NCBI GenBank assembly: GCA_023957775.1
Contig: JAMLGR010000011.1
Location: 62,001 to 126,000, forward strand
Reading direction: 5' to 3'
Length of the DNA: 64,000 bases
DNA from: Fimbriimonadaceae bacterium
GTDB lineage: Bacteria; Armatimonadota; Fimbriimonadia; Fimbriimonadales; Fimbriimonadaceae
Position 1 is the first letter of the stretch. Every line of letters begins with the position of its first letter. Positions 1 to 64,000 of the stretch are shown here, piece after piece. A program made the translations under genes and the position numbers. Below the pieces are notes generated by a model. That model did not search any database. It was not told the DNA's origin and saw only the letters and a list, made by a program, of their open reading frames with translations.

Positions 1-528
1 CCTGGGACCACGCCCACCAAGCTGAAGGCGGCGCTTGCCGAGGGCTCGGTCGAACCGTTGCTCCATCGCTTCGTGCCCAAGGCCGGCGACGGGGTGTTCC
101 TCCAGTCGGGAACCGTGCACGCGTTGGGCGGGGGCGTCATGGTGTTCGAGGTGCAGGAGAACAGCGACGTGACGTTTCGCCTCCACGACTGGGGAAGGGT
201 CGACGCCAAGACGGGAAGCCCCCGAGAGCTTCATATCGAACAGGGGCTCCGGAGCATCGACTTTGACCGCGGGCCCGTGGATCCGGTGGACGCAGGGGCA
301 GATCCGCTGTTCGATTGCGAGCACTTTCGGGTTTGGCGAAGACAGGGGGCGGATCCGTTTGCTGTCGGTGAGACCGATGAACCGCGGGTGCTGGTGTGTT
401 TGGAGGGCTCCGCCGAGGTGTCGGGTACTTCGTTGCGCTCGGGGGACGTGGTGTTGTTGCCCGCCTCGCGGGGCAGGTGCACGTGCCGCCCGGTGGGAAT
501 GGCCAACGTGCTCGAAATCGCGTTGTAA
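1..528 (+). CDS. manA: Mannose-6-phosphate isomerase, class I (3' part only)
   Basis: The reading frame is open from base 1 and stops at TAA 526-528, so about 175 C-terminal residues are visible and the start lies outside the window. It interconverts mannose-6-phosphate and fructose-6-phosphate in the cytoplasm. The stretch GTVHALGGGVMVFEVQENSD, followed by TFRLHDWGR, is the type I cupin signature that carries a zinc-binding His and Glu. The remaining residues form the small C-terminal beta domain. The stop is followed at once by a repeat array and a convergent ThuA gene, so this is the last gene of its transcript. The family assignment is firm; its operon partners cannot be seen. Confidence 0.9.
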   Translation, partial: PGTTPTKLKAALAEGSVEPLLHRFVPKAGDGVFLQSGTVHALGGGVMVFEVQENSDVTFRLHDWGRVDAKTGSPRELHIEQGLRSIDFDRGPVDPVDAGADPLFDCEHFRVWRRQGADPFAVGETDEPRVLVCLEGSAEVSGTSLRSGDVVLLPASRGRCTCRPVGMANVLEIAL

Positions 529-529
529 A

Positions 530-897
530 CACTCTGGGAGTGCGCGCGCTTGCGCGTCGCCCTGAACCCGCCGGGCTCGCCCGGCGCCTTGGTGGTCGCC
601 GCAAGCGGCTCGGTGAAAGGCGACGCGCAAGCGCGCACCTCGGTGCCGCCCGCTCGACGGGCGTGCGCCGAAGGCGAAGCCCGGCGAATGCAGGGCGACG
701 CGCAAGCGCGCGCACTCCCAGGGGTGCCACGCCCGCTCGACGGGCGTGCACCGGGCGAGCCCGGTGAGTGCAGGGCGACGCGCAAGCGCGCGCACTCCCA
801 GGGGTGCCACGCCCGCTCGACGGGCGTGCGCCGGGCGAGCCCGGTGAGTGCAGGGCGACGCGCAAGCGCGCGCACTCCCAGGGGGCCACGTCCGTTC
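530..897. repeat. 80-bp tandem repeat array with inverted copy (REP-like)
   Basis: About 370 bp without a gene. Direct units of exactly 80 bp begin at 686, 766 and 846 (the last is truncated), and a degenerate unit of about 75 bp begins near 611. A partial copy in the opposite orientation lies at 537-594. Each unit carries GCGACGCGCAAGCGCGCGC and then the palindrome CACGCCCGCT/CGACGGGCGTG that recurs elsewhere in the window. Frames crossing it are low-complexity and are not credible genes. The array sits between the convergent stops of manA (528) and the ThuA gene (901). I see no spacer diversity, so it is not a CRISPR array. Confidence 0.9.
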
Positions 898-900
898 GAG

Positions 901-1899
901 TTAGTGCGGCCAGGCGAGGTCTGCTGGCTTCACACCTTTGCGGAACCCGTCGAACCCGAAGGGGCTGGGTTGGTACGGTCCGACGAGGTCGACATCGGCC
1001 CTCGATGGAACGTCGAGACCAACCCCCCAGTACGCGGCGTTGACCAACAGTCGTCGAAGGTCTTCGTTCAGCAGGTCGGTGGCGGCGCCCATCGTGGTCG
1101 TGAAGACCTTCCCGAACCCGTTCCGTGGAGCGCGGGTCCATGCCACGGGCATCATGGGCTCGTTGAGCGGCTGTTCCGTGCCTTGGGCGGTCTTCTTTCG
1201 GCCCGTGGCCGGCGGATCGTCGGGGCCCATGCCTTCCACGACCTGACCGCGGACCAACACCTCGGCGTCCGTGGGTGGAGATGCCTCGTAAACGTCGGTC
1301 GTGCAAAACAGGTCGTGAACGCCGTTCAGAAGCGGGGCGTCCTTCGCGACCGGGACGCCCCGGGTCGCCTGTTTGCCGTGGACGCCCCAGTGGCTGATCC
1401 ACGTTTCACCCAACACGTGGCGCCCGAAGCCGCCCGGCCATTCGCCGCTCCGCCACCCGAATCGGCGATAGGGGCTGGGCGAGTCGGCTGGGTAGTCGAA
1501 GGCGTGGGTGCTGGTCCGCAACGCAACGATCGGTTTGCCTGAGGCCAGGTAATCCGCGAAGTGCCGCAACTGCGCGTCGGGCCATTGGCGAAACCGCAGG
1601 AGCATGACGCACAGGTCGGCCGAGTCGAGCGCTTCCATGCCGGGCTGGTGGTCGTGGCGGTTGGGGTCGATCGTTCCGTTCGGGCCGATCGAGAACAGAA
1701 CCGTGCATTTGAAGCCGTGCCGGAACGCGAGGATGCGGGCGAGTTGGGGCAAGCCCTCTTCCGAGCGATACTCCTCGTCGCCTGCCAAAAACACGACGTG
1801 CTTGCCTTGGCCCGGCCCCGAATTCCCTTCGTAAACCACCCAGGAGCGTTGCGTCGGCAGGGTGGTCAGAGCAAGCGCTGCGAGCGCGGCGAGAAGCAT
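901..1899 (-). CDS. ThuA-like domain secreted protein
   Basis: 332 residues. From ATG 1899 the protein opens with MLLAALAALALTTL, a signal peptide, followed by a ThuA fold (HVVFLAGDEEYRSEEGLPQL, then VMLLRFRQWPDAQ and GKPIVALRTSTHAF), a class I glutamine amidotransferase-like flavodoxin fold. ThuA proteins are linked to trehalose or other sugar use, but the catalytic role is not established for this subgroup. In-frame starts also exist at 1917 (ATG) and 1935 (GTG). I chose 1899 because TATGCT lies exactly 6 nt upstream, matching a leaderless pattern seen at other genes here, and because the signal peptide then starts cleanly. Family firm, function open. Confidence 0.85.
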   Translation of the reverse strand: MLLAALAALALTTLPTQRSWVVYEGNSGPGQGKHVVFLAGDEEYRSEEGLPQLARILAFRHGFKCTVLFSIGPNGTIDPNRHDHQPGMEALDSADLCVMLLRFRQWPDAQLRHFADYLASGKPIVALRTSTHAFDYPADSPSPYRRFGWRSGEWPGGFGRHVLGETWISHWGVHGKQATRGVPVAKDAPLLNGVHDLFCTTDVYEASPPTDAEVLVRGQVVEGMGPDDPPATGRKKTAQGTEQPLNEPMMPVAWTRAPRNGFGKVFTTTMGAATDLLNEDLRRLLVNAAYWGVGLDVPSRADVDLVGPYQPSPFGFDGFRKGVKPADLAWPH

Positions 1900-1905
1900 G
1901 GATCG

Positions 1906-1911
1906 AGCATA
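1906..1911 (-). promoter_or_regulatory. -10 element (TATGCT), probable leaderless start of the ThuA gene
   Basis: TATGCT on the minus strand lies 6 nt before ATG 1899, with no Shine-Dalgarno between them. The spacing is identical to that at 23727, 27027, 31825, 32861 and 34293. Confidence 0.5.
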
Positions 1912-1917
1912 AAGCAT

Positions 1918-1947
1918 CGGGCCCGAAGAGTGCACTCTCCGGGCCCG
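1918..1947 (-). terminator. 30-bp near-perfect palindrome after the PEP-CTERM gene
   Basis: CGGGCCCG, then the perfect 12-bp palindrome AGAGTGCACTCT, then CGGGCCCG, with single-base joints. It starts 6 nt after the PEP-CTERM stop (1954) and overlaps the upstream start region of the ThuA gene. No T-tract follows, so it could be a terminator hairpin, an operator, or both. Confidence 0.5.
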
Positions 1948-1953
1948 GTTGGG

Positions 1954-2949
1954 TTAGACCTTGCGTCGGCGTCGCAGCAGTGCGGCGGCGCCGAGTCCGA
2001 GCGCGACCATGGTCGTCGGCTCGGGAACGACCTGCAACTCGAAGTACTGGTTGCCCGCGAACTGGTTGAAGTTGACGCCGCTGAGCGACCCGGTGAAGCC
2101 ACCCGCGCCGTCACCGCCCAGGTTGCCCTGCGGTGCGGCGAGACCTCCCAGAATCTGGTTCGAGAGGTAGTTGTGGTCGCCGTTATTGATCATCGCGGCG
2201 ATCCGGATCGTAGATCCGGGAGTCGGGTTGCCAAGATCGGCGAGCGAGATCGAGAACTCCATGCCGGTCGTCACGGCGAGGGCCGCGCCAGCGTCCGCAG
2301 CTTCCGTCCCTCCAATCACTCCGCCCGCGTTGTTGTCGTTGATCGCGAAGAACAGGTCTTGGGACAGCGACGAGCCCGAGGCGTTGGGCCCGACGTTGCC
2401 GGCGTTGATCTGCCCGGCGGCGACCAGGCCCGCAGGGTTTCCGCTTGTGCCGGTGGCCCCCGCGACCATCGCGCTCACACCGCCCTGACGGTTGATGAAG
2501 TCGACTTGATACGGTCCCGGTGTGCCGCCTCCGCCCCACCTCGAGAAGAGGTGATAGTCCGCGGCGAAGCCCGTATCGAAGGTGAGACCGCCCATGTTCT
2601 GGCTGATCCAACTACTTCCGGTGAAGAAGTCGTACTGCGGCGTACCGCTCAGGGTGTTTTCACCGCCGGCGACCGAGTCGATGAAGATGTCGAGCTTGTT
2701 GAAGTTGGGCTCGTGGTTGCCGGTGAGCATCAGGAACAGGCGCCCGCCGGAGATCGTGGCGTAAGCGGCATCCAGTTCGCTGCCCCCGAGGTTTCCGGGA
2801 GGTGCGGCATCTCCAAACTGGGTCTGGACGGACTGGACGGCGAGCGCAGACCCGTACGCACCGTCGAGCGTCCCGTCAACGGTCTGGGCGCCCACCGAAC
2901 ATGCGGCGGCAAGGAGCGCCAAGGGCGGGAATAAGCGAAATCGAATCAT
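1954..2949 (-). CDS. PEP-CTERM sorting domain protein
   Basis: 331 residues. ATG 2949 is preceded by AGGAG at good spacing and begins MIRFRLFPPLALLAAACSVGAQ, a signal peptide; a longer in-frame start at 2976 lacks these. The body is Gly/Ala/Asn-rich (for example TISGGRLFLMLTGNHEPNFN and LFFAINDNNAGGVIGG), like secreted beta-rich proteins that bind or coat surfaces. The C-terminus reads VPEPTTMVALGLGAAALL then RRRRKV, the tripartite PEP-CTERM tail recognised by exosortase. No exosortase gene is in the window. A possible -10 (TATGAT, 3019-3024) lies about 70 nt upstream. The function of the mature domain is unknown. Confidence 0.88.
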   Translation of the reverse strand: MIRFRLFPPLALLAAACSVGAQTVDGTLDGAYGSALAVQSVQTQFGDAAPPGNLGGSELDAAYATISGGRLFLMLTGNHEPNFNKLDIFIDSVAGGENTLSGTPQYDFFTGSSWISQNMGGLTFDTGFAADYHLFSRWGGGGTPGPYQVDFINRQGGVSAMVAGATGTSGNPAGLVAAGQINAGNVGPNASGSSLSQDLFFAINDNNAGGVIGGTEAADAGAALAVTTGMEFSISLADLGNPTPGSTIRIAAMINNGDHNYLSNQILGGLAAPQGNLGGDGAGGFTGSLSGVNFNQFAGNQYFELQVVPEPTTMVALGLGAAALLRRRRKV

Positions 2950-3059
2950 GATTCTCCTCTTTTCGACTATGCCCACGGGCCAAACGCCCGGGGTCGTCGC
3001 AAAATCCTAACACCCCAATCATACACAACTGTGGAGTTCGAACGAACCCGGGCAAAGAG

Positions 3060-3923
3060 CTAATCGGGATCGCAAACCAGGCGAAAACCGGCAAAAGGTG
3101 CGTCCGCCAGCCACCAACGACTCTTGGGAAATTGCGGATCGGTCTCCTGCCACTTCAGGGACCAGTAGCGCCGGGTTCCGGGGTTGACCTCTGCCGCGGG
3201 ATCGCGGAACGTGCCCCCACACAGCACGGGCTTGCCCTCCATGTCGGTGGCCCACTCGCCGACGTTGCCGAGCATGTCCTGGAGACCCCACGCGTTGGCG
3301 GCCTTCTCTCCGACAGGGTTGGTGTACCCATCGCTGTTGTCCGCGTACCAGGCTTGTTTGTCCAGCGCGTCCTTCTCGATCTTCCACTCGCCGGTTTGGC
3401 CGGCCCGACAGGCCAACTCCCACTCCGCTTCGGTCGGCAGGCGATACTTCTTCTTCGTGCTCTGCGAGAGCCACCGGCAGAACATCTCCACGGTCGTGAA
3501 GCTCACGTTGATCGTCGGGAACCCGTTGTGTCCCCAGCCAAGGTCGGGAAGGATGTAGCTTCGGCTGGGCCGGGCGATCGCGTCGGGCCCGAACTCGGTC
3601 TGGTCGTACGAAGGAGAGGGTGGGCCGCTTGCGATGAACACGTCGAACGCCTCCCAGGTCGTTTCGGTTTTGGCCATGAAGAACGGCTTGACCTCGACCG
3701 TCTTGCCCCCGATCGTGACGGTGCCTCCCGGAATGGGCAGCATCTCGACCTTCACCAGGGAATTGGGTAGGGTTTCGGTGTAGGGCTTGGCTCCCGTTTG
3801 GGATGCGGGCGTCTGGGCGGACGTTGCCGCCACCACCCCGGCCAACGTCCCGAGGGCAAGCGCCCAGCCCGCCCAAGGCCGGAAGATGATGCGCGCAATG
3901 ACAGTTGTTCGTTCTATGCTCAT
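3060..3923 (-). CDS. SUMF1/formylglycine-generating-enzyme family protein (non-canonical)
   Basis: 287 residues. The N-terminus holds a hydrophobic signal segment (WALALGTLAGVVAATSAQ), so it is probably exported. The SUMF1 fold is marked by FFMAKTETTWEAF, RLPTEAEWELACRAG, NAWGLQDMLGNVGEWATD and the C-terminal AGFRL. In true formylglycine-generating enzymes two cysteines lie in the segment after the GGS-like motif. Here that segment (LCGGTFRDPAAEVNPGTRRY) has none at the expected place, so sulfatase activation is unlikely and a binding or other role is more probable. No sulfatase is nearby. The ATG at 3923 overlaps by 26 bp the 5' end of the divergent apbE gene. No clear Shine-Dalgarno. Confidence 0.82.
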   Translation of the reverse strand: MSIERTTVIARIIFRPWAGWALALGTLAGVVAATSAQTPASQTGAKPYTETLPNSLVKVEMLPIPGGTVTIGGKTVEVKPFFMAKTETTWEAFDVFIASGPPSPSYDQTEFGPDAIARPSRSYILPDLGWGHNGFPTINVSFTTVEMFCRWLSQSTKKKYRLPTEAEWELACRAGQTGEWKIEKDALDKQAWYADNSDGYTNPVGEKAANAWGLQDMLGNVGEWATDMEGKPVLCGGTFRDPAAEVNPGTRRYWSLKWQETDPQFPKSRWWLADAPFAGFRLVCDPD

Positions 3924-4869
3924 GGTTGGTTGCTTGCTCGGTTTGGGACTCGCTCTGCTCGGCGCCGCGCCGCAGAGTCAGCCACTGTCTCGTTTTACCT
4001 ACACCGAGTACCACATGGGTGTCGATGCCCGCCTGGTTGTGTACGCATCGGACCAAGCCGCTGCGGAAGCGGCCTGCACGGCGGCTTTCGCCCGGATCGC
4101 CGCACTCGACGCGATCATGAGCGACTACCGTCGCGACAGCGAACTCAACCGCCTTTGCGAGAAGGCTGGCGGGCCCCCTGTGAAGGTCTCTTCCGAACTG
4201 TTTGACGTCTTGGCCCGCGCCCAGGAGTTGGCAAAACGATCCGGAGGGGCCTTCGACGTGACCGCCGGCCCGGTGATCGCGCTTTGGCGCGCGGCCCGCA
4301 AGACGGGTGCGCTTCCGTCCGAAGAGGATCTGAAGCAGGCTCGGAAGTTGGTGGGTTGGAAGAAGATGACCCTCGACCCAAAGGCAAGGACGGTCCGGCT
4401 TGCCGTGACGGGGATGCGCCTCGATTTGGGCGGCATCGCCAAGGGCTACGCCGACGACGAGGCCCAGCGCGTGTTGCGGGAGCGCGGCATCACGCGCGCG
4501 CTGGTCGAGATGGGCGGCGACATCGTGGTGAGCGAGCCCCCTCCCGGCGCCGAAGGGTGGACGATCCGCGTGCCCAACGCCGGCGACGACCACGGCCCGA
4601 AGGACCTCGTGTTCGCCCGATGCGCCGTCTCCACTTCGGGAGACACCGAGCAGTTCACGATCATCGGCGGGGTGCAGTACTCGCACGTCGTCGATCCAAG
4701 GACGGGCCAGGCGCTCACCAACCGCGTGCAGGCGACGATCGTCGCGCCGAACGGTCTGACCTCCGACCCCCTCGCCACGGTGTTGACCGTGGTCCGGGAG
4801 AAGGAGCGGGCCAAACTGCTAAGAGCCTATCCGGGAACGAAGATGTACCTGCGCGTGCTGGGCGGGTAG
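3898..4869 (+). CDS. apbE: FAD:protein FMN transferase (ApbE)
   Basis: 323 residues from ATG 3898. ApbE moves FMN from FAD onto a Ser/Thr of target proteins outside the membrane, as in Rnf, Nqr and other flavoproteins. Visible motifs are YTEYHMGVDARLVVY, RLDLGGIAKGYA, the VEMGGDI strand, YSHVVDPRTG and the metal/flavin motif LTSDPLATVL. An N-terminal hydrophobic segment (MLMVGCLLGLGLALLGAAP) fits a signal or lipoprotein-like anchor. GGAAG lies about 12 nt upstream of ATG 3898; ATGs at 3886, 3916 and 3922 are alternatives. No flavinylation target is obvious next to it. Family firm. Confidence 0.9.
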   Translation: MTVVRSMLMVGCLLGLGLALLGAAPQSQPLSRFTYTEYHMGVDARLVVYASDQAAAEAACTAAFARIAALDAIMSDYRRDSELNRLCEKAGGPPVKVSSELFDVLARAQELAKRSGGAFDVTAGPVIALWRAARKTGALPSEEDLKQARKLVGWKKMTLDPKARTVRLAVTGMRLDLGGIAKGYADDEAQRVLRERGITRALVEMGGDIVVSEPPPGAEGWTIRVPNAGDDHGPKDLVFARCAVSTSGDTEQFTIIGGVQYSHVVDPRTGQALTNRVQATIVAPNGLTSDPLATVLTVVREKERAKLLRAYPGTKMYLRVLGG

Positions 4870-4874
4870 GCCCC

Positions 4875-4899
4875 ACGACAAACGACAAACGACGAACGA
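4875..4899. repeat. Heptamer microrepeat (ACGACAA)
   Basis: Units ACGACAA, ACGACAA and ACGACGA followed by ACGATC fill the 30-bp gap between the convergent stops of apbE and the Gfo/Idh gene. The same heptamer in the other orientation occurs at 45095-45108. Confidence 0.6.
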
Positions 4900-6279
4900 T
4901 CAATACTCCCGTCCGGGCTTCTTTCCGGGCTCGGGGATCGGATAGCGGCCGTCGGGGCCGGGCATCAGCGGCGACGGGGCGTCGCTGGTCTGCTTGTCGA
5001 GCCCCGGGGCGAACTCGTGCGGGCAATCCAGCATCTGCTGGTAGGTGATCAGCTCGCCGGTGTGGGCGGCCATCCGCCCCATGCTCGTCACCATGCTCGC
5101 CTGTACGCCGCGCTTGACCTCGTTGTACGGCTTGTCGGCGCGGATCGCGGCGATCAGCTCGTCCCACTCGTTCTGGTACGGATTCGTGTTGTCTTTCGAC
5201 TGCCAGACCACCTTCGAGGAGTCCGGGTTCTGGCCGCTGTAGATCGCCGCAGGCCCGCCGCAGTCGTTGGCGCGCGCCGCGATCGCGACCCCCTTGGTGC
5301 CGTGCACGTAGCTCGAGTAGATGCCGTGGGCTCCGGCGACGCACCGGCCGTCGAAGTAGAACTTGCTTCCGTCCTCGAACGTGTACTCCACCGAGTAGGT
5401 GTCGAAGTTCTGGTCCACGAACGGGATGCCGTCCGCGTTGGTCTTGTAGTGGCGGCCGCCGAGGGCTTGCGCGCTGACGGGCCACGCGTTCTTCATCCAG
5501 CACAGGTGGTCGACGTGGTGGATGTAGAAGTCGCTGAAGCACCCGCCGCTAGCCCAGAGGAAGCTGTGGAACCGGCGGATCTGGTAGTCGAGATGGCTGA
5601 TGTCGTCCGGCTTGGGCAGGGACTCGAAGAACCCGGCGGGGCCGTGCATGCGGTAGCCGCGCATGAGGACGATGTCGCCCAGTTCGCCGTTCTGGATGCG
5701 CTCGTGCAGCTCTTGGAGCCCGTGCGCGTGGCGCGACATGAGGCCCACGCCGACCTTGAGGTTCGCCGCAGAGGCTTGTTCACCCAACTGCATCATGCGT
5801 TTGCATGTCGGGCCGTCCACCGTGACCGGCTTCTCCATGAACACGTTCAGCTTCTTCGAGATCGCGTGCCCGAAATGCACCCACCGAAACGCGGGCGGCG
5901 TGGTGAGGATGACGACGTCTCCGGGCTTGAGGCACGCCATCGCCTTCTGGTACGCGTCGAAGCCCAGGAAGCGCCGGTCCGGCGGAACGTCCATCTTGTC
6001 GCCCAGTCCCTTGCTGAGGTTGTCGTAGCTGCTCTTGAGCCGATCTTCGAACAGGTCGGCCATCGCCACCAGCTTGATGGGGCCGCTCGTGGTGGAGACC
6101 GCGTTGACCGCCGCGCCGCTGCCCCGGCCGCCGCAACCGACCAAGGCGACCTGGATCATGTCGCTGCCTTGGACGTGGACGTTGGGCAGGCGGAATCCGG
6201 ACACCGCCGTGGCGGCAGCCAGACCTCCCGTCGCTTGCAGGAACTGTCGTCTCGAAGGGGTGATCTTATCAGTGCTCAT
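4900..6279 (-). CDS. Gfo/Idh/MocA family oxidoreductase, Tat-exported
   Basis: 459 residues. The N-terminus carries a twin-arginine motif (SRRQFLQ, residues 9-15) and a hydrophobic Ala/Gly stretch, so the folded enzyme is probably exported with its cofactor bound. The Rossmann motif VALVGCGGRGSG (about 44-55) and the MEKPVTVDG segment with the conserved Glu-Lys-Pro place it in the Gfo/Idh/MocA family, NAD(P)-dependent dehydrogenases of sugars and related compounds. Such Tat-type members are common in Planctomycetes, Verrucomicrobia and Armatimonadetes, usually with unknown sugar substrates. It faces apbE convergently and the mutase operon divergently. Substrate not predictable. Confidence 0.92.
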   Translation of the reverse strand: MSTDKITPSRRQFLQATGGLAAATAVSGFRLPNVHVQGSDMIQVALVGCGGRGSGAAVNAVSTTSGPIKLVAMADLFEDRLKSSYDNLSKGLGDKMDVPPDRRFLGFDAYQKAMACLKPGDVVILTTPPAFRWVHFGHAISKKLNVFMEKPVTVDGPTCKRMMQLGEQASAANLKVGVGLMSRHAHGLQELHERIQNGELGDIVLMRGYRMHGPAGFFESLPKPDDISHLDYQIRRFHSFLWASGGCFSDFYIHHVDHLCWMKNAWPVSAQALGGRHYKTNADGIPFVDQNFDTYSVEYTFEDGSKFYFDGRCVAGAHGIYSSYVHGTKGVAIAARANDCGGPAAIYSGQNPDSSKVVWQSKDNTNPYQNEWDELIAAIRADKPYNEVKRGVQASMVTSMGRMAAHTGELITYQQMLDCPHEFAPGLDKQTSDAPSPLMPGPDGRYPIPEPGKKPGREY

Positions 6280-6389
6280 GGTTTTGCTCGCTACTCCATT
6301 TCGAGCCTACCAAATCGCAAGTCGCGTTGCGTTCCTTTTTCGCAATCTCAATCCAACGAGAGGTTCGACCCCCTTGGCTCGGGAGGCCT

Positions 6390-6415
6390 CCAATGAGCCA
6401 TAGTGGAGCCATTGG
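6390..6415. promoter_or_regulatory. Inverted repeat across the alternative meaB start
   Basis: CCAATG (6390-6395) and CATTGG (6410-6415) form a dyad with a 14-bp spacer, next to an inner palindrome GGAGGCCTCC just upstream. It lies between the divergent Gfo/Idh gene and the mutase operon. It could be an operator and makes the GTG at 6403 a less likely start. Confidence 0.35.
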
Positions 6416-6432
6416 CGGTGAAATCGGAGAGC

Positions 6433-7432
6433 ATGAAATCGACCAGCAGGGAAAGCGCACAGATCCCCGCGCCTAGCCTCTGGGATTCGTTTTTCGCGGG
6501 CAACCGCCGCGCGTGCGCGCGCCTGATCACGCTCATCGAGAACGATCCGCGCCTCGTCCCCACCGTGCGGGATCGATTGATGCCGAAGCTCGGCAAAGCC
6601 GTCCGGATCGGCATCACCGGCCCGCCCGGCGTGGGAAAGAGCACCCTCACCGCGACCGTGGCGCTGGGTTTGGCGGACCAGGAGCACCGCATCGGAGTGG
6701 TCGCGGTCGATCCTTCGAGCCCCTTCACCGGCGGGGCGTTCATGGGCGACCGGGTGCGCATGGAGAAGCTGGTCGGCGACCACCGGATCTTCCTGCGGTC
6801 CCTGGCGTCGCGCGAAGGGCACGGCGGACTGTCGCCCGCGACACCGTACGTCGCCGACGTTCTCGAAGGATTCGGCATGGACCGCATCCTCATCGAGACC
6901 GTGGGGGTCGGCCAAGCAGAGCTCGACGTCATGTCGTGCGTGGACATCGTCGTGCTGGTGCTTCAGCCCAGCACGGGGGATGCGATCCAAACCCTCAAGG
7001 CTGGGATTATCGAGGCCGCGGACCTGATCGTCGTCAACAAAGCCGATTTGCCCGGGGTCGAGACCGTTCTGCAATCGCTTCGATTCCTGTTCAGTTTGGG
7101 AGGCCCTCGACCGCACAAACCCATTCCTCCCGTGCTTCGGGTGTCCGCCCAGAACAAGGAGGGGATCGACAAGCTCGTTGCCGAGATCGAGCGTCAGGCG
7201 GAGGCCCTCGTGGAATCCGGTCGGCACGACGAGTTGCGCCAGGAGCGTATGGAACGGGAGATCCGCGAACGCATCCAGCAACACTTGTGGCGCCAGGTGG
7301 AGGAGCTCACCGGGGCCGAGGCCGAGATCCGAACCAAGGCGGAGGAGCTTGTCAAGTCGGGCGAATCCCCGTATACCTATGTGCGCGACGCGTGTTCCAA
7401 GATAGAGATAAGCCGAAGGACGGCGAAAAAAC

Positions 7433-7452
<20 letters not shown>
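6433..7452 (+). CDS. meaB: MeaB/ArgK-type G3E GTPase, chaperone of a B12-dependent acyl-CoA mutase
   Basis: 339 residues from ATG 6433; an in-frame GTG at 6403 would add 10. The P-loop GPPGVGKST is near residues 63-71, the switch region [19 protein letters not shown] near 92-110, ETVGVGQAE near 155-163 and the G4 motif NKAD near 202-205. MeaB proteins gate loading of adenosylcobalamin and protect the mutase from inactivation. The gene overlaps the mutase large subunit by 20 nt, so the two are translationally linked and this is surely its dedicated chaperone. GGAGA lies just upstream of ATG 6433. In IcmF proteins the same three parts are fused; here they are separate genes. Confidence 0.93.
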
Positions 7453-9064
<1,612 letters not shown>

Positions 9065-9072
9065 GAGCGGCA

Positions 9073-9492
9073 ATGAGCGAGGTTCCGATCAAAGTGGTGG
9101 TGGGCAAGCCCGGCCTCGACGGGCACGACCGCGGGGCGAAAGTCGTCGCGCGGTCGTTGGTGGAGGCGGGGATGGAGGTCGTCTATCTCGGCCTGCGGCA
9201 GACGCCGGAGTCGATCGTCGCGGCGGCGCTCGAAGAGGACGCCGACGTCATCGGCTTGTCGGTGCTTTCGGGCGCGCACATGACGCACTTCAAGCGCATC
9301 CGGGCGCTGATGCTGGAAGAGGGCATCGGGGATCGCCTGCTGACCGGCGGCGGCATCATTCCCACGAAGGATCAGGAGACCCTGACCAAGCTGGGCGTGG
9401 GACGCCTGTTCGGCCCGGGGGACGACCCGGGCGATATCGTGGACTACATCCGCGATTGGGTGAAGACCCATCCGCGCGAAGAGGTGCACTAA
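9073..9492 (+). CDS. Cobalamin-binding small subunit of the acyl-CoA mutase
   Basis: 139 residues, a free-standing B12 domain. It shows the base-off/His-on signature: DGHDRG with Asp16, His18 (the cobalt ligand) and Gly21, then SVLSGAH (63-69) and TGGGIIP (91-97). Length and form match IcmB or HcmB small subunits. An AGGAG lies 6 nt upstream of ATG 9073. It follows the large subunit by 8 nt and its TAA overlaps the ATG of the acyl-CoA dehydrogenase (TAATG), so the whole operon is translationally coupled. It should form an alpha2beta2 mutase with the preceding product. Confidence 0.95.
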   Translation: MSEVPIKVVVGKPGLDGHDRGAKVVARSLVEAGMEVVYLGLRQTPESIVAAALEEDADVIGLSVLSGAHMTHFKRIRALMLEEGIGDRLLTGGGIIPTKDQETLTKLGVGRLFGPGDDPGDIVDYIRDWVKTHPREEVH

Positions 9493-10634
9493 TGGACTTC
9501 CATCTGGACGACGAGATCCACCTCGTTTGGGAGGAGGCCCGCAAGTTCGCCGAGGGGCGCCTCGCAGCGAGGGTCGAGGAGTTGGACGAGAAGCAGGAGG
9601 TCAATCACGAGGCCCTGCGCGAACTCGGACAACTCGGCTTTATGGGCATGACCGTGGCCGAGGAGTATGGCGGCACGAATTTGGGGGCGCTTGCCTACGT
9701 GGGGGTCATGATCGAACTGAGCAAGATCGACGCGGGCACCTCTGTGGCGGTCTCGGTCCAAAACTCGCTGGTGAACGACACGATCGGCAAGTGGGGAACG
9801 GACGAGCAGAAGGGCACCTATTTGCCGAAACTCGCCAGCGGCGAGTGGATGGGCTGCTTCTCGATCACCGAAGCGGGGGCGGGAAGCGACCCCGGGTCCC
9901 TCAAGGCCGTGGCGGTGCGCGAGGGCGACGAGTTCGTGCTGAACGGCACCAAGAACTTCACCACGAACGGCGGGTTCGCCGACGTGATCATCGGCTTTTT
10001 CCAGACCGATCCCGACAAAGGCGCGAAGGGCGTTTCGGCGTTTCTAATCCCCAGTTCGACCCCCGGGTTCAAGGTCGGGCGGCACGAGAACAAGCTCGGG
10101 ATCCGCACGTCGAGCACCACCGAGATGGTCTTCACGGACTGCCGCGTGCCCGCCAGCGCGATGCTGGGCATCGAGAACAAGGGTTTGAACGTCGCGCTCA
10201 CCACGTTGGATGGCGGACGCATCGGCATCGCGGCGCAAGCCGTGGGCATTGCCGAGGGGGCCCTCAACGAGGCGATCAAGTACGCGAAGGACCGCAAGCA
10301 GTTCGGACACAAGATCTCGGAGTTCCAGGCGCTTCAGTTCATGATCGCCGACATGGCCACCGAGGTCGAGGTCGCCAAGACCATGCTCTACCGCGTGGCG
10401 TGGATGAAGGACCAGCACATCCGGCACACGAAGGAGTCCGCGATGGTCAAGCTGTTCGCGGCGGAGATGGCGCACCGCGTGTGCCACAAGGCGCTCCAGA
10501 TCCACGGTGGCTATGGGTTTATGAAAGAGTTCCCCGTCGAGCGCCTGTACCGCGACCAGCGGATCACAGAGATCTACGAGGGCACGAGCGAGATCCAGCG
10601 CGTCGTCATCGCCAGGGCCATGTTGGGCGACTAA
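9492..10634 (+). CDS. Acyl-CoA dehydrogenase, short-chain type
   Basis: 380 residues, the usual length. A FAD enzyme that oxidises a short acyl-CoA to the enoyl-CoA and passes electrons to an electron-transfer flavoprotein. Motifs include CFSITEAGAGSDPGS (flavin/substrate), KNFTTNGGFADV, RKQFG and ALQIHGGYGFMKEFPVERLYRD. The catalytic base is Glu363 in IYEGTSEIQR. The start ATG overlaps the stop of the B12 subunit by one base. In this context the natural substrate is butyryl-CoA made by the mutase (or isobutyryl-CoA before it), linking the operon to valine or branched fatty acid breakdown; that pathway role is inferred. No ETF genes are in the window. Confidence 0.95.
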   Translation: MDFHLDDEIHLVWEEARKFAEGRLAARVEELDEKQEVNHEALRELGQLGFMGMTVAEEYGGTNLGALAYVGVMIELSKIDAGTSVAVSVQNSLVNDTIGKWGTDEQKGTYLPKLASGEWMGCFSITEAGAGSDPGSLKAVAVREGDEFVLNGTKNFTTNGGFADVIIGFFQTDPDKGAKGVSAFLIPSSTPGFKVGRHENKLGIRTSSTTEMVFTDCRVPASAMLGIENKGLNVALTTLDGGRIGIAAQAVGIAEGALNEAIKYAKDRKQFGHKISEFQALQFMIADMATEVEVAKTMLYRVAWMKDQHIRHTKESAMVKLFAAEMAHRVCHKALQIHGGYGFMKEFPVERLYRDQRITEIYEGTSEIQRVVIARAMLGD

Positions 10635-10648
10635 GACAGGGCAGCCGG

Positions 10649-11662
10649 CTACAGGATGCCCATGGGGCCGGCCGGGATGTAGCTTTGCAGCATCTTGAGG
10701 TAGTTGGCGCGGACGAACGCTCCAGGCTCGCCGCACTTTTCGAGGCTCATCGAGCCCTTCATCTGCTCCACCGACTCGAAGTCGTGCTTCTCCATCCACC
10801 GTTTCACGCCGTCCAGCATCGTGCGCAGGTGGCGCTCCCCGTGGCGTAGGAGCGCCGAGGTCGTCATCACGGCGTCGGCGCCCGCCATGACGTACTTGAG
10901 AACCTCCGTGGCGCTCTCCACGCCGGTGGTGGCTGCCAAGGAACACTCGAGACGGCCGTACAAGACGGAAATCCACAGCAGCGGAAGCCGGATCTCGATC
11001 GGGTGGCTGAGTTCGAGCCTCGACTCCACCACGCGGCCTTCGATGTCGAAGTCGGGTTGGTAGAAGCGGTTGAACAGGACGAGGCCACTCGCTCCGGCGT
11101 CCACCAGCCGCTTGGCCATATTGCCCGTCGCCGTGAAGTAGGGGGACAGCTTGACCGCGATCGGGACATCGACCGCCTCCCGTACGTTCGCGACCACGTT
11201 CACGTACTGCTGCTCGATCTCTTCGGTGGTCAGCTCGAGGTCGACGGGCAGGAAGAAGAGGTTCAGCTCCAGCCCGCGCGCGCCAGCTTCGACCATGTCG
11301 CGCGCGTACTGGATCCAGCCCAGTTCGGTGATGCCGTTGAGGCTGGCGATGATCGGGACTTCGACGGCCTTGGACGCCTGGTAGATCAGCTCGAGGTAGG
11401 CGTCCGGACCCACGTTGTACTCGTCCGCCAAGGGGAAGTAGTCCAGCGACTCGGGCGAACTGTAGGTGCTCCTGCCCATGAGGAACTCCATGGTCTCCTG
11501 CTCGTTGCGGATCTGCTCTTCGAACAGGGAGAAGAGCGTGATCGCCGCAGCGCCGGCGTCGGCAAGGCGCTTGATGCCGTCCACGTTCTTCGATTGGGGA
11601 GACGAGGAGGCGACGAGGGGATGGGGGAGTTCGAATCCGAGGTAGGTCGTCTTGAGATCCAT
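10649..11662 (-). CDS. Dihydroorotate dehydrogenase-like protein
   Basis: 337 residues from ATG 11662 (AAGGAA upstream); a longer in-frame start at 11773 gives an Arg-rich, unconvincing N-terminus. It is an FMN TIM barrel of the PyrD superfamily: TTYLGFELPHPLVASSSP opens the barrel, then VPIIASLNGITELGW, ARGLELNLFFLP, VDVPIAVKLSPYFT and AGASGLVLFNRFYQPDFD. The C-terminal phosphate-binding part of genuine PyrD is less clear (VMAGADAVMTTSALLRHG is kept). This subgroup is usually named dihydroorotate dehydrogenase-like and is not tied to pyrimidine genes; none lie here. It may work with ferredoxin or NAD(P)H partners, which is inference. Confidence 0.85.
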   Translation of the reverse strand: MDLKTTYLGFELPHPLVASSSPQSKNVDGIKRLADAGAAAITLFSLFEEQIRNEQETMEFLMGRSTYSSPESLDYFPLADEYNVGPDAYLELIYQASKAVEVPIIASLNGITELGWIQYARDMVEAGARGLELNLFFLPVDLELTTEEIEQQYVNVVANVREAVDVPIAVKLSPYFTATGNMAKRLVDAGASGLVLFNRFYQPDFDIEGRVVESRLELSHPIEIRLPLLWISVLYGRLECSLAATTGVESATEVLKYVMAGADAVMTTSALLRHGERHLRTMLDGVKRWMEKHDFESVEQMKGSMSLEKCGEPGAFVRANYLKMLQSYIPAGPMGIL

Positions 11663-11842
11663 CGTGCGTTCCTTGGCGTGCCGGTGCTCGCTTGTCCTGG
11701 GGCCGATCTGGCGACAACGACAGGCAAGGCGGCAGGGCACCCTTGACTGCAGGGTAGCTCCGGCGGTCGCCATCCGGCGGACATGCTTTCATTGTCCACC
11801 GATCGCACCTCAGCGCCGGGGGATCGGTATGCTTGCATCGAA

Positions 11843-12376
11843 ATGGCGAGGCTGGCGTTCAGCACGATCGGGCTTCTGAGGTCCCCAATGGGCGATCCGG
11901 AGGTACAGGGATTCGTCGATCGGTTCCAAGCGGTCTTCGAGGCAGCCGAGGCGAGCAAGGGGTTCGTCGACCGATCGCGGCGAAGCTACCCCAACATGGA
12001 GCACTCCTGGGGCCAACTCGTGCCGCCTCGCTACTACGAGGCGATCGGAGAGCCGCGCCGCCTTCCCATGACCCTGTCGGTTTGGGATGATCTCGAGTCC
12101 GTGGCCGCTTACGCCTACCACGGAGCGCACGGCGAAGCGATGTCCCAGCGGCGGGAGTGGTTCGAACCGACCGGACGGCCCGGATTCGTGGCGTGGTGGA
12201 TTCCCGACGATCACGTCCCGACGTTCGAGGAGGCGGCCGCGCGGATGTCCCAGCTGGACGTGTGCGGCCCGTCGCCGGAGGCCTTCAATTTCAAACAGCC
12301 GTTCGGCCCGGATGGGGCGCCGCGCCCCCTCGATCGGGTTGCGGTGCGCGCGAAGATCGATGCCAATTCAGGCTGA
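11843..12376 (+). CDS. DUF3291 domain protein
   Basis: 177 residues from ATG 11843. The pattern MARLAFSTIGLLRSPMGDPE, then LSVWDDLESVAAYAYHGAH and QRREWF, and FVAWWIPDDHVPTFEEA is typical of DUF3291, a small ferredoxin-like (dimeric alpha/beta-barrel) family related to ABM-type monooxygenases. No catalytic activity is known. TATGCT lies 9 nt before the ATG and no Shine-Dalgarno is visible, so a short-leader or leaderless transcript is possible. It faces GH130 convergently with a 24-nt gap and is divergent from the PyrD-like gene. Stand-alone gene, function unknown. Confidence 0.8.
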   Translation: MARLAFSTIGLLRSPMGDPEVQGFVDRFQAVFEAAEASKGFVDRSRRSYPNMEHSWGQLVPPRYYEAIGEPRRLPMTLSVWDDLESVAAYAYHGAHGEAMSQRREWFEPTGRPGFVAWWIPDDHVPTFEEAAARMSQLDVCGPSPEAFNFKQPFGPDGAPRPLDRVAVRAKIDANSG

Positions 12377-12400
12377 TTCGAAGAACAGGGATGGCTGGGC

Positions 12401-13396
12401 TTAGAACGCAGATCCGAGTTGGATGCGTTCGGCAAGTTGCCCCGCCACACCGGTGAACTCGGTCCCGTCCCGGTCGAGCCAGTCCAACATCTTCCGAACG
12501 CTTGCCGTGGCAAGACAGATGCTGCTGTCTGCCGCACCATAGTAGACGCGAAGCGTATCGCCATCTGAAGCGAGTGTGGTTCCACAAGGGAAGACCGCGT
12601 AGCCCACGTCGCCAGCAACCTCGTACGGCGCCTCGGGGCCGAACATCCAGGACTGGCTCCGGATGAGACACGTCTGAGGATTCTCAAGGTCGAACAGGGC
12701 CAGGCCGAGCCGGTAGATGGAGCCGGACGCGTGGTGGCGGACCCCGTGGTACATCACCAGCCAACCTCGCTCGGTTTCGATCGGAGGCGGCGACAGGCCG
12801 ATCTTGTTGGCATCCCACCACGCGCCGCGGCGGGCAGGCAAGAACATCATGTGCCCTCCCCAGTTCCGAAGGTCGGGAGAGAAAGACAGCCACATGTGGG
12901 CCCCCGAGGGGCGGTGGATCAGGGCGTACTCGCCGTTGAATCGGCGCGGCAGGAGCGCGGCGTCCTTGTCGTCGGCCTGCATCACCAGTCCGAAGCGTTC
13001 GAACTTCTTGAAGTCGCGGGTCGCCGCGATCGCCACTCCGGGCCCGGACTTCCCAAAGGCTGTGTACGTGACGAGGTATTCCCCCAACTCGGGCATGAAG
13101 GTGATGCGCGGGTCCTCGATGCCCCAAAGCTCTTCGGGATAGTTGATGGGGTCGGGCGAGAAGGTGGGCTCGTCGTCAATGGTCCAACCGTCGATGCCGT
13201 TCTCGGAACGCGCGGCACAGAGATGGGAGATCCCCCGTCGGTCTTCCGCTCGGCAAAGGAGCAGCGTGGTGCCGTCGGCGAGCAGGGTCGCACCCGGGTT
13301 GAAGACGCTGTGGACTGGGTAGGGCCAATCCGCCGCTGTCAAGATGGGGTTGTTGGGGTGCCGCTCGAGCAAGACCTCAAACTGGTTTGATTTCAT
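12401..13396 (-). CDS. Glycoside hydrolase family 130 protein (mannoside phosphorylase type)
   Basis: 331 residues from ATG 13396, with GGAGA 9 nt upstream. It has the five-bladed propeller hallmarks of GH130: HSVFNPGATLL, LLLCRAEDRRGISHL, WGIEDPRIT (the Asp used as proton donor), then GAWWDANKIGLSPPP, MYHGVRHH and YYGAADSSI. GH130 members phosphorolyse or hydrolyse beta-mannosides. The gene overlaps the end of the upstream glycosyltransferase by 20 nt, so the two are made together. This pairing suggests synthesis and recycling of the same mannose-containing glycan, a role inferred from context. Whether it is a phosphorylase or hydrolase cannot be fixed from sequence alone. Confidence 0.92.
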   Translation of the reverse strand: MKSNQFEVLLERHPNNPILTAADWPYPVHSVFNPGATLLADGTTLLLCRAEDRRGISHLCAARSENGIDGWTIDDEPTFSPDPINYPEELWGIEDPRITFMPELGEYLVTYTAFGKSGPGVAIAATRDFKKFERFGLVMQADDKDAALLPRRFNGEYALIHRPSGAHMWLSFSPDLRNWGGHMMFLPARRGAWWDANKIGLSPPPIETERGWLVMYHGVRHHASGSIYRLGLALFDLENPQTCLIRSQSWMFGPEAPYEVAGDVGYAVFPCGTTLASDGDTLRVYYGAADSSICLATASVRKMLDWLDRDGTEFTGVAGQLAERIQLGSAF

Positions 13397-15638
13397 GCGA
13401 GAAGGTCTCCATGGGGCGGGTTCGAATGGAATGAGGGGTCTTGCGAAGTTCCGCCAATGCCATGAGGTAGGAAAGGGTCGACTCGGCACCCTGGTTGCGA
13501 TTGACCCGCTCGGCATGAAGGCCGTCGCAGCAGCCGCCCGTGCTCGGATCGTAGGCTGGCAGTCCGAGCATGTTTTCGCCTAGGAACCAACGGAATGCCC
13601 GCAGGGCCTCGGATCTCCAGACGGGGTTGCCAGTGAGAGTGCCCGCCGCGAGACACGCGGAGACGGAGCCCGCCGCCTCGATCGGCTGCTGGTCGAACAT
13701 ACTGCGCTCTTCGCCGCGCAGGTAGAAGCCGTTCGAACCGATGGGCGCGAAGACTCCGCCTGGGCCGGTCTGGATGTCCATGAGCCACGCGAGCGAGTCC
13801 AGCCCCGCATCGCTCATGGCCTGGTTCTCAAGGGTGTGTCCCGCGACGAGCAAGGCTTGGGCGAGGCGGGCGTTGGCGTAGGTGAGTCGATGTTCGAACC
13901 AGGGCCACTCGGGGCTCTGGGACGTTTGGTAGGCGGTCCAGAGTCGATCGGCCATCGTCCGGAGCAGAAGCCGCATCTTGGGATCGCTGTCTGGCGCAAG
14001 CAGGTATTCGCCGATTGCCAAGACGCCGTACGCCCAAGTGCGAAGGCTCGTCGTTTCCAAGAGTGCGGGGGCGCCCAGCTCGAAGAGGTTGCGGGCCAGA
14101 TGGCGCCGGGATGCGATCTCGCACCGGCGGGCCGTGACGCCAAGAGCCCAGAGTGCCCTTCCATGCGAGTCTTCCGAACCTGCGGATTCGAGCCACCGCC
14201 GGTCGAAGCTCATGAAGTTTCGGAACCGGCCGTTGTCGGGGTTGTACGCGTGGTGGACGAAGCTGAGGTAGCGGCTCTGGAGTCGAGCCGTCCTCGCCGA
14301 AAGCGGCTTGAGTTCGGCCAAGAACACGGTGTACAGAAGCGCCCGTGCGTTGTCGTCGACGCAGTACCCCTCCGGGCGGTTGGGAATGGCGAAGTTCGCG
14401 TGCTGGAGGATGCCCGTGTCGTCGCTGAGATCGTGGAGGTGGTCGAGTCGAATCGAGGGGAGCGATTCCGGCGACCACCTGGAGAGCTGCGTCGGATGCA
14501 CCAGCTCCCGAAGCCTCTCGGAGCTCTCTCGGCTCGCTCGGGCGAAGGATTCGAGATACCTCCGTCCCACTTCGGGCCACAGCATTTGGCGGCCGTAGTC
14601 GGCGGCGCGCCGGCCCATCTCGAGGCGCTCCTCGGGGCTCGATTGGATCGCACACACCTCCTTGGCGATCGCTTCGGCGTCCCGAAACGGCACGAGCCTG
14701 CCTCTGCCCTCGGCAAGCAGCTCTTCGGCGTACCAGTAGGGCGTGGAAATGACCGCCTTGCCCGCCCCAACGGCATACGCGAGCGTTCCCGACGTGATCT
14801 GGTGGGGGTTCAGATACGGGGTGATGTACAGGTCCATCGCGGCCAGGTAGTCGACCAGCTCTTCGCTGGTCACGAACCGATCGACGAAGCGGATGTTTCC
14901 TGCCACGCCAAGGCGTTCGGCGAGCGCGACCAGGCTTTCGCGATAGCTCTCGCCTGCCGAGGCGCGAACGTTCGGGTGCGTTGCGCCCACAACGAAGTAG
15001 GTCGTCCCCGGGTGGGTGCGCACGATCTCGGGCATCGCCTCGATCACGTACTGAATGCCCTTGTCCGGCGAGAGAAGGCCAAAGGTGAGGATCATCGGAC
15101 CCTCGATTCCCAGTGTCGCGCGGAAGTCCGAACCCGCCGCTTGGGCGATGTCGGGAATCCCGTGGGGGATGAGATCGATCTTGTCCAGAGGAACGGCGTG
15201 GACGTCGGAGAGGAATCCGACCGCCTTCTTGCTCATGACCACGACTCGCTCGGAGAGTTGAAGGAGCTCGTCCAGGACTTCTCTCTGGGCGTTGGAGGGC
15301 TCGCGCAGCACGGTGTGGAGCGTCGTGACGATCGGCATCTTCGCCTCGCGCACCAGCCGAAGCAGGTAGCTGCCGGCCTCGCCGCCAAAGATGCCGTATT
15401 CGTGCTGAACCGAAAGCACGTCGTATCTCGCGTGGTTGATGAAGTCGGCCGCGGGGCCGTAAGACTCCAGGTCCTGTTCGGAAATCTCGCACCGAACGCG
15501 CTCAGGGTAGGGGTAATCGGTGCGGTCGCTCATGGCGACCGAGTCGATGGTCAGAGTGGAATCGATTTCGGATAGGGTGCGCGCAAGATCGGCGCTGAAG
15601 GTTGCGATTCCGCATTGGCGAGGGACGTAGCTGCCCAC
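13377..15638 (-). CDS. GT4 glycosyltransferase fused to a six-hairpin (alpha/alpha)6 domain
   Basis: 753 residues. Residues 1-380 are a GT-B glycosyltransferase of the GT4 type: PRQCGIATFSADLA, LSVQHEYGIFGGEAG, LTFGLLSPDKGIQYVIEA and the sugar-nucleotide segment PYLNPHQITSGTLAYAVGAG. Residues about 390-745 form a second, helix-rich domain (PEGYCVDDNARALL, WLMDIQTGPGGVFAP, EAAGSVSACLAAG) like a six-hairpin glycosidase. The start is GTG 15638. The conserved IALVGSY context begins a few codons upstream, but no ATG/GTG/TTG is available there, so the true start may be non-standard. It is the first gene of a pair with GH130. A mannosyl donor is likely from that pairing but unproven. Confidence 0.88.
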   Translation of the reverse strand: MGSYVPRQCGIATFSADLARTLSEIDSTLTIDSVAMSDRTDYPYPERVRCEISEQDLESYGPAADFINHARYDVLSVQHEYGIFGGEAGSYLLRLVREAKMPIVTTLHTVLREPSNAQREVLDELLQLSERVVVMSKKAVGFLSDVHAVPLDKIDLIPHGIPDIAQAAGSDFRATLGIEGPMILTFGLLSPDKGIQYVIEAMPEIVRTHPGTTYFVVGATHPNVRASAGESYRESLVALAERLGVAGNIRFVDRFVTSEELVDYLAAMDLYITPYLNPHQITSGTLAYAVGAGKAVISTPYWYAEELLAEGRGRLVPFRDAEAIAKEVCAIQSSPEERLEMGRRAADYGRQMLWPEVGRRYLESFARASRESSERLRELVHPTQLSRWSPESLPSIRLDHLHDLSDDTGILQHANFAIPNRPEGYCVDDNARALLYTVFLAELKPLSARTARLQSRYLSFVHHAYNPDNGRFRNFMSFDRRWLESAGSEDSHGRALWALGVTARRCEIASRRHLARNLFELGAPALLETTSLRTWAYGVLAIGEYLLAPDSDPKMRLLLRTMADRLWTAYQTSQSPEWPWFEHRLTYANARLAQALLVAGHTLENQAMSDAGLDSLAWLMDIQTGPGGVFAPIGSNGFYLRGEERSMFDQQPIEAAGSVSACLAAGTLTGNPVWRSEALRAFRWFLGENMLGLPAYDPSTGGCCDGLHAERVNRNQGAESTLSYLMALAELRKTPHSIRTRPMETFSHEIKPV

Positions 15639-15726
15639 AAGCGCGATGGTGGTGGGGGGCCTTCGACTCGAAGGACTTTGGTTGTTTTTATCTATGGTGT
15701 ATTGTACCCTTTCCGGAGGGCTTGGT

Positions 15727-15797
15727 GGGCTCGATAGGAGCCCCTAGCTCCATAATGGATCGGGCGTCTAGGCGGCCCTCGATGCGGACGTCGAGGG
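15727..15797 (+). promoter_or_regulatory. Structured leader upstream of moeB
   Basis: Three perfect stems can be read in the 5' region. GGGCTC/GAGCCC (15727-15743) and GGAGC/GCTCC (15737-15751) share bases and exclude each other. CCCTCGA/TCGAGGG (15776-15797) lies 7 nt before the GGAGG Shine-Dalgarno. This looks like an attenuator or ligand-responsive leader, but no known riboswitch class is recognised. The divergent glycosyltransferase shares this 180-bp region. Confidence 0.35.
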
Positions 15798-15818
15798 TGT
15801 TGCCGGAGGTTGGAGACG

Positions 15819-16988
15819 ATGAAGCCGAAGGTGGTTGGGCAATCCGACGGGCTCTCCCGCGAAGAGATTCTCCGGTACAGCCGGCACCTGATCATGCCCA
15901 AGGTGGGCCTTGAGGGCCAACGGCGACTCAAAGGGGCAAGCGTCCTGCTCATTGGGGCAGGGGGTCTTGGCTCCCCCGCAGCGATGTATCTGGCCGCCGC
16001 CGGAGTTGGGCGAATAGGATTGGTGGACTTCGACGTGGTGGACCTGACGAATCTTCAGCGCCAGGTCATCCACGGCACCGACGATGTAGGGCGCAGCAAA
16101 CTGGACTCGGCGGCTGAGACGATCCGCGGCATCAACCCCCACGTGAGGGTAGATCGCCACGAGGTGTTGCTCTCGAGCGAGAACGCGCTCGAGATTCTCT
16201 CCGACTACGACGTGGTGGTCGACGGGACGGACAACTTTCCGACGCGCTACCTCGTGAACGACGCTTGTGTGATGCTTGGCAAGCCGAACGTCTACGGCTC
16301 GATCTTCCGGTTCGACGGCCAAACTTCGGTTTTGGCGCATCCGGACGGGCCGTGCTACCGTTGTCTCTTCCCCGAGCCCCCTCCTCCCGGGTTGGTTCCG
16401 AGCTGCGCGGAGGGCGGAGTGTTGGGCATCTTGCCGGGCGTGATCGGGCTCATCCAGGCCACGGAAGCGGTGAAGCTGATTCTTGGCAAGGGCGAACCGT
16501 TGGTGGGTCGACTCCTCCTTTACGACGCGCTGGCGATGCGGTTCCGCGAACTTGCGATCCGTCGCGACCCCAGTTGCCCGGTGTGCGGCGACCAAGCCAC
16601 GGTGACGGAGTTGATCGACTACCACGATTTCTGCGGCGTGCCCGGGCACGGCTCCAACCAAGCGGTGTTCGAGGACGAGATTTCGGTCGGGGAGCTGAAG
16701 AAGCTGCGGGACGCGGGCGCGCCCCACGTGCTCATCGACGTGCGGGAGCCTCACGAGTGGGAGATCAACCGAATCGAAGGAGCGCGGCTCATCCCGTTGC
16801 AGGACCTTGCGGCACGCATGAACGAGTTGGACACCGCTGACGAGATCGTCGTCTACTGCCTCTCCGGCGCCCGCAGCGCGGAGGCGTGCCTATTCCTTCG
16901 TACGGCTGGTTTCGGCAAGGTGCGCAACGTCGCCGGGGGCATCCGTGCCTGGGTCGAGCACGTGGAACCGGAACAGGCGACGTACTAG
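15819..16988 (+). CDS. moeB: MoeB/ThiF-type adenylyltransferase with C-terminal rhodanese domain
   Basis: 389 residues from ATG 15819, with GGAGG 9 nt upstream. Residues 1-265 are the E1-like adenylating domain: the GAGGLGS nucleotide loop (46-52), DFDVVDLTNLQRQ (70-82), zinc cysteines CYRC (179, 182) and CPVC (253, 256), and Cys196 in VPSCAEGG as a possible thiol acceptor. Residues 285-385 are a rhodanese domain with active loop CLSGAR (Cys347). Such fusions activate the C-terminal Gly-Gly of a ubiquitin-like sulfur carrier and supply the sulfur. A MoaD-like protein ending in Gly-Gly is the next gene, convergent at 17100-17396, and is a plausible partner. No other molybdopterin genes are present. 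Confidence 0.92.
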   Translation: MKPKVVGQSDGLSREEILRYSRHLIMPKVGLEGQRRLKGASVLLIGAGGLGSPAAMYLAAAGVGRIGLVDFDVVDLTNLQRQVIHGTDDVGRSKLDSAAETIRGINPHVRVDRHEVLLSSENALEILSDYDVVVDGTDNFPTRYLVNDACVMLGKPNVYGSIFRFDGQTSVLAHPDGPCYRCLFPEPPPPGLVPSCAEGGVLGILPGVIGLIQATEAVKLILGKGEPLVGRLLLYDALAMRFRELAIRRDPSCPVCGDQATVTELIDYHDFCGVPGHGSNQAVFEDEISVGELKKLRDAGAPHVLIDVREPHEWEINRIEGARLIPLQDLAARMNELDTADEIVVYCLSGARSAEACLFLRTAGFGKVRNVAGGIRAWVEHVEPEQATY

Positions 16989-17003
16989 CCAGCTCCCTGT
17001 CGA

Positions 17004-17085
17004 GGGTGCCACGCCCGCTCGTCGGGCGTGTTCCCTCGTAGGAGCGGCAGTTCTCGGCACGCCAGTCCAGCGGGCGTGGCACCCC
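17004..17085. repeat. REP-like palindromic repeat, inverted pair
   Basis: One copy of the CACGCCCGCT/CGGGCGTG element at 17004-17030 and a second in opposite orientation at 17058-17085, so the pair can form a larger stem. They fill the gap between the convergent stops of moeB and the MoaD-like gene and may serve as a two-way terminator or mRNA end. Confidence 0.85.
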
Positions 17086-17099
17086 TGGGTTTGTCAGGA

Positions 17100-17396
17100 T
17101 CAGCCGCCGGCGATTGCGCCGATGACCAGGAACGGCTCTTCGCCCGTCGCGATCGCTTCGGGAAGCTCGGTCTCCGGTGGCTCCATAGACCAGTCCTCGC
17201 CGCAAGCGAAAAACCGAAGGAAGGGTCGCCGTTTCAGCGTCCCGTGGTCGCGGATCGTGCCCCTGAGATTGGGGTAGTCCCTTTCCAAAGCGTCGAGGAT
17301 CGAGGCGACAGACACCGGACCGGCAACGTCCACGGACACCTCCGCACCCACGCGGGCGAGGTTGCGGAGGTGGTGGGGAAGCACGACTCGAACCAT
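17100..17396 (-). CDS. MoaD/ThiS-family ubiquitin-like protein
   Basis: 98 residues. The small beta-grasp fold is suggested by [38 protein letters not shown] and [11 protein letters not shown]. The protein ends LVIGAIAGG, with the terminal Gly-Gly that E1-like enzymes adenylate. The ATG overlaps the stop of the BNR-repeat gene (TGATG), so the two are translationally coupled. The BNR-MoaD pairing is known from many bacteria without an assigned function. The insert between the LRG region and the tail is slightly longer than in classic MoaD. Possible roles are sulfur carrier or protein tag; neither is shown here. Confidence 0.85.
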
Positions 17397-18562
17397 CACG
17401 CCAGGGTCTGAACCTCGACGCTCAGCACGGGCGGGAAGTGCTCGTTGATCGCGCTCCAGTGATCGCCGCCGTCCGGAGAGACATAGACCTGACCCCCAGT
17501 GGTGCCGAAGTAGACGCCGCACTCGTCGAGCGAATCCACGGCCATGGCCTCGCGCAGAACGTTCACGTAGCAGTGGCTCTGCGGCAGGCCGTTGGTGAGC
17601 GCTTCCCACTCGTTGCCCCCGGTCCGGCTGCGGTACACCCGCAGCTTTCCGTCCGGCGGAACGTGCTCGGAGTCGCTCTTGATCGGCACCACGTAGATCG
17701 TCTCCGGTTCGTGCGCGTGCACGTCGATCGGGAAGCCGAAATCGGACGGCAGGTTGCCGCTCACCTCGGCCCACATCTCGCCCGCGTCGTCGCTGCGCAT
17801 GATGTCCCAGTGCTTCTGCATGTACAGGCGGTCGGGATTGGACGGGTGGAACGCGATGCGGTGGACGCAGTGCCCGACCTCGGCATCCTCCTTGGGCATG
17901 AACCCGGAGCGCAACCCCCTGTTGATCGGTTTCCACGTGGCGCCGCCGTCGTCGGTCCGAAAGGCGCCGGCCGCGGAGATCGCCACGAACATGCGCTTCG
18001 GGTCCGAAGGATCGATCAACACCGTGTGCAGGCACATCCCGCCCGCGCCGGGTTGCCAATCCTTGCCGGTCGTGTGCTGGCGCAGACCCGACAGTTCCGA
18101 CCAGGTGGCTCCTCCGTTGGTCGACTTGAACAGCGCGGCATCTTCGACGCCGGCGTAGACCGAATCCGGATCGTCGAGCGAAGGTTCGAGGTGCCAAACC
18201 CGCTTGAAGACCCAAGGCACCTCGGTGCCATCGAACGTTTTGTGCGTACCGGCGACCCCGTCGTAGACGAACTTGTTGCTCTCGCCCCCTGGCATGCCCC
18301 AAGACGTCATGCGCTCTTCCTCGGTGCTTCCAGGCGTATCCCACGTCTTGCCGCCGTCGTCGGAGCGCTGGATCACCTGCCCGAACCAGCCGCTGGTCTG
18401 CGAAGCGTAAATGCGGTTGGGATCGACGGGTGAACCCTTGACGTGGTAGACCTCCCAGCCCGTGAAATGGGGCCCCTCGATCTTCCAGTCCCGCCGCTGG
18501 GCGTCCGCCGTGCAGACGAACGCGCCCTTCTTGGTGCCAACCAGAACTCTCACCTTGCCCAT
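17396..18562 (-). CDS. BNR/Asp-box beta-propeller protein (sialidase-like repeats)
   Basis: 388 residues from ATG 18562 (GGAAAAG upstream); an in-frame ATG at 18580 would add six. At least four Asp-box motifs are visible: [33 protein letters not shown] and [11 protein letters not shown], spaced as in six- or seven-bladed propellers. It starts [16 protein letters not shown] and has no signal peptide, so it is cytoplasmic, unlike true sialidases. The Arg triad of sialidases is not evident. One-base overlap with the downstream MoaD-like gene implies a joint role, perhaps as scaffold or substrate of the ubiquitin-like protein; this is inference. Confidence 0.88.
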
Positions 18563-18582
18563 TTCTTTTCCATCCTCCACAG

Positions 18583-18602
18583 TGGTACACGCAATCGTAC
18601 CA
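18583..18602. promoter_or_regulatory. Inverted repeat TGGTAC/GTACCA in a divergent promoter region
   Basis: A perfect 6-bp dyad with an 8-bp spacer, 21 nt upstream of the BNR gene start and within the 190-bp region shared with the divergent PEP-CTERM gene. A second, weaker CTGG/CCAG pair follows at about 18615-18631. Operator-like, regulator unknown. Confidence 0.35.
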
Positions 18603-18752
18603 GGGCAAACCTACCTGGCAAAGTCACCAGTTATTGCGAATCCTCCACACGTGCGCGCGCCTCCTTAGCAGTTGCTTAATCCATCCATTCAACGGGCTCC
18701 GGTAAAGTGAGTGGCAAGTTGTGGGGCATTGGGTGCCTCAAAAAGGAGACTC

Positions 18753-19436
18753 GTGAAAAACACCATTCTTTCCGTGGCGGTCGCCACTCTCGTCATGTCA
18801 GCGACTGCGGCCAATGCCGTCGAGATCGCGAACTGGACCTTCGAAGTCTCGGTTCCCACATCTGCGGGACCCTTCAGCCCGGAGAGCGGCGCGGGAGCCG
18901 CGACCGGATTCCACACGAGCACGGCGACGGTTTACAGCAACCCGTCGGGCAACGGCTCGACGGAGTCGTTCAGCTCGAACAACTGGGGAGTCGGCGACTA
19001 CTACCAGTTCCAGGTCTCGACCATCGGACTGTTCGGTGTGCGCTTCCAGTTCGACCAGGCGAGCAGCAACACCGGCCCGCGCGACTTCCAGATCCAATAC
19101 AGCACGAACGGGACGACGTTCACGGACTTCGGCTCGGTGTACACGGTGCTTGCCAACGCATCCCCGAACAACACTTGGAACCCCACGACCAGCGATCCCG
19201 CCTACTCGTTCGACGTGGACATGAGCAGCGTGACGGCGCTGGACAACCAGGCCAACATCTACCTTCGATTGACCGACGCCAGCACGGTCTCCGCGAATGG
19301 CGGAACGGTCGCAAGCGCAGGTACGGACCGCGTGGACAATGTGATCGTCTCGGCCAACCCCGTGCCCGAACCCGCTTCGATGCTCGCCATCGTGACGGGA
19401 ATCGGCGCCCTCGCCGCGCGCCGCCGCCGCCGCTGA
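18753..19436 (+). CDS. PEP-CTERM sorting domain protein
   Basis: 227 residues from GTG 18753, preceded by AAGGAG at optimal spacing. The signal peptide is KNTILSVAVATLVMSATAANA. The mature part is rich in Ser, Thr and Asn, resembles other secreted beta-sandwich PEP-CTERM proteins (VGDYYQFQVSTIGLFGVRFQ, DFQIQYSTNGTTFTDFGSVY), and may be glycosylated. The tail reads NPVPEPASMLAIVTGIGALA then ARRRRR, the exosortase signal. A strong terminator follows, so it is monocistronic. Surface or matrix role likely, exact function unknown. Confidence 0.9.
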   Translation: MKNTILSVAVATLVMSATAANAVEIANWTFEVSVPTSAGPFSPESGAGAATGFHTSTATVYSNPSGNGSTESFSSNNWGVGDYYQFQVSTIGLFGVRFQFDQASSNTGPRDFQIQYSTNGTTFTDFGSVYTVLANASPNNTWNPTTSDPAYSFDVDMSSVTALDNQANIYLRLTDASTVSANGGTVASAGTDRVDNVIVSANPVPEPASMLAIVTGIGALAARRRRR

Positions 19437-19450
19437 GCGGAGGCCACCCA

Positions 19451-19485
19451 CGCCTGGGCCCCTTAGGGTCCAGGCGTTTTTTCTT
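19451..19485 (+). terminator. Rho-independent terminator of the PEP-CTERM gene
   Basis: The CGCCTGG/CCAGGCG stem (19451-19476) with an inner GCCC/GGGT pairing is followed directly by TTTTTTCTTT. It is 15 nt past the stop of the PEP-CTERM gene. Confidence 0.93.
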
Positions 19486-19496
19486 TGCGAGCCCCC

Positions 19497-20660
19497 CTAC
19501 CCAGGGCGGAAGAGCCAGCGCAGGGCGTCGGCCATGGTGGCGCGCCCCTGCTTGTCCGAGTGGAATCCCTTGCCCCACACGGTCTTGAGGTCGTAGCCGC
19601 GGAATTCGAGCGCGCGCGCCATCTGCCGGTTCGAAAGCGGCCAGTTCCCGTGCACGTTGTCCAGGTCGTTCTCCCCGTCCTGCAGGAACACCCGTATGGG
19701 CTTCTTGGGCGTCTTGCGGATCAACGCGGGGTAGTTGTGTCCGCCCTCGCGGAGTGACTCGCCCGAAGCGATGTTGGTGAAGCTGCCGATCCAGGACATC
19801 ACGAGACCGAACCGATCGGGACGTTGCCAGGCCGCAGTGAAGCTGCAGATGCCGCCTGAACTCAGTCCGGCAACGCATCGGCGCATCGGGTCTTTCGTGA
19901 TCCGGAATCGAGCGTCGACCGGCGGGAGCAGCTCCTCCAAGAGAAACCTCACATAGGCGTCGCTGAGGGTGTCGTACTCGCGCGAACGGTCGGACTTGCC
20001 ATCGGGGAACGTCCCGGGCGTCACAAAGAGCACCACGGTCTGCGGCAGCTCGCCCCTCGCGATCAAGTGGTCGAAATACACCGGCGCGTAGCTCTGGGCC
20101 CACTGCCCGTCTTGGAAGATCACGAGGTTCGACTCCTTCTCTGGATCAAACCCGGCGGGCGTGTATACCCACCAGTCGTGCAGCGTGCCGCCGAAGATCT
20201 TGCTCTCCAACTTTGGCTGCTGCTCGAGCTTGCCCGCGGGCACGTTCGGGTCTGCCTTGGACTCGGGCGGCATCGTGTACACCTCGAGGTCCCGAGGGTT
20301 CCCGACCGGATCGCCGTCCACCACGTAGCGCCAACGGAATCCCTCCCCTTCGGGCAGTTGCTCGGCGCCGACGAACAGCCTCGCTCCTACCTTCTGGAGG
20401 CGCAGCTCGAAAGGACCACCTTCCGCGCGGACCGCGACGTTGCGACTTCCTTGAGGCGGCTCGATCGCCCAGGCCACCGTTCGATCCTGCACCTTGGGAT
20501 CGGCACCTTGCGCGAGTTTCTCCCTGCCCCCGAACCACTGCTCGAGCGACGCCTCGTCGCCCGATGCGACCGCCCCGCGCGCCAACCCGTCGGCCAACCG
20601 AAGGGGAGTCCAGGGTCCCTGCCCGGCCAACGCCGCGCACACCAACAACAATCCGATCAT
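19497..20660 (-). CDS. Secreted esterase, enterochelin-esterase/esterase D-like
   Basis: 387 residues from ATG 20660, with GGAGG 8 nt upstream; the longer frame to 20771 is not supported. The signal peptide is MIGLLLVCAALAGQGP. The N-terminal half is a carbohydrate-binding or isoamylase N-like beta domain (EGFRWRYVVDGDPVGNPRD). The C-terminal half is an alpha/beta-hydrolase with nucleophile motif CVAGLSSGGICSF, an acidic DGENDLDN segment and His in WGKGFHSDK. Such proteins cleave ester-linked groups from polysaccharides or siderophores. It is divergent from a fucosidase 59 bp away, which suggests a shared glycan substrate. Confidence 0.87.
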   Translation of the reverse strand: MIGLLLVCAALAGQGPWTPLRLADGLARGAVASGDEASLEQWFGGREKLAQGADPKVQDRTVAWAIEPPQGSRNVAVRAEGGPFELRLQKVGARLFVGAEQLPEGEGFRWRYVVDGDPVGNPRDLEVYTMPPESKADPNVPAGKLEQQPKLESKIFGGTLHDWWVYTPAGFDPEKESNLVIFQDGQWAQSYAPVYFDHLIARGELPQTVVLFVTPGTFPDGKSDRSREYDTLSDAYVRFLLEELLPPVDARFRITKDPMRRCVAGLSSGGICSFTAAWQRPDRFGLVMSWIGSFTNIASGESLREGGHNYPALIRKTPKKPIRVFLQDGENDLDNVHGNWPLSNRQMARALEFRGYDLKTVWGKGFHSDKQGRATMADALRWLFRPG

Positions 20661-20719
20661 CGACACGACCTCCACACCCCCGCATTGTGCGCGATGTCCA
20701 TCAGGTAAACCGCGCCCAA

Positions 20720-21982
20720 ATGCTCTCGATTCTCGCCGCCATGATCCTCGCCCAGAACCTGCCCAAACCAACTCCCGAACAACTCGCGTGGCAAGACGCG
20801 GAAATCGGGATGTTCATCCACTTCGCACCCAACACATGGCAGGACAACGAGGGGGACGATCTCAGCACTCCGATGAGTGCGATCCACCCCGCCAAGCTCG
20901 ACACCGACCAGTGGGCGCGCACGGCTCGATCGATGGGCGCAAAGTACATCGTGTTTGTCGCCAAGCACGTGGGCGGCTTTTGCTGGTGGCAGACAACGAC
21001 GACGGACTACAGCGTGAAAAGCACCCCTTGGAAGGGCGGCAAGGGCGACGTGATGGCCGATCTTGCGAAGTCGTGCCAGAAGTTCGGCTTGAAGCTGGGC
21101 GTGTATCTGTCGCCGATGGACCGCAAGTTCGGGGTGGCGGTCGGGGGCAAGGCGAAGACCCCGGAGGTCCAATCGGCCTACGAGAAGAGGTTCCGAACCC
21201 AGCTCACCGAGTTGCTCTCTCGATACGGCCCGATTTTCGAGGTGTGGTTCGACGGCAGTCTCGTGTTTCCAGTGGGGGACATTCTTGAGAAGTACGCTCC
21301 AAAGGCCGTCGTGTTCCAGGGGCCGCACGCCAGCATCCGCTGGGTTGGCAACGAGGAGGGGTTTGCGCCCTACCCGTCGTGGAACGGTGCGAAGTTCGAC
21401 CCGAAGACGTGGGGAACGCTCACTTCGGCGGACGGCGATCCCGATGGGGACCGGTGGCTGCCGAACGAGGTGGACTGCCGGATGCGCAACACGTGGTTCT
21501 GGAACACGCACAACGCCGGCTCCTTGAAGTCGGTGGACAAGCTGATGGAGATGTACGAGAAGAGCGTGGGCCACGGGGCCGTGCTGCTGCTGAACAACAC
21601 CCCGGACACGTCCGGGCTCATTCCGGAGGCGGACGTGAAGCGGTCGGCCGAGTTCGGTGCGGAGATCGAGCGCCGGTACGGCCTGGCGATCGCCGATGTC
21701 AGCGGCAAGGGCGAGGTGGTGAGCGTCAGCCCTTCGGCGCCGTCGGTGATCGACGCGGTGGTGACAATGGAGGAGATCGCCGAGGGCGAGCGCGTGCGGG
21801 AGTACGCGATCGAGGGCCGCGTCGACGGAGAGTGGAAGGTGATCGCCCACGGCACCGCCATCGGGCACAAGAAGATCGACAAGTTCGAGCCCGTGAGGGT
21901 GTCCGAAGTGCGGCTCCGCGTGGTGAAGAGTGTGGGAACGCCCCTGATTCGGCGATTGGCGCTGTATCGAACGGGAGGTTGA
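20720..21982 (+). CDS. Alpha-L-fucosidase, GH29
   Basis: 420 residues from ATG 20720, with a short signal peptide (MLSILAAMILAQ). The GH29 barrel is marked by IGMFIHFAPNTW, KYIVFVAKHVGGFCWWQT, GLKLGVYLSPMD and the nucleophile motif FEVWFDGS with Asp178. The C-terminal 80 residues form a small beta domain (VREYAIEGRVDGEWKVIAHG). It removes terminal L-fucose from glycans. The usual HHDGF motif is HVGGF here, a change near the active site. The Shine-Dalgarno is weak. It is divergent from the esterase and ends before a hairpin shared with the next PEP-CTERM gene. Confidence 0.9.
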   Translation: MLSILAAMILAQNLPKPTPEQLAWQDAEIGMFIHFAPNTWQDNEGDDLSTPMSAIHPAKLDTDQWARTARSMGAKYIVFVAKHVGGFCWWQTTTTDYSVKSTPWKGGKGDVMADLAKSCQKFGLKLGVYLSPMDRKFGVAVGGKAKTPEVQSAYEKRFRTQLTELLSRYGPIFEVWFDGSLVFPVGDILEKYAPKAVVFQGPHASIRWVGNEEGFAPYPSWNGAKFDPKTWGTLTSADGDPDGDRWLPNEVDCRMRNTWFWNTHNAGSLKSVDKLMEMYEKSVGHGAVLLLNNTPDTSGLIPEADVKRSAEFGAEIERRYGLAIADVSGKGEVVSVSPSAPSVIDAVVTMEEIAEGERVREYAIEGRVDGEWKVIAHGTAIGHKKIDKFEPVRVSEVRLRVVKSVGTPLIRRLALYRTGG

Positions 21983-22023
21983 AGAGAGCGGTCGGCAAGT
22001 AGCTGCTCCGAGGACATGGGAAC

Positions 22024-22049
22024 GGCCCGCTCGAACTCTCGAGCGGGCC
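22024..22049. terminator. Bidirectional hairpin between convergent genes
   Basis: GGCCCGCTCGA and TCGAGCGGGCC form an 11-bp perfect stem with a 4-nt loop, between the fucosidase stop (21982) and the PEP-CTERM stop (22068). There is no T-tract on either side, so it is a hairpin-type or 3'-stabilising end rather than a classic terminator. Confidence 0.65.
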
Positions 22050-22067
22050 GAGTGGGCTCCGACCGCC

Positions 22068-22802
22068 CTACTTGCGTCGTCGACGAAGCAGAGCCACCGC
22101 GCCAAGACCGAGCGCCAGCATCGAAGCGGGCTCGGGAACCGGAGTGACCGTGACCCGCGCAAGGGGCGTGCCGCGATCCCAGTCCGGCATCTGCGCCCAA
22201 CTGTCGCCGACGCCAGGGGTGACGGAGTCGTGGATTCGGATGGCCGTGTTCGCGTCCGCCGGATTGCCCGATCCGCCCAAGAACCCGAGGTCCGCGGCGT
22301 TCTGCGTGTTCATCTCGGTGCCCGCGTCCCACGCGCGAAGCCCGGTGATCGTCATGGAGAAGCCCTCGGGCGTCCCCTGATTGAAAAGGCTCAGGTTCGA
22401 GGTCGAGAAGCTCTCCCCGAGGAACCCGTCGTTGGTCTTGCCGAGCATCATCGCAAAGCTGAAAAAAGGGTGGGCGTTGTCGGTCGAGAAGAGCCCCGAG
22501 TTCGACCCGCCGGGGCCCAAGGGGCCGCCCGGAAGCGTTCCGAAGGAGAACACATCTGCGCCGGCCGCACCGGCGATGCCCATCATGGGGGCGGTGTTGC
22601 CGCCTTCCGCGATGGCCTTGATGCCGGCGGAGGACGTGCCGCCGAGCTGGAAGATGTCAAAGCTGCTGTTGCCAGCCGACCAGAACAAGGGGCTCAAGGG
22701 TTGTGGGCCGAGGTTCTCGATGGTGACTTGGAACTGAAACGTCTGCGCGAACGAGGCGGCGCCAAGTGCGAACAGGGATAGGGTGACTAAGCTTCTTTTC
22801 AT
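22068..22802 (-). CDS. Spondin-domain PEP-CTERM protein
   Basis: 244 residues from ATG 22802, with GGAGG 6 nt upstream. The signal peptide is MKRSLVTLSLFALGAASFAQ. The mature region FQFQVTIENLGPQPLSPLFW, AIAEGGNTAPM, FFSFAMMLGKTNDGF and RIHDSVTPGVGDSW matches the bacterial spondin_N-type domain, an extracellular beta-sandwich. The tail reads VPEPASMLALGLGAVALL then RRRRK. It is likely anchored or released by exosortase. The role is unknown; spondin domains in eukaryotes are adhesive, but this cannot be assumed here. Confidence 0.9.
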   Translation of the reverse strand: MKRSLVTLSLFALGAASFAQTFQFQVTIENLGPQPLSPLFWSAGNSSFDIFQLGGTSSAGIKAIAEGGNTAPMMGIAGAAGADVFSFGTLPGGPLGPGGSNSGLFSTDNAHPFFSFAMMLGKTNDGFLGESFSTSNLSLFNQGTPEGFSMTITGLRAWDAGTEMNTQNAADLGFLGGSGNPADANTAIRIHDSVTPGVGDSWAQMPDWDRGTPLARVTVTPVPEPASMLALGLGAVALLRRRRK

Positions 22803-22904
22803 TGAGACCTCCAGGGTCGAAAGCGATTCGACCACAGTTGGGGAATCCCTGTGTCCCTGCGGAAGTTCCATTGTTTTTTGTTTGGCGCCCGTCGAAGCCC
22901 CCGC

Positions 22905-23024
22905 GTGAAGTACGGGCCGTCGAAGAACCGCTACGACGTCGTCTGGTTCGCGCGCGAGGGCGGCCACACGTGGCCCGCCGCAACCGACGCGATCCTTAAA
23001 GCCCACGCGCGACCGCGCATATGA
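22905..23024 (+). pseudogene. Remnant of the C-terminus of an alpha/beta-hydrolase (PHB depolymerase-like)
   Basis: A 39-codon frame reads RYDVVWFAREGGHTWPAATD and ends at TGA 23022-23024. GGHTWP with the catalytic His, followed by a short Ala-rich helix, is the usual C-terminal end of LpqC-type poly(3-hydroxybutyrate) depolymerase-like esterases. No matching upstream domain with a nucleophile Ser precedes it on this strand. It abuts the stop of the minus-strand esterase (23026) with one base between, so it may be the scar of a deletion. The match is short and rests on one motif. Confidence 0.4.
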
Positions 23025-23025
23025 G

Positions 23026-23727
23026 CTACCTCTTGCGGCGATGCTCGAGGAGCCACGCGTAGAGGGCGTCGCCCGCATACACGTCGCTCCATACGTCGTG
23101 CGTTCCGCCCGCGATCACGTCGAACCGAACGTCCGCGCCCGCCTCCTTCAAGGCGGCGATCAAGGGTGCTTCCTGATCGAGCGGCACCGCCGGATCGGCG
23201 TCGCCGTGCGTCGACCAGATGGGGATTTCTTTGATCGTCGACGCGATCCAGCGGCTGGCCCAGCCCGCGATCGGCGCGATGGCCGCAAAGCGTTTGGGCG
23301 AGAAGGACGCGAGCGTGTAGGTCCCGAACCCGCCGAGGCTCAGCCCCGTCACGTACTCGCGGTCCTTGTCCACGCGCCACTTCGACTCGACCTCGTCCAG
23401 CAACCCCGAGAGCATGAGAGGATCCCAGGCCATGTCGGACGGACACAAGGGGGCGACCACGATGAACGGCAGCTTGCGACCCTTGCGGATCTCTTTGAGC
23501 GGCCCGTGGATGCCTGCGCGCTCCAGATCGTCGCCGCGCTCCCCAGCACCGTGCAGGAACAGCAGGAGGGGGTAGCGCTCCCGGCCGCTTTCGTAGCCTT
23601 CCGGCAACGACAACTGGTAGCGGCCGGAGACTGTCACGCTCACTTTGCGTGAAAACGACTGGGCGGCCTGGGGCGGGGATACTGGAACCCCCGAGGCCGC
23701 GACGAGGGCGACCAGTGTTTGCAGCAT
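23026..23727 (-). CDS. Secreted alpha/beta-hydrolase (phospholipase/carboxylesterase type)
   Basis: 233 residues with a signal peptide (MLQTLVALVAASGVPVSPP). The catalytic triad is visible: Ser130 in VTGLSLGGFG, Asp178 in HGDADPAVP and His210 in GGTHDVW. The oxyanion region is LLLFLHGAGERGDD. It resembles secreted feruloyl or acetyl esterases placed beside glycosidases, and it is divergent from the large DUF5703 hydrolase (42-bp gap). TAGCGT lies 6 nt before its ATG, so the transcript is probably leaderless. The substrate is inferred to be a plant-type or bacterial polysaccharide ester. Confidence 0.88.
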   Translation of the reverse strand: MLQTLVALVAASGVPVSPPQAAQSFSRKVSVTVSGRYQLSLPEGYESGRERYPLLLFLHGAGERGDDLERAGIHGPLKEIRKGRKLPFIVVAPLCPSDMAWDPLMLSGLLDEVESKWRVDKDREYVTGLSLGGFGTYTLASFSPKRFAAIAPIAGWASRWIASTIKEIPIWSTHGDADPAVPLDQEAPLIAALKEAGADVRFDVIAGGTHDVWSDVYAGDALYAWLLEHRRKR

Positions 23728-23733
23728 GAAACG

Positions 23734-23739
23734 ACGCTA
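23734..23739 (-). promoter_or_regulatory. -10 element (TAGCGT), probable leaderless start
   Basis: TAGCGT on the minus strand, exactly 6 nt before ATG 23727, with no Shine-Dalgarno. Confidence 0.5.
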
Positions 23740-23769
23740 CCCCACCGGCCATGGGGGACACTGGAAGCG

Positions 23770-26445
23770 ATGTTGCCCGTCCTTGCCCTCCTCCTTCCGA
23801 TGAGCCCGCACAAACTCGACGCGTACGATGTCGTGTGGAACTCCCCGTCCGCGGACGCCGCGGGATCGATGCCGATCGGCAACGGCGAAGTCGTCCTCAA
23901 TGTGTGGGTCGAGCAAGAAACCGGGGACCTTCTCTTCCTGATCGCGCGGGACGACACGCTCTCCGAGATCAGCCGCATCCTCAAGCTGGGAAGGGTGCGC
24001 GTCCACTTCTCGCCGAACGTGCTCGGGCGCGCTTCCGATTTCCTCCAGCACCTCCACCTCCGCGATGGAGCTGTGACAGTTGCCGGCGGGGGGCTCTCGT
24101 TGGGGCTGTTCGTCGACTCGGGAGCCAACGTCATCCACCTGAGCGGCCGATCGGAGCGACCGGTGCGCGTCTCCGTCGCCGTCGAATCGTGGCGAACGGC
24201 AGATCGTGCCCTTCCGGCGGCCGAGAAGCAGTCGGCATGGTCGGTCCACGACGCCCCATTCCCCTTGGTGGAGTCGGCCGACCGCTTCCTGAAGACCGCG
24301 GATCCGGCCGTCGAGTGGGTCCACCGCAACGAGACGTCGGTGGTGCCGAAGGTGCTGGCGAACCAGTCCCTCACCGGGTTGAAGGGAACGAGGGACCCGT
24401 TGCTTCACCGCACGTTCGGCGGCCGCGTCGAAGGGGCGAAGTTCCACCGGAGAGACGATCAGACCCTCGCGTCGGACGGGGCGCTCAGCCAGTTCGACGT
24501 CAAGATCGCCACCCACACCGCCCAAACCCGCACCCTCGAGGCGTGGCTGGCCGGACTTCGCCGCGAGGCGCGTCGGTCCGATCTCCGGACGGCCGAGAAG
24601 CGGACGCGGGGTTGGTGGCGGGGTTTCTGGGACCGGTCCTGGGTGTTCGTCGACGGCGATGACGACGCACACCCGGTCCCCGCCAACATGCACGCGTTGC
24701 GCCGAGGGGTCGATGGATCGGGCGGCAATGTGTTTTCCGGGACGATCGACGCGTGGCGCCAGTGGGATGCAGCGGTGTCTGGACCCGCGTTTCTTCAGAT
24801 GGCCGCCTCGACAGACCCCTCCTTTCCCGACTCAGCCCATCGACAGGGGTTGACCCTGATGGCGACGATCGTTCCCACCGAACTGAAGCCCGGACGTATC
24901 TTCGACAAGATCACGCCGGGCGGAATGGACGGTTACCTGTTCGACACGCACCCGGGCAACGCGTTGCGGCTGATCGTGGGCTCCATGACGCTCGTCGCAC
25001 CGGAGTGCCTCAAACTCGGCGTCGCGCAACGGGTCGGCGCGACCTACGACGCCGAGACGGGCGAAGCGGCGATATACCTCGACGGGGTGCGAGTGGCCCA
25101 TCGGCCCGCCGAACGCGGCTCGTTGGTGACGCGCGGCTACGTTCTCCAACGCTTCGTGAACGCGTGTCAGGGCCGAGGCGAGTTTCCCATCAAGTTCAAC
25201 GGGGGCAGCTACACGGTCGAGCCGACGGCGATGGGGCGGCCCTTCAACCCCGACTGGCGCAACTGGGGCGACTGCCACTGGTTCCAGAACGTGCGGCACA
25301 CCGTCCACCCGATGCTCGCGACGGGCGACTTCGATTTGATGGAGCCGTTCTTCAAGCTCTACGAGAACGCGCGGCCACTGGCCGAATCGAGGAGCCGGAA
25401 ATACCACTACGCGCAGGGCGCGTACTTCCCGGAGACGATGACGGTCTGGGGCACCTACTCCGGGGGCGACTACGGCTGGGACCGCACCGGCCACGAGCCC
25501 AGAGACGTGCTGTGCCCCTGGTGGGACGACGCGTGGAACCAAGGACCCGAGCTCGTCGCCCTCATGCTGGACCGCTGGGACTACACGCGCGATGCCAACT
25601 TCCTCAAAGGTCGCGTGCTTCCGATGGCGGAGTCGGTGTTGCGTTACTTCGACAGTCGCTTTCGGAAGGACTCCATGGGCAAGATCCGCCTCGACCCTAC
25701 GCAAGTGGTCGAGACGTACTGGACCGGGGTCGTGAACGACATGCCGACCGCCGCCGGCCTGATCGCGATCACTCAGCGGTTGACCGCGCTGCCCCAGAGC
25801 CTGGTCACCCGCGTCCAGCGCGAGTTCTTCGAACGCATGCGCTCGGCGTGTCCTGACCTTCCGTTGGAGACCAACGAAGGCGAACGTGAACTTGCCCCGG
25901 CGCAGAAGTACGATCCGACCCGAAGCAACGTCGAGAACGGCGAACTCTATGCGGTCTGGCCCTTCCAACTGGTGTCGCTTGGCCACCCGGAGTTGCTCGA
26001 TGAGGCGAAACGGGCGTACGCCCACCGAGGCAGCCACCTCGACACGGGATGGGGGTACGACGGCAACGTGGCGGCCCTGCTTGGGATGACCGAGGAGGCC
26101 GCGCGGATTCTCAAAGTGAAGTGCGCGAACTCCAACCCCGCCTATCGATGGCCCGCGACTTGGGGCCCGAACTACGACTGGCTGCCCGACCAGAACCACG
26201 GCGGCAACCTGCTGAACACCGCGAATCTCATGCTGCTGCAGACCGAGCCGTTGGAGGCGGGAGGGAAGATCCTCCTCTTGCCCGCTTGGCCCAAAACGTG
26301 GGCCGTCGACTTCAAGCTCCGTGCCCCAGGCAACACCACCGTGCAGTGCGTGGCGCGCGCGGGCCGCATCGTGAGTCTCGACGTGACGCCCAAAGCGCGG
26401 GCCAAAGATGTGGTTTGGCCTCAGGGGTGGATCCGGCCGGGCTAA
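23770..26445 (+). CDS. DUF5703 domain glycoside hydrolase-like protein
   Basis: 891 residues from ATG 23770 (GGAAG upstream), with signal peptide MLPVLALLLPMSP. Residues 20-270 are a DUF5703 domain (YDVVWNSPSADAAGSMPIGN, VVLNVWVEQETGDLLFLIAR). Residues about 330-800 are an (alpha/alpha)6 toroid (NWGDCHWFQNVRHTVHPMLA, PETMTVWGTYSGGDYGWDR, TGWGYDGNVAALLGMTEEAA). A C-terminal beta domain (GKILLLPAWPKTWAVDFKLR) resembles that of GH95 and GH65 enzymes. The architecture suggests a secreted glycosidase acting on a side chain such as fucose or rhamnose. The fucosidase nearby supports deoxy-sugar glycan use, by inference. Confidence 0.85.
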   Translation: MLPVLALLLPMSPHKLDAYDVVWNSPSADAAGSMPIGNGEVVLNVWVEQETGDLLFLIARDDTLSEISRILKLGRVRVHFSPNVLGRASDFLQHLHLRDGAVTVAGGGLSLGLFVDSGANVIHLSGRSERPVRVSVAVESWRTADRALPAAEKQSAWSVHDAPFPLVESADRFLKTADPAVEWVHRNETSVVPKVLANQSLTGLKGTRDPLLHRTFGGRVEGAKFHRRDDQTLASDGALSQFDVKIATHTAQTRTLEAWLAGLRREARRSDLRTAEKRTRGWWRGFWDRSWVFVDGDDDAHPVPANMHALRRGVDGSGGNVFSGTIDAWRQWDAAVSGPAFLQMAASTDPSFPDSAHRQGLTLMATIVPTELKPGRIFDKITPGGMDGYLFDTHPGNALRLIVGSMTLVAPECLKLGVAQRVGATYDAETGEAAIYLDGVRVAHRPAERGSLVTRGYVLQRFVNACQGRGEFPIKFNGGSYTVEPTAMGRPFNPDWRNWGDCHWFQNVRHTVHPMLATGDFDLMEPFFKLYENARPLAESRSRKYHYAQGAYFPETMTVWGTYSGGDYGWDRTGHEPRDVLCPWWDDAWNQGPELVALMLDRWDYTRDANFLKGRVLPMAESVLRYFDSRFRKDSMGKIRLDPTQVVETYWTGVVNDMPTAAGLIAITQRLTALPQSLVTRVQREFFERMRSACPDLPLETNEGERELAPAQKYDPTRSNVENGELYAVWPFQLVSLGHPELLDEAKRAYAHRGSHLDTGWGYDGNVAALLGMTEEAARILKVKCANSNPAYRWPATWGPNYDWLPDQNHGGNLLNTANLMLLQTEPLEAGGKILLLPAWPKTWAVDFKLRAPGNTTVQCVARAGRIVSLDVTPKARAKDVVWPQGWIRPG

Positions 26446-26456
26446 GTCACGGCCGA

Positions 26457-26500
26457 ACAAACAAAAGAAGCCCAGCCGGCTCGATGCCGACTGGGCTTCT
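26457..26500 (-). terminator. Rho-independent terminator of the RRM gene
   Basis: AGAAGCCCAG (26466-26475) pairs with CTGGGCTTCT (26491-26500), with an inner CGGC/GCCG stem. Read on the minus strand it is followed by TTTTGTTTG. It may also stop the convergent DUF5703 transcript. Confidence 0.87.
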
Positions 26501-26516
26501 CGTCAGAGCGCAAAAC

Positions 26517-26819
26517 CTACCAGCGGTTTCCGCCGCCACCGCCGCCGCGGTTGCCGTAGCCACCGCCACCGCCACCGCCGCCGCCCGAGCTGGACTTCGG
26601 CTTGGCCTCGTTGACGGTGAGCGTTCGACCGCCCACGTCCTTCTGGTTGCACTCCTCGACGGCGGTGTCCAACTGGTCCGCATCGATGTCGACGAAGCCG
26701 AAGCCGCGCCCCTCGATGATGCGGGCGTTGCTGGCCCCGTATTTGGAGAATTGGTTCTGGAGATCGCTCTCGGTCATGGAGTACGGCAGATTGCCGACGT
26801 AAAGTGTTTTTGTAGCCAT
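26517..26819 (-). CDS. Glycine-rich RRM RNA-binding protein
   Basis: 100 residues from ATG 26819, preceded by GAGGAGG. One RRM domain: RNP2 is LYVGNL (near residue 5) and RNP1 is GRGFGFVDI (near 48). The C-terminal tail is a run of Gly with GYGNRG, as in cyanobacterial Rbp and other cold-responsive RNA-binding proteins. It probably acts as an RNA chaperone. The roughly 200-nt upstream region is long and contains a dyad, AATGGAG/CTCCATT, overlapping a TAGAAT box at 26939-26944, which may be an operator at the promoter. A terminator follows, so it is a single-gene unit. Confidence 0.93.
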   Translation of the reverse strand: MATKTLYVGNLPYSMTESDLQNQFSKYGASNARIIEGRGFGFVDIDADQLDTAVEECNQKDVGGRTLTVNEAKPKSSSGGGGGGGGGYGNRGGGGGGNRW

Positions 26820-26919
26820 GGATGGCCTCCTCGTATCGTAGTTGTTTCGGTTCAAAAGACAGGGAGATCGCTTTGAGAACCGGCCAAGGAGGCGGGAGCC
26901 AACGGGAAAACCTGGAGCT

Positions 26920-26944
26920 AATGGAGCGTAACGCCTCCATTCTA
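26920..26944 (-). promoter_or_regulatory. Candidate -10 (TAGAAT) with overlapping dyad, RRM gene
   Basis: On the minus strand, TAGAAT (26939-26944) overlaps the 7-bp inverted repeat AATGGAG/CTCCATT, which has an 8-bp spacer. No good -35 was found. The 5' leader to ATG 26819 would be about 110 nt. Confidence 0.25.
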
Positions 26945-27014
26945 CCTCGTTTGCAAACTTTCGTTACCGATTGCCCGGAACGCCGAATGTCCCATCGTCC
27001 GGACTCAGGCGCAC

Positions 27015-27020
27015 TATACT
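27015..27020 (+). promoter_or_regulatory. -10 element (TATACT), probable leaderless start
   Basis: TATACT ends 6 nt before ATG 27027. A close match to TATAAT; no Shine-Dalgarno fits in the 6-nt leader. Confidence 0.55.
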
Positions 27021-27026
27021 GAAGGC

Positions 27027-27872
27027 ATGGGAAGGTTGGAACGATCTTGGAGCCTGGCGAAGCAGAGCTGGGCCGTGTTGCGTGGAAATCCGAAACTGGC
27101 GGTGTTCCCCGTGGTCTCGTCGGTCGCGATCCTCTTGGTGACCGCGAGCTTCTTTATTCCCCTGGTTGCGGCGGTCGGGCTGAAGAACCTCGAGCAACCG
27201 CCTGCCTACGCCTATGCCGTCACGTTCGCTTATTACCTCGTCAGCTACTTCGTGGTCGTGTTCTTCAACGCGGCCTTGATCCATTGCGCGAACGAGGCCC
27301 TGGAGGGCCGGAGCGCCGAGTTCGGAGACGGGATCCACGCGGCGATGAGCCGGCTGGGCCCGATTATCGGATGGTCCCTGCTCTCGGCGACGATCGGCAC
27401 GATCCTCAACGCGATTTCCGAGCGCCTCGGCATCGTCGGGCAGATCATCATCGGGCTCTTGGGCGCGGCGTGGAACATCGTCACGTTCTTCGCGGTGCCG
27501 ATGTTGGTGTTGAAGGGAGTCGGCCCCTTCGATGCCGTGAAGGGCTCTTGGGCGACCATCAAGAAGACGTGGGGCGAGACCCTGATCGGCAACGCAGGGG
27601 TTTCCCTGGCCGTGTTCGTGATGGCGATTCCGGCGGTGGTCTTGATCGTTGCGACGGCCTTCACCGGCATCGCGGCCCTCATCATCGGCGCAGTGGCCCT
27701 GTCCGTTCTCTACTGGGCGGTCCTCGCCGCCGTGGGGGCGTGCATGAACGGGATCTACACGACCGCGGTGTTCAGCTACGCGCAAAGCGGCGAGATTCCA
27801 AGCGGCTTCGACGGCGAGACGATCCGACAGGCGTTCACCCAGAAACCCGCCAAGAAGCGGCCCTGGGGATAG
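27027..27872 (+). CDS. DUF6159 family membrane protein
   Basis: 281 residues with about six membrane segments: FPVVSSVAILLVTASFFIPL, YLVSYFVVVFFNAALI, IIIGLLGAAWNIVTFFAVP, VSLAVFVMAIPAVVLIVATA and others. It opens MGRLERSWSLAKQSWAVLRG, the typical DUF6159 start, and ends in a basic tail (KPAKKRPWG). It has no known activity. Its stop touches the stop of rocD end to end (27872/27873), with no room for a terminator between them. Promoter and ATG spacing indicate a leaderless mRNA. Confidence 0.88.
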   Translation: MGRLERSWSLAKQSWAVLRGNPKLAVFPVVSSVAILLVTASFFIPLVAAVGLKNLEQPPAYAYAVTFAYYLVSYFVVVFFNAALIHCANEALEGRSAEFGDGIHAAMSRLGPIIGWSLLSATIGTILNAISERLGIVGQIIIGLLGAAWNIVTFFAVPMLVLKGVGPFDAVKGSWATIKKTWGETLIGNAGVSLAVFVMAIPAVVLIVATAFTGIAALIIGAVALSVLYWAVLAAVGACMNGIYTTAVFSYAQSGEIPSGFDGETIRQAFTQKPAKKRPWG

Positions 27873-29084
27873 CTAGTCTGGGGTCAGCGCGCGCTCGACC
27901 CTCGCCAGCAGATCGGCCAACGACCCGTCGTCGAGGATCAGGGGAGGCGCGAACCGGAACGTCCGGGAGCGCGTCTCCTTGGTCAGCACTCCGTGCTTGA
28001 GGAACGAACTCTGCAGCGCTTGGGTGTCCACCTCTGGGCGCACTTCGAGGCCTACCAGCAAGCCTCGTCCGCGCACGTCTTGGATCACGGAAGCCAACGG
28101 GCCTTTGGCCATCGCGCGCATCGCGTCGACCATTCGTTTGCCCTGGCAAGCCGAGTTGGCGGCCAGGTCGAGCTCGTCCATTTCGTCCATCGCGGCAACC
28201 GCCACCGAGCACGCGAGGGGATTGCCTCCAAACGTGCTTCCATGGTCTCCGGGTTCGAACACCTCCATCACTTTGCGCTTGCCGACCACGGCCGAGACCG
28301 GTAGGACGCCGCCGCCGAGCGCCTTGCCGAGGCACATGAGGTCCGGCTCCGCGTCCTCGTGCTGCCAGGCGAACTTCTTGCCGGTCCGGCAAAAACCCGT
28401 CTGGATCTCGTCCCAAACGAGCAGCACGTTGTGCTTGTCGCAAAGCCGCCTGAGACCGGCCATGAAGCCCTCCGGGGGGAAGAGAATCCCCGCCTCGGCC
28501 TGGATCGGTTCCATCAGCACCGCGCACGTGTTGGGCGTGATCGCCGCTTCCACGGCGTCCAGGTTCCCGAACTCGACGACTTTGAAGCCGGTGCCGTAGG
28601 GTCCGAAGAGATCCCGATACTGGGCTTCCGTGCTGAACCCGACGATCGTGGTCGTGCGCCCGTGGAAGTTGTTCTTCGCCACGAGGATTTCCGCGTTGTC
28701 CGGCTCGATCCCCTTCACCGAATACGCCCATTTGCGTGCGAGCTTGATCGCCGTCTCCACGGCCTCCGCGCCGGTGTTCATGGGGCAGGCCATGTCGGTC
28801 CCGGTGTATTCGCAGACCCTCTTGAGAAAGAGTGCCAGCTCGGTCGTGTACACCGCCCGGCTCGTGAGCGTCAGCTTTTCGAGCTGCGCCTTGGCGGCCG
28901 CGACGACGGCCGGTGAGGCGTGGCCGTTCGCCACGGCCGAGTAGGAACCGATGCAGTCGAAGTACCGTTTGTCGCTGCCATCCCACACGTAAAGTCCCTC
29001 TCCGCGGACGATGTTCACGGGAAGAGGGTGGTAGTTGTGGGTTCCGTAGCGCTCGGTCATGGCGAGGACTTCGTCGTCTCTCAT
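27873..29084 (-). CDS. rocD: Ornithine aminotransferase (ornithine--oxo-acid transaminase)
   Basis: 403 residues, standard length. A class III PLP enzyme: YGTHNYHPLPVNIVRGEG is the ornithine aminotransferase start, then MNTGAEAVETAIKLARKW, FHGRTTTIVGFST, LLVWDEIQTGFCRTGKKFAW and the PLP-lysine motif CLGKALGGGVLPVSA. It converts ornithine and a 2-oxoacid to glutamate semialdehyde and an amino acid, linking arginine, proline and glutamate. GGAGG lies only one base before ATG 29084, which is too close for ordinary use; ATG at codon 9 is an alternative. It stands alone; no arginase or proline gene is present. Confidence 0.95.
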   Translation of the reverse strand: MRDDEVLAMTERYGTHNYHPLPVNIVRGEGLYVWDGSDKRYFDCIGSYSAVANGHASPAVVAAAKAQLEKLTLTSRAVYTTELALFLKRVCEYTGTDMACPMNTGAEAVETAIKLARKWAYSVKGIEPDNAEILVAKNNFHGRTTTIVGFSTEAQYRDLFGPYGTGFKVVEFGNLDAVEAAITPNTCAVLMEPIQAEAGILFPPEGFMAGLRRLCDKHNVLLVWDEIQTGFCRTGKKFAWQHEDAEPDLMCLGKALGGGVLPVSAVVGKRKVMEVFEPGDHGSTFGGNPLACSVAVAAMDEMDELDLAANSACQGKRMVDAMRAMAKGPLASVIQDVRGRGLLVGLEVRPEVDTQALQSSFLKHGVLTKETRSRTFRFAPPLILDDGSLADLLARVERALTPD

Positions 29085-29229
29085 GCCTCCATGATGGATG
29101 TTAGCAAGGGGGTTTGTGAACCCCCGCGGCGAGAGATCCTCCTGGAGGCCCTGGAACGATCGGTTGCCATTGTGTCCATTTGTTGCTATCTTGTTGGGGG
29201 ATCGAAACTCTTATCCAAATGGTGCAATA

Positions 29230-30645
29230 GTGCGGAGTTGCTCGTATCGTTCATTGAAGTTCGTAGTCGGCTTCCTCTTCCTGTTCGTCTGGCTGGGAGG
29301 CTGCGGGGGCAATTCGGGTTGTCCCAACAACGACGATCCCGTGACAAATCTCGAGATCGCCTACAGGCTTATCATTGACGACTGGGTGGTCAAGCCGGGC
29401 GATGCCTTTGAAGTCCAACTCGAACTGAAGGAGCCGACCCCGGAGTTCTTGCAAGTGGCCCACTCGATTCGGGTGACGCACGACTCGCCCTCCATTGGCA
29501 CATCCCCGTGGCTGGCCAACTACCCCGGCGGCACGAACTGGCCGCAGTACGAGATGTTCAACACCTCCGTCGAGCTGGGCGCGCCGGACCACGTCATCCA
29601 CTTCCAGGTCCAGATTCTCGACGCCAACGGGAACGACCTCAACGATCTCGACCCCAAGTACCACTACTCGGGAAGTGACGGTCTCTTGAACGTCAGGACG
29701 CCGGACGCGTCGGACTACGACATCCACCTCCAGGGCAACGCCCAGCACTTTCTGGATTGGAACCCCTACAAGCTGCATCTGGCCGTCGCCAACATTCCGG
29801 ACGACACGCATCACCTGCGGGTCCTGCCGGGTGGTTCTGGGCTGAACTCGGTCCAGGTGCCGGTGGGAGACGTGCTCGACGGGCAAACGACCGTCGACTT
29901 CAACCTCCCGCAAGGCTCGACGACGTTTTCCGTCCGCTGGGAGTACCTCGACGGTCGCGTGATTCGATTTGGCAACCATGACCAGATGGTCGTCGACACT
30001 CAGGCCGGAGGAGGTCCCCAGGCCACGATCAGTTGGGACCCTTGGATACTCAAGCCCGGTGAACAGGCGACGGTGACGATCCGGTTCGCGGCTCCCTGCA
30101 ACCAGGACAGCACCTACCAGTTCGTCTCAGGCACGGCGACGTTCCAACCCAGCGAGATCCAGATTCCGGCCGGCCAAACGGAAGCAAGCTTGACGATGAT
30201 CGAGAATGGTTCGCGGTTCGGCAGATTTACCGTCTTTTCGACCGCAGCTTGCCACAGCTTCAATGGGAACTACGATTACTTCTGTTTGCCCGCCGGGACC
30301 GACGCGTTCCAGAGGTTCTACGGCCCGGTGGTGAGCAACCGAGGGGCCCACGGCAATCTGGAGATCAACGGTCAGTACTCCATCCTTGGCGACGCTGGGG
30401 CGATGCACAACGACGCGAGTTGGGTGTTCACCTACATCCAAGACGGACCCATCTACTTGGTCGCCCATGTCACGACCCCTGGATTCCCACATGTGGGGAC
30501 CTTCCAGGGCCCCGACGGCCAATACCAGTACGACCTTCGGCCGTATTCCACGGCTCCCTATGCCAACCAACTGTTGGGAACTCTGCGCTTGATTCGGCCC
30601 GACGCCACCGACGAGACGTTCACGTTCAGCCTTCCCAAGGAGTAG
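29230..30645 (+). CDS. Secreted lipoprotein of unknown family
   Basis: 471 residues if started at GTG 29230; TTG 29254 (giving MKFVVGFLFLFVWLGGCGG) is equally possible. The hydrophobic segment ends in a lipobox, WLGGC, so it is probably a membrane-anchored lipoprotein. The mature part is beta-rich, with two Ig- or CalX-like segments. VVKPGDAFEVQLELKEPTPE and WILKPGEQATVTIRFAAP are internal echoes of each other, each opening a unit. Four or more cysteines occur in the second half (PCNQD, TAACHSF, YFCLP). The upstream 140 bp is less GC-rich than the surroundings. I do not recognise the family. Confidence 0.7.
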   Translation: MRSCSYRSLKFVVGFLFLFVWLGGCGGNSGCPNNDDPVTNLEIAYRLIIDDWVVKPGDAFEVQLELKEPTPEFLQVAHSIRVTHDSPSIGTSPWLANYPGGTNWPQYEMFNTSVELGAPDHVIHFQVQILDANGNDLNDLDPKYHYSGSDGLLNVRTPDASDYDIHLQGNAQHFLDWNPYKLHLAVANIPDDTHHLRVLPGGSGLNSVQVPVGDVLDGQTTVDFNLPQGSTTFSVRWEYLDGRVIRFGNHDQMVVDTQAGGGPQATISWDPWILKPGEQATVTIRFAAPCNQDSTYQFVSGTATFQPSEIQIPAGQTEASLTMIENGSRFGRFTVFSTAACHSFNGNYDYFCLPAGTDAFQRFYGPVVSNRGAHGNLEINGQYSILGDAGAMHNDASWVFTYIQDGPIYLVAHVTTPGFPHVGTFQGPDGQYQYDLRPYSTAPYANQLLGTLRLIRPDATDETFTFSLPKE

Positions 30646-30728
30646 CTCGACCGACACGAAGGGTCGCGGTTGCGGTGCCTTCAAGGAATCGTCGCGGAGG
30701 AGGTCTCTCCCCCGGCTGGGTTCCCGAG

Positions 30729-31391
30729 CTACTGTTTGATGGGACGAATCTTGATGTTGCGGAACGAGACGACCCCATGGTCGCCTTGGATCGCGATGCG
30801 GCCGATCCGCTTCGATGCGAACATCTCGTGCTCGGCGAATTTGCTTTTGGCGACTCGGGCCTTGAAGTCGTCGCTGTCAAGCACGAAATCGTAGTACTTC
30901 ACGCCGTTCACATCGGTCTCGCAGTGTTTCGGGGTGACGAGCAGGCGGATCTCGTTCCACTCGCCCACGGGCTTGGTCGAGTCCTTGTCGGAGCTGTAGA
31001 GCTGGTACAACCAGCCAGACTTCTGGGCCGCTTCGTTCGCCCCGTTGTCGTAGATCTGCACCTCGGGGCCGCTGTGCCAGGTGGCCTCTCCCGTGTCCTG
31101 CACGTGGAACATGATCCCGCTGTTGCCGCCCGGGGTGAGTTTGAAGTCGACGATCAGCTCGAACCAGTCGTATTGGTCGTCGGTGACGATGTCTCCGGCC
31201 TTGCCCGGGTCTTCGGAGGTGAGCGCGCCATCCTTGACGACCCAGCCGGATCCGATCCCCTCCTTCATGAAGTTGTGCCAACCATGGGTGGTCTTTCCGT
31301 CGAACAGGAGCTTCCACCCCGCTTTGACCTCCGCGTCGGAGAGCGTGTTGGGAGCTTGGAGGGCGATGAGTGCGACGAGGGCCGTGAGCAT
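30729..31391 (-). CDS. DUF1080 (3-keto-disaccharide hydrolase-type) secreted protein
   Basis: 220 residues from ATG 31391, with signal peptide MLTALVALIALQAP. The jelly-roll DUF1080 pattern is clear: GWKLLFDGKTTHGWHNF, WFELIVDFKLTPGGNSGIMF, GPEVQIYDN and IGRIAIQGDHGVVSFRNIKI. Members have been shown to hydrolyse 3-keto sugars, acting after 3-dehydrogenases, some of which are Gfo/Idh enzymes; one Tat-exported Gfo/Idh protein is at 4900-6279 but not adjacent. CACAAT lies 6 nt before the ATG. Exported, likely periplasmic. Confidence 0.9.
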   Translation of the reverse strand: MLTALVALIALQAPNTLSDAEVKAGWKLLFDGKTTHGWHNFMKEGIGSGWVVKDGALTSEDPGKAGDIVTDDQYDWFELIVDFKLTPGGNSGIMFHVQDTGEATWHSGPEVQIYDNGANEAAQKSGWLYQLYSSDKDSTKPVGEWNEIRLLVTPKHCETDVNGVKYYDFVLDSDDFKARVAKSKFAEHEMFASKRIGRIAIQGDHGVVSFRNIKIRPIKQ

Positions 31392-31397
31392 GGTTCC

Positions 31398-31403
31398 ATT
31401 GTG
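31398..31403 (-). promoter_or_regulatory. -10-like element (CACAAT)
   Basis: CACAAT on the minus strand, 6 nt before ATG 31391; it keeps the A and final T of the TANNNT pattern but not the first T. Confidence 0.3.
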
Positions 31404-31436
31404 CACCTTGGAGGCGCGCAGAGGGAAGGGTGTTGC

Positions 31437-31463
31437 ACGCAAGGAACACAAAGGGCGCAAGGG
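31437..31463. repeat. Nonamer microrepeat
   Basis: Three 9-bp units (ACGCAAGGA, ACACAAAGG, GCGCAAGGG) in the 80-bp gap upstream of the DUF1080 gene. Degenerate, low significance alone. Confidence 0.4.
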
Positions 31464-31471
31464 GAGGGGTT

Positions 31472-31825
31472 TCACGCTCTTAGAATCTTGAGGATCAGGG
31501 TTGCGAATTCGGGGTCCTTGAGGTCGAGCACGAGGTCCGCGCCGGCGCCGTACGCGTCGAGGATCTCATCGAAGTCCGGGTCGATCTTCGCCACGATGAC
31601 CATCGCGTGAGCCAGGGTCGGCTCGGCGCGCACTTCGGAAAGTGCCCCGAGACGGCCGAACTCGGGTTCCTCGAAAGGGACGACGAGGGCCGAGACGCTT
31701 GGGCTCTTCATCTCCATCCATGCCGCTCGAACAGACTCGAAGCGTCGTACGTCGAGACCCTTGCGGCGGATGCCCCTGGCGATGTGGTGCGAGAGAAACT
31801 CGTCGGGATACACCACGATGAGCAT
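31472..31825 (-). CDS. Degenerate response-regulator receiver-like protein
   Basis: 117 residues, one CheY-like domain and no output domain. It begins MLIVVYPDEFLSHHIARGIR, and the fold continues to VIVAKIDPD and LVLDLKDPE. The residue expected to be the phosphorylated Asp, at the end of the third strand (SALVVPFEEPE), is Pro50, so it cannot be phosphorylated in the standard way. It may be a pseudo-receiver, acting by binding. TAGACT lies 6 nt before ATG 31825. It sits 9 nt downstream of the pirin stop. Family likely, function unknown. Confidence 0.65.
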   Translation of the reverse strand: MLIVVYPDEFLSHHIARGIRRKGLDVRRFESVRAAWMEMKSPSVSALVVPFEEPEFGRLGALSEVRAEPTLAHAMVIVAKIDPDFDEILDAYGAGADLVLDLKDPEFATLILKILRA

Positions 31826-31831
31826 GCACCG

Positions 31832-31837
31832 AGTCTA
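31832..31837 (-). promoter_or_regulatory. -10 element (TAGACT), probable leaderless start
   Basis: TAGACT on the minus strand, exactly 6 nt before ATG 31825; it overlaps the 3' end of the pirin gene, implying an own promoter inside an apparent operon. Confidence 0.5.
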
Positions 31838-32743
31838 GCGCGTGTCGGCCGCCTCCAAGAAGGTGCCTTCGTTCAGATCTTTGATCGCCCGCTTGATTTC
31901 GTCGTTCGTGTTCATCACGATCGGGCCGTACCAGGCGACGGGCTCTTTGAGCGGCTTGCCCGAGACCAACAGGAACCGCAATCCCTCTTCGCCCGCCTGC
32001 ACCACGATCTCGTCGCCGCTCGAAAACTGCACGAGAGAGCGGTTCTTCACCTCCGAGGGCTGGATCGAACCGTCGATCCCCTCGGTGGGCACGGGTTGGG
32101 GATCGGAAGCGTTGGCGAACACGCCTTCGCCCGCAAAGACGTACGCGAACGCCTGGCGGCGGGTGTCCATGGGCAGCACCTTGCGCACCCCAGGGGGAAT
32201 GGAGACGTCGAGGTAGATCGGGTCGGCGGCGATGCCGTCCACCGAGCCGCGCTTGCCCCAAAAATCGCCGGCCACGACGCGCACTTTGGTGCCGTCGTCG
32301 TCGATCACTTCTGGGATCTCCGCGGACTTGATCTCCTGGTAGTGGGGGGCCGTCATCTTGAGTGACGAGGGGAGGTTGGCCCAGAGCTGGAACCCATGCA
32401 TGCGTCCCTGGGCGTCGCCTTTGGGCATCTCTTGGTGGATGATCCCGCGCCCGGCGGTCATCCACTGGATGTCGCCCGCTTCGATCGCCCCCCGGTTGCC
32501 CATCGAGTCGCCGTGCTCGACGGTTCCGGCGAGCACGTAGGTGATCGTCTCGATGCCGCGATGGGGATGCCACGGGAACCCAGCCAGATACTGGTCCGGA
32601 TCGTCGTTGCGGAAGTCGTCGAGGAGCAGGAAGGGGTCGAACGCGTTGGTCTCGTGGAAGCCAAATGCCCGTTGAAGGTGCACCCCGGCACCCTCCAGGG
32701 TCGGCTTGGTCTGGATCACACGCTCGACGGGTCGGATGGACAT
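31835..32743 (-). CDS. Pirin family protein
   Basis: 302 residues, bicupin. The N-terminal pirin motif FPWHPHRGIETITYVLAGTV and GDIQWMTAGRGIIHQEMP supply the three His and one Glu that bind metal. The C-terminal cupin follows (LDVSIPPGVRKVLP, AFAYVFAGEG). Some pirins oxidise flavonols such as quercetin, others regulate transcription; the metal site is intact, so activity is possible. The gap to the next gene is short, but that gene has its own -10. Upstream, 117 bp separate it from the divergent EamA exporter and contain a heptamer repeat. Confidence 0.93.
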   Translation of the reverse strand: MSIRPVERVIQTKPTLEGAGVHLQRAFGFHETNAFDPFLLLDDFRNDDPDQYLAGFPWHPHRGIETITYVLAGTVEHGDSMGNRGAIEAGDIQWMTAGRGIIHQEMPKGDAQGRMHGFQLWANLPSSLKMTAPHYQEIKSAEIPEVIDDDGTKVRVVAGDFWGKRGSVDGIAADPIYLDVSIPPGVRKVLPMDTRRQAFAYVFAGEGVFANASDPQPVPTEGIDGSIQPSEVKNRSLVQFSSGDEIVVQAGEEGLRFLLVSGKPLKEPVAWYGPIVMNTNDEIKRAIKDLNEGTFLEAADTR

Positions 32744-32791
32744 GGTTTATTCGACGCACGCGCAAGGCTTCGTGTTGCGACCGTCCCGTTT

Positions 32792-32840
32792 CCCGACTCC
32801 CGACTCCCGATTCCCGTCCCCCGACTCCCGATTCCCGTCC
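32792..32840. repeat. Seven-unit heptamer repeat in a promoter region
   Basis: Seven contiguous 7-bp units of the form CCCGACT, CCCGATT or CCCGTCC. The array lies between the divergent pirin and EamA genes and covers the position where the -35 of the EamA promoter (-10 at 32849) should be. Repeat-number changes could alter expression. Confidence 0.85.
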
Positions 32841-32848
32841 CCCTGAGG

Positions 32849-32854
32849 TACGTT
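32849..32854 (+). promoter_or_regulatory. -10 element (TACGTT), probable leaderless start
   Basis: TACGTT ends 6 nt before GTG 32861, immediately downstream of the heptamer repeat. Confidence 0.5.
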
Positions 32855-32860
32855 CAGCGG

Positions 32861-33706
32861 GTGTCACCCCGCACGTTGGCGCTTGTGGCTCTCACCTTGG
32901 TCGCGTTCGCGTCGAACTCGCTGCTGTGCCGACTTGCGCTGCGCGATGGGGCGATCGACTGGGCCAGCTTTACGTCGATTCGCCTTGCTTCGGGTGCGGT
33001 CGCGCTGTGGATTCTGGTGGCCGTTCCGCGGCGGAGGTCTCCGCTCGCGGAAGGGTCGGCCCGAATGGCGGGCGCACTCGTTCTCTATGCCGTCGCGTTC
33101 TCGTTCGCGTATCTGGAGCTCAACGCGGGAACCGGCGCGCTGGTCCTGTTCGGCGCGGTGCAGGCCACCATGATCGCCGCGGGGATCGTCGGCGGGGAGC
33201 GACCCACCGCGTGGGAGTGGCTGGGGCTCGCGGGTGCTGTGGGAGGTTTGGTGTACCTCGTTTCCCCCGGGTTGGAGGCGCCGGATCCCCTGGGTGCGGC
33301 GTCGATGGCCATGGCCGGCGTCGCGTGGGGCTTCTACTCCCTGTGGGGCCGCGGCGTGCCTCAACCAGGAGCCGCCACCGCCGGGAACTTTGTGCGCGCG
33401 GCCCCGTTTGGACTGATCCCCCTGGCTCTGCTCGCGCGCCAACTCCACGTGACGTCCGAAGGAGTTTTGCTTGCTGCAGTATCCGGCGCCTTCACCTCGG
33501 GCGTCGGCTATGTGATCTGGTATCAGGCGCTGCGTGGATTGACCGCGACGCGGGCCGCGGTGGTGCAGTTGGCCGTCCCGATCGTCGCAGCGTTCGGCGG
33601 GGTGTTGTTGCTCGGAGAGTCGCTGACGTGGCGCCTGGGACTCGCATCGGTCGTGACGCTGGGTGGTGTGGGAATCGCCGTGTTCGGCAGAAGCCGTAGA
33701 CGGTAA
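32861..33706 (+). CDS. EamA/DMT family transporter
   Basis: 281 residues from GTG 32861, about ten membrane segments in two EamA repeats, typical of drug/metabolite exporters. Examples: TLALVALTLVAFASNSLLCR, GGLVYLVSPGLEAPDP, AVSGAFTSGVGYVIWYQALR and VVQLAVPIVAAFGGVLLLGE; the last is the signature of the second repeat. Substrates of such proteins are amino acids or other small metabolites and cannot be named. Upstream in-frame sequence is the heptamer repeat and pirin antisense, so the GTG is the sensible start. It is followed by a REP-like palindrome. Confidence 0.9.
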   Translation: MSPRTLALVALTLVAFASNSLLCRLALRDGAIDWASFTSIRLASGAVALWILVAVPRRRSPLAEGSARMAGALVLYAVAFSFAYLELNAGTGALVLFGAVQATMIAAGIVGGERPTAWEWLGLAGAVGGLVYLVSPGLEAPDPLGAASMAMAGVAWGFYSLWGRGVPQPGAATAGNFVRAAPFGLIPLALLARQLHVTSEGVLLAAVSGAFTSGVGYVIWYQALRGLTATRAAVVQLAVPIVAAFGGVLLLGESLTWRLGLASVVTLGGVGIAVFGRSRRR

Positions 33707-33780
33707 CACTGCGGCATGCGCAGGAGGTTCGCCCCAGTGGCGATGGCTGGAAAGCGGATGGCGGCCGGCTGCAATCCATC

Positions 33781-33807
33781 GGGTTCCACGCCCGCTGGAC
33801 GGGCGTG
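33781..33807. repeat. REP-like palindromic repeat, single copy
   Basis: CCACGCCCGCT and GACGGGCGTG flank a short loop. The copy lies between the convergent EamA and stalk-domain genes, as at the other four loci of this repeat. Confidence 0.8.
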
Positions 33808-33858
33808 ATGAAACTTGCCTCCGAAGGTGTCCGCTCAAAGAGGCCGATGACTCGATGC

Positions 33859-34230
33859 CTAGCGGGGCGGGGCGTCGATGTGGACCGTGCGCCCGTCCGG
33901 ATCCCACCGGACGGTGGCTCCCAGGGTCTCGCTGATGAATCGGATCGGGACCAACAGGCGTCCCTCGACCACCTTGACCCCTTGATCGATGGCTCGGGTC
34001 TGGCCGTTCACCGTCACCGTGCGGTCCGCGATGGACATCTCGATGTGCAGGGTGTCCTTGTCGATGGTCACGGCGGTGACCAGCGGTGTCCACTCGACGC
34101 GCGCGCCCATCTTCTCGAACACGCCCCGCACCGGGACCAGCACCCGCGAGTGGGCGATGAGCGGCTGCTGGTCGGGGAAGGTGACCCGCTCTTGGTTGAC
34201 GTAGACGTCGATGGGTGGAAGAAACAGCAT
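33859..34230 (-). CDS. Stalk-domain (copper amine oxidase N-like) protein
   Basis: 123 residues. Two repeats of the Cu_amine_oxidN1/stalk domain: LIAHSRVLVPVRGVFEKMG with VEWTPLVTAVTI, and KVVEGRLLVPIRFISETLG with VRWDPDGRTVHI. This domain usually occurs at the surface attached to a catalytic partner. Here it stands alone and without a signal peptide from ATG 34230. The start lies 62 bp from the divergent beta-lactamase-like gene. It may be a fragment of a larger protein or a free domain. Metal binding should not be assumed; the domain is named for position only. Confidence 0.8.
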   Translation of the reverse strand: MLFLPPIDVYVNQERVTFPDQQPLIAHSRVLVPVRGVFEKMGARVEWTPLVTAVTIDKDTLHIEMSIADRTVTVNGQTRAIDQGVKVVEGRLLVPIRFISETLGATVRWDPDGRTVHIDAPPR

Positions 34231-34280
34231 GGCTGAGCCTTACTACGCCCGCTCCAGCGGATATCGCGGGTTTGCAACGG

Positions 34281-34286
34281 TATTCT
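34281..34286 (+). promoter_or_regulatory. -10 element (TATTCT), probable leaderless start
   Basis: TATTCT ends exactly 6 nt before ATG 34293. Confidence 0.5.
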
Positions 34287-34292
34287 CGCGCC

Positions 34293-35960
34293 ATGGTGAG
34301 ACCCATGGCTCTCCTGGCCACCCTGTCAATCGCTATGGTCGCCCTTGCCGGGCCCGGTCCGCTCGATGCGCGCCAGACGCGGCTGATCGACCTGGCCCTC
34401 CACCCTTACGCCCAGCCCGACGCCCCGGGCGCTGTCGTCGGTGTGGTTCGGGGCGGCAAATTCCTCTATCGCAAAGGCGTCGGCATGGCGGACCTCGAGC
34501 GGAACGTGAAGCTCACTCCAGAGCACGTGTTCTTCGTCGCCTCGGTCAGCAAGCAGTTCACGGCGACGTGCGTGCTGCTGCTCGAGGAGCAGGGAAAGCT
34601 GAAGCTGAGCGATCCGGTGCGCAAGTACGTCCCCGAACTGCCCCACTACGACCCCGAACCCACGATCCAGCACCTGCTCAACCACTCGAGCGGCATCCGC
34701 GATTACTACAGCCTCAACGAGCTGAAGGGGATCGACATCGAGTCGTACTACACCGATGCCGACATCCTCTCCCTGATCTGCCGCCAGAAGGAGCTGAACT
34801 TCAAGCCCGGCGACCAGTACTCCTACTCCAACTCGGGATACTTCCTGCTCAAGACGATCGTGGAGCGCGTCTCCAAGCAGAGCATCCAGCAGTTCAGCCA
34901 CGAGCAGATCTTCGAGCCCCTCGGCATGAGCCATACGCGGTACCAGGACGGTGTGGGCATGCTCGTCCCGGGGCGCGCCCTCGCCTATGGCGGCTCGATC
35001 GAAGGCGGGTTCGCCAACGCGCACAACAGCGACGCCGTGGTGGGCACGCGCGGCCTCTTGACGACCATCGACGACTTCCAGAAGTGGTTCGACAACTTCA
35101 AGCACAACAAGCTGGGCAAGGGCAAGCAAGAGCTGATCGCCCGACTCACGACCCCGCAGAAGTTCAACGACGGCACGCCTATGACCTACGCCTGCGGGTT
35201 GATCGTGCGAGACATCCGCGGAGTGAAGCGGATCGCGCACACCGGGTTCTTCGCCGGCTATCGAACGCGGGTGAACTACTATCCGGACTCCGACACGATG
35301 AGCTTCGTGTTCTGCAACTCCTACGCGATCGATCCGGACGCCCTCTCCGACAAGATCGAGGCGATCGTTCTGGCCGACCAGTTTGAAAAGCCGAAGCCTC
35401 CCGAGAAGCCGCGGGAAGCGAAACCGGTTCCCGTAGAGCCCGCCTCCCTGCTGCCGCTGGTGGGGCTCTATCTCGACGCGGAGTCGAACGCGCTCCTCGA
35501 GGTGACCCTGGGCGAGGCGGGCCTCGTGCTGGTCGACGATGCGGCCGTCCAGAAGCGTCTCGTCGCCGAAGGCGCCGACCGCTTCTACGAGCCCACCAAG
35601 GGAGAAGAGGTCGCGATCGTGTCCCGCAACGGGCGCCCCGTCGGGTTCACCGTGAAGCCGCCAGAGGGGAAAGCCCGCACCTTCGAGCGCCAGGTGCGCG
35701 TGACGTACGACGCAAAGGCCCTCGAGAAGTTTGCTGGCACCTACGAGTCGGAAGAGGTGGGGGCCGAGCACCAGATCGTGATGGAGGACGGTGCGTTGGT
35801 GCTCAAGGTGTACGACGACAAGCACACCCTCAAGGCGCTGCCCAACGGGGATTTCACATGCCCCCTGGGCCGGGTCTCCTTCGCCCCCGACGCAAGTTCG
35901 TACGTCGTGTACGGAGGCCGGGTCAAACGCATGCCGTTCCAACGAAAACGCGACCCCTAG
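34293..35960 (+). CDS. Serine hydrolase, class C beta-lactamase-like
   Basis: 555 residues from ATG 34293, with signal peptide MALLATLSIAMVALAGP. The penicillin-recognising domain has the nucleophile motif SVSKQF (SxxK), YSNSGY (YxN) and HTGFFAGY (HTG, for KTG). LLNHSSGIRDYY is a common family element. Residues about 400-550 are an added beta-rich region with internal repeats (PLVGLYLDAESNALLEVTLG and KFAGTYESEEVGAEHQIVME), as in lipocalin-like C-terminal domains of peptidases and esterases of this family. Likely a peptidase or esterase on peptidoglycan or D-amino peptides rather than a drug-inactivating enzyme. A double REP-like repeat follows. Confidence 0.9.
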   Translation: MVRPMALLATLSIAMVALAGPGPLDARQTRLIDLALHPYAQPDAPGAVVGVVRGGKFLYRKGVGMADLERNVKLTPEHVFFVASVSKQFTATCVLLLEEQGKLKLSDPVRKYVPELPHYDPEPTIQHLLNHSSGIRDYYSLNELKGIDIESYYTDADILSLICRQKELNFKPGDQYSYSNSGYFLLKTIVERVSKQSIQQFSHEQIFEPLGMSHTRYQDGVGMLVPGRALAYGGSIEGGFANAHNSDAVVGTRGLLTTIDDFQKWFDNFKHNKLGKGKQELIARLTTPQKFNDGTPMTYACGLIVRDIRGVKRIAHTGFFAGYRTRVNYYPDSDTMSFVFCNSYAIDPDALSDKIEAIVLADQFEKPKPPEKPREAKPVPVEPASLLPLVGLYLDAESNALLEVTLGEAGLVLVDDAAVQKRLVAEGADRFYEPTKGEEVAIVSRNGRPVGFTVKPPEGKARTFERQVRVTYDAKALEKFAGTYESEEVGAEHQIVMEDGALVLKVYDDKHTLKALPNGDFTCPLGRVSFAPDASSYVVYGGRVKRMPFQRKRDP

Positions 35961-36039
35961 CGGAAAGGGTGCCACGCCCGCTTGACGGGCGTGCTGAGAG
36001 CCATTGCGGAAAGGGTGCCACGCCCGCTTGACGGGCGTG
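35960..36039. repeat. REP-like palindromic repeat, two tandem copies
   Basis: Two direct copies of GCGGAAAGGGTGCCACGCCC continuing with GCTTGACGGGCGTG begin at 35960 and 36006 (period 46 bp). They lie between the convergent serine hydrolase and PQQ dehydrogenase genes. Confidence 0.9.
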
Positions 36040-36048
36040 AGTTCCCAG

Positions 36049-37515
36049 CTAGTCCGTGGGGACGAGGCGGATGATCTTGTCCGGCTGGTTCAGGATCACG
36101 TAGAGGTTCCCGTCGGGGCCGAAGGCGACGTCCCGCACACGCCCCATGCCGTGGAGGATCTCCTCGCGGTCGTAGAATTCGCCGTCCTTCATGCGAAGGC
36201 GGTCGACGTTGGCGCCTGCCAGGCCTCCGGCGAAGAGGTCGCCCTTCCACTTCGCAAAGGCCTTGCCTCGGCACACGTCGAGCCCGCAGGCGCCGATCGA
36301 CGGCAGCCAGCGGAACACGTGCATCGTGAAATCCTGGTCGCCCGTCGGCCAGGGGAGCACGAAGGGCGAGTCGTTGTAGTTGATTGAAGTCGAGATCACC
36401 GGCCAGCCGTAGTTGTGGCCCTTCTGGATCAGGTTGACCTCGTCGCCGCCGCGCGGACCGTGCTCGGTGTCCCAGAGGTTGCCGTCGAGGTCGAACACCA
36501 GCCCCTGCGGGTTTCGGTGGCCGAGGGTCCACATCGGGTTGCCCGGGTAGGGGTTGTCGGAAGGGATGCTGCCGTCCTCGTTGAGGCGCATGATCTTGCC
36601 GTAGGGGGTCGTCGGGTCCTGCGCCCGCATGTTCGTGCCCCGCTCACCCACCGAGAAGAAGATGTGGCCCTTGCCGTCGAACACGACCTCGGTGCCGAAG
36701 TGGATGCCCGCGCCGGAGTAGAACTTCTGGTCCGCCTCGTAGATGGTCTGCTCGGCCGTCCACTTCGCACCGCCGTTGGAAAAGTCGATCTTGCCGCGCA
36801 CGATCTTCGTGAGCGCTTCCCTGTTCCCGGATTTCGCCTGGTCGGCGATCCCGAGGTAGATCCAGCCGTTCTTGGCGTAGTCCGGGTGCGGCGCCACCTC
36901 GAGGAGTCCGCCTTGGCCGAGTTCGATGCTCGGGGGAATCCCGTCCACCTTGGTCAGGGTCCCCTTGTCGATCACAAAGAGCACGCCGGGGCGGTTGGTG
37001 ACGAGCGCGCGCCCGTCGGGGAGCCAGTCGATGGACCACGGGGTGGAGAGTCCCTTCCCCGAGTCGACGAAGTCTTCGATGCGGTAGCTGTGAAGGTCGG
37101 TCTTCACCACGCCGTTCACCGGCCGCGTCGAGCCGGTCTCGGCGCGCAGCGCCTTGGCCTGCAGCTCGCGGATGTGGACGACGAGCGCCCAGATCTCCCG
37201 GTCGGTCAGCGTTGGCCCGTACGCCTCCATCCCCATGTCCTTCCGTCCGTTCTTGATCGTGTCGAAGTAAATCCGATCGTTGTCCTGGTCGAATCGCCCC
37301 CACGTGTTGAAGCTGTGGGCGCCTGCACCACCACCCTCGCCGTTCACGCCGTGGCACTTGGCGCACGTGTCGTTGTAGAGCTGGGTGACGTTGCGCGCTT
37401 GGCCGGCTTCGGAAGGTCCTCCGCCCGTCGGGTCGGCCGGATCGGAGGGGGCGAAGGAGCATGCGGCGGCGAGGCTGGAGGCCGCCAGTGCGAAAAGAAG
37501 TTGTCGGGCGATCAC
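36049..37515 (-). CDS. Cytochrome c-PQQ sugar dehydrogenase fusion, lipoprotein
   Basis: 488 residues from GTG 37515. The N-terminus has a signal with a possible lipobox (SSLAAAC, Cys19). Residues 40-120 are a cytochrome c domain with heme motif CAKCH (51-55) and a likely distal Met in KDMGMEAYGPTL. From about 150 to the end is a soluble aldose/glucose dehydrogenase propeller (GSDH): PWSIDWLPDGRALVTNRPG, WIYLGIADQAKSGN, TEHGPRGGDEVNLIQKG and GRVRDVAFGPDGNLYVIL. It would oxidise sugars in the periplasm and pass electrons to the respiratory chain through heme. TACCTT lies 7 nt upstream. It follows the ferredoxin operon by 30 nt. Confidence 0.92.
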   Translation of the reverse strand: MIARQLLFALAASSLAAACSFAPSDPADPTGGGPSEAGQARNVTQLYNDTCAKCHGVNGEGGGAGAHSFNTWGRFDQDNDRIYFDTIKNGRKDMGMEAYGPTLTDREIWALVVHIRELQAKALRAETGSTRPVNGVVKTDLHSYRIEDFVDSGKGLSTPWSIDWLPDGRALVTNRPGVLFVIDKGTLTKVDGIPPSIELGQGGLLEVAPHPDYAKNGWIYLGIADQAKSGNREALTKIVRGKIDFSNGGAKWTAEQTIYEADQKFYSGAGIHFGTEVVFDGKGHIFFSVGERGTNMRAQDPTTPYGKIMRLNEDGSIPSDNPYPGNPMWTLGHRNPQGLVFDLDGNLWDTEHGPRGGDEVNLIQKGHNYGWPVISTSINYNDSPFVLPWPTGDQDFTMHVFRWLPSIGACGLDVCRGKAFAKWKGDLFAGGLAGANVDRLRMKDGEFYDREEILHGMGRVRDVAFGPDGNLYVILNQPDKIIRLVPTD

Positions 37516-37522
37516 GCTAGGG

Positions 37523-37528
37523 AAGGTA
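37523..37528 (-). promoter_or_regulatory. -10-like element (TACCTT)
   Basis: TACCTT on the minus strand, 7 nt before GTG 37515; in line with the leaderless pattern but with one extra base. Confidence 0.35.
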
Positions 37529-37545
37529 CCCGCTCGCTCCGGTGT

Positions 37546-39699
37546 CTACGCAAAGACCTTGGCCCGCTCCAGCAACTCCTCCAATCCGGGCTCGTCGGGA
37601 TTGCGCGGCTTTCCAGGGTGGATGATCGCCACCTGGCAGCTTTCCGCCGCCTCGACGAGCTGCCGGAAGGTGCCTGCATCGGGGTCGGCGATGTAGGCCT
37701 GCTTGTTCTCGTTGTAGGCGAACATCTTCGCGTTGACCTGGGTGCACTCGTTGCAGCTCGTGCACCGCGCCGTCTCGATGTAGGGATCGTCCGTTTGCGG
37801 CGTCTCGACGGGTTCGACGGGCTCCTCCGGAGTCGCCGGCTCGGGGGAGGCGGGCACTACCTCGGAGGATTCCACAGAAGGGATTGCTTGGGCCTCCCAA
37901 GCGTGGCGCTCGGCCTCGAGCAGCCGTTGGGCATGCGAATTGTGGATGCCCCCCAACTCCTGCAGGCTGCGCCACATGCCGAGGCAACGCCGCCCCTCGC
38001 GCAGCAGCCGTTGGTCGGCCAGCACCTTGTGCAGCCGATCGTCTCCGTCGACGAGCATCACGTACGGCACCTGATCCGGGAGGCCCTTGGATTCGCGCGC
38101 CAACGCGTCCGGCGCCGTCATCATCGTGCCGTTCCACCGCTCCCGATCGACGCGCGCGAAGTGGTTGGCGAACCGAAGGTCGCATGCCGCAAAGTCGAGG
38201 AAGGTGAAGGCGAGCTCCTCTTCCACGCGCTGCATGTCGGCACCCTCGTACGAGAAACGATGAACGGGCCAATCCAACTCGGGCTGGGGATTGTCGTCGA
38301 GGCGGAACCGCGTCGCCCAGTCGCCTCCGCCGAACGGGTCGTACACAAAGGCGGGAAACGCCCGGGACTCCGTCGCCGCCGCCGCCACCAAATAGGGAGG
38401 AATCGGGCCGTGCGAGCCTCCGGCGCCGGAGTACACGCTGAACAGGGCCGGTCCCGGCGCGGCAATGCCCTTGGCGAGGCGATTGCGCATCGCCGGAAGG
38501 CTTGAGGCGCCGGCTTGGAGCACGAACACGTCGCTGAGGCTCAGCGCGGTGGAGACCAGGTGCCGGTTGTGGAGCCCGAAGGCGAGGTGCTCGTCGCCGG
38601 CGCGGTCTCCTCCCAAGAGGTCGTCGGTTTGGATCACGATCTTCATGGGGAGGCCCATGGCGAGCATTTCGACGAGACGCGCGTTCTCCGGCGCCTTCAT
38701 CTTCCCCGAATTCACGCACACGAGGTAATCCGGAAACGAGTCGAGGTCCGAGGGGTCCAGGCCGTTGGCCCCGAAGTCTGCGAAGAGCGGCTCATGCCAC
38801 GACTCGCGGTACTCCCCCCGGACCTCCAGGTCCGCGATAGCCATCGCGCGGGCGAGTTCGATGGCGTGGGGAAGCCGATCGTGGTACGCCTCCAAGGCCG
38901 CGGACGCGCTCTCGAAGACAAACTCGTAGGGCTGGGCACCGCCGTCGGAACTGGGATAGAAGCGCTGCCCGCGGAGGACCTCCAGAAGCGACTCGATCCG
39001 CTGCCGTCTCGCTTCGGGCAGGGCTTCGACGGGTGCATTGCGGGCAAGTGTCCGCGAAAGCGCGTCGAAGTCGAACGCCGACTCGAAGCTCGAACCGATC
39101 GAGGCTTTGAGGTTTGCTGGGCTGCGGCCTGCTTCCGAGCGGACGAAGTCCGCCCGGAGGATTTCGGACAGCCGGAGCACGAGGCGCTCCACCTCGGCCC
39201 GGAGGGCGCGGCCCTTTCGCGTGTGCGCCGCGCGCCAAAGGTGGGCGAACAGCCGGGACGGCATCGCGCGATCGCAATCCACCACGGGGCCGTCGGCTCC
39301 GAGCGCAGCGCGAAGCGATTCCGCATTCTTCGCGAACACCTCGTCCCGTTCGAGCACGAGGCGGGCGATCGACTTCTGCACCAACTCCGAGAGGTCGCCC
39401 TGTGCACCTCCGGCGACTCGGGTGCGCACGTCTAGCTCGATGGCGCGGGCGTGGTGGACCAGTTGGCTTCGGTCGGCGTCTTCAGGAAAGCCTGCCAGGG
39501 CCCGGTCGAACAGCTCGGAGAGGCTCAACACCTCGTTTGGGGCGAGTACCAGAGGGAAGTCGTAGCGCAGGTTCGTTAGGTCCCGGAAGCGCGCGAACAA
39601 GGCGGGTCGAAGGTCGCCCGCCTGGAGGGGCTGGACTCCCGGCGCGTCGATGCGGCCGGTGAGATGAAACGTCAGTTGGGCTTGTCGATCGGTTTCCAT
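37546..39699 (-). CDS. Large ferredoxin-fusion protein with a degenerate PFOR-like region
   Basis: 717 residues, with GGAG 5 nt before ATG 39699. Residues 1-320 are mostly helical and unrecognised. Residues about 345-460 resemble the C-terminal TPP-domain part of NifJ: GLPMKIVIQTDDL matches GRDVNILVMDTEV, and GPALFSVYSGAGGSHG matches GPSLVLAYSHCIAHG of the NifJ encoded here (about 995-1110). The TPP/Mg motif (GDGWAYDIG) and the SNTGGQ loop are missing, so this part cannot be a working PFOR site. The C-terminus is a one-cluster ferredoxin: Cys646, 649, 652 and 688. It follows korB by 13 nt. Likely an electron carrier or adapter for the oxidoreductases. Not known to me by name. Confidence 0.82.
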   Translation of the reverse strand: METDRQAQLTFHLTGRIDAPGVQPLQAGDLRPALFARFRDLTNLRYDFPLVLAPNEVLSLSELFDRALAGFPEDADRSQLVHHARAIELDVRTRVAGGAQGDLSELVQKSIARLVLERDEVFAKNAESLRAALGADGPVVDCDRAMPSRLFAHLWRAAHTRKGRALRAEVERLVLRLSEILRADFVRSEAGRSPANLKASIGSSFESAFDFDALSRTLARNAPVEALPEARRQRIESLLEVLRGQRFYPSSDGGAQPYEFVFESASAALEAYHDRLPHAIELARAMAIADLEVRGEYRESWHEPLFADFGANGLDPSDLDSFPDYLVCVNSGKMKAPENARLVEMLAMGLPMKIVIQTDDLLGGDRAGDEHLAFGLHNRHLVSTALSLSDVFVLQAGASSLPAMRNRLAKGIAAPGPALFSVYSGAGGSHGPIPPYLVAAAATESRAFPAFVYDPFGGGDWATRFRLDDNPQPELDWPVHRFSYEGADMQRVEEELAFTFLDFAACDLRFANHFARVDRERWNGTMMTAPDALARESKGLPDQVPYVMLVDGDDRLHKVLADQRLLREGRRCLGMWRSLQELGGIHNSHAQRLLEAERHAWEAQAIPSVESSEVVPASPEPATPEEPVEPVETPQTDDPYIETARCTSCNECTQVNAKMFAYNENKQAYIADPDAGTFRQLVEAAESCQVAIIHPGKPRNPDEPGLEELLERAKVFA

Positions 39700-39712
39700 G
39701 GCGGCTCCGTGG

Positions 39713-40699
39713 TCAGGCGTTGGATCCTCCCTCGCTGCCTTGCGGCCAAACGGTGAACTTGTCGAACTCGCGGTCCAGCCCCTCCTGAACCATGCGGGCC
39801 GTGCGCAGCCTCTTGTCGCTCCTCAGGTTCTCGTACAGCGGGGCATCGGGGTTGTGATAGAGGATGCCGACGGGAATTGGGTCGCCCGCGGAGGCGATCT
39901 CGCGTGCGCGGTCGATGTTCGCCGGATCGTGTTCTTCCTGCCGCGAGTACACGCGGGATAGGTCGGCGTCGAACGTCAATCCGTTCTCGTGCTTGAGCAA
40001 TAGGACCCGCTGGGGATCGTGCAGCCAAGGGTCCATGTTCTTGGGCAGCCACTCCGGACAGCGCTGCACGATGCGCACGAACGAGAAGCCCTGGTGGCGG
40101 TAGGCGGCCAGCAGAATCTGGTAGAGGACCTCGGGAATCCAGTCCACGGCCTGGGCCACGAACGACGCGCTATGCACGCCCAACGTGACCGAAAGCGGGT
40201 TCATCGCGCCCAGATACGAGCCCCGGGGCGTCGTGTTGGTCACCAGGCCGAGGGGAGAGGTGGGGGAGGCCTGCATCTTGGTGAGGCCGTAGATCTGGTT
40301 GTCGTGCAGCATCACCGTCAGGTTCATGTTGTAGCGAAGGGCGTGCAGCCAGTGCGCGGCGCCGATGCTGCAACAATCGCCGTCCCCGGTGCTGACGAAC
40401 ACGTCCAGATCGGGACGCGCCATCTTGATCCCCTCTGCAATCGGAAGCGCACGGCCGTGGATGCCGTGGAACCCGTACGTGTTCATGTAGTGGGGCAGGC
40501 GGCTCGAGCATCCGATGCCCGAGACGAACACGGTCTTCTCGGGGCGCAAGGCTTCATCGCGGCACAGTCTCTGCACGGCGGCGAGGATCGCGTTGTCGCC
40601 GCAGCCCGTGCACCAGCGGGGCACGCCCTTTTGGTAGTCCTCGAGGTCGAATCGTTCTTCGACCATCCGCAGCAGACATTCGGTGGGTGCGTTGTGCAT
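39713..40699 (-). CDS. korB: 2-oxoacid:ferredoxin oxidoreductase, beta subunit
   Basis: 328 residues, with GAGGAG before ATG 40699. The TPP-binding subunit: CTGCGDNAIL (Cys30, 33), VSGIGCSSRLPHYM, GRALPIAEGIK, and the TPP motif GDGDCCSIG (104-112) with Asn133 in HDNQIYGLT. The sequence ASPTSPLGLVTNTTPRGSYL is typical of the 2-oxoglutarate or general 2-oxoacid Kor type. It cleaves a 2-oxoacid with CoA and reduces ferredoxin. With KorA (upstream, 10-nt gap) it forms the enzyme. Substrate choice (2-oxoglutarate or branched 2-oxoacids) is not fixed by sequence; branched acids would suit the acyl-CoA mutase. Confidence 0.95.
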   Translation of the reverse strand: MHNAPTECLLRMVEERFDLEDYQKGVPRWCTGCGDNAILAAVQRLCRDEALRPEKTVFVSGIGCSSRLPHYMNTYGFHGIHGRALPIAEGIKMARPDLDVFVSTGDGDCCSIGAAHWLHALRYNMNLTVMLHDNQIYGLTKMQASPTSPLGLVTNTTPRGSYLGAMNPLSVTLGVHSASFVAQAVDWIPEVLYQILLAAYRHQGFSFVRIVQRCPEWLPKNMDPWLHDPQRVLLLKHENGLTFDADLSRVYSRQEEHDPANIDRAREIASAGDPIPVGILYHNPDAPLYENLRSDKRLRTARMVQEGLDREFDKFTVWPQGSEGGSNA

Positions 40700-40709
40700 C
40701 GTCTCCTCG

Positions 40710-42692
40710 CTAGGCCTTCTTGAGCTTCTCCAAAAGCACTTGGCGTATCGTGTTGGGCTTGATCGGCTGACCCCGGACCTCGCTCCAGCAGTCCACGGCG
40801 ATCAGGGTGCGCGCGCGCAGCAGCATGGCGAGCGCGGAGTAGCGGCGGTTGCTCTCGTCGATGATCGAGTCCTCCAAACGGTCGCTCCAGTTGCCCTCGA
40901 TCGTCATCACCTGGTGGAAGCGCTGAAGGATCTCCTTGATCCCCTTCGGCATGGGTTGGATGAAGGTCAGATGAAGCGACGACACCTTGTGTCCCTCTTC
41001 TTGTAGCTGCCCCACGGCCTCTTCGATCGCACCCTTCGTGCTGCCCCATCCCACCACGAGGAGATCGCCCTTGGGGGGGCCGAACACCGGCGGAGTCTTC
41101 AGCGTCCGTTGAAGCGCGGCGAGCTTCAGGCTCCGGGCGCGCAGGCTACGCTCGTTGGTGTCCGAATCGTAGGCCACGTGGCTCAACTCGTCGTGGGCCA
41201 GCCCGGTCAACGTGTGGGTGCCTCCTGCCTGCCCAGGCAAGAACCGCCGCGCGAGACCCGTTTCAGGGTCCCAGTCGTACGGCTTCGAGCCGGGCTCGAT
41301 CGGCGTCTGGTCGATCGGTGGGGCCATCCAATCTTCTTGGAATGACGGCCGTGGGAAGGGCTGCTGCGACGTGGCCAGCGTGGCGTCGGAGAGGATCGCC
41401 ACCACCATGTTGAACGTCTCCGCGATCTTGCGGGCGGCGATCACGGAGTAGAAGCAGTCCTCGATCGTCGCAGGCGCCATGACGACCTTGGGCGCGTCGC
41501 CGTGACTTCCGAACATGGTCGTGAGGAGATCGCCCTGCTCGGTCTTCGTGGGCTGCCCGGTACTGGGACCGCCACGTTGCACGTTGACCACGACCAAGGG
41601 GATTTCGCCCATCACGGCCAACCCGATGGCCTCCTGCTTGAGCGAGTATCCGGGGCCGGAGGTCACGGTGACCGTGCATTTGCCCGCGTACGAGGCGCCG
41701 ATGGCGAATGCGCAGGCGGCGATCTCGTCCTCGGCCTGGTGCACCAGGCCGCCGACCTTGTCGAACGCCTCGCTCAAGTAGTGCGAAACCGAGGTCGCCG
41801 GGGTGATCGGGTACATCGCGCAGATCTCCATCCCCGAGGCGAGCACCCCGAGCGCCAGGGCCGTGTTCCCGTTCACGACGATCTGGGGCTCCGTCGCGCG
41901 GACGGCTGGGATCTTGTACTGGAAGTCGAGGTTCCGCTCGGCCCACGTGTAGCCCGCCTCCAGGAGATCGAGGTTCTTGTCGATGACCGCCTGGGTCTTC
42001 TTGCGGAAGGTGAGCGCGACCTGGTCGCGCGCGAGCTCCATGTCGAAGCTGTAGATGTTGCAGAGCATGCCCAGGACGAACATGTTCTTGCCCTTGCGCG
42101 CATCCGAGACGTGCCGCAGGCACTCCTGCTCCATCGGGATCTCGATCACCCGGTAACCGGCTGCGACGAGGCGTTGGACCGTGTCCATGTAGGACGCCGC
42201 GACGCTGGGATTCGGGTCGTCGCGCCACATGCTCTCCAGCAGGATCGTCGAGCCCGGTTTCAGTTCGCGGGAGTGGATGCGCCCAAGCAAGACCTGCTCG
42301 TTAAACGCCACGACGAGATCCGTCTCGTTGCCGCCGTTGGTCACGCGTTTGGCGCCCACACGGATGCGGTTGCCGCTCGCCCCCGCGACGCTGCGCGCCG
42401 GGGGACGAATCTCGGCGGGAATGATCTCGACCGTCCACACCCCGTTGCCGGTGCGCGCCGCGATGGCGCCGAACGATTGGCCGCAACGCTGGGCGCCCTC
42501 GCCCGAGTCGCTGATGACCTCGACGATGTGCTCCTGAAGCGTCACGACCGTCCGGCGCGGTGACTTGCGGCCCTTGGGGGCCACGTGTTGACCGTTTCCG
42601 TTGGTCGAGGGCGCGGGCGTGTCGAGCTTCGCTCGGCGGGTTTTAGGCGAGGCGGATTCGGGCAAAGTTCTGCTCCCTGGTGTCGATTCCAA
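40710..42692 (-). CDS. korA: 2-oxoacid:ferredoxin oxidoreductase, fused gamma-alpha subunit
   Basis: 660 residues if started at TTG 42692; TTG 42668 (GGAG 8 nt upstream) is a good alternative. Residues 50-235 are the gamma domain (ISDSGEGAQRCGQSFGAIAA, NETDLVVAFNEQVL). Residues 270-655 are the alpha domain with the pyrimidine-binding YPITPATSVS (294-303), the substrate-side EDEIAACAFAIGASYAGK and TSGPGYSLKQEAIG, and a C-terminal transketolase-like region (DLLVVGWGSTKGAIEEA). The gamma-alpha fusion is usual for KorA. The gene overlaps the NfnB-type gene by 26 to 50 nt, so both are translated together. Confidence 0.94.
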   Translation of the reverse strand: MESTPGSRTLPESASPKTRRAKLDTPAPSTNGNGQHVAPKGRKSPRRTVVTLQEHIVEVISDSGEGAQRCGQSFGAIAARTGNGVWTVEIIPAEIRPPARSVAGASGNRIRVGAKRVTNGGNETDLVVAFNEQVLLGRIHSRELKPGSTILLESMWRDDPNPSVAASYMDTVQRLVAAGYRVIEIPMEQECLRHVSDARKGKNMFVLGMLCNIYSFDMELARDQVALTFRKKTQAVIDKNLDLLEAGYTWAERNLDFQYKIPAVRATEPQIVVNGNTALALGVLASGMEICAMYPITPATSVSHYLSEAFDKVGGLVHQAEDEIAACAFAIGASYAGKCTVTVTSGPGYSLKQEAIGLAVMGEIPLVVVNVQRGGPSTGQPTKTEQGDLLTTMFGSHGDAPKVVMAPATIEDCFYSVIAARKIAETFNMVVAILSDATLATSQQPFPRPSFQEDWMAPPIDQTPIEPGSKPYDWDPETGLARRFLPGQAGGTHTLTGLAHDELSHVAYDSDTNERSLRARSLKLAALQRTLKTPPVFGPPKGDLLVVGWGSTKGAIEEAVGQLQEEGHKVSSLHLTFIQPMPKGIKEILQRFHQVMTIEGNWSDRLEDSIIDESNRRYSALAMLLRARTLIAVDCWSEVRGQPIKPNTIRQVLLEKLKKA

Positions 42693-44136
42693 ACAAGGTG
42701 GGGGCGTCTTCCTTCCCGTCGTCGAGCGGGTCGCGAAGCCCCAGATACGACTTGATGCTCCGGGCCGCCTTGCGGCCGGCCCCCATGGCCTCGATGACCG
42801 TGGCCGCTCCGGTCACGATGTCGCCCCCGGCGTAGACGCCCGCCAGCGACGTGGCCAACGAGTCGTCCGCCCGGAGGTAGCCCCACTTGTTGAGCTCCAG
42901 CCGAGACGTCTGGCCGATGATGGGGTTCGCGTTGGTTCCGATCGCGAACACGACCTGGTCGCACTCGATCTCGAACTCGCTTCCTTCGACCGGCACGGGG
43001 CGGCGTCTTCCCGAGTCGTCGGGCTCTCCCAACTCCATGCGCACGCAGGTCATCCCACGCACGCTGCCTTCGCCGTCGTCGAGGACCTCCACCGGATTGG
43101 TGAGCCAGTGGAACGCGATCCCCTCCTGTTCGGCATGGTGCACCTCCTCCGCGCGAGCCGGCGCCTCGGCCTTGGAGCGGCGATAGACGCACGACACCTG
43201 CTCCGCGCCCAACCGCAGGCACACGCGCAGGGCGTCCATGGCCGTGTTGCCCGCGCCCACCACCGCGACCCGCTTGCCCAGGGGCAGCGGGGTGTCCACG
43301 TTGGGGAAGTTGCGGGCGCCCATCAGGTTGCAGCGGGTCAGCAACTCGTTCGCCGAGAGCACGCCGTTCAGCGAGTCCCCGGGGATACCGAGCATCGAGG
43401 GATAGCCCGCGCCCGTTCCGATGAACACAGCGTGGAAGCCCATCTCGTCGATCATCTGCTCGATCGTGAACAGTCGGCCGACGAGCGTGTTGCACTCGAA
43501 CTCGACCCCGAGTTTCTTGAGGTTCTCGATCTCGGCGTCCACCACCGAATTGGGAAGACGGAAGTCGGGGATGCCGTAGCGGAGTACGCCGCCGGGCTCG
43601 TGGAACGCCTCGAACACGGTCACCGCGCAACCCGCTTTTGCCAGGTCGGCGGCACAGGCCATCCCGGCTGGGCCGGAACCGACGACGCCGATCTTGAATC
43701 CGTTGGGCTCCGTGTAGGGGAGGTTGGCCCAGCCGCCGGAGATGGCGCGGTCGCCGACGAACCGCTCGAGGCGACCGATCGCGACGGGTTCGAGCGATTC
43801 GCCCACCACGCACACGCCTTCGCACTGGTTCTCCTGCGGGCACACGCGCCCGCACACGGCTGGCAAGAGGTTGGTCGCCGCGATCGTGTCGTACGCCCCT
43901 CGGAAGTCGCGCTCCCCCACCTGGCGGATGAACGTGGGGATGTCGATGCTCACCGGGCACCCGGAGATGCAAAGCGGCTCGGGGCAGAAGAGGCAGCGCT
44001 CGGTTTCCAGGATCGCCTCGGCCTCGGTGTAGCCGCAGTTCACCTCTTCGAAGTTCCTGGCGCGCTCCTTCGGATCGAGTTCGCGAACCGGGGTCCGCGT
44101 TTGCGGGATGCTCCGGATCGTTCGTTTCTTAGCCAT
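42643..44136 (-). CDS. nfnB: NfnB/GltD-type FAD-NADPH oxidoreductase with two [4Fe-4S] clusters
   Basis: 497 residues from ATG 44136 (AAGGAGG upstream). N-terminal iron-sulfur cysteines: 48, 51, 56, 60 and 95, 99, 105, 109. FAD Rossmann motif GVVGSGPAGMACAADLA, then GGVLRYGIPDFRLP, and the NADPH site VAVVGAGNTAMDALR. C-terminal GVYAGGDIVTGAATVIEAMG closes the FAD site. Paralogous to GltD, but a GltB partner is absent and an NfnA-type gene lies directly upstream (8-nt overlap), which argues for the electron-bifurcating NADH-ferredoxin:NADP transhydrogenase NfnAB over glutamate synthase. Not proven by sequence. Confidence 0.88.
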   Translation of the reverse strand: MAKKRTIRSIPQTRTPVRELDPKERARNFEEVNCGYTEAEAILETERCLFCPEPLCISGCPVSIDIPTFIRQVGERDFRGAYDTIAATNLLPAVCGRVCPQENQCEGVCVVGESLEPVAIGRLERFVGDRAISGGWANLPYTEPNGFKIGVVGSGPAGMACAADLAKAGCAVTVFEAFHEPGGVLRYGIPDFRLPNSVVDAEIENLKKLGVEFECNTLVGRLFTIEQMIDEMGFHAVFIGTGAGYPSMLGIPGDSLNGVLSANELLTRCNLMGARNFPNVDTPLPLGKRVAVVGAGNTAMDALRVCLRLGAEQVSCVYRRSKAEAPARAEEVHHAEQEGIAFHWLTNPVEVLDDGEGSVRGMTCVRMELGEPDDSGRRRPVPVEGSEFEIECDQVVFAIGTNANPIIGQTSRLELNKWGYLRADDSLATSLAGVYAGGDIVTGAATVIEAMGAGRKAARSIKSYLGLRDPLDDGKEDAPTLFGIDTREQNFARIRLA

Positions 44137-45046
44137 CGTCCGCCTCCTTGCGCATGCGGCACGTCTCGCTCCAGCGCTCCATTGCAACGCGCTCCTCTTC
44201 GGCGTAACGTTTGAGCCGCATCGTCAAGTCGTCGAAGTCCACCTGATGGCCGTCGAAATCGGGGCCGTCCACACACGCGAACAGCACCTTGCCGCCAACC
44301 TTGACCCGGCACCCGCCGCACATGCCGGTCCCGTCGACCATGATCGGGTTCAGGCTCACGACCGTCTTGATGCCGTGGGGCCGGGTCACTTCGGCGCAAG
44401 CGCGCATCATCATCGGCGGTCCGATCGCGACGACTTCGTCGATGTCGTTGTGGCGGTCGATCGCCGCTCGGATGCCGTCGCTCACAAACCCCTTGAGTCC
44501 GGCGGAGCCGTCGTCGGTGCACAGAATCAGCTCGTCGCAGATCTCGCGGAAGCGGTCTTCCCAAAAGACGAGGTCCTTCGTGCGGAATCCGAGCACCCCG
44601 ATCACTTGGGCTCCCGCCTCCTTGAATCCGCGCGCCTGTGGGAAGACCGGCGCCACGCCCAGACCTCCGCCGACGCACACGACCTTCTTGTGCCCCTTCA
44701 GCGGACTCGGGACGCCCATGGGACCGGCCAGTCCGTGGAGCGTCGTTCCGACCTGGCAGGTCTGCTGCATGGCTCGGGTCGTCTTGCCCACGGCTTGGAT
44801 CACGAGGGTGATCGTCCCCCTCTCCCGATCGAAGTCCGCGATCGTCAAGGGAATGCGCTCGCCTCCGGCGTGCGACATCACGATCACGAACTGGCCCGGT
44901 TGCGCGGCCTTGGCCATCAGGGGGTGGTGGACTTCCAGCATGTACGTGACGTCGGAGTAATCCTCGCGCGTCACGATCTCGAACTTGGATGATGGTTCGG
45001 TTTTCAAGGGCCTATCTACTTGGCGCTTCCGTGCGGAAGCCTCCAT
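44129..45046 (-). CDS. nfnA: NfnA-type FAD/[2Fe-2S] subunit (sulfide dehydrogenase-like)
   Basis: 305 residues. Ferredoxin-reductase-like FAD domain (GERIPLTIADFDRERGTITL), NAD domain (VVCVGGGLGVAPVFPQA) and C-terminal cluster region VDGTGMCGGCRV with Cys243, Cys246 and Cys258 plus Asp238. In Thermotoga NfnA the [2Fe-2S] cluster is held by three Cys and one Asp, the same set as here. It carries the NAD side of the transhydrogenase. The N-terminus is about 20 residues longer than usual; no better start was found. Upstream is a 79-bp gap with a heptamer repeat, so a separate promoter there is possible. Confidence 0.9.
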   Translation of the reverse strand: MEASARKRQVDRPLKTEPSSKFEIVTREDYSDVTYMLEVHHPLMAKAAQPGQFVIVMSHAGGERIPLTIADFDRERGTITLVIQAVGKTTRAMQQTCQVGTTLHGLAGPMGVPSPLKGHKKVVCVGGGLGVAPVFPQARGFKEAGAQVIGVLGFRTKDLVFWEDRFREICDELILCTDDGSAGLKGFVSDGIRAAIDRHNDIDEVVAIGPPMMMRACAEVTRPHGIKTVVSLNPIMVDGTGMCGGCRVKVGGKVLFACVDGPDFDGHQVDFDDLTMRLKRYAEEERVAMERWSETCRMRKEADDG

Positions 45047-45094
45047 TCAAAGTGTGGCGGGCGAGGTGCGGGGACGCTATGACGGGTGTCAGGG

Positions 45095-45108
45095 TCGTTT
45101 GTCGTTTA
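45095..45108. repeat. Heptamer microrepeat (TCGTTTG)
   Basis: Two units, TCGTTTG and TCGTTTA, the reverse complement and rotation of the ACGACAA heptamer at 4875. It lies in the nifJ-nfnA gap and is followed by AACGATC as at the first locus. Confidence 0.45.
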
Positions 45109-45125
45109 TCAACGATCATCGGCTC

Positions 45126-48100
45126 CTAGCTGAGCGACGCCATCTCCTCATAGAGCTTCCACCTCCGCTCGACCGCGGCTTGGGCGTCGTCCATCAGCTT
45201 GTCGGCGTTCCGCGGGTTCGTTTGGCGGAGCATGCGGAACCGGAGCTCGTTGTCGGTGAACTCCTTCAGCTTCAGCGTGGGCTTGGCCGAGTCGAGGGCG
45301 AACGGGTTGACGCCCGCTGCCCGAAGCTCGGGATTGAACCGAACGAGGGGCCAGTAGCCGCTGTGCACGGCGCGCGACTGCTGGTCGAGCCCGGTCTCCA
45401 TCGGGATGCCGTGGGCGATGCAGTGGCTGTAGGCCAGCACGAGCGACGGTCCGGGGAACGTCTCCGCTTCGCGCAAAGCGAGCAGCGTCTGCTGGGGGTT
45501 CGCCCCAAGGGCGATGCGCGCCACGTACACGTACCCGTACGCGATCGCTTGGAGCGCCAGATCCTTCTTGCCCACCTGCTTGCCCGCGTTGGCGAACTTC
45601 GCCACCGCGGCCAGGGGCGTGGCCTTCGACGCTTGCCCGCCCGTGTTCGAGTACACCTCCGTGTCCATCACCAAAATGTTCACGTCCCGCCCGCTGGCCA
45701 GCACGTGGTCCAAGCCGCTCGAGCCGATGTCGTAGGCCCATCCGTCGCCTCCGACGATCCACACGCTGCGGCGGACGAGGTGGTCCGCCACGGATTCGAG
45801 CTGGGCGACCTCGGGGCGATCGAGGGTCGCGAGGCGTTTGCGCAGCTCCTCGACACGGTCCCGCTGGCGGCGGATCTCCGACTCCAGGCGCTGCGGCGCG
45901 TGGATCAACTCCTCCACGAACTCCTGGCCCAGGTCGGGGGCCAAGGCCCGCAGCATGCGGTGTCCAAGCGCCATGTGGCGGTCGGCGGCCAGGCGCATCC
46001 CCAGCCCGAACTCCGCGTTGTCTTCGAACAGCGAGTTCGACCACGACGGACCGCGATGCTCGTGGTTGACCGACCAGGGGGTGGTCGGCAGGTTCCCGCC
46101 GTAGATCGACGAGCATCCCGTGGCGTTTGCGACCATCATCCGGTCGCCGAACAACTGCGTGAGCAACCGCAGGTAGGGGGTTTCGCCGCAACCCGCGCAC
46201 GCGCCGGAGAACTCGAACAACGGCTCCAGGAACTGCGTGCCGCGCACCGTGGAGAAGTCCACCGACGAGCGGTCGTTCACGGGCAGCGACTCGAAGAACG
46301 CCGCGCGAGCCTTCGAGGCCTCGCCGTGCTGCGGCTTGGGGGCCATGTTGATCGCGCGCCGCCCCGCCTCCTCCTTGCTGCGCACGGGACACGCCTCCAC
46401 GCAGAGCGCGCACCCGGTGCAATCCTCCTCGAACACGTGCAACGCGTACTGCGTGTCTGGGAACCCGCGCGCGTCGATCGGAGCGCTGGGAAAGCCCTCG
46501 GGGGCGGCTTCGAGCCGGTCGCGCGAGAACAGCCGCGCCCGAATGGTCGCGTGCGGACACACGAACGCGCAGTTGCCGCACTGGATGCAGATTTCGGGGT
46601 CCCAAATCGGGACGAACTCGGCGATGTCGCGTTTCTCCCAGCGCGACGTGCCGCTGGGGTAGGTCCCGTCGTCGGGCAGCGCGCTTACCGGGAGCGCGTC
46701 GCCCCGACCGGCCATGATCTCCGCGGTGACCTTCTGCACGAACTCGGGCGCGGCGTCGGGGACCGTCGCGCGCATCCGCACGTCGCCGACGGGCTGGGCG
46801 GGAATCGGGACTTCCTGCAGGTTGGCAAGGGTCTGGTCGATCGCTTCGAAGTTCTTGCGCACGACCTCTTCGCCCTTGCGGCCGTAGGTCTTCTTGACAG
46901 CGTTCTTGATCTTCTCGATCGCCTCCTCGCGCGGCAGAACCCCGGAGATGGCGAAGAAGCACGTCTGCATGATCGTGTTCGTGCGGTTGGCCATGCCCAC
47001 TTCGCGCGCCACCCGCGACGCGTCGATCGTGAACACGCGCACCTTCTTTTTCAGGATCTGCTCCTGCATCGCGCGCGGCAGGTGCTCCCAAACTTCGCTG
47101 GCCGCGTAGGGGCTGTTGAGGAGCAGCGTGGCGCCTTCGGCGGCGTGGCGCAGAACATCGATGCGTTCCACGAACGCGAACTGGTGGCAGCCTACGAACT
47201 GGGCGGAACGGATCAGGTACGTCGAGCGGATGGGCTTGTGCCCGAAGCGCACGTGCGACACGGTCTGCGAGCCCGACTTCTTCGAGTCGTACACGAAGTA
47301 GCCCTGCGCGTAGAACTGGGGATCGTCCCCGATGATCTTGATCGTGTTCTTGTTGGCACCAACCGTTCCGTCGGCGCCCAGGCCGTAGAAGAGCGCCCGG
47401 TGGACGTCGTCCCCTTCGGTCGAGAACTCCGGATCGTACGCCAGACTCGTGTGCAGGACGTCGTCGTCGATGCCGATGGTGAAGTGGTTCTTCGGGCGCC
47501 CTTCTGCCAGCGCGTCGAACACGGCCTTGACCATGCCCGGGTGGAACTCTTTCGAGGAGAGGCCGTACCGGCCGCCGACCACCTTGGGCATCGCGTCCAA
47601 CCGCCCCTCCGCATGGGCTTCGGACAGACTCGCCACCACGTCGAGGTAGAGCGGTTCGCCCGCCGCGCCCGGCTCCTTGGTCCGATCGAGGACCGCCACG
47701 GCTCGGGCCGACGCCGGCAGCGCTTGCAGCAGGTGCGATGCGGAGAACGGGCGGAAGAGGTGGACTTGGACGACTCCCACCTTCTCTCCGCGCTCCACGA
47801 GGTGTTCCACCGTTTCGCGCGCTGCCTCGGCGCCGGAACCCATGAGGACGATCACGCGCTCGGCGTCCGGATCGCCAAAGTAGTCGAAGAGACGGTAACG
47901 CCTTCCCGCGATCTTGTGGAAGCGCTCCATGGCGTGTTCCACGATCTCGGGGCACCGCTCGTAGTAGGCACCGCAAGCCTCGCGGGCTTGGAAATAGACG
48001 TCCGGATTCTGGGCGGTTCCCCGAACGAAGGGGTGGTCGGGGTTGAGCGCGCGCCGCCGGTGGGCGATCACCAGCTTCTCGTCGACCATCTCTCGGATCT

Positions 48101-48674
48101 GGTCGTCGGAGAGAAGCTCGATCTTGTTGATCTCGTGCGACGTGCGGAACCCGTCGAAGAAGTGCAGGAACGGCAACCTCGCCTCCAGAGTGGCGGCCTG
48201 TGCGATCAGCGCCATGTCGTGCGCCTCTTGGACCGACGAGGAGGCGAGTTGCGCGAACCCGGCGGGCCGCACGGCCATCACGTCCTGGTGGTCCCCGAAG
48301 ATCGAGAGCGACTGGGTCGCCAGCGACCTCGCCGCCACGTGGATCACGCACGAGGTGAGTTCGCCTGCGATCTTGAACATGTTGGGCGTCATCAGCATGA
48401 GGCCCTGGGACGCGGTGAAGGTCGTGGTCAGCGAACCGGACTGGAGGGCGCCGTGGACCGTGCCCGCTGCGCCTCCCTCGCTCTGCATCTCGACCACGTC
48501 GGGTACGTTGCCCCACACGTTCGTGCGCCCCTCGCTCGACCACTGGTCGGCGAGTTCGGCCATTGTGGACGAGGGAGTGATCGGGTAGATCGCGCACACC
48601 TCGTTCACGCGGTAAGCGACCGACGCCGCGGCCTCGTTGCCGTCGATCGTATCGACGAGGCGGTTCTTAGACAT
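45126..48674 (-). CDS. nifJ: Pyruvate:ferredoxin (flavodoxin) oxidoreductase
   Basis: 1182 residues, the full single-chain NifJ length, with GGAGGG before ATG 48674. Domain order: N-terminal pyrimidine domain with YPITPSSTMAE (30-40), transketolase C-like domain, gamma domain near 430-630, two [4Fe-4S] clusters (Cys696, 699, 702, 706 and 752, 755, 758, 762), then the TPP domain with GCG at 828-830, GGDGWAYDIG (975-984) and DTEVYSNTGGQASKATP (1004-1020). It converts pyruvate and CoA to acetyl-CoA, CO2 and reduced ferredoxin. The gene overlaps the flavoprotein-ferredoxin gene by 8 nt. All key residues are in place. Confidence 0.97.
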   Translation of the reverse strand: MSKNRLVDTIDGNEAAASVAYRVNEVCAIYPITPSSTMAELADQWSSEGRTNVWGNVPDVVEMQSEGGAAGTVHGALQSGSLTTTFTASQGLMLMTPNMFKIAGELTSCVIHVAARSLATQSLSIFGDHQDVMAVRPAGFAQLASSSVQEAHDMALIAQAATLEARLPFLHFFDGFRTSHEINKIELLSDDQIREMVDEKLVIAHRRRALNPDHPFVRGTAQNPDVYFQAREACGAYYERCPEIVEHAMERFHKIAGRRYRLFDYFGDPDAERVIVLMGSGAEAARETVEHLVERGEKVGVVQVHLFRPFSASHLLQALPASARAVAVLDRTKEPGAAGEPLYLDVVASLSEAHAEGRLDAMPKVVGGRYGLSSKEFHPGMVKAVFDALAEGRPKNHFTIGIDDDVLHTSLAYDPEFSTEGDDVHRALFYGLGADGTVGANKNTIKIIGDDPQFYAQGYFVYDSKKSGSQTVSHVRFGHKPIRSTYLIRSAQFVGCHQFAFVERIDVLRHAAEGATLLLNSPYAASEVWEHLPRAMQEQILKKKVRVFTIDASRVAREVGMANRTNTIMQTCFFAISGVLPREEAIEKIKNAVKKTYGRKGEEVVRKNFEAIDQTLANLQEVPIPAQPVGDVRMRATVPDAAPEFVQKVTAEIMAGRGDALPVSALPDDGTYPSGTSRWEKRDIAEFVPIWDPEICIQCGNCAFVCPHATIRARLFSRDRLEAAPEGFPSAPIDARGFPDTQYALHVFEEDCTGCALCVEACPVRSKEEAGRRAINMAPKPQHGEASKARAAFFESLPVNDRSSVDFSTVRGTQFLEPLFEFSGACAGCGETPYLRLLTQLFGDRMMVANATGCSSIYGGNLPTTPWSVNHEHRGPSWSNSLFEDNAEFGLGMRLAADRHMALGHRMLRALAPDLGQEFVEELIHAPQRLESEIRRQRDRVEELRKRLATLDRPEVAQLESVADHLVRRSVWIVGGDGWAYDIGSSGLDHVLASGRDVNILVMDTEVYSNTGGQASKATPLAAVAKFANAGKQVGKKDLALQAIAYGYVYVARIALGANPQQTLLALREAETFPGPSLVLAYSHCIAHGIPMETGLDQQSRAVHSGYWPLVRFNPELRAAGVNPFALDSAKPTLKLKEFTDNELRFRMLRQTNPRNADKLMDDAQAAVERRWKLYEEMASLS

Positions 48675-50307
48675 GGCCACCCTCCGGTTCCGGAACCATC
48701 GTGATCGCGTGGCTCGGACACTGTTCGAAGCACACCGCGCACCCCGTGCAGCGATCGTAGTCGTAGCGGTAGCGGTTCCCCGGGCCAAGCTTGATCACCG
48801 CGTCTTCGGGGCAGGCGCCGTAGCACCCGTCGCACTCGAAGCAGTTCCCGCACGAGAGGCACCGCTGCGATTCGTAGGAGGCTTCGGACTCCGTGAGGCC
48901 ACGTACCACCTCGCCGAAGCCGCTGCGCCGCTCGCCCATCTCCAGTTGGCCCTGCATCCGCTTGGCCGCCTCGGTGTAGAACCAAAGGTGCAGCTTGTCG
49001 AACGTGGCGATGTCCGAAGTGCAGTGCTTCGCGTACATCTGGCCCTCGAGGTACGCGTCGATGTGCCGCGCGGCCTTCTTCCCGTGCCCCACGGCGATGG
49101 TGACCGTGCGCTCCGAGGGCACCATGTCGCCCCCGGCGAAGATTCCCCGGTGGCCGGTCATCATGGACCCGTCCACCACCACGGTGCCGTCGTCCTTGAA
49201 CTCGATCTCGGGAACGCTGCGAAGGAAGCCCGTGTCGGTGTCCTGGCCAAGGGCGAGGATCAGATCGTCCGCTTCGAGCGTTTCGAACTCACCGGTGCCT
49301 CGCGGCCGCCCGTCCGCGTCGAGCTCCATCACTTCGACCGTCATCGAACCCGCGTCGATCGACTTGATCGTGCGCAGCCAGTGGATCTGGACGCCCTCTT
49401 CCATCGCCTCGTCGGCCTCGAAGGCGTGCGCCGGCATGTGGTCGCGGTCGCGCCGATAGATGATCATCGGTTCGTGGCCGAGGCGGACGGCGACCCTCGC
49501 GGCGTCCATCGCCGTGTTCCCGCCGCCGTAGATCGCCACCCGGCGCCCAAGTTTGGGGGCCTCCCCAAGCTCCACGTCCTTGAGGAAGTGGACGGCATCG
49601 AGCATCTTGCCCGCGTCGCGTGCGGGGATTTCGGTCTTCTTGCCAAGGTGAGCGCCGACCGCCACAAACGCCGCGTCGAAGCGGCCCTCTTTCATCTCGC
49701 GCCGAAGGTCCTCGACCTTGTGGTTGACGACGATCGAGACGCCCATGCGCTCGATGCGGGAGATCTCTCCGGCCAGGATGTCGCGGGGCAGGCGGTACGC
49801 GGGGATTCCGAAGTGCATCATGCCGCCCGCGAGCGGGCCGGCTTCGCGGATTTCCACTTGGTGCCCGAACCGGGCCAGGTGGTAGGCGCAGGAGAGACCG
49901 CTCGGACCGCCGCCGACGACCAGCACGCGCTTGCCGGACGGTTTGGCATCGACCTTCGGCGTCCACTTCTCCTCCAAAGCGAGGTCGCCGAGGTAGCGCT
50001 CCACGGCGTGGATGCTCACGGCGTTGTCGAGTTCGCCGCGGTTGCAGGCGCTCTCGCACGGGTGGTAGCAGACGCGTCCGTGCACGGCCGGGAGGGGGTT
50101 GTCGGCGACGAGCACGTCCCACGCCTCTCGGAACCTTCCCGCCGTCGCGTGCGCGAGCCACGCCTGGATGTTCTCGCCCGCGGGACAGGCGTGGTTGCAC
50201 GGAGGCATCAGGTCCTGGTAGATCGGGCGACGCGTGCGGGTTGCACCCGTCCCCCCTTCGCGTCGAAGGTCGGGTGTTTGCGTCAGATCGGCACGACGTT
50301 CGTCCAT
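48667..50307 (-). CDS. FAD-NAD(P) oxidoreductase (GltD-like) with C-terminal ferredoxin domain
   Basis: 546 residues, with GAGGAG before ATG 50307. The N-terminal cluster domain has CNHACP and CYHPCESACN. The FAD motif is VLVVGGGPSGLSCAYHLA and the NAD(P) motif VAIYGGGNTAMDAARVA. The C-terminus carries a two-cluster ferredoxin (CLSCGNCFECDGCYGACP and CTGCAVCFEQCPSH). It is a GltD/SudA relative fused to a PorD-like ferredoxin and is encoded directly before nifJ. Its likely job is to exchange electrons between ferredoxin reduced by NifJ and NAD(P). It is the first gene of the large minus-strand block. Confidence 0.92.
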   Translation of the reverse strand: MDERRADLTQTPDLRREGGTGATRTRRPIYQDLMPPCNHACPAGENIQAWLAHATAGRFREAWDVLVADNPLPAVHGRVCYHPCESACNRGELDNAVSIHAVERYLGDLALEEKWTPKVDAKPSGKRVLVVGGGPSGLSCAYHLARFGHQVEIREAGPLAGGMMHFGIPAYRLPRDILAGEISRIERMGVSIVVNHKVEDLRREMKEGRFDAAFVAVGAHLGKKTEIPARDAGKMLDAVHFLKDVELGEAPKLGRRVAIYGGGNTAMDAARVAVRLGHEPMIIYRRDRDHMPAHAFEADEAMEEGVQIHWLRTIKSIDAGSMTVEVMELDADGRPRGTGEFETLEADDLILALGQDTDTGFLRSVPEIEFKDDGTVVVDGSMMTGHRGIFAGGDMVPSERTVTIAVGHGKKAARHIDAYLEGQMYAKHCTSDIATFDKLHLWFYTEAAKRMQGQLEMGERRSGFGEVVRGLTESEASYESQRCLSCGNCFECDGCYGACPEDAVIKLGPGNRYRYDYDRCTGCAVCFEQCPSHAITMVPEPEGGHV

Positions 50308-50382
50308 GGGCTCTCCTCAGGGGGAGGCCCGTCCCCCGCTTCCATCTTGTGCGATGTTGGACTTGGGAGCGTGACCTTGCTA

Positions 50383-50408
50383 CTCTGTCCGTGTTTCGTT
50401 GGACAGAG
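50383..50408. promoter_or_regulatory. Inverted repeat CTCTGTCC/GGACAGAG, operator-like
   Basis: A perfect 8-bp dyad with a 10-bp spacer in the 150-bp region shared by the nifJ-nfn operon and the divergent MFS exporter. TACTCT (50381-50386) overlaps its left arm. TetR- or LacI-like regulators use such sites; no regulator gene is adjacent. Confidence 0.5.
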
Positions 50409-50457
50409 AACGGACGGCAGGCCGTGCAGGGCTTCATAATGGGTTGAACCCCCGCCC

Positions 50458-51753
50458 ATGCGCCTGCCCGCACTCCGCCACCACTACTTTCGCAGCTATC
50501 TGACGGGCGCGTTTGTATCCAATTTGGGGACCCGCATCCAGGGAGCCGCACTGGCGTGGCATATTTTCCAACTGACCGGAAGCCCGCTGATGGTGGGGCT
50601 GTTGGGCCTCGTCCGCGTCGGACCCCTGGTCTTGTTCACGCTCTTTGGCGGGGTGCTGGCCGACCAAGCCGATCGGCGCAAAGTGCTCCTCGCAACGCAA
50701 ACCGGGATGGCGATCACCGCGCTCGCCCTGTTCTTGCTGAGCCTGCGGGCGGAGGAGTCCGTGTGGCCGATGTACGTGGTCGTGGCGATCTACTCGGTCG
50801 CGAGGGCGTTCGACGGTCCTGCGCGCCAATCGCTCGTGGTGAACCTCGTTCCCCGGACGGATTTTCCGAACGCGGCGAGCCTCAACGGCATCACGTGGCG
50901 TTTGACCGACGTGCTCGGTCCGATGTTGGCGGGTGTTCTGATCGCCTCGGGCGGCTTGGCGGGGCTGGGCGGCATCAGCTTGTGCTACGCGCTCAACGCG
51001 ATCTCGTTTGGCGCTGTGCTGCTCGTGATCTACCGCTTCCCGTCGATGCGGGCGCAGAACGCCGCGGACCGCGCGCGGTCGATTTGGGAGGTCCTGGATC
51101 GCATCAAGGACGGCCTGACCTTCGTGAACCGGACTCCCGCCGTCCGCAGCGCGATGTGGATCGACTTTTGGGCGACGTTCCTGTCGGGCGCCGAGGCGTT
51201 GATCCCCTCCTTTGCCGCCGACGTTTTGGGATTGGGCGCGGTGGCGTTTGGCGTGCTGTCGGCCGCCACCGGGGTGGGAGCGATGCTTGCCGCGGCCGGT
51301 CTGGCGCTGATGCCGACGGTGCGGAGACAGGGGCGATTGGTCGTGATCATGATCGGGGTGTTTGGTCTCGCGACGATCGCGTTTGGGTTGTCCCCCAACC
51401 TTTGGGTTGCCGCCCTGAGCTTGGCGGTCGGCGGGGCCGCCGACATGATCAGCACCGTGATGCGGCAGACGATCCGGCAGCTTGCGACGCCCGACGAGTT
51501 GCGCGGCCGCATGACCGCGACCAGCAGCCTGTTCCACATCTCGGGTCCTCAACTGGGGGACTTCGAGGCCGGTGCCGTGGCGACATTGGCCGGAGTGCGG
51601 TTCTCGATCGTGCTCGGCGGCGCGCTCTGCGTCGGGGTCGCGGGACTGTGGTCGCGCGCGACGGCCCTGGTCGAGTACACGCACGAGTCGGAACACGAGG
51701 TCGGCGAACGCCCCTCCGAGACGTCGGCGCCCACGCCCGCCGCGGTGGAGTAA
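50458..51753 (+). CDS. MFS exporter, EntS/MFS_3 type
   Basis: 431 residues, 12 predicted membrane segments. It starts RHHYFRSYLTGAFVSNLGTR, has the GGVLADQADRRKVLLATQTG loop that marks MFS_3/EntS-like exporters, and a central cytoplasmic loop (YRFPSMRAQNAADRARSIWE). The C-terminal tail is polar (ETSAPTPAAVE). EntS homologues export siderophores, others drugs or metabolites; no siderophore genes are seen. The gene diverges from the ferredoxin operon, and the shared region holds a strong dyad. Confidence 0.9.
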   Translation: MRLPALRHHYFRSYLTGAFVSNLGTRIQGAALAWHIFQLTGSPLMVGLLGLVRVGPLVLFTLFGGVLADQADRRKVLLATQTGMAITALALFLLSLRAEESVWPMYVVVAIYSVARAFDGPARQSLVVNLVPRTDFPNAASLNGITWRLTDVLGPMLAGVLIASGGLAGLGGISLCYALNAISFGAVLLVIYRFPSMRAQNAADRARSIWEVLDRIKDGLTFVNRTPAVRSAMWIDFWATFLSGAEALIPSFAADVLGLGAVAFGVLSAATGVGAMLAAAGLALMPTVRRQGRLVVIMIGVFGLATIAFGLSPNLWVAALSLAVGGAADMISTVMRQTIRQLATPDELRGRMTATSSLFHISGPQLGDFEAGAVATLAGVRFSIVLGGALCVGVAGLWSRATALVEYTHESEHEVGERPSETSAPTPAAVE

Positions 51754-51867
51754 GAAATCCGTTTAGATGGGATCCCCGCTCGACGCACGCGCGTTGGAAA
51801 ACGGCAAGTGGGACCGCGGGTGGCAGCTGAGGCGCCGATCCGACGGTTTCCCTTAGGAGGAACGCTG

Positions 51868-52473
51868 ATGATGAGACGAACGGTTCTAGCGCGATTTGAA
51901 GAGTCCAACGGTGCGGAGAAGGCCATCGGGGCTTTGCTCGACCACGGCGTGGAATCCGACGACGTGAGCGTGGTGTTCGACCACGAGTACCTTGACCGTT
52001 CCAACCAGACGGCCCTTGGCCATTCGGTTCGGCTCCGCGAAAATGTCGAAACAGGCATCACGACGACCACGGCCGATGACGCCGCTGCCGGCGCGGAAGT
52101 GGGGGCGGGGTTCGGCCTGGGTCTGGGTGTGCTGGCTGCGGCGGCGACCGTGTTCATCCCCGGCGTCGGATTGGTGCTCGGCGGCGGGGCGCTCGGCACG
52201 GCGCTGGCCGGTGTCGCCGGTGCAACCGCGGCGGGAGCCATTGCGGGCGGGCTGACCGGCTATCTCAAGGACCAGGGTGTCGGCGAGGACATGATCGTGC
52301 GCTACCACGAGACGTTGGCCGCGAGCGGCGCCTTGATTGCCGTCACGGCGCCTTCCGGGACCGTGTCGGAGTCCAAGGTCGAGGGGATTCTCGCGAAGTA
52401 TGGGGGCCTCGACGTCGCATCCTACGCCTCGATGGATGCCGCGACCGCCTCCGGCCGTGGTGCGACACGGTAG
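51868..52473 (+). CDS. General stress protein 17M/YflT-like protein with glycine zipper
   Basis: 201 residues from ATG 51868, with TAGGAGGAA at good spacing. The N-terminal 60 residues (MRRTVLARFEESNGAEKAIG, DDVSVVFDHEYL) are a DUF1269/YflT-type ferredoxin-like fold. A Gly/Ala-rich double membrane segment follows (VGAGFGLGLGVLAAAATVFI, GGALGTALAGVAGATAAGAI), like the glycine-zipper motifs of small stress membrane proteins. The C-terminus repeats a soluble domain. Relatives are induced by heat, salt or stationary phase. It is followed by a hairpin. Confidence 0.85.
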   Translation: MMRRTVLARFEESNGAEKAIGALLDHGVESDDVSVVFDHEYLDRSNQTALGHSVRLRENVETGITTTTADDAAAGAEVGAGFGLGLGVLAAAATVFIPGVGLVLGGGALGTALAGVAGATAAGAIAGGLTGYLKDQGVGEDMIVRYHETLAASGALIAVTAPSGTVSESKVEGILAKYGGLDVASYASMDAATASGRGATR

Positions 52474-52506
52474 AGACGAGGCCGCCCACTCCCTCATCGG
52501 CATCCT

Positions 52507-52535
52507 TTGGCGATTCGGGTGAGGCGTCGTATGCT
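52507..52535 (+). promoter_or_regulatory. Candidate sigma70-type promoter before the hybrid kinase
   Basis: TTGGCG (52507-52512), 17-bp spacer, TATGCT (52530-52535). The predicted start near 52542 leaves a leader of about 90 nt containing the hairpin at 52552-52581. Confidence 0.45.
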
Positions 52536-52551
52536 TGGGTTTGGGAACCGC

Positions 52552-52581
52552 CCGGCGAGGACCTGCCAAGACCCTCGCCGG
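52552..52581 (+). terminator. Strong hairpin between the stress gene and the kinase
   Basis: CCGGCGAGG/CCTCGCCGG, 9 perfect pairs with a 12-nt loop, then ATCTTCCTT. It may end the stress-protein mRNA or, if the promoter at 52507 is real, act as an attenuator in the kinase leader. Confidence 0.55.
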
Positions 52582-52631
52582 ATCTTCCTTCAACGGTTGC
52601 GTGACGGAATGGTGGATCGGGTGAGAGTGTC

Positions 52632-55301
52632 GTGAGCATCCAGGTCGGAGGGAGGCGATTGCCTCCCTGGATTGGCTATGCGGTCGCCTCAGCGGCGGTC
52701 GCCGGTGCTTTGTGGCTCCGACTTGGCCTGGACCCCCTTCTCGGCCCGCGCGGACCCATCGCGTTGCTCCTCTTCGCGGTCGTCGTTTCGGCGTACATCG
52801 GAGGCATCGGCCCGGGCCTGTTCGCTTCGGTGGCGACCGCTGTGCTCGGGGCGGTCCTCTTTCTGCGCGGGGACACGGGAGCCCTCGGGTATCGAGAGCA
52901 GGTGGTGACCGCGTCCTACACGTTGGTCGCCCTCACGATCACCTGGCTGTGCGAACGGCTCAGGAATTCTGCGATCTTCAACCGTGAAATCGCGACGCAC
53001 CTTGAGGACAGTCGCCTCCGGATGGCGAGCCTTCTGGACAGCGTCACCGACGGGCTCGTGGTCGTTGCACCGGATCTGCGGCTGATCCAGGTCAACGACG
53101 AGGCGATCCGGGCGATGGGCGCTTCGAAGACGGTGCTTGGGCGCACTTTGTGGGAGGTCGCACCCCACTGGGTCTCCACGGAGATCGAAGCGAAGGTGCG
53201 GGAGGCGTTGGCGACCTCGGCCCCCCAGCGCCTCGAGCAGTTCGATGAGAAGCGCGGCGCCTGGCTGGACGTCGCCGTCTACCCCTCGTCCCACGGCCTG
53301 GTGATCTATTTGCGCGACATCACGGCACGGAAGCGGGACGAGGCCGACGTCGCGCGCATCAGCATGGAGCGCGCGCGGGCCTACGCCAAACTCGACGCCC
53401 TGCTGGCCAACGCGCCGATCGGGCTCGCCTACTTCGACCGGGAGCACCGCTACCTGCGGATCAACAACTACCTCGCGGAGATCAACGGCGTGCCGGCGCT
53501 GGACTCGATCGGCCGACCGATCGGCGAGGTGCTGCCATCGCTCGCGCCTGCGATCGAACCCATGCTGGACCAGGTGTTCCGCACCAAGCTGGCCATCCAG
53601 AATGTGGAGATCGCGGGCGAAACCCCCCGCGAGCCCCACGTGCCCCGATCGTGGCTGGTGAGCTTCTACCCGGTGATCGACGATCTGGGGCGCGTGCAGG
53701 CGGTGGGAGAAATCGTCACCGAGATCACCGAACGCAAGCGGAACGAGGAGTTGCTGCGCACCTCGGAGGAGAGGAATCGTCTGCTGGTCGAAGTGGCCGC
53801 CAACGTGGTGTGGAGCACGGATGCGGACGGGCGGATCGTCGCGCCCCAAGCGCAGTGGCAGTTCGCCACGGGCCAGGGCTGGCTGGCACAGCAAGGCAAG
53901 GGTTGGCTCGAACGTTTTGCAGGGGAGGACCGGCCCGCCTTGCGGAAGACGTTGCGCCGAGGAATTCGCGAGCGTACCGCCCAAAGGTTGGACGCGTGTC
54001 TCTGGTCCGCCTCGCACGAGGAGTTTCGCTACGTCAGCCTGTACGTTGTGCCGCTCAAGCGTGCCGATGGGAGCGTCGAGGAGTGGATCTGGATGGCGAG
54101 CGACGTCCATGAAAAACGCCTCTGGGAGCAGGAGCGAGAAGGGCTTCTTGCGGCCGAGCGCTCCGCGAGAAGCGAAGCGGAACGCGCGAACGCGCTCAAG
54201 GACGACTTCATCGCCACCATGTCGCACGAACTTCGCACGCCCCTCACGACCATCCTTGGATGGGCCGAACTGCTGCAGCTCAAGGCCGACCAGCCGGAAA
54301 CCCTGCTCCAAGGGCTCAAGACCATCGAGCGGAGCACGCGCATTCAATCCCAACTCATCGAGGACCTTTTGGACTTGAGCCGAATCGGATCGGGGAAGCT
54401 CCAGCTAGAAAGGGAGGTCGTCGATTTGGGAACGGTCGTCCAGAACGCGGTCGATTCTCTCAGGCAGCGTCTCGACGAGAAGGGCGTCAAGCTGTCCCTG
54501 CACATCCCGGAGGGGCCGTGCCGCGTCGACGGCGACGATGAGCGGTTGACCCAAGTCGTCTGGAACATCTTGAACAACGCGGTGAAGTTCACCCCGGCGG
54601 GCGGGCGCATTCGGGTCAGGCTGAATCGGACAGGCAACCAGGCAAGCCTGCGGGTCGCCGACAACGGCGAGGGCATCGATGAGGCATTCCTGCCGTTCTT
54701 GTTCGACCGTTTCCGCCAAGGCGACTCCTCCAGCTCGCGCAAGCACGGAGGTCTCGGCCTCGGCCTTGCGATCGTCAAGGAACTGGTCGAGCTTCATGGC
54801 GGGACCGTGGAAGCATCGAGCGCGGGTCGGGGCAAGGGAGCGACCTTCGTGGTCGAACTTCCATTGTCCGTAACAGACGAGGCCCCGCCTCCAAAGCAAG
54901 GCAACGGCAGCCACGAACTTCGCGGCCTGCGTCTGATGGTGGTGGACGACGACGAGAACACCACGGAAGTTCTTTCCCGCCTGCTCACGGTCCAAGGGGC
55001 AACGGTGGATGTGTTTCACTCCGCGGACGAGGCGCTCGAAGCCATGGCGTCCAGGCAGCCGGATGTTCTGATCAGCGATCTGAGCATGCCTCAGAAGGAC
55101 GGATTGGAGTTCATCCGCGAACTCAGGGAGTCGGAGACAGGCGCCCGCACGCCCGCGATTGCGCTCACGGCGTTTGCCCGCACAGAGGATCGCGAATCGG
55201 CGTTGAACCTGGGTTTCGACGACCATCTGGCCAAGCCGATCGACCGGATGCGCCTGACGGAGTCCATCCGCCGCGTGCTCCATGCGGAGCCGCCGACGTA
55301 A
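52632..55301 (+). CDS. Hybrid sensor histidine kinase, KdpD-type membrane domain, PAS repeats and receiver
   Basis: 889 residues. Residues 10-115 hold four membrane helices of the DUF4118/KdpD type (YAVASAAVAGALWLRLGL, LLLFAVVVSAYIGGIGPGLF). Three PAS-like domains follow: 120-235 (DSVTDGLVVVAPDLRLIQVN), 245-370 (IGLAYFDREHRYLRINNY) and 375-500. The HisKA motif TMSHELRTPL gives the autophosphorylated His; N, G1 and G2 boxes are NILNNAVKF, DNGEGIDE and GLGLGLAIVKEL. A C-terminal receiver has Asp816 in LISDLSMP. The start is GTG 52632. It ends 10 nt from the convergent response regulator, its likely partner. Confidence 0.92.
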   Translation: MSIQVGGRRLPPWIGYAVASAAVAGALWLRLGLDPLLGPRGPIALLLFAVVVSAYIGGIGPGLFASVATAVLGAVLFLRGDTGALGYREQVVTASYTLVALTITWLCERLRNSAIFNREIATHLEDSRLRMASLLDSVTDGLVVVAPDLRLIQVNDEAIRAMGASKTVLGRTLWEVAPHWVSTEIEAKVREALATSAPQRLEQFDEKRGAWLDVAVYPSSHGLVIYLRDITARKRDEADVARISMERARAYAKLDALLANAPIGLAYFDREHRYLRINNYLAEINGVPALDSIGRPIGEVLPSLAPAIEPMLDQVFRTKLAIQNVEIAGETPREPHVPRSWLVSFYPVIDDLGRVQAVGEIVTEITERKRNEELLRTSEERNRLLVEVAANVVWSTDADGRIVAPQAQWQFATGQGWLAQQGKGWLERFAGEDRPALRKTLRRGIRERTAQRLDACLWSASHEEFRYVSLYVVPLKRADGSVEEWIWMASDVHEKRLWEQEREGLLAAERSARSEAERANALKDDFIATMSHELRTPLTTILGWAELLQLKADQPETLLQGLKTIERSTRIQSQLIEDLLDLSRIGSGKLQLEREVVDLGTVVQNAVDSLRQRLDEKGVKLSLHIPEGPCRVDGDDERLTQVVWNILNNAVKFTPAGGRIRVRLNRTGNQASLRVADNGEGIDEAFLPFLFDRFRQGDSSSSRKHGGLGLGLAIVKELVELHGGTVEASSAGRGKGATFVVELPLSVTDEAPPPKQGNGSHELRGLRLMVVDDDENTTEVLSRLLTVQGATVDVFHSADEALEAMASRQPDVLISDLSMPQKDGLEFIRELRESETGARTPAIALTAFARTEDRESALNLGFDDHLAKPIDRMRLTESIRRVLHAEPPT

Positions 55302-55311
55302 GAGTCGGCCC

Positions 55312-56013
55312 CTACACCGCGAGCCGGTAGCCGACTCGCGGTTCGGTCAGGAACAGCTTCTGATCGCCGGTCTCCAGCTTCTTGCGCAGATAGCCCATGT
55401 AGACCCGAAGGTATTGCGCTTCATCCGCATACTCGGGTCCCCACACCTCTTGCAGCAGTTGCCGGTGCGTCACCACTTTGCCTGCGTGACGGATGAGGGT
55501 GCACAGGAGGCGGTACTCCAGAGGCGTGAGATGCACCTCTTCTCCATGGACCTCGATTCTTCGCGCGGACATGTCCACCTTGAGGTGTCCGTGTTCGAAA
55601 ACCGGGTCTTGGATGGACTCGCTCGAAGTGGGTGCGCGGCGCAACGCCGCCCGGAGACGCGCGAACAACTCGGCGATCCCGAAGGGCTTCATCACATAGT
55701 CGTCCGCCCCGGCCTCGAGGCAGTGGACCTTGTAGCCTTCCTGACCTCGTGCCGAGAGAACCAGGATCGGGAGCTGGCTCCATTCGCGGACCCGCTGGAT
55801 GATCTCGGCCCCGTCAAGATCGGGAAGCCCGAGATCGAGCAGGATGACGTCGGGGTTCTTCCTGGCTGCCAACTCCAACCCCTGGGCGCCGGTCTCGGCC
55901 TCGAGGAGTTTGAACTCCGTATCTTCCATTGCGGCCCGAAGCAACCTCCTGATAGGGGCATCGTCCTCGATGACGAGAACGCGGTGTTTGAAAGGCTTGG
56001 CTACTTGGCTCAT
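55312..56013 (-). CDS. OmpR/KdpE-family response regulator
   Basis: 233 residues. Receiver domain with EDD (16-18), phospho-acceptor Asp60 in VILLDLGLPD and Lys in DDYVMKPFG. C-terminal winged helix (VHLTPLEYRLLCTLIRHAGK, EYADEAQYLRVYMGYLRKKL) matches KdpE most closely. No kdpFABC potassium pump genes are nearby, so the target regulon is open. No Shine-Dalgarno precedes ATG 56013, although AAAGGAGG occurs 47 nt upstream. A CCGGGAA/TTCCCGG stem (56084-56100) lies in the leader. Confidence 0.93.
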   Translation of the reverse strand: MSQVAKPFKHRVLVIEDDAPIRRLLRAAMEDTEFKLLEAETGAQGLELAARKNPDVILLDLGLPDLDGAEIIQRVREWSQLPILVLSARGQEGYKVHCLEAGADDYVMKPFGIAELFARLRAALRRAPTSSESIQDPVFEHGHLKVDMSARRIEVHGEEVHLTPLEYRLLCTLIRHAGKVVTHRQLLQEVWGPEYADEAQYLRVYMGYLRKKLETGDQKLFLTEPRVGYRLAV

Positions 56014-56152
56014 AGGTCAATCCGTAGGGATGTCGATCGCGCAGGCGAACGCTCGGCATCCTCCTTTCTTAGAAGACCTCCAACCGGGAAAGGTTCCCGG
56101 CAAGTAGGGGCTCGTTTACGGATTAGCGATGGGATCTGCAGGCGTTCAAGTG

Positions 56153-56187
56153 CAAAAGATGCCGCGACTCCCACGGAGCGCGGCATC
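56153..56187 (-). terminator. Rho-independent terminator of the BON lipoprotein gene
   Basis: GATGCCGCG/CGCGGCATC (56158-56187) with an inner CTCC/GGAG stem. On the minus strand it is followed by TTTTGC, and it lies 26 nt past the stop. Confidence 0.87.
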
Positions 56188-56213
56188 GATGAACGGGAGC
56201 AATGTGCGAGAGG

Positions 56214-56621
56214 TTAGCCCACGACCTTCAACTCGTTGCTTAGAGCCTGCGAGGCGTGCTGCTCGTCGAGGATTCGTTGGGCGATTTGACCCGCGGTGTC
56301 CTTCATCTCTTCGGTCTTGACCGTCCCCGTCAACCGAACGCTCGTCTCGTCGCTCTCCACGTTGATCGCGTTTCCGGGATCGTTGAGCAATGGGTTGGCG
56401 ACGATCGCCCCCTTGATCTCAGGCGTCAGCACCGTCGCGGCAACCGCGCTCCGTGCCGCCTCGGAGGTGGACTCGGCCGCGCGGTCCGCACCTTGCTCGA
56501 CGTCTTGTGAAATCTCCTTCGTGTCTTTCGCAGCGCCGGCCGCGGTGTCGTCGCACCCGGCAGTGACGTAGAGGACGGCTGCAAGGGCCAGGATGGGCCA
56601 TGGCGCGAATTTGATGGACAT
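56214..56621 (-). CDS. BON-domain lipoprotein (OsmY-like)
   Basis: 135 residues, with AAGGAG before ATG 56621. The signal ends in a lipobox, VTAGC (Cys at about 23), then a charged linker (DTKEISQDVEQGADRAAEST). The BON domain covers about 65-135: TPEIKGAIVANPLLNDPGN, VRLTGTVKTEEMKDTAGQIA, SNELKVV. BON proteins bind phospholipid or link the envelope and are often osmotically induced. With the YflT-like and DUF1328 genes it forms a local group of envelope stress functions. Confidence 0.92.
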   Translation of the reverse strand: MSIKFAPWPILALAAVLYVTAGCDDTAAGAAKDTKEISQDVEQGADRAAESTSEAARSAVAATVLTPEIKGAIVANPLLNDPGNAINVESDETSVRLTGTVKTEEMKDTAGQIAQRILDEQHASQALSNELKVVG

Positions 56622-56717
56622 GGGATTCTCCTTCCAACGGCGGTCGAACGGTGAACGCTCCCAAGACGCCGCCGTTGGGTGGGGCTTGGGAGCTCGATGT
56701 GAGAGGTGTGTCGTTCG

Positions 56718-56882
56718 CTAAGTGGTCGGGCGTCGCCCCGCGATGAACGAAATCAGCATCAGGACGAGGAAGACGAAGAACAGAATCTGCGCGATTCCCG
56801 CAGATGCGCCTGCCACGCCTCCGAATCCGAACACTCCTGCGACGAGTGCGATCAAAAAGAATACTGCTGCCCAGTAAAGCAT
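56718..56882 (-). CDS. DUF1328 small membrane protein
   Basis: 54 residues, [20 protein letters not shown] then [20 protein letters not shown] and a short tail GRRPTT: two membrane helices, the complete DUF1328/YtjA pattern. AAGGGGG precedes ATG 56882. A longer in-frame reading to 57068 is not credible. DUF1328 genes are common beside stress genes; the molecular role is unknown. A promoter candidate lies at 57024-57052, giving a leader of about 130 nt. Confidence 0.92.
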
Positions 56883-57222
56883 GTTGTGTGACCCCCTTGG
56901 TCGTGATTGGTTTTCATCTGGAAATTGCGGCCACGGGCCCAAGCTCTCCCGAAGGACACGGTCGTGTGGGTTGCATGAATGCGGTGCTTCCTTGCACCGG
57001 ACCCGTGTGCCGTCTTCTCCATGAATAAAGTCTATCAAGACATGTGTGTAAAACCCATAAGTCTGCATGGCTAAGAGCGTAAGAACTCATAAGAACGGCC
57101 TGTTTCTGCTCGGATTGGCTGGTGAAGCCGGCAGGATTTGGCGTCGAGAGGGAATTCCACCGTAACGCTCGGTCGCCCGAGGCTTCCCACTATCAGCAAC
57201 GAATCGAGAGAGAGGTGCGAGG
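56883..57222. other. 340-bp divergent intergenic region
   Basis: Between the DUF1328 gene (minus) and the VIT/VWA gene (plus). It is locally AT-richer around 57020-57105 and holds one promoter candidate (57024-57052, minus) and a CATAAG word twice (57055, 57090). No gene, tRNA or strong hairpin was seen. Confidence 0.6.
57024..57052 (-). promoter_or_regulatory. Candidate sigma70 promoter for DUF1328
   Basis: On the minus strand TTTACA (57047-57052), 17-bp spacer, TTTATT (57024-57029). Five of six and four of six matches to consensus. An AT-rich setting in an otherwise GC-rich window. Confidence 0.45.
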
Positions 57223-59499
57223 ATGCTGTTGTTAGGAATCGCGGGAGTATTGATTGCCGGGACGGGCTTTGCCCAAGGGCCCGCCGAAGATGCCGCTCCC
57301 GGTCAGTTGACGATCATGGGACCGGACGGGAAGGCGGGCCCCCTGTGTCCCCTCGAAGGCACGAAGGTCGACGCGGACATCGCCGGGTTCGGGGCGCGGG
57401 TCACGGTCGTGCAGACCTTCGCCAATCCCACGCGGACCCCGATCGAGGCTTTGTACACGTTTCCTCTGCCCGCGGACGCCGCCGTCGATCGCATGCGCAT
57501 GCAGGTCGGGGACCGCGTTGTCGAGGGCATGATCCGCCGGCGCGAGGAGGCGCGGCGCATCTATGAGGCCGCCAAGAGCCAGGGCCAGGTGGCAGGCCTG
57601 CTCGACCAGGAGCGCCCGAATCTGTTCACCCAGTCGGTGGCCAACATCATGCCTGGCGCCAAGGTGCGCATCGAGATCAGTTATGTGCAGGTTCTCAAGT
57701 ACGAAGAGGGTCAATTCGAGTTCAGTTTTCCGATGGTGGTGGGGCCCCGCTTCGTGACGGCCAAGACGCCCGACAACCAACTTCTCACCCCTCCGATCGT
57801 GCCCAAGGGCATGCGGACCGGGGCGAACATCGAACTCACCGCCCGGTTGGATGCCGGAGCGCCCATCCAGAATCTCGAGTCGGTCCTTCATGCCACGAGC
57901 ACGAAGCGAGACGGGCCGAGCCGTGCGACCATCACGCTCAGCCGCAAGGACGAGATTCCGAACCGCGACTTCATCCTCCGCTACCGCGTGGCGGGCGACG
58001 GAGTCACGGGCGCCGTCCTCACCCATGCGGATCCGCAGAAGGGAGGGTTCTTCACGCTCGTCCTGATGCCGCCCAAGGAGCCGCGCTCGGAAGACATCGC
58101 GCCCAAGGAAGTGGTCTTCGTGATGGATCAGAGCGGTAGCCAGTCCGGATTCCCCATCGAGAAATCCAAGGAGCTGACCCTGCAGCTCATCCGCACCCTG
58201 AACCCCGAGGACACGTTCAACGTGATCAGCTTTGCCAACGGCGTGCGCCAGTTGTGGTCGGGGCCCCGACGCGTGACCTCCGAGAATCTCGGAGAGGCGC
58301 AGCGGTTCGTGGAGGGGCTGCAAGCCAACGGCGGCACTCAACTCCTCTCCGCGGTCCAAGCCGCGCTGCAGCCGGAGCCGGATCCGGACCGATTGCGGCT
58401 CGTGGTGTTCAACACCGACGGATTCGTCGGCAACGAGTTCGAGATTCTCGATGCGATCCAGAAGAACCGGGGAGCCGCACGCATGTTCACGTTCGGCATC
58501 GGGAACTCCGTCAACCGATTCCTCATCGACTCGATGAGCGCCGAGGGCAAGGGTGACTCGGAGATCGTGACCCTCGCCGAGGGTGCCGACAAGGCGGTTG
58601 AGCGATTCGTGCAGCGCACGCGCAGCCCGATCCTCACCGACGTCTCGGTTCGATTCGAAGGGGTTTCGGTCGACCAGGTGTTGCCCGAGGCGATCCCCGA
58701 CGTGTTCAGCGAGAAGCCGATCGTCGTCAAGGGGCGCTACTCCCAGCCTGGCACCGGCAGGGTGATCGTCTCCGGCAAGTACGGCGGGGAGGTTTGGACG
58801 CACGCCTATCCGGTGGTCCTGCCCGCCCGCGACCAGTACGGGTCGGCCATCGCCTCGCTCTGGGCGCGCGAGCGGGTGGACCAGCTCATGCGTCAGAACT
58901 GGCTTGCCGCGCAGCGGGGAGGCAACGCCGAGGACACGTCCGCGATCGTGGACGTCGCGCTGGAGTTCGGCATCATGTCCCAGTACACGTCGTTCGTGGC
59001 CGTAGAGTCGCGGGTCGTCAACATCGGGGGCAAGCAGCGCACCGTGCGCGTGCCGGTCGAGATGGCGGACGGGGTGAGTTACGAGGGCATCTTCGGCAAC
59101 CGTCCTGGGGCCTTCGCCCGTTCCGCGAGCTACGGCTTTGGAGGCGGAGGATTTGGCGGCGGAGGATTTAGCGGGGCCGCGGCCGCCAAATCGCTTTCCA
59201 CCACCACTCCTCCGGCGCGCGACAAGGCCGAAACGAAGTCCGGCATGACCGAGAAGGAGTTGCACGAGTTCAACGTGCGCACCAAGATCGCTCAGCCGCT
59301 TCGCGGCGCCAAGGGACAGCAAGAGGTGCAGATCTGGCTGGCCGACACAGACCCCGGGACGCTGGACAAGTTGAAGAAGGCGGGCGCCAAGGTCGAGGTG
59401 GTGGACGAGGGTCTCCGCGTCGTGTTCGGCATCGTCGACGCCGCCAAGCTGGAAGCGCTAGCCCAGATCGAGCAGGTGCAGCGGATCGAGAAGATCTAG
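57223..59499 (+). CDS. VIT and von Willebrand factor A domain protein, secreted
   Basis: 758 residues. Signal peptide MLLLGIAGVLIAGTGFAQ. The VIT domain covers about 40-170 (DADIAGFGARVTVVQTFANP, EALYTFPLPADAAVDRM, EEARRIYEAAKSQGQVAGLL). The VWA domain has the metal site DQSGSQS (Asp302, Ser304, Ser306). A Gly-rich linker, SYGFGGGGFGGGGFSG, near 640 separates a conserved C-terminal region of about 90 residues (VQIWLADTDPGTLDKLKKAG). The pair resembles inter-alpha-trypsin inhibitor heavy chains and bacterial MarR-like surface proteins; the role is probably adhesion or complex assembly outside the cell. GAGG lies directly before the ATG. Confidence 0.92.
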   Translation: MLLLGIAGVLIAGTGFAQGPAEDAAPGQLTIMGPDGKAGPLCPLEGTKVDADIAGFGARVTVVQTFANPTRTPIEALYTFPLPADAAVDRMRMQVGDRVVEGMIRRREEARRIYEAAKSQGQVAGLLDQERPNLFTQSVANIMPGAKVRIEISYVQVLKYEEGQFEFSFPMVVGPRFVTAKTPDNQLLTPPIVPKGMRTGANIELTARLDAGAPIQNLESVLHATSTKRDGPSRATITLSRKDEIPNRDFILRYRVAGDGVTGAVLTHADPQKGGFFTLVLMPPKEPRSEDIAPKEVVFVMDQSGSQSGFPIEKSKELTLQLIRTLNPEDTFNVISFANGVRQLWSGPRRVTSENLGEAQRFVEGLQANGGTQLLSAVQAALQPEPDPDRLRLVVFNTDGFVGNEFEILDAIQKNRGAARMFTFGIGNSVNRFLIDSMSAEGKGDSEIVTLAEGADKAVERFVQRTRSPILTDVSVRFEGVSVDQVLPEAIPDVFSEKPIVVKGRYSQPGTGRVIVSGKYGGEVWTHAYPVVLPARDQYGSAIASLWARERVDQLMRQNWLAAQRGGNAEDTSAIVDVALEFGIMSQYTSFVAVESRVVNIGGKQRTVRVPVEMADGVSYEGIFGNRPGAFARSASYGFGGGGFGGGGFSGAAAAKSLSTTTPPARDKAETKSGMTEKELHEFNVRTKIAQPLRGAKGQQEVQIWLADTDPGTLDKLKKAGAKVEVVDEGLRVVFGIVDAAKLEALAQIEQVQRIEKI

Positions 59500-59511
59500 G
59501 CTCCATGCGCT

Positions 59512-59517
59512 CACAAT
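59512..59517 (+). promoter_or_regulatory. -10-like element (CACAAT)
   Basis: CACAAT ends 5 nt before GTG 59523. Weak match, same word as at 31398. Confidence 0.25.
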
Positions 59518-59522
59518 AGAGC

Positions 59523-60890
59523 GTGCATCGGGCGATCGAAATGCTGGCGGAGGCCACGAAGGGCACCCCTTACGAGGGGGCCCTTTGGCTAGTCGGAGGC
59601 GCCGTGCGCGACCCGCTCTTGGGCCGACCCGTTTCCGCCGACCTGGACCTCGTCACCGAGCTGTCGGCGGTGGCCCTCGCCGAACTCTTGTTTGAGCGCG
59701 GGACCTCCTCGATCGCGCCGGTCACCTACCCCCGATTCGGGACGGCCCTGGTGCGAATCGAGGACGCCGACGTCGAGCTGGTCACGGCCCGCGCGGAGAG
59801 CTACGACCCGGACTCGCGGAAACCGGAGGTGCGCCCCGCGACGCTCGAGGAGGACGCCCGGCGGCGCGACTTCACGGTCAATACGCTGATCCGGAATGTG
59901 CACACGGGCGATCTTCGCGACCCTTTGGGCTGCGGCCTCGAAGATCTCGAGGCGAAGGTGCTCCGCACGCCTCTGCCTCCGGACGCCACGTTCCGCGACG
60001 ATCCCCTGCGCATGCTGCGCGCCGTTCGCCTGCGGTGGCAACTGGGCTTCGAGTTCGCGGAAGGGCTCGAGGCCGCGATCCGGGCAGAACGCGGGCGCCT
60101 CTCGATCATCAGCGCGGAGCGGTACCGGGACGAGCTGCTTCGAATGCTGCGCTTCCGCGACGCGGACCAGTGCCTGGCCGATCTGATGCGCCTGGGGCTC
60201 TTCGACGACCTTCTTCCGGAGTTCGTCGCGATGGTCGGCGTGGAGCAGGGCGGCTTCCACCACCTCGACGTGTGGGACCACAGCCTGCTCGTCGTGCGCA
60301 ACGCGGGACCGGGCGACCTCGTGCTGACCCTGGCAGCGCTGCTTCACGACGTGGGGAAGCCGTCTACCCGATCCGTCGACGAGGAGGGGGCCACGCGGTT
60401 CTTCGGGCACGAGATCGTTGGCGAGAAGATGACCTGGCAGATTCTCAATCGCCTTCGCGTGCCGCACGAGGTGGTCGAATCGGTGGCCCGTTTGGTGCGC
60501 GGCCACATGCGCCTGGGCAGCGCGCCCGTGTTTACGCCCGCGGCCGCGCGGAGGGTTCTACGGGACCTGGGGGAGGACACGGAGCGGCTCCTCGCACTCG
60601 TCGAAGCCGACGCCTCTGCTCTGAAGCCGGGAGTGCGCGCGGTCGACCTCGGACCCATTCGCAGGCAACTCGAGGAGGCCGAGGCCGCGACCCCGCGCGA
60701 GGTGCTGGTCAGCCCGCTGACCGGCGCAGAGATCATGGAGGTGCGCCACCTCGAGCCCGGGCCCGAGGTCGGTGTCTGGAAGCGGCTCCTCACCGAACAG
60801 GTGCTGGAGGGAACCCTGGCACCTGGCGACAGAGACGCCGCCCTTCAATGGCTGAAGGCCCAGTCGGAACCGCCAAAGGGCGTGCAATGA
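59523..60890 (+). CDS. cca: CCA tRNA nucleotidyltransferase with HD domain
   Basis: 455 residues from GTG 59523. The class II nucleotidyltransferase head has LVGGAVRDPLLGRP and DLDLV (the catalytic DxD), then EEDARRRDFTVNTL and DPLRMLRAVR, the tRNA and nucleotide-binding motifs. The HD domain is LVLTLAALLHDVGKPS with FGHEIVGEKM. The C-terminus (LVSPLTGAEIMEV) is a known extra part of bacterial Cca proteins. It adds or repairs the CCA end of tRNAs, an essential housekeeping job. A REP-like repeat follows. Confidence 0.95.
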   Translation: MHRAIEMLAEATKGTPYEGALWLVGGAVRDPLLGRPVSADLDLVTELSAVALAELLFERGTSSIAPVTYPRFGTALVRIEDADVELVTARAESYDPDSRKPEVRPATLEEDARRRDFTVNTLIRNVHTGDLRDPLGCGLEDLEAKVLRTPLPPDATFRDDPLRMLRAVRLRWQLGFEFAEGLEAAIRAERGRLSIISAERYRDELLRMLRFRDADQCLADLMRLGLFDDLLPEFVAMVGVEQGGFHHLDVWDHSLLVVRNAGPGDLVLTLAALLHDVGKPSTRSVDEEGATRFFGHEIVGEKMTWQILNRLRVPHEVVESVARLVRGHMRLGSAPVFTPAAARRVLRDLGEDTERLLALVEADASALKPGVRAVDLGPIRRQLEEAEAATPREVLVSPLTGAEIMEVRHLEPGPEVGVWKRLLTEQVLEGTLAPGDRDAALQWLKAQSEPPKGVQ

Positions 60891-60903
60891 GAGCCACCCG
60901 GAG

Positions 60904-60930
60904 GGGTGCCACGCCCGCTTGACGGGCGTG
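60904..60930. repeat. REP-like palindromic repeat, single copy
   Basis: GGGTGCCACGCCC then GCTTGACGGGCGTG, located 13 bp after the cca stop and before the convergent WD40 gene stop (60949). Confidence 0.85.
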
Positions 60931-60948
60931 CAATGAAAGCCACTCGGA

Positions 60949-61893
60949 TCAGCCCTGGGCCGGAGCGATCTCGTTGACCGTGAGGAATCCGTCGAGATTG
61001 ACCGTGATCAGGTATTTGCCGTTGCCCGTCCACGCCAAGGGCGAACCCAGCGAGCTCTGGTTCTCAAACACGAGTTCGGGCCGGTAGGAGTAGATGTTCC
61101 AAACACGGACCGTCGTGTCCGTCGAGCTCGTTGCCACGTATTTGCCGTTCGGCGAGAAATTGCCCCAAACCACCCAGTCCTTGTGGCCGCGGAGGTAGTT
61201 GAGGCGGGACATCGCCTTCACGTCCCAAATCGCGCCGTTGCCGTCCTTGCCGCACGTCAGCGCACGGGTGCCCGCCTTGTTGAAGTCGATATCGAAGACC
61301 CCTTGGCCGCCGTGGCCCGTGAGAAAGCCCTTGACTTTGAAATCAGGACCGTAAAGGCGCCCTCCGATGTTGAGAACGCCGACCCCGATGTCGTTCCCCT
61401 TGGCCTTGAACGTCCCGCCGAAGAAGTTGGCGCCCTTTCCGAGGATCGTGGCCTTCACTTTGCCGGTCGAGAGGTCCCAGACCTTCATGGCATCGTCCTT
61501 TCCCGTACTGAGCAAGAGCGTTCGCGGGTAGTTGAAACACAGGTTCTGGATGCCGCGTTGGTGGCCTCGCAGTTCCCGCAGCTTTGCGCCGGTGCTCGCG
61601 CTCCAAACGAAGATGCGGGCCGACTCGTCGCCCGTGGCGATCATCGTGCCGTCCTGGCTCCATGCGATCGCCATTGCTTGCTGCGGGTGGCCGGTCATCG
61701 TCTTGATGAGCTGGCGCGTTGCGGCGTCGTAGATGCGGACCGAGTTGTCCTCCGCCGTGATGGCGAACTTGGTGCCGGTCGGTGCGGCCGAGATGTTGAT
61801 CGCGCGGACGCCGACCAGCGGCTTGCTCGCGACGAGTTTGAGGGTCGCTTCGACCGGGGACATCGCGAGCGCGGCAGCGAAAACAGTGAACAT
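60949..61893 (-). CDS. WD40 beta-propeller protein, secreted
   Basis: 314 residues from ATG 61893 (AGGAGG upstream), with signal peptide MFTVFAAALAMSPVEA. About six WD40 blades are visible, for example KFAITAEDNSVRIYDAATRQ, MIATGDESARIFVWSASTG, LLSTGKDDAMKVWDLSTGK, CGKDGNGAIWDVKAM and VATSSTDTTVRVWNIYSY. No catalytic domain is attached. It probably acts as a scaffold outside the membrane. The gene stands between the cca convergent end and a divergent GH2-like gene. Confidence 0.92.
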   Translation of the reverse strand: MFTVFAAALAMSPVEATLKLVASKPLVGVRAINISAAPTGTKFAITAEDNSVRIYDAATRQLIKTMTGHPQQAMAIAWSQDGTMIATGDESARIFVWSASTGAKLRELRGHQRGIQNLCFNYPRTLLLSTGKDDAMKVWDLSTGKVKATILGKGANFFGGTFKAKGNDIGVGVLNIGGRLYGPDFKVKGFLTGHGGQGVFDIDFNKAGTRALTCGKDGNGAIWDVKAMSRLNYLRGHKDWVVWGNFSPNGKYVATSSTDTTVRVWNIYSYRPELVFENQSSLGSPLAWTGNGKYLITVNLDGFLTVNEIAPAQG

Positions 61894-61925
61894 GGGTGGG
61901 GTTCCTCCTTGAACGAGTCGTCCTC

Positions 61926-61949
61926 TAAGGGACGCCTCAGGGTCCCTTA
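61926..61949. promoter_or_regulatory. Perfect inverted repeat TAAGGGAC/GTCCCTTA
   Basis: 8-bp arms with an 8-bp spacer in the 112-bp region between the divergent WD40 and GH2-like genes. Operator-like; no T-tract for termination. Confidence 0.45.
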
Positions 61950-62005
61950 CCATTACGACGCGGAATGTGGGCACGGCACCCGTTCGTGGGTGACCGGGGT
62001 GAATT

Positions 62006-64000
62006 GTGGAACAATTCCAGACCTTGAGGACGCGCGTGCACGAGTGGACCGTTCGTTACGGCGAGGAACTTCCCGCCGAAGCGGTGTCTGTTCCCCACGC
62101 GTGGCGGCAGGACGTTCCCGTTTCCTGGGAGGGTCCCGCAATCTACGAAACCACGCTTGCCGTGCCCCAGCGGGGGGGCTGGCTCGTCTTCGAAGGCGTT
62201 TCGTATGCGGCCGAGGTGTGGATCGAAGGTGCATTGGCGGTTCGCCACACCGGTATCTGGGACGCGTTTTCCGTCTCGCTTGCAGCCCACCCGGGAAAGT
62301 TGGTCCACGTCGAGGTCCGGGTCTGGAAGAACGGCGGACCCACCTACCCAGTTCGCGACGTGGCGAGCGGGTTTCTTCCGTTCGTCTTCCACACGTTCGG
62401 CGGCATCTACCGCGACGTCTGGCTGTTCGAGACCCGAGACGACCCGCTGGCCGACTTCCCGAACGCCCGCCCGCCGCGAATCCAGGTGGACGGCACGCGC
62501 CTGCTGCTTGACGGCAAACCGTTCCTGATGCGGGGCGTGCTTCACTGGGGCTGGTACCCGGAGACGGGGCACCCCAACCCGCTCGAAGAGACGGTGCGGC
62601 GCGAGTTCGAACAGATGGGCGCGCTCGGCTTCAACACGGTGAAGTGTTGCCTGTGGGTCCCTTCGCACCGGTGGCTGGAGTTGGCCGCGGAAGCCGGCCT
62701 GGCCGTGTGGCTTGAGCTTCCCCTGTGGGACCCGGCCGCAGAGCATCTCGATGCGATGGGCAGGGAACTGGAGCGCATCGTGCTCGAGTTTCGGCGCCAC
62801 GACGCGATCGTCTGCTGGACGGTGGGGTGCGAGCTGAGCGAGTCCACGCCGCCGGGCTTTCGGCAGACGCTGGTCGAACGCGTGCGCGAGCTGACCGGGT
62901 GTCCCCTGGTGAAGGACAACAGCGGAGGCGCCGAGATGTACGGCGGCGATCCGAGGGAGTTTGGCGACTTCTACGACTTCCACCCGTACTGCGACACGCC
63001 GTTCTATCCCGTGGTGCTGGACAGCCTCCTGCCGGGAAGCCGCACCCCCCTTCCCACGCTGCTGGGCGAGTTCAACGACATCGACGTGCACCGCGACCTG
63101 CCTCGGATGCGTTCGGAGCGGCCGTATTGGGCCCAGTCCAGCGAGGAGTTGAACGCGATCGGTGTCCGGTGGCAGCACGATCTCCCGGGGGTGTTGGAGA
63201 CGTGCCGGTTCGCGGTGGACCCTGAGGCTGCCCGCCACGAGGCGCTTCACCGCTCGTCCCTGGAGAAGGCGGCGTTCGTTCGGCGATCGGTCCAGGCGGC
63301 GGTTCGTTCCCGGCCATCGATCGGTGGGTACGTCGTCACGGGATGGCGCGACACGCCCGTCTCCTCCTCGGGCATGATCGACGATTGGGGCGAGCTCAAG
63401 CCCCAATTGGGGGCCGCCGAGTGGAACTCCCCGACCTTGATGTTCTTGATTCCGCGCCGCCGACCCCCGTGGATCGCCGGGGGGAACCGTCCGGGGTGGG
63501 TCGATGCCTCCAGCCACTTCGCGGGGGGCGTCCACGTTCGCTTGGGTGCCCACAGCGAAGCGGGACACTCCGGCGAGGTGGAGTGGAGCGCGGTGGACTT
63601 CGCCTGGCGAGGCGAACGGCGTCCCGGCGGACGCATCGCCCAGGGGCGTCTTCCGGCAGCTTCCGTCGAACCTCTTTCGGCCGGCGAACTCGGGGAGATC
63701 TGGTTCGAAGCCGCCGAACCGGGCGGCGTGTTGCTGCGCGTTCGTTGGGGCGGCGCGGCGCAACACTGGCCGCTCTGGATCGTCGAGCCTTGGAGCAAGG
63801 ACGCCGCCGCGCAGTGGTGCCGATACGATCCTCCGGGGCGGCTCGACGACATAGCCTTTGGGGAGGCGGGTCCGTTGGTCGCCACCCGCGTTCCCCCCGA
63901 TCTCGAAGACCGGGTGCGGGCGGGTGCGCGGGTCTTGCTGCTTCTCGAGGAGGGTCCGGTGGTCCGCGCCCCGTTTTGGCGGGAGTCGGCCTACGAGTTC
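62006..64000 (+). CDS. Glycoside hydrolase family 2-like protein (3' end missing)
   Basis: From GTG 62006 (GGGGTG upstream; GTG 62036 with GAGG upstream is an alternative) to the window end, 665 residues visible. The N-terminal jelly-roll is AIYETTLAVPQRGGWLVFEG. The TIM barrel starts at LLLDGKPFLMRGVLHWGWYP, with MGALGFNTVKCCLWVP. The acid/base region is WTVGCELSES (GNE-like), and a likely nucleophile is Glu in LLGEFNDIDV. The C-terminal part is beta-rich and cut. No signal peptide is evident. The GH2 superfamily covers beta-galactosidases, beta-mannosidases and glucuronidases; the substrate cannot be stated. Confidence 0.85.
   Translation, partial: MEQFQTLRTRVHEWTVRYGEELPAEAVSVPHAWRQDVPVSWEGPAIYETTLAVPQRGGWLVFEGVSYAAEVWIEGALAVRHTGIWDAFSVSLAAHPGKLVHVEVRVWKNGGPTYPVRDVASGFLPFVFHTFGGIYRDVWLFETRDDPLADFPNARPPRIQVDGTRLLLDGKPFLMRGVLHWGWYPETGHPNPLEETVRREFEQMGALGFNTVKCCLWVPSHRWLELAAEAGLAVWLELPLWDPAAEHLDAMGRELERIVLEFRRHDAIVCWTVGCELSESTPPGFRQTLVERVRELTGCPLVKDNSGGAEMYGGDPREFGDFYDFHPYCDTPFYPVVLDSLLPGSRTPLPTLLGEFNDIDVHRDLPRMRSERPYWAQSSEELNAIGVRWQHDLPGVLETCRFAVDPEAARHEALHRSSLEKAAFVRRSVQAAVRSRPSIGGYVVTGWRDTPVSSSGMIDDWGELKPQLGAAEWNSPTLMFLIPRRRPPWIAGGNRPGWVDASSHFAGGVHVRLGAHSEAGHSGEVEWSAVDFAWRGERRPGGRIAQGRLPAASVEPLSAGELGEIWFEAAEPGGVLLRVRWGGAAQHWPLWIVEPWSKDAAAQWCRYDPPGRLDDIAFGEAGPLVATRVPPDLEDRVRAGARVLLLLEEGPVVRAPFWRESAYEF

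Follow-up and report, generated by a model that had tools for sequence, protein, structure and literature searches.

We found that a 717-residue protein, further referred to as X, combines a non-catalytic PFOR beta-half with a C-terminal ferredoxin. Its gene lies at 37546..39699 on the minus strand of the window, by which we mean the whole 64,000-nucleotide stretch of Fimbriimonadaceae DNA that was analysed, and the description rests on the ORF, hhalign, predicted fold and dN/dS. Judged from its sequence, X branched off within the OFOR superfamily as a pseudoenzyme, and it was probably recruited as a ferredoxin carrier. It is genomically tied to one KorAB subfamily. We think it probable that X serves this subfamily as a non-catalytic, ferredoxin-bearing subunit or shuttle, which would take electrons from KorB and hand them to an Nfn-type flavoprotein or some other low-potential acceptor. 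No paper on X or on an OFOR pseudoenzyme was found in the literature.

The X gene starts with ATG at 39699, in a region that is common to the homologues in the alignment, and its stop codon ends at 37546. It is the last in a row of genes that runs nifJ, nfnA-like, nfnB-like, korA, korB, X, all on the minus strand, with gaps of 79, -59, -50, 10 and 13 bases, the last of these separating korB from X. NifJ (45126..48674) is a canonical PFOR (TIGR02176, 1771 bits) and stands outside the conserved cassette. The NfnA-like FAD/NAD subunit with a DHODB-type Fe-S domain (44129..45046; NF004862, 379 bits) and the GltD/NfnB-like flavoprotein, the large Nfn subunit (42643..44187; TIGR01316, 578 bits), are both kept in the cassette. 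KorA (40710..42692), the fused alpha/gamma subunit of a 2-oxoacid:acceptor oxidoreductase, scored 514 bits with TIGR03710, over the cut-off, and KorB (39713..40699), the TPP subunit, matched TIGR02177 with E 2.2e-72, under that model's cut-off. KorB retains GDGD (105-108) and candidate cluster cysteines 30, 33, 64 and 214, and its TPP motif and four cluster cysteines are conserved in 15 homologues; the catalytic partner of X therefore looks intact. Thirty bases past X begins a gene for a glucose/sorbosone dehydrogenase with an N-terminal cytochrome c (36049-37515, minus strand), which was not seen next to X at any of the other loci covered.

Residues 637-717 of X (37549..37791, minus strand) form a single [4Fe-4S] ferredoxin domain with Cys 646, 649, 652 and 688, as indicated by Pfam, the alignment and the predicted fold. 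Pfam detected Fer4_13 at residues 642-694 (E 2.4e-5; 25.3 bits against a cut-off of 24.5). Further, the X profile matched Desulfovibrio africanus ferredoxin I (E 7.5e-6), and the predicted domain compared with 1fxr at TM 0.80. The four cysteines were invariant in all 15 complete X proteins. The sequence-only reading had described an ORF of 717 residues ending in a four-cysteine ferredoxin, and this was correct. The ferredoxin is also the most conserved part of X, with 71-84% identity to other X proteins and 70% to the long PFOR of locus L014 (see below), of which other segments were only 14-30% identical to X. Fer4_13 was the sole Pfam match of the full chain and no NCBIfam model matched it; with no description found either, X does not appear to be an already named member of a ferredoxin family. 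It is also distinct from the PorD/KorD delta ferredoxin subunit (TIGR02179, 2[4Fe-4S]), as it has one cluster motif and no NCBIfam match. The ferredoxin is preceded by a flexible, Pro/Glu/Ala-rich linker (residues 601-636; 37792..37899, minus strand), which varies in length among homologues, is gap-rich in the alignment and has low pLDDT (below 50 at residues 607-635). In a Gemmatimonadetes record we observed a 177-aa ORF (L012:7980-8510) that was 59% identical to residues 543-716 of X only. It could be a free-standing version of the ferredoxin or a fragment.

The remaining part of X is related to PFOR. In a family-to-family hhalign comparison, X and the C-terminal halves of seven long PFORs, which are described below, matched over 710 columns with E=2.8e-84 and P=100%. 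A match remained when the ferredoxin was left off the body (E 1.8e-53) and when just residues 1-320 were used (E 4.4e-14), while reversed and column-shuffled controls all gave E>0.07. Residues 1-320 (38740..39699, minus strand) are, by hhalign and the residue table, homologous to the long-PFOR ferredoxin/early beta domain. Here FRDLTNLRYDFPLVL of the X N-terminus pairs with FRDMTGIRFEHPEWV of long PFORs, immediately ahead of the first cluster motif, and DGPVVDCDRAMPSRLFAHLW pairs with GDGACLGCSEKSIVHLFTAT. Considering the profile match and these paired segments, we assign the X N-terminus to the PFOR ferredoxin/early-beta region, with its Fe-S ligands deleted; it had previously been taken for a region unlike anything recognised. 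Residues 321-600 (37900..38739, minus strand) form a pseudo-TPP (beta) domain according to the residue table, hhalign and VIA-align to Moorella PFOR. A profile of 16 X sequences also matched the NifJ alignment (hhalign, E 2.2e-5; columns 373-503, about residues 339-469), with reversed and column-shuffled controls at E 0.08-0.9, which confirms the resemblance of residues 345-460 to the end of the NifJ TPP domain that was noticed earlier. Searches of PDB sequences with single X sequences and with the X profile returned ferredoxin I and chance matches only, so the link to PFOR needed profile-profile and fold evidence. A direct relationship between X and KorB was rejected, as the two gave no profile match (E 0.43).

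The fold was predicted with AlphaFold2. The first model was built from X-only rows (12 sequences; pLDDT 78.6, pTM 0.72). The best 17 Foldseek matches of this model were all PFOR (E from 3.9e-4, prob 1.00), and VIA-align placed residues 46-585 on PFOR residues 694-1170 (Z 17.5, rmsd 5.5, 269 residues). A deeper model (21 rows, plasmid-derived rows left out; pLDDT 83.2) included five rows of long PFORs and is therefore not independent evidence of the fold. In VIA-align it gave Z 18.7 with Moorella PFOR; among TPP enzymes that do not belong to the OFOR group the best value was 10.6. Foldseek TM values of the whole X model against PFOR were low (0.16-0.23), because the comparison covers partial chains and the domain arrangement is different or uncertain. 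The body of X is thus predicted to carry the PFOR/OFOR beta-domain fold. The fold prediction and the profile matches agree with the earlier claim that a dead PFOR-like region is joined to a ferredoxin.

We compared catalytic and cluster residues between 15 complete X proteins and seven long PFORs. The eight Fer4 cysteines, the proximal CxxC with TGC, GGDG and SNTGGQ were present in seven of seven long PFORs. All 15 X proteins have lost the two Fer4 motifs and the TGC ligand by deletion, and have other residues in place of GGDG and SNTGGQ. The loss of the TPP/Mg motif and the SNTGGQ loop, already seen in the window protein, therefore extends to the whole set. The proximal CxxC was incomplete in 14 of the 15, with one cysteine or none (VVDC in the window X); the X of L010 retains both cysteines, probably as a relic. 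Further, the VYSG/VFSG stretch of X is not followed by the cysteine found in YSxC of long PFORs and NifJ, so that this cluster ligand is lost too. The POR_N, PFOR_II and POR domains gave no Pfam match in X, and the ORF covers the post-POR part only. Of the features of an active PFOR (TIGR02176), namely the TPP motif, internal clusters and N-terminal domains, X has none. With the catalytic motifs gone, X might be taken for a piece of a long PFOR that is decaying as a pseudogene. This seems hardly credible, as intact ORFs of similar length occur in 15 genomes, carriers include Alpha-, Beta- and Gammaproteobacteria (by record titles) besides the window's own lineage, and synteny is strict. In an orthologue pair (80% identical) we calculated dN 0.126 and dS 0.509, a ratio of about 0.25 for the whole X gene, and the body alone gave an equal ratio, which in this one close pair indicates that the dead body is under purifying selection.

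The long PFORs are apparently an unnamed class. Long proteins whose C-terminal part matches X came up in a tblastn search of plasmids, in a 1,634-residue frame of Persicobacter psychrovividus and a 1,966-residue frame of Gemmatirosa kalamazoonensis, and a Gemmatimonadota contig carries a further one (1,719-residue frame). The proteins of Persicobacter (pPP1, L019) and Gemmatirosa are encoded on megaplasmids. Altogether the class spans frames of 1,633-1,966 residues in Bacteroidota, Gemmatimonadota and others, these being stop-to-stop lengths, so that the true starts may be somewhat later. We place these PFOR-like proteins of the long form, which carry their C-terminal ferredoxin on a tether, at L019:8572-13473, L014:4542-9698, L020:5381-11278, L055:4210-9162 and L056:5413-10422. 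Their Pfam domains run POR_N, PFOR_II, POR, two Fer4 clusters, TPP domain, ferredoxin. They scored 389-421 bits with the PFOR equivalog, far under the cut-off of 911, which marks them as an uncurated long form. The sequence-only reading considered that X could be a mimic of NifJ; it rather looks like the reduced C-terminal half of this different, longer PFOR class, in which the intact members already have the same tethered ferredoxin. In the tree X formed one clade (100/100) on a long stem, and its sister group among long PFORs was not placed. Therefore truncation of a long PFOR to a shortened C-terminal half is the likely, not proven, origin of X, with descent from a common ancestor as the alternative.

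The surroundings of X are conserved in the order NfnA-NfnB-KorA-KorB-X. The korB gene was directly upstream of X in 16 of 16 genomes with sequence there, which supports the proposed link of X with KorAB; of the genomes with sequence at the respective places, 11/11 have an NfnB-like and 9/9 an NfnA-like gene. As these loci were found through X, we searched for KorA independently of X in two sets of genomes, 80 from betaproteobacteria and 61 comprising the window's and its relatives. Where KorA was at least 72% identical to that of the window, X was present in 8/8 cases (one cassette split over contig ends), whereas KorA at 32-37% identity had neither GltD nor X alongside (0/7). An adapter role, in which X would mimic NifJ and dock on it, had also been suggested. 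In the window nifJ does lie upstream of the cassette, and X has a predicted PFOR fold; however, NifJ was not detected beside any other X cassette and X tracks KorA, so this reading is not favoured and we consider it very improbable.

The distribution of X is patchy, with two of 151 genomes of the window's phylum carrying it. The window X groups with that of a family relative, nested among proteobacterial X in the tree, as would fit a lateral spread of the cassette as a whole. In two betaproteobacteria a second set of GltD-like and OFOR-like genes stood directly downstream of X (L002:10336-15180 and L049:6957-11802). L002 comes from a metagenome bin whose record bears the title 'Bordetella parapertussis', a label that is probably wrong. 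A link of X with nitrogenase was rejected, since nifH was absent in all 15 X genomes. Class I benzoyl-CoA reductase was commoner in X-bearing betaproteobacteria than in the others (5/7 vs 7/73, Fisher p 6e-4, phylogeny ignored). Neither the window genome nor its family relative has this enzyme, which was therefore rejected as a general partner of X; aromatic reduction would be at most one use of X.

We propose that KorAB oxidises a 2-oxoacid, probably 2-oxoglutarate, and that electrons would leave KorB through its single cluster (Cys 30, 33, 64, 214) to be taken up by the ferredoxin of X. The PFOR-like body may dock on KorAB and/or Nfn and so position the ferredoxin, which could swing on the linker and deliver electrons to the Nfn-type flavoprotein of the cassette or to another low-potential acceptor. 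The flavoprotein would then make NADPH or confurcate with NADH. In such a scheme the private, tethered ferredoxin of X would stand in for a diffusing one, and the downstream acceptor may vary by organism. The suggestion that X is a dedicated electron acceptor of KorAB has thus become the best explanation of the data; the electron transfer itself we infer. More tentatively, and with somewhat less than even chances, a pseudoenzyme scaffold docked on its active paralogue KorAB would wire 2-oxoacid oxidation to electron-bifurcating Nfn with no diffusible carrier.

The Nfn end of this scheme is supported by two genomes in which a variant long PFOR adjoins a fused Nfn (AadN-like) flavoprotein (L054:5216-13022 and L059:415-8462). 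The terminal ferredoxin of these variants differs (CTNCKTCYQDLP). In Xanthobacteraceae genome G205 both a variant long PFOR beside fused Nfn and X were present. In R. palustris the fused Nfn AadN has been implicated in providing benzoyl-CoA reductase with electrons (PMC9973337). X could instead belong to an Nfn-like complex, its body docking NfnAB and its ferredoxin being Nfn's private donor or acceptor, with KorAB one of several sources. The genes beside the variant long PFORs of L054 and L059 and the NfnA/NfnB-like genes in every cassette with sequence there agree with this, but X adjoins korB, not the nfn genes, and in Gemmatimonadota, where a related KorAB occurs near a long PFOR, no Nfn match was found close by. 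We regard such a complex as rather doubtful. A Gemmatimonadota cluster (L014:1-9698) has the order KorA, KorB, an unknown protein, an RnfB-like protein and a long PFOR. On sequence grounds it parallels the KorAB-X cassette with a partner whose catalytic motifs are intact. Finally, a conserved, scaffold-like body without an active site would suit a KorAB subunit that serves assembly, stability or regulation, with the ferredoxin acting as a redox sensor and not as an electron conduit. This we find unlikely, as the ferredoxin is the part under the strongest conservation and the same module ends a multi-cluster chain in the motif-intact long PFORs.

Ferredoxin-dependent 2-oxoacid oxidoreductases are usually assumed to feed a soluble ferredoxin pool. 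The presence of a conserved dead homologue that brings a ferredoxin along suggests that in some bacteria this electron flow is insulated and channelled to one partner. X thereby bears on the routing of low-potential electrons to demanding reductions, for example that of benzoyl-CoA. With X and the long PFORs, two uncurated families have come to light, and X offers a concrete case of a pseudoenzyme within the OFOR superfamily.

Compared with known systems, X differs from AadN, the pattern-B Nfn of R. palustris, which is an Nfn-type chain partner but belongs to the flavoproteins and has no homology to X; a given strain has either korAB or aadN (PMC9973337). In canonical PFOR/NifJ (TIGR02176; Moorella 6cin, Desulfovibrio africanus 1b0p) residues of about 694-1170 are matched by about 46-585 of the predicted X models (Z 17.5-18.7); X lacks the TPP motif, internal clusters and N-terminal half of these enzymes and has an extra ferredoxin. 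The long PFORs (L019, L014, L020) are like X over 710 columns, linker and terminal [4Fe-4S] ferredoxin included, but they keep the POR_N/PFOR_II/POR half, two Fer4 clusters, the proximal cluster and the TPP site, all missing from X. The C-terminal domain of X resembles single-cluster ferredoxin I of D. africanus (1fxr/1dax; TM 0.80 to 1fxr), except that in X it is fused through a linker to a dead PFOR body of about 600 residues. Two-subunit KorAB (Magnetococcus 6n2n; Thauera type) is thought to work with free ferredoxin, and to our knowledge no X-type subunit has been described for KorAB systems. In the cassettes found here KorAB is encoded with X, and KorB is the catalytic counterpart of the dead domain of X.
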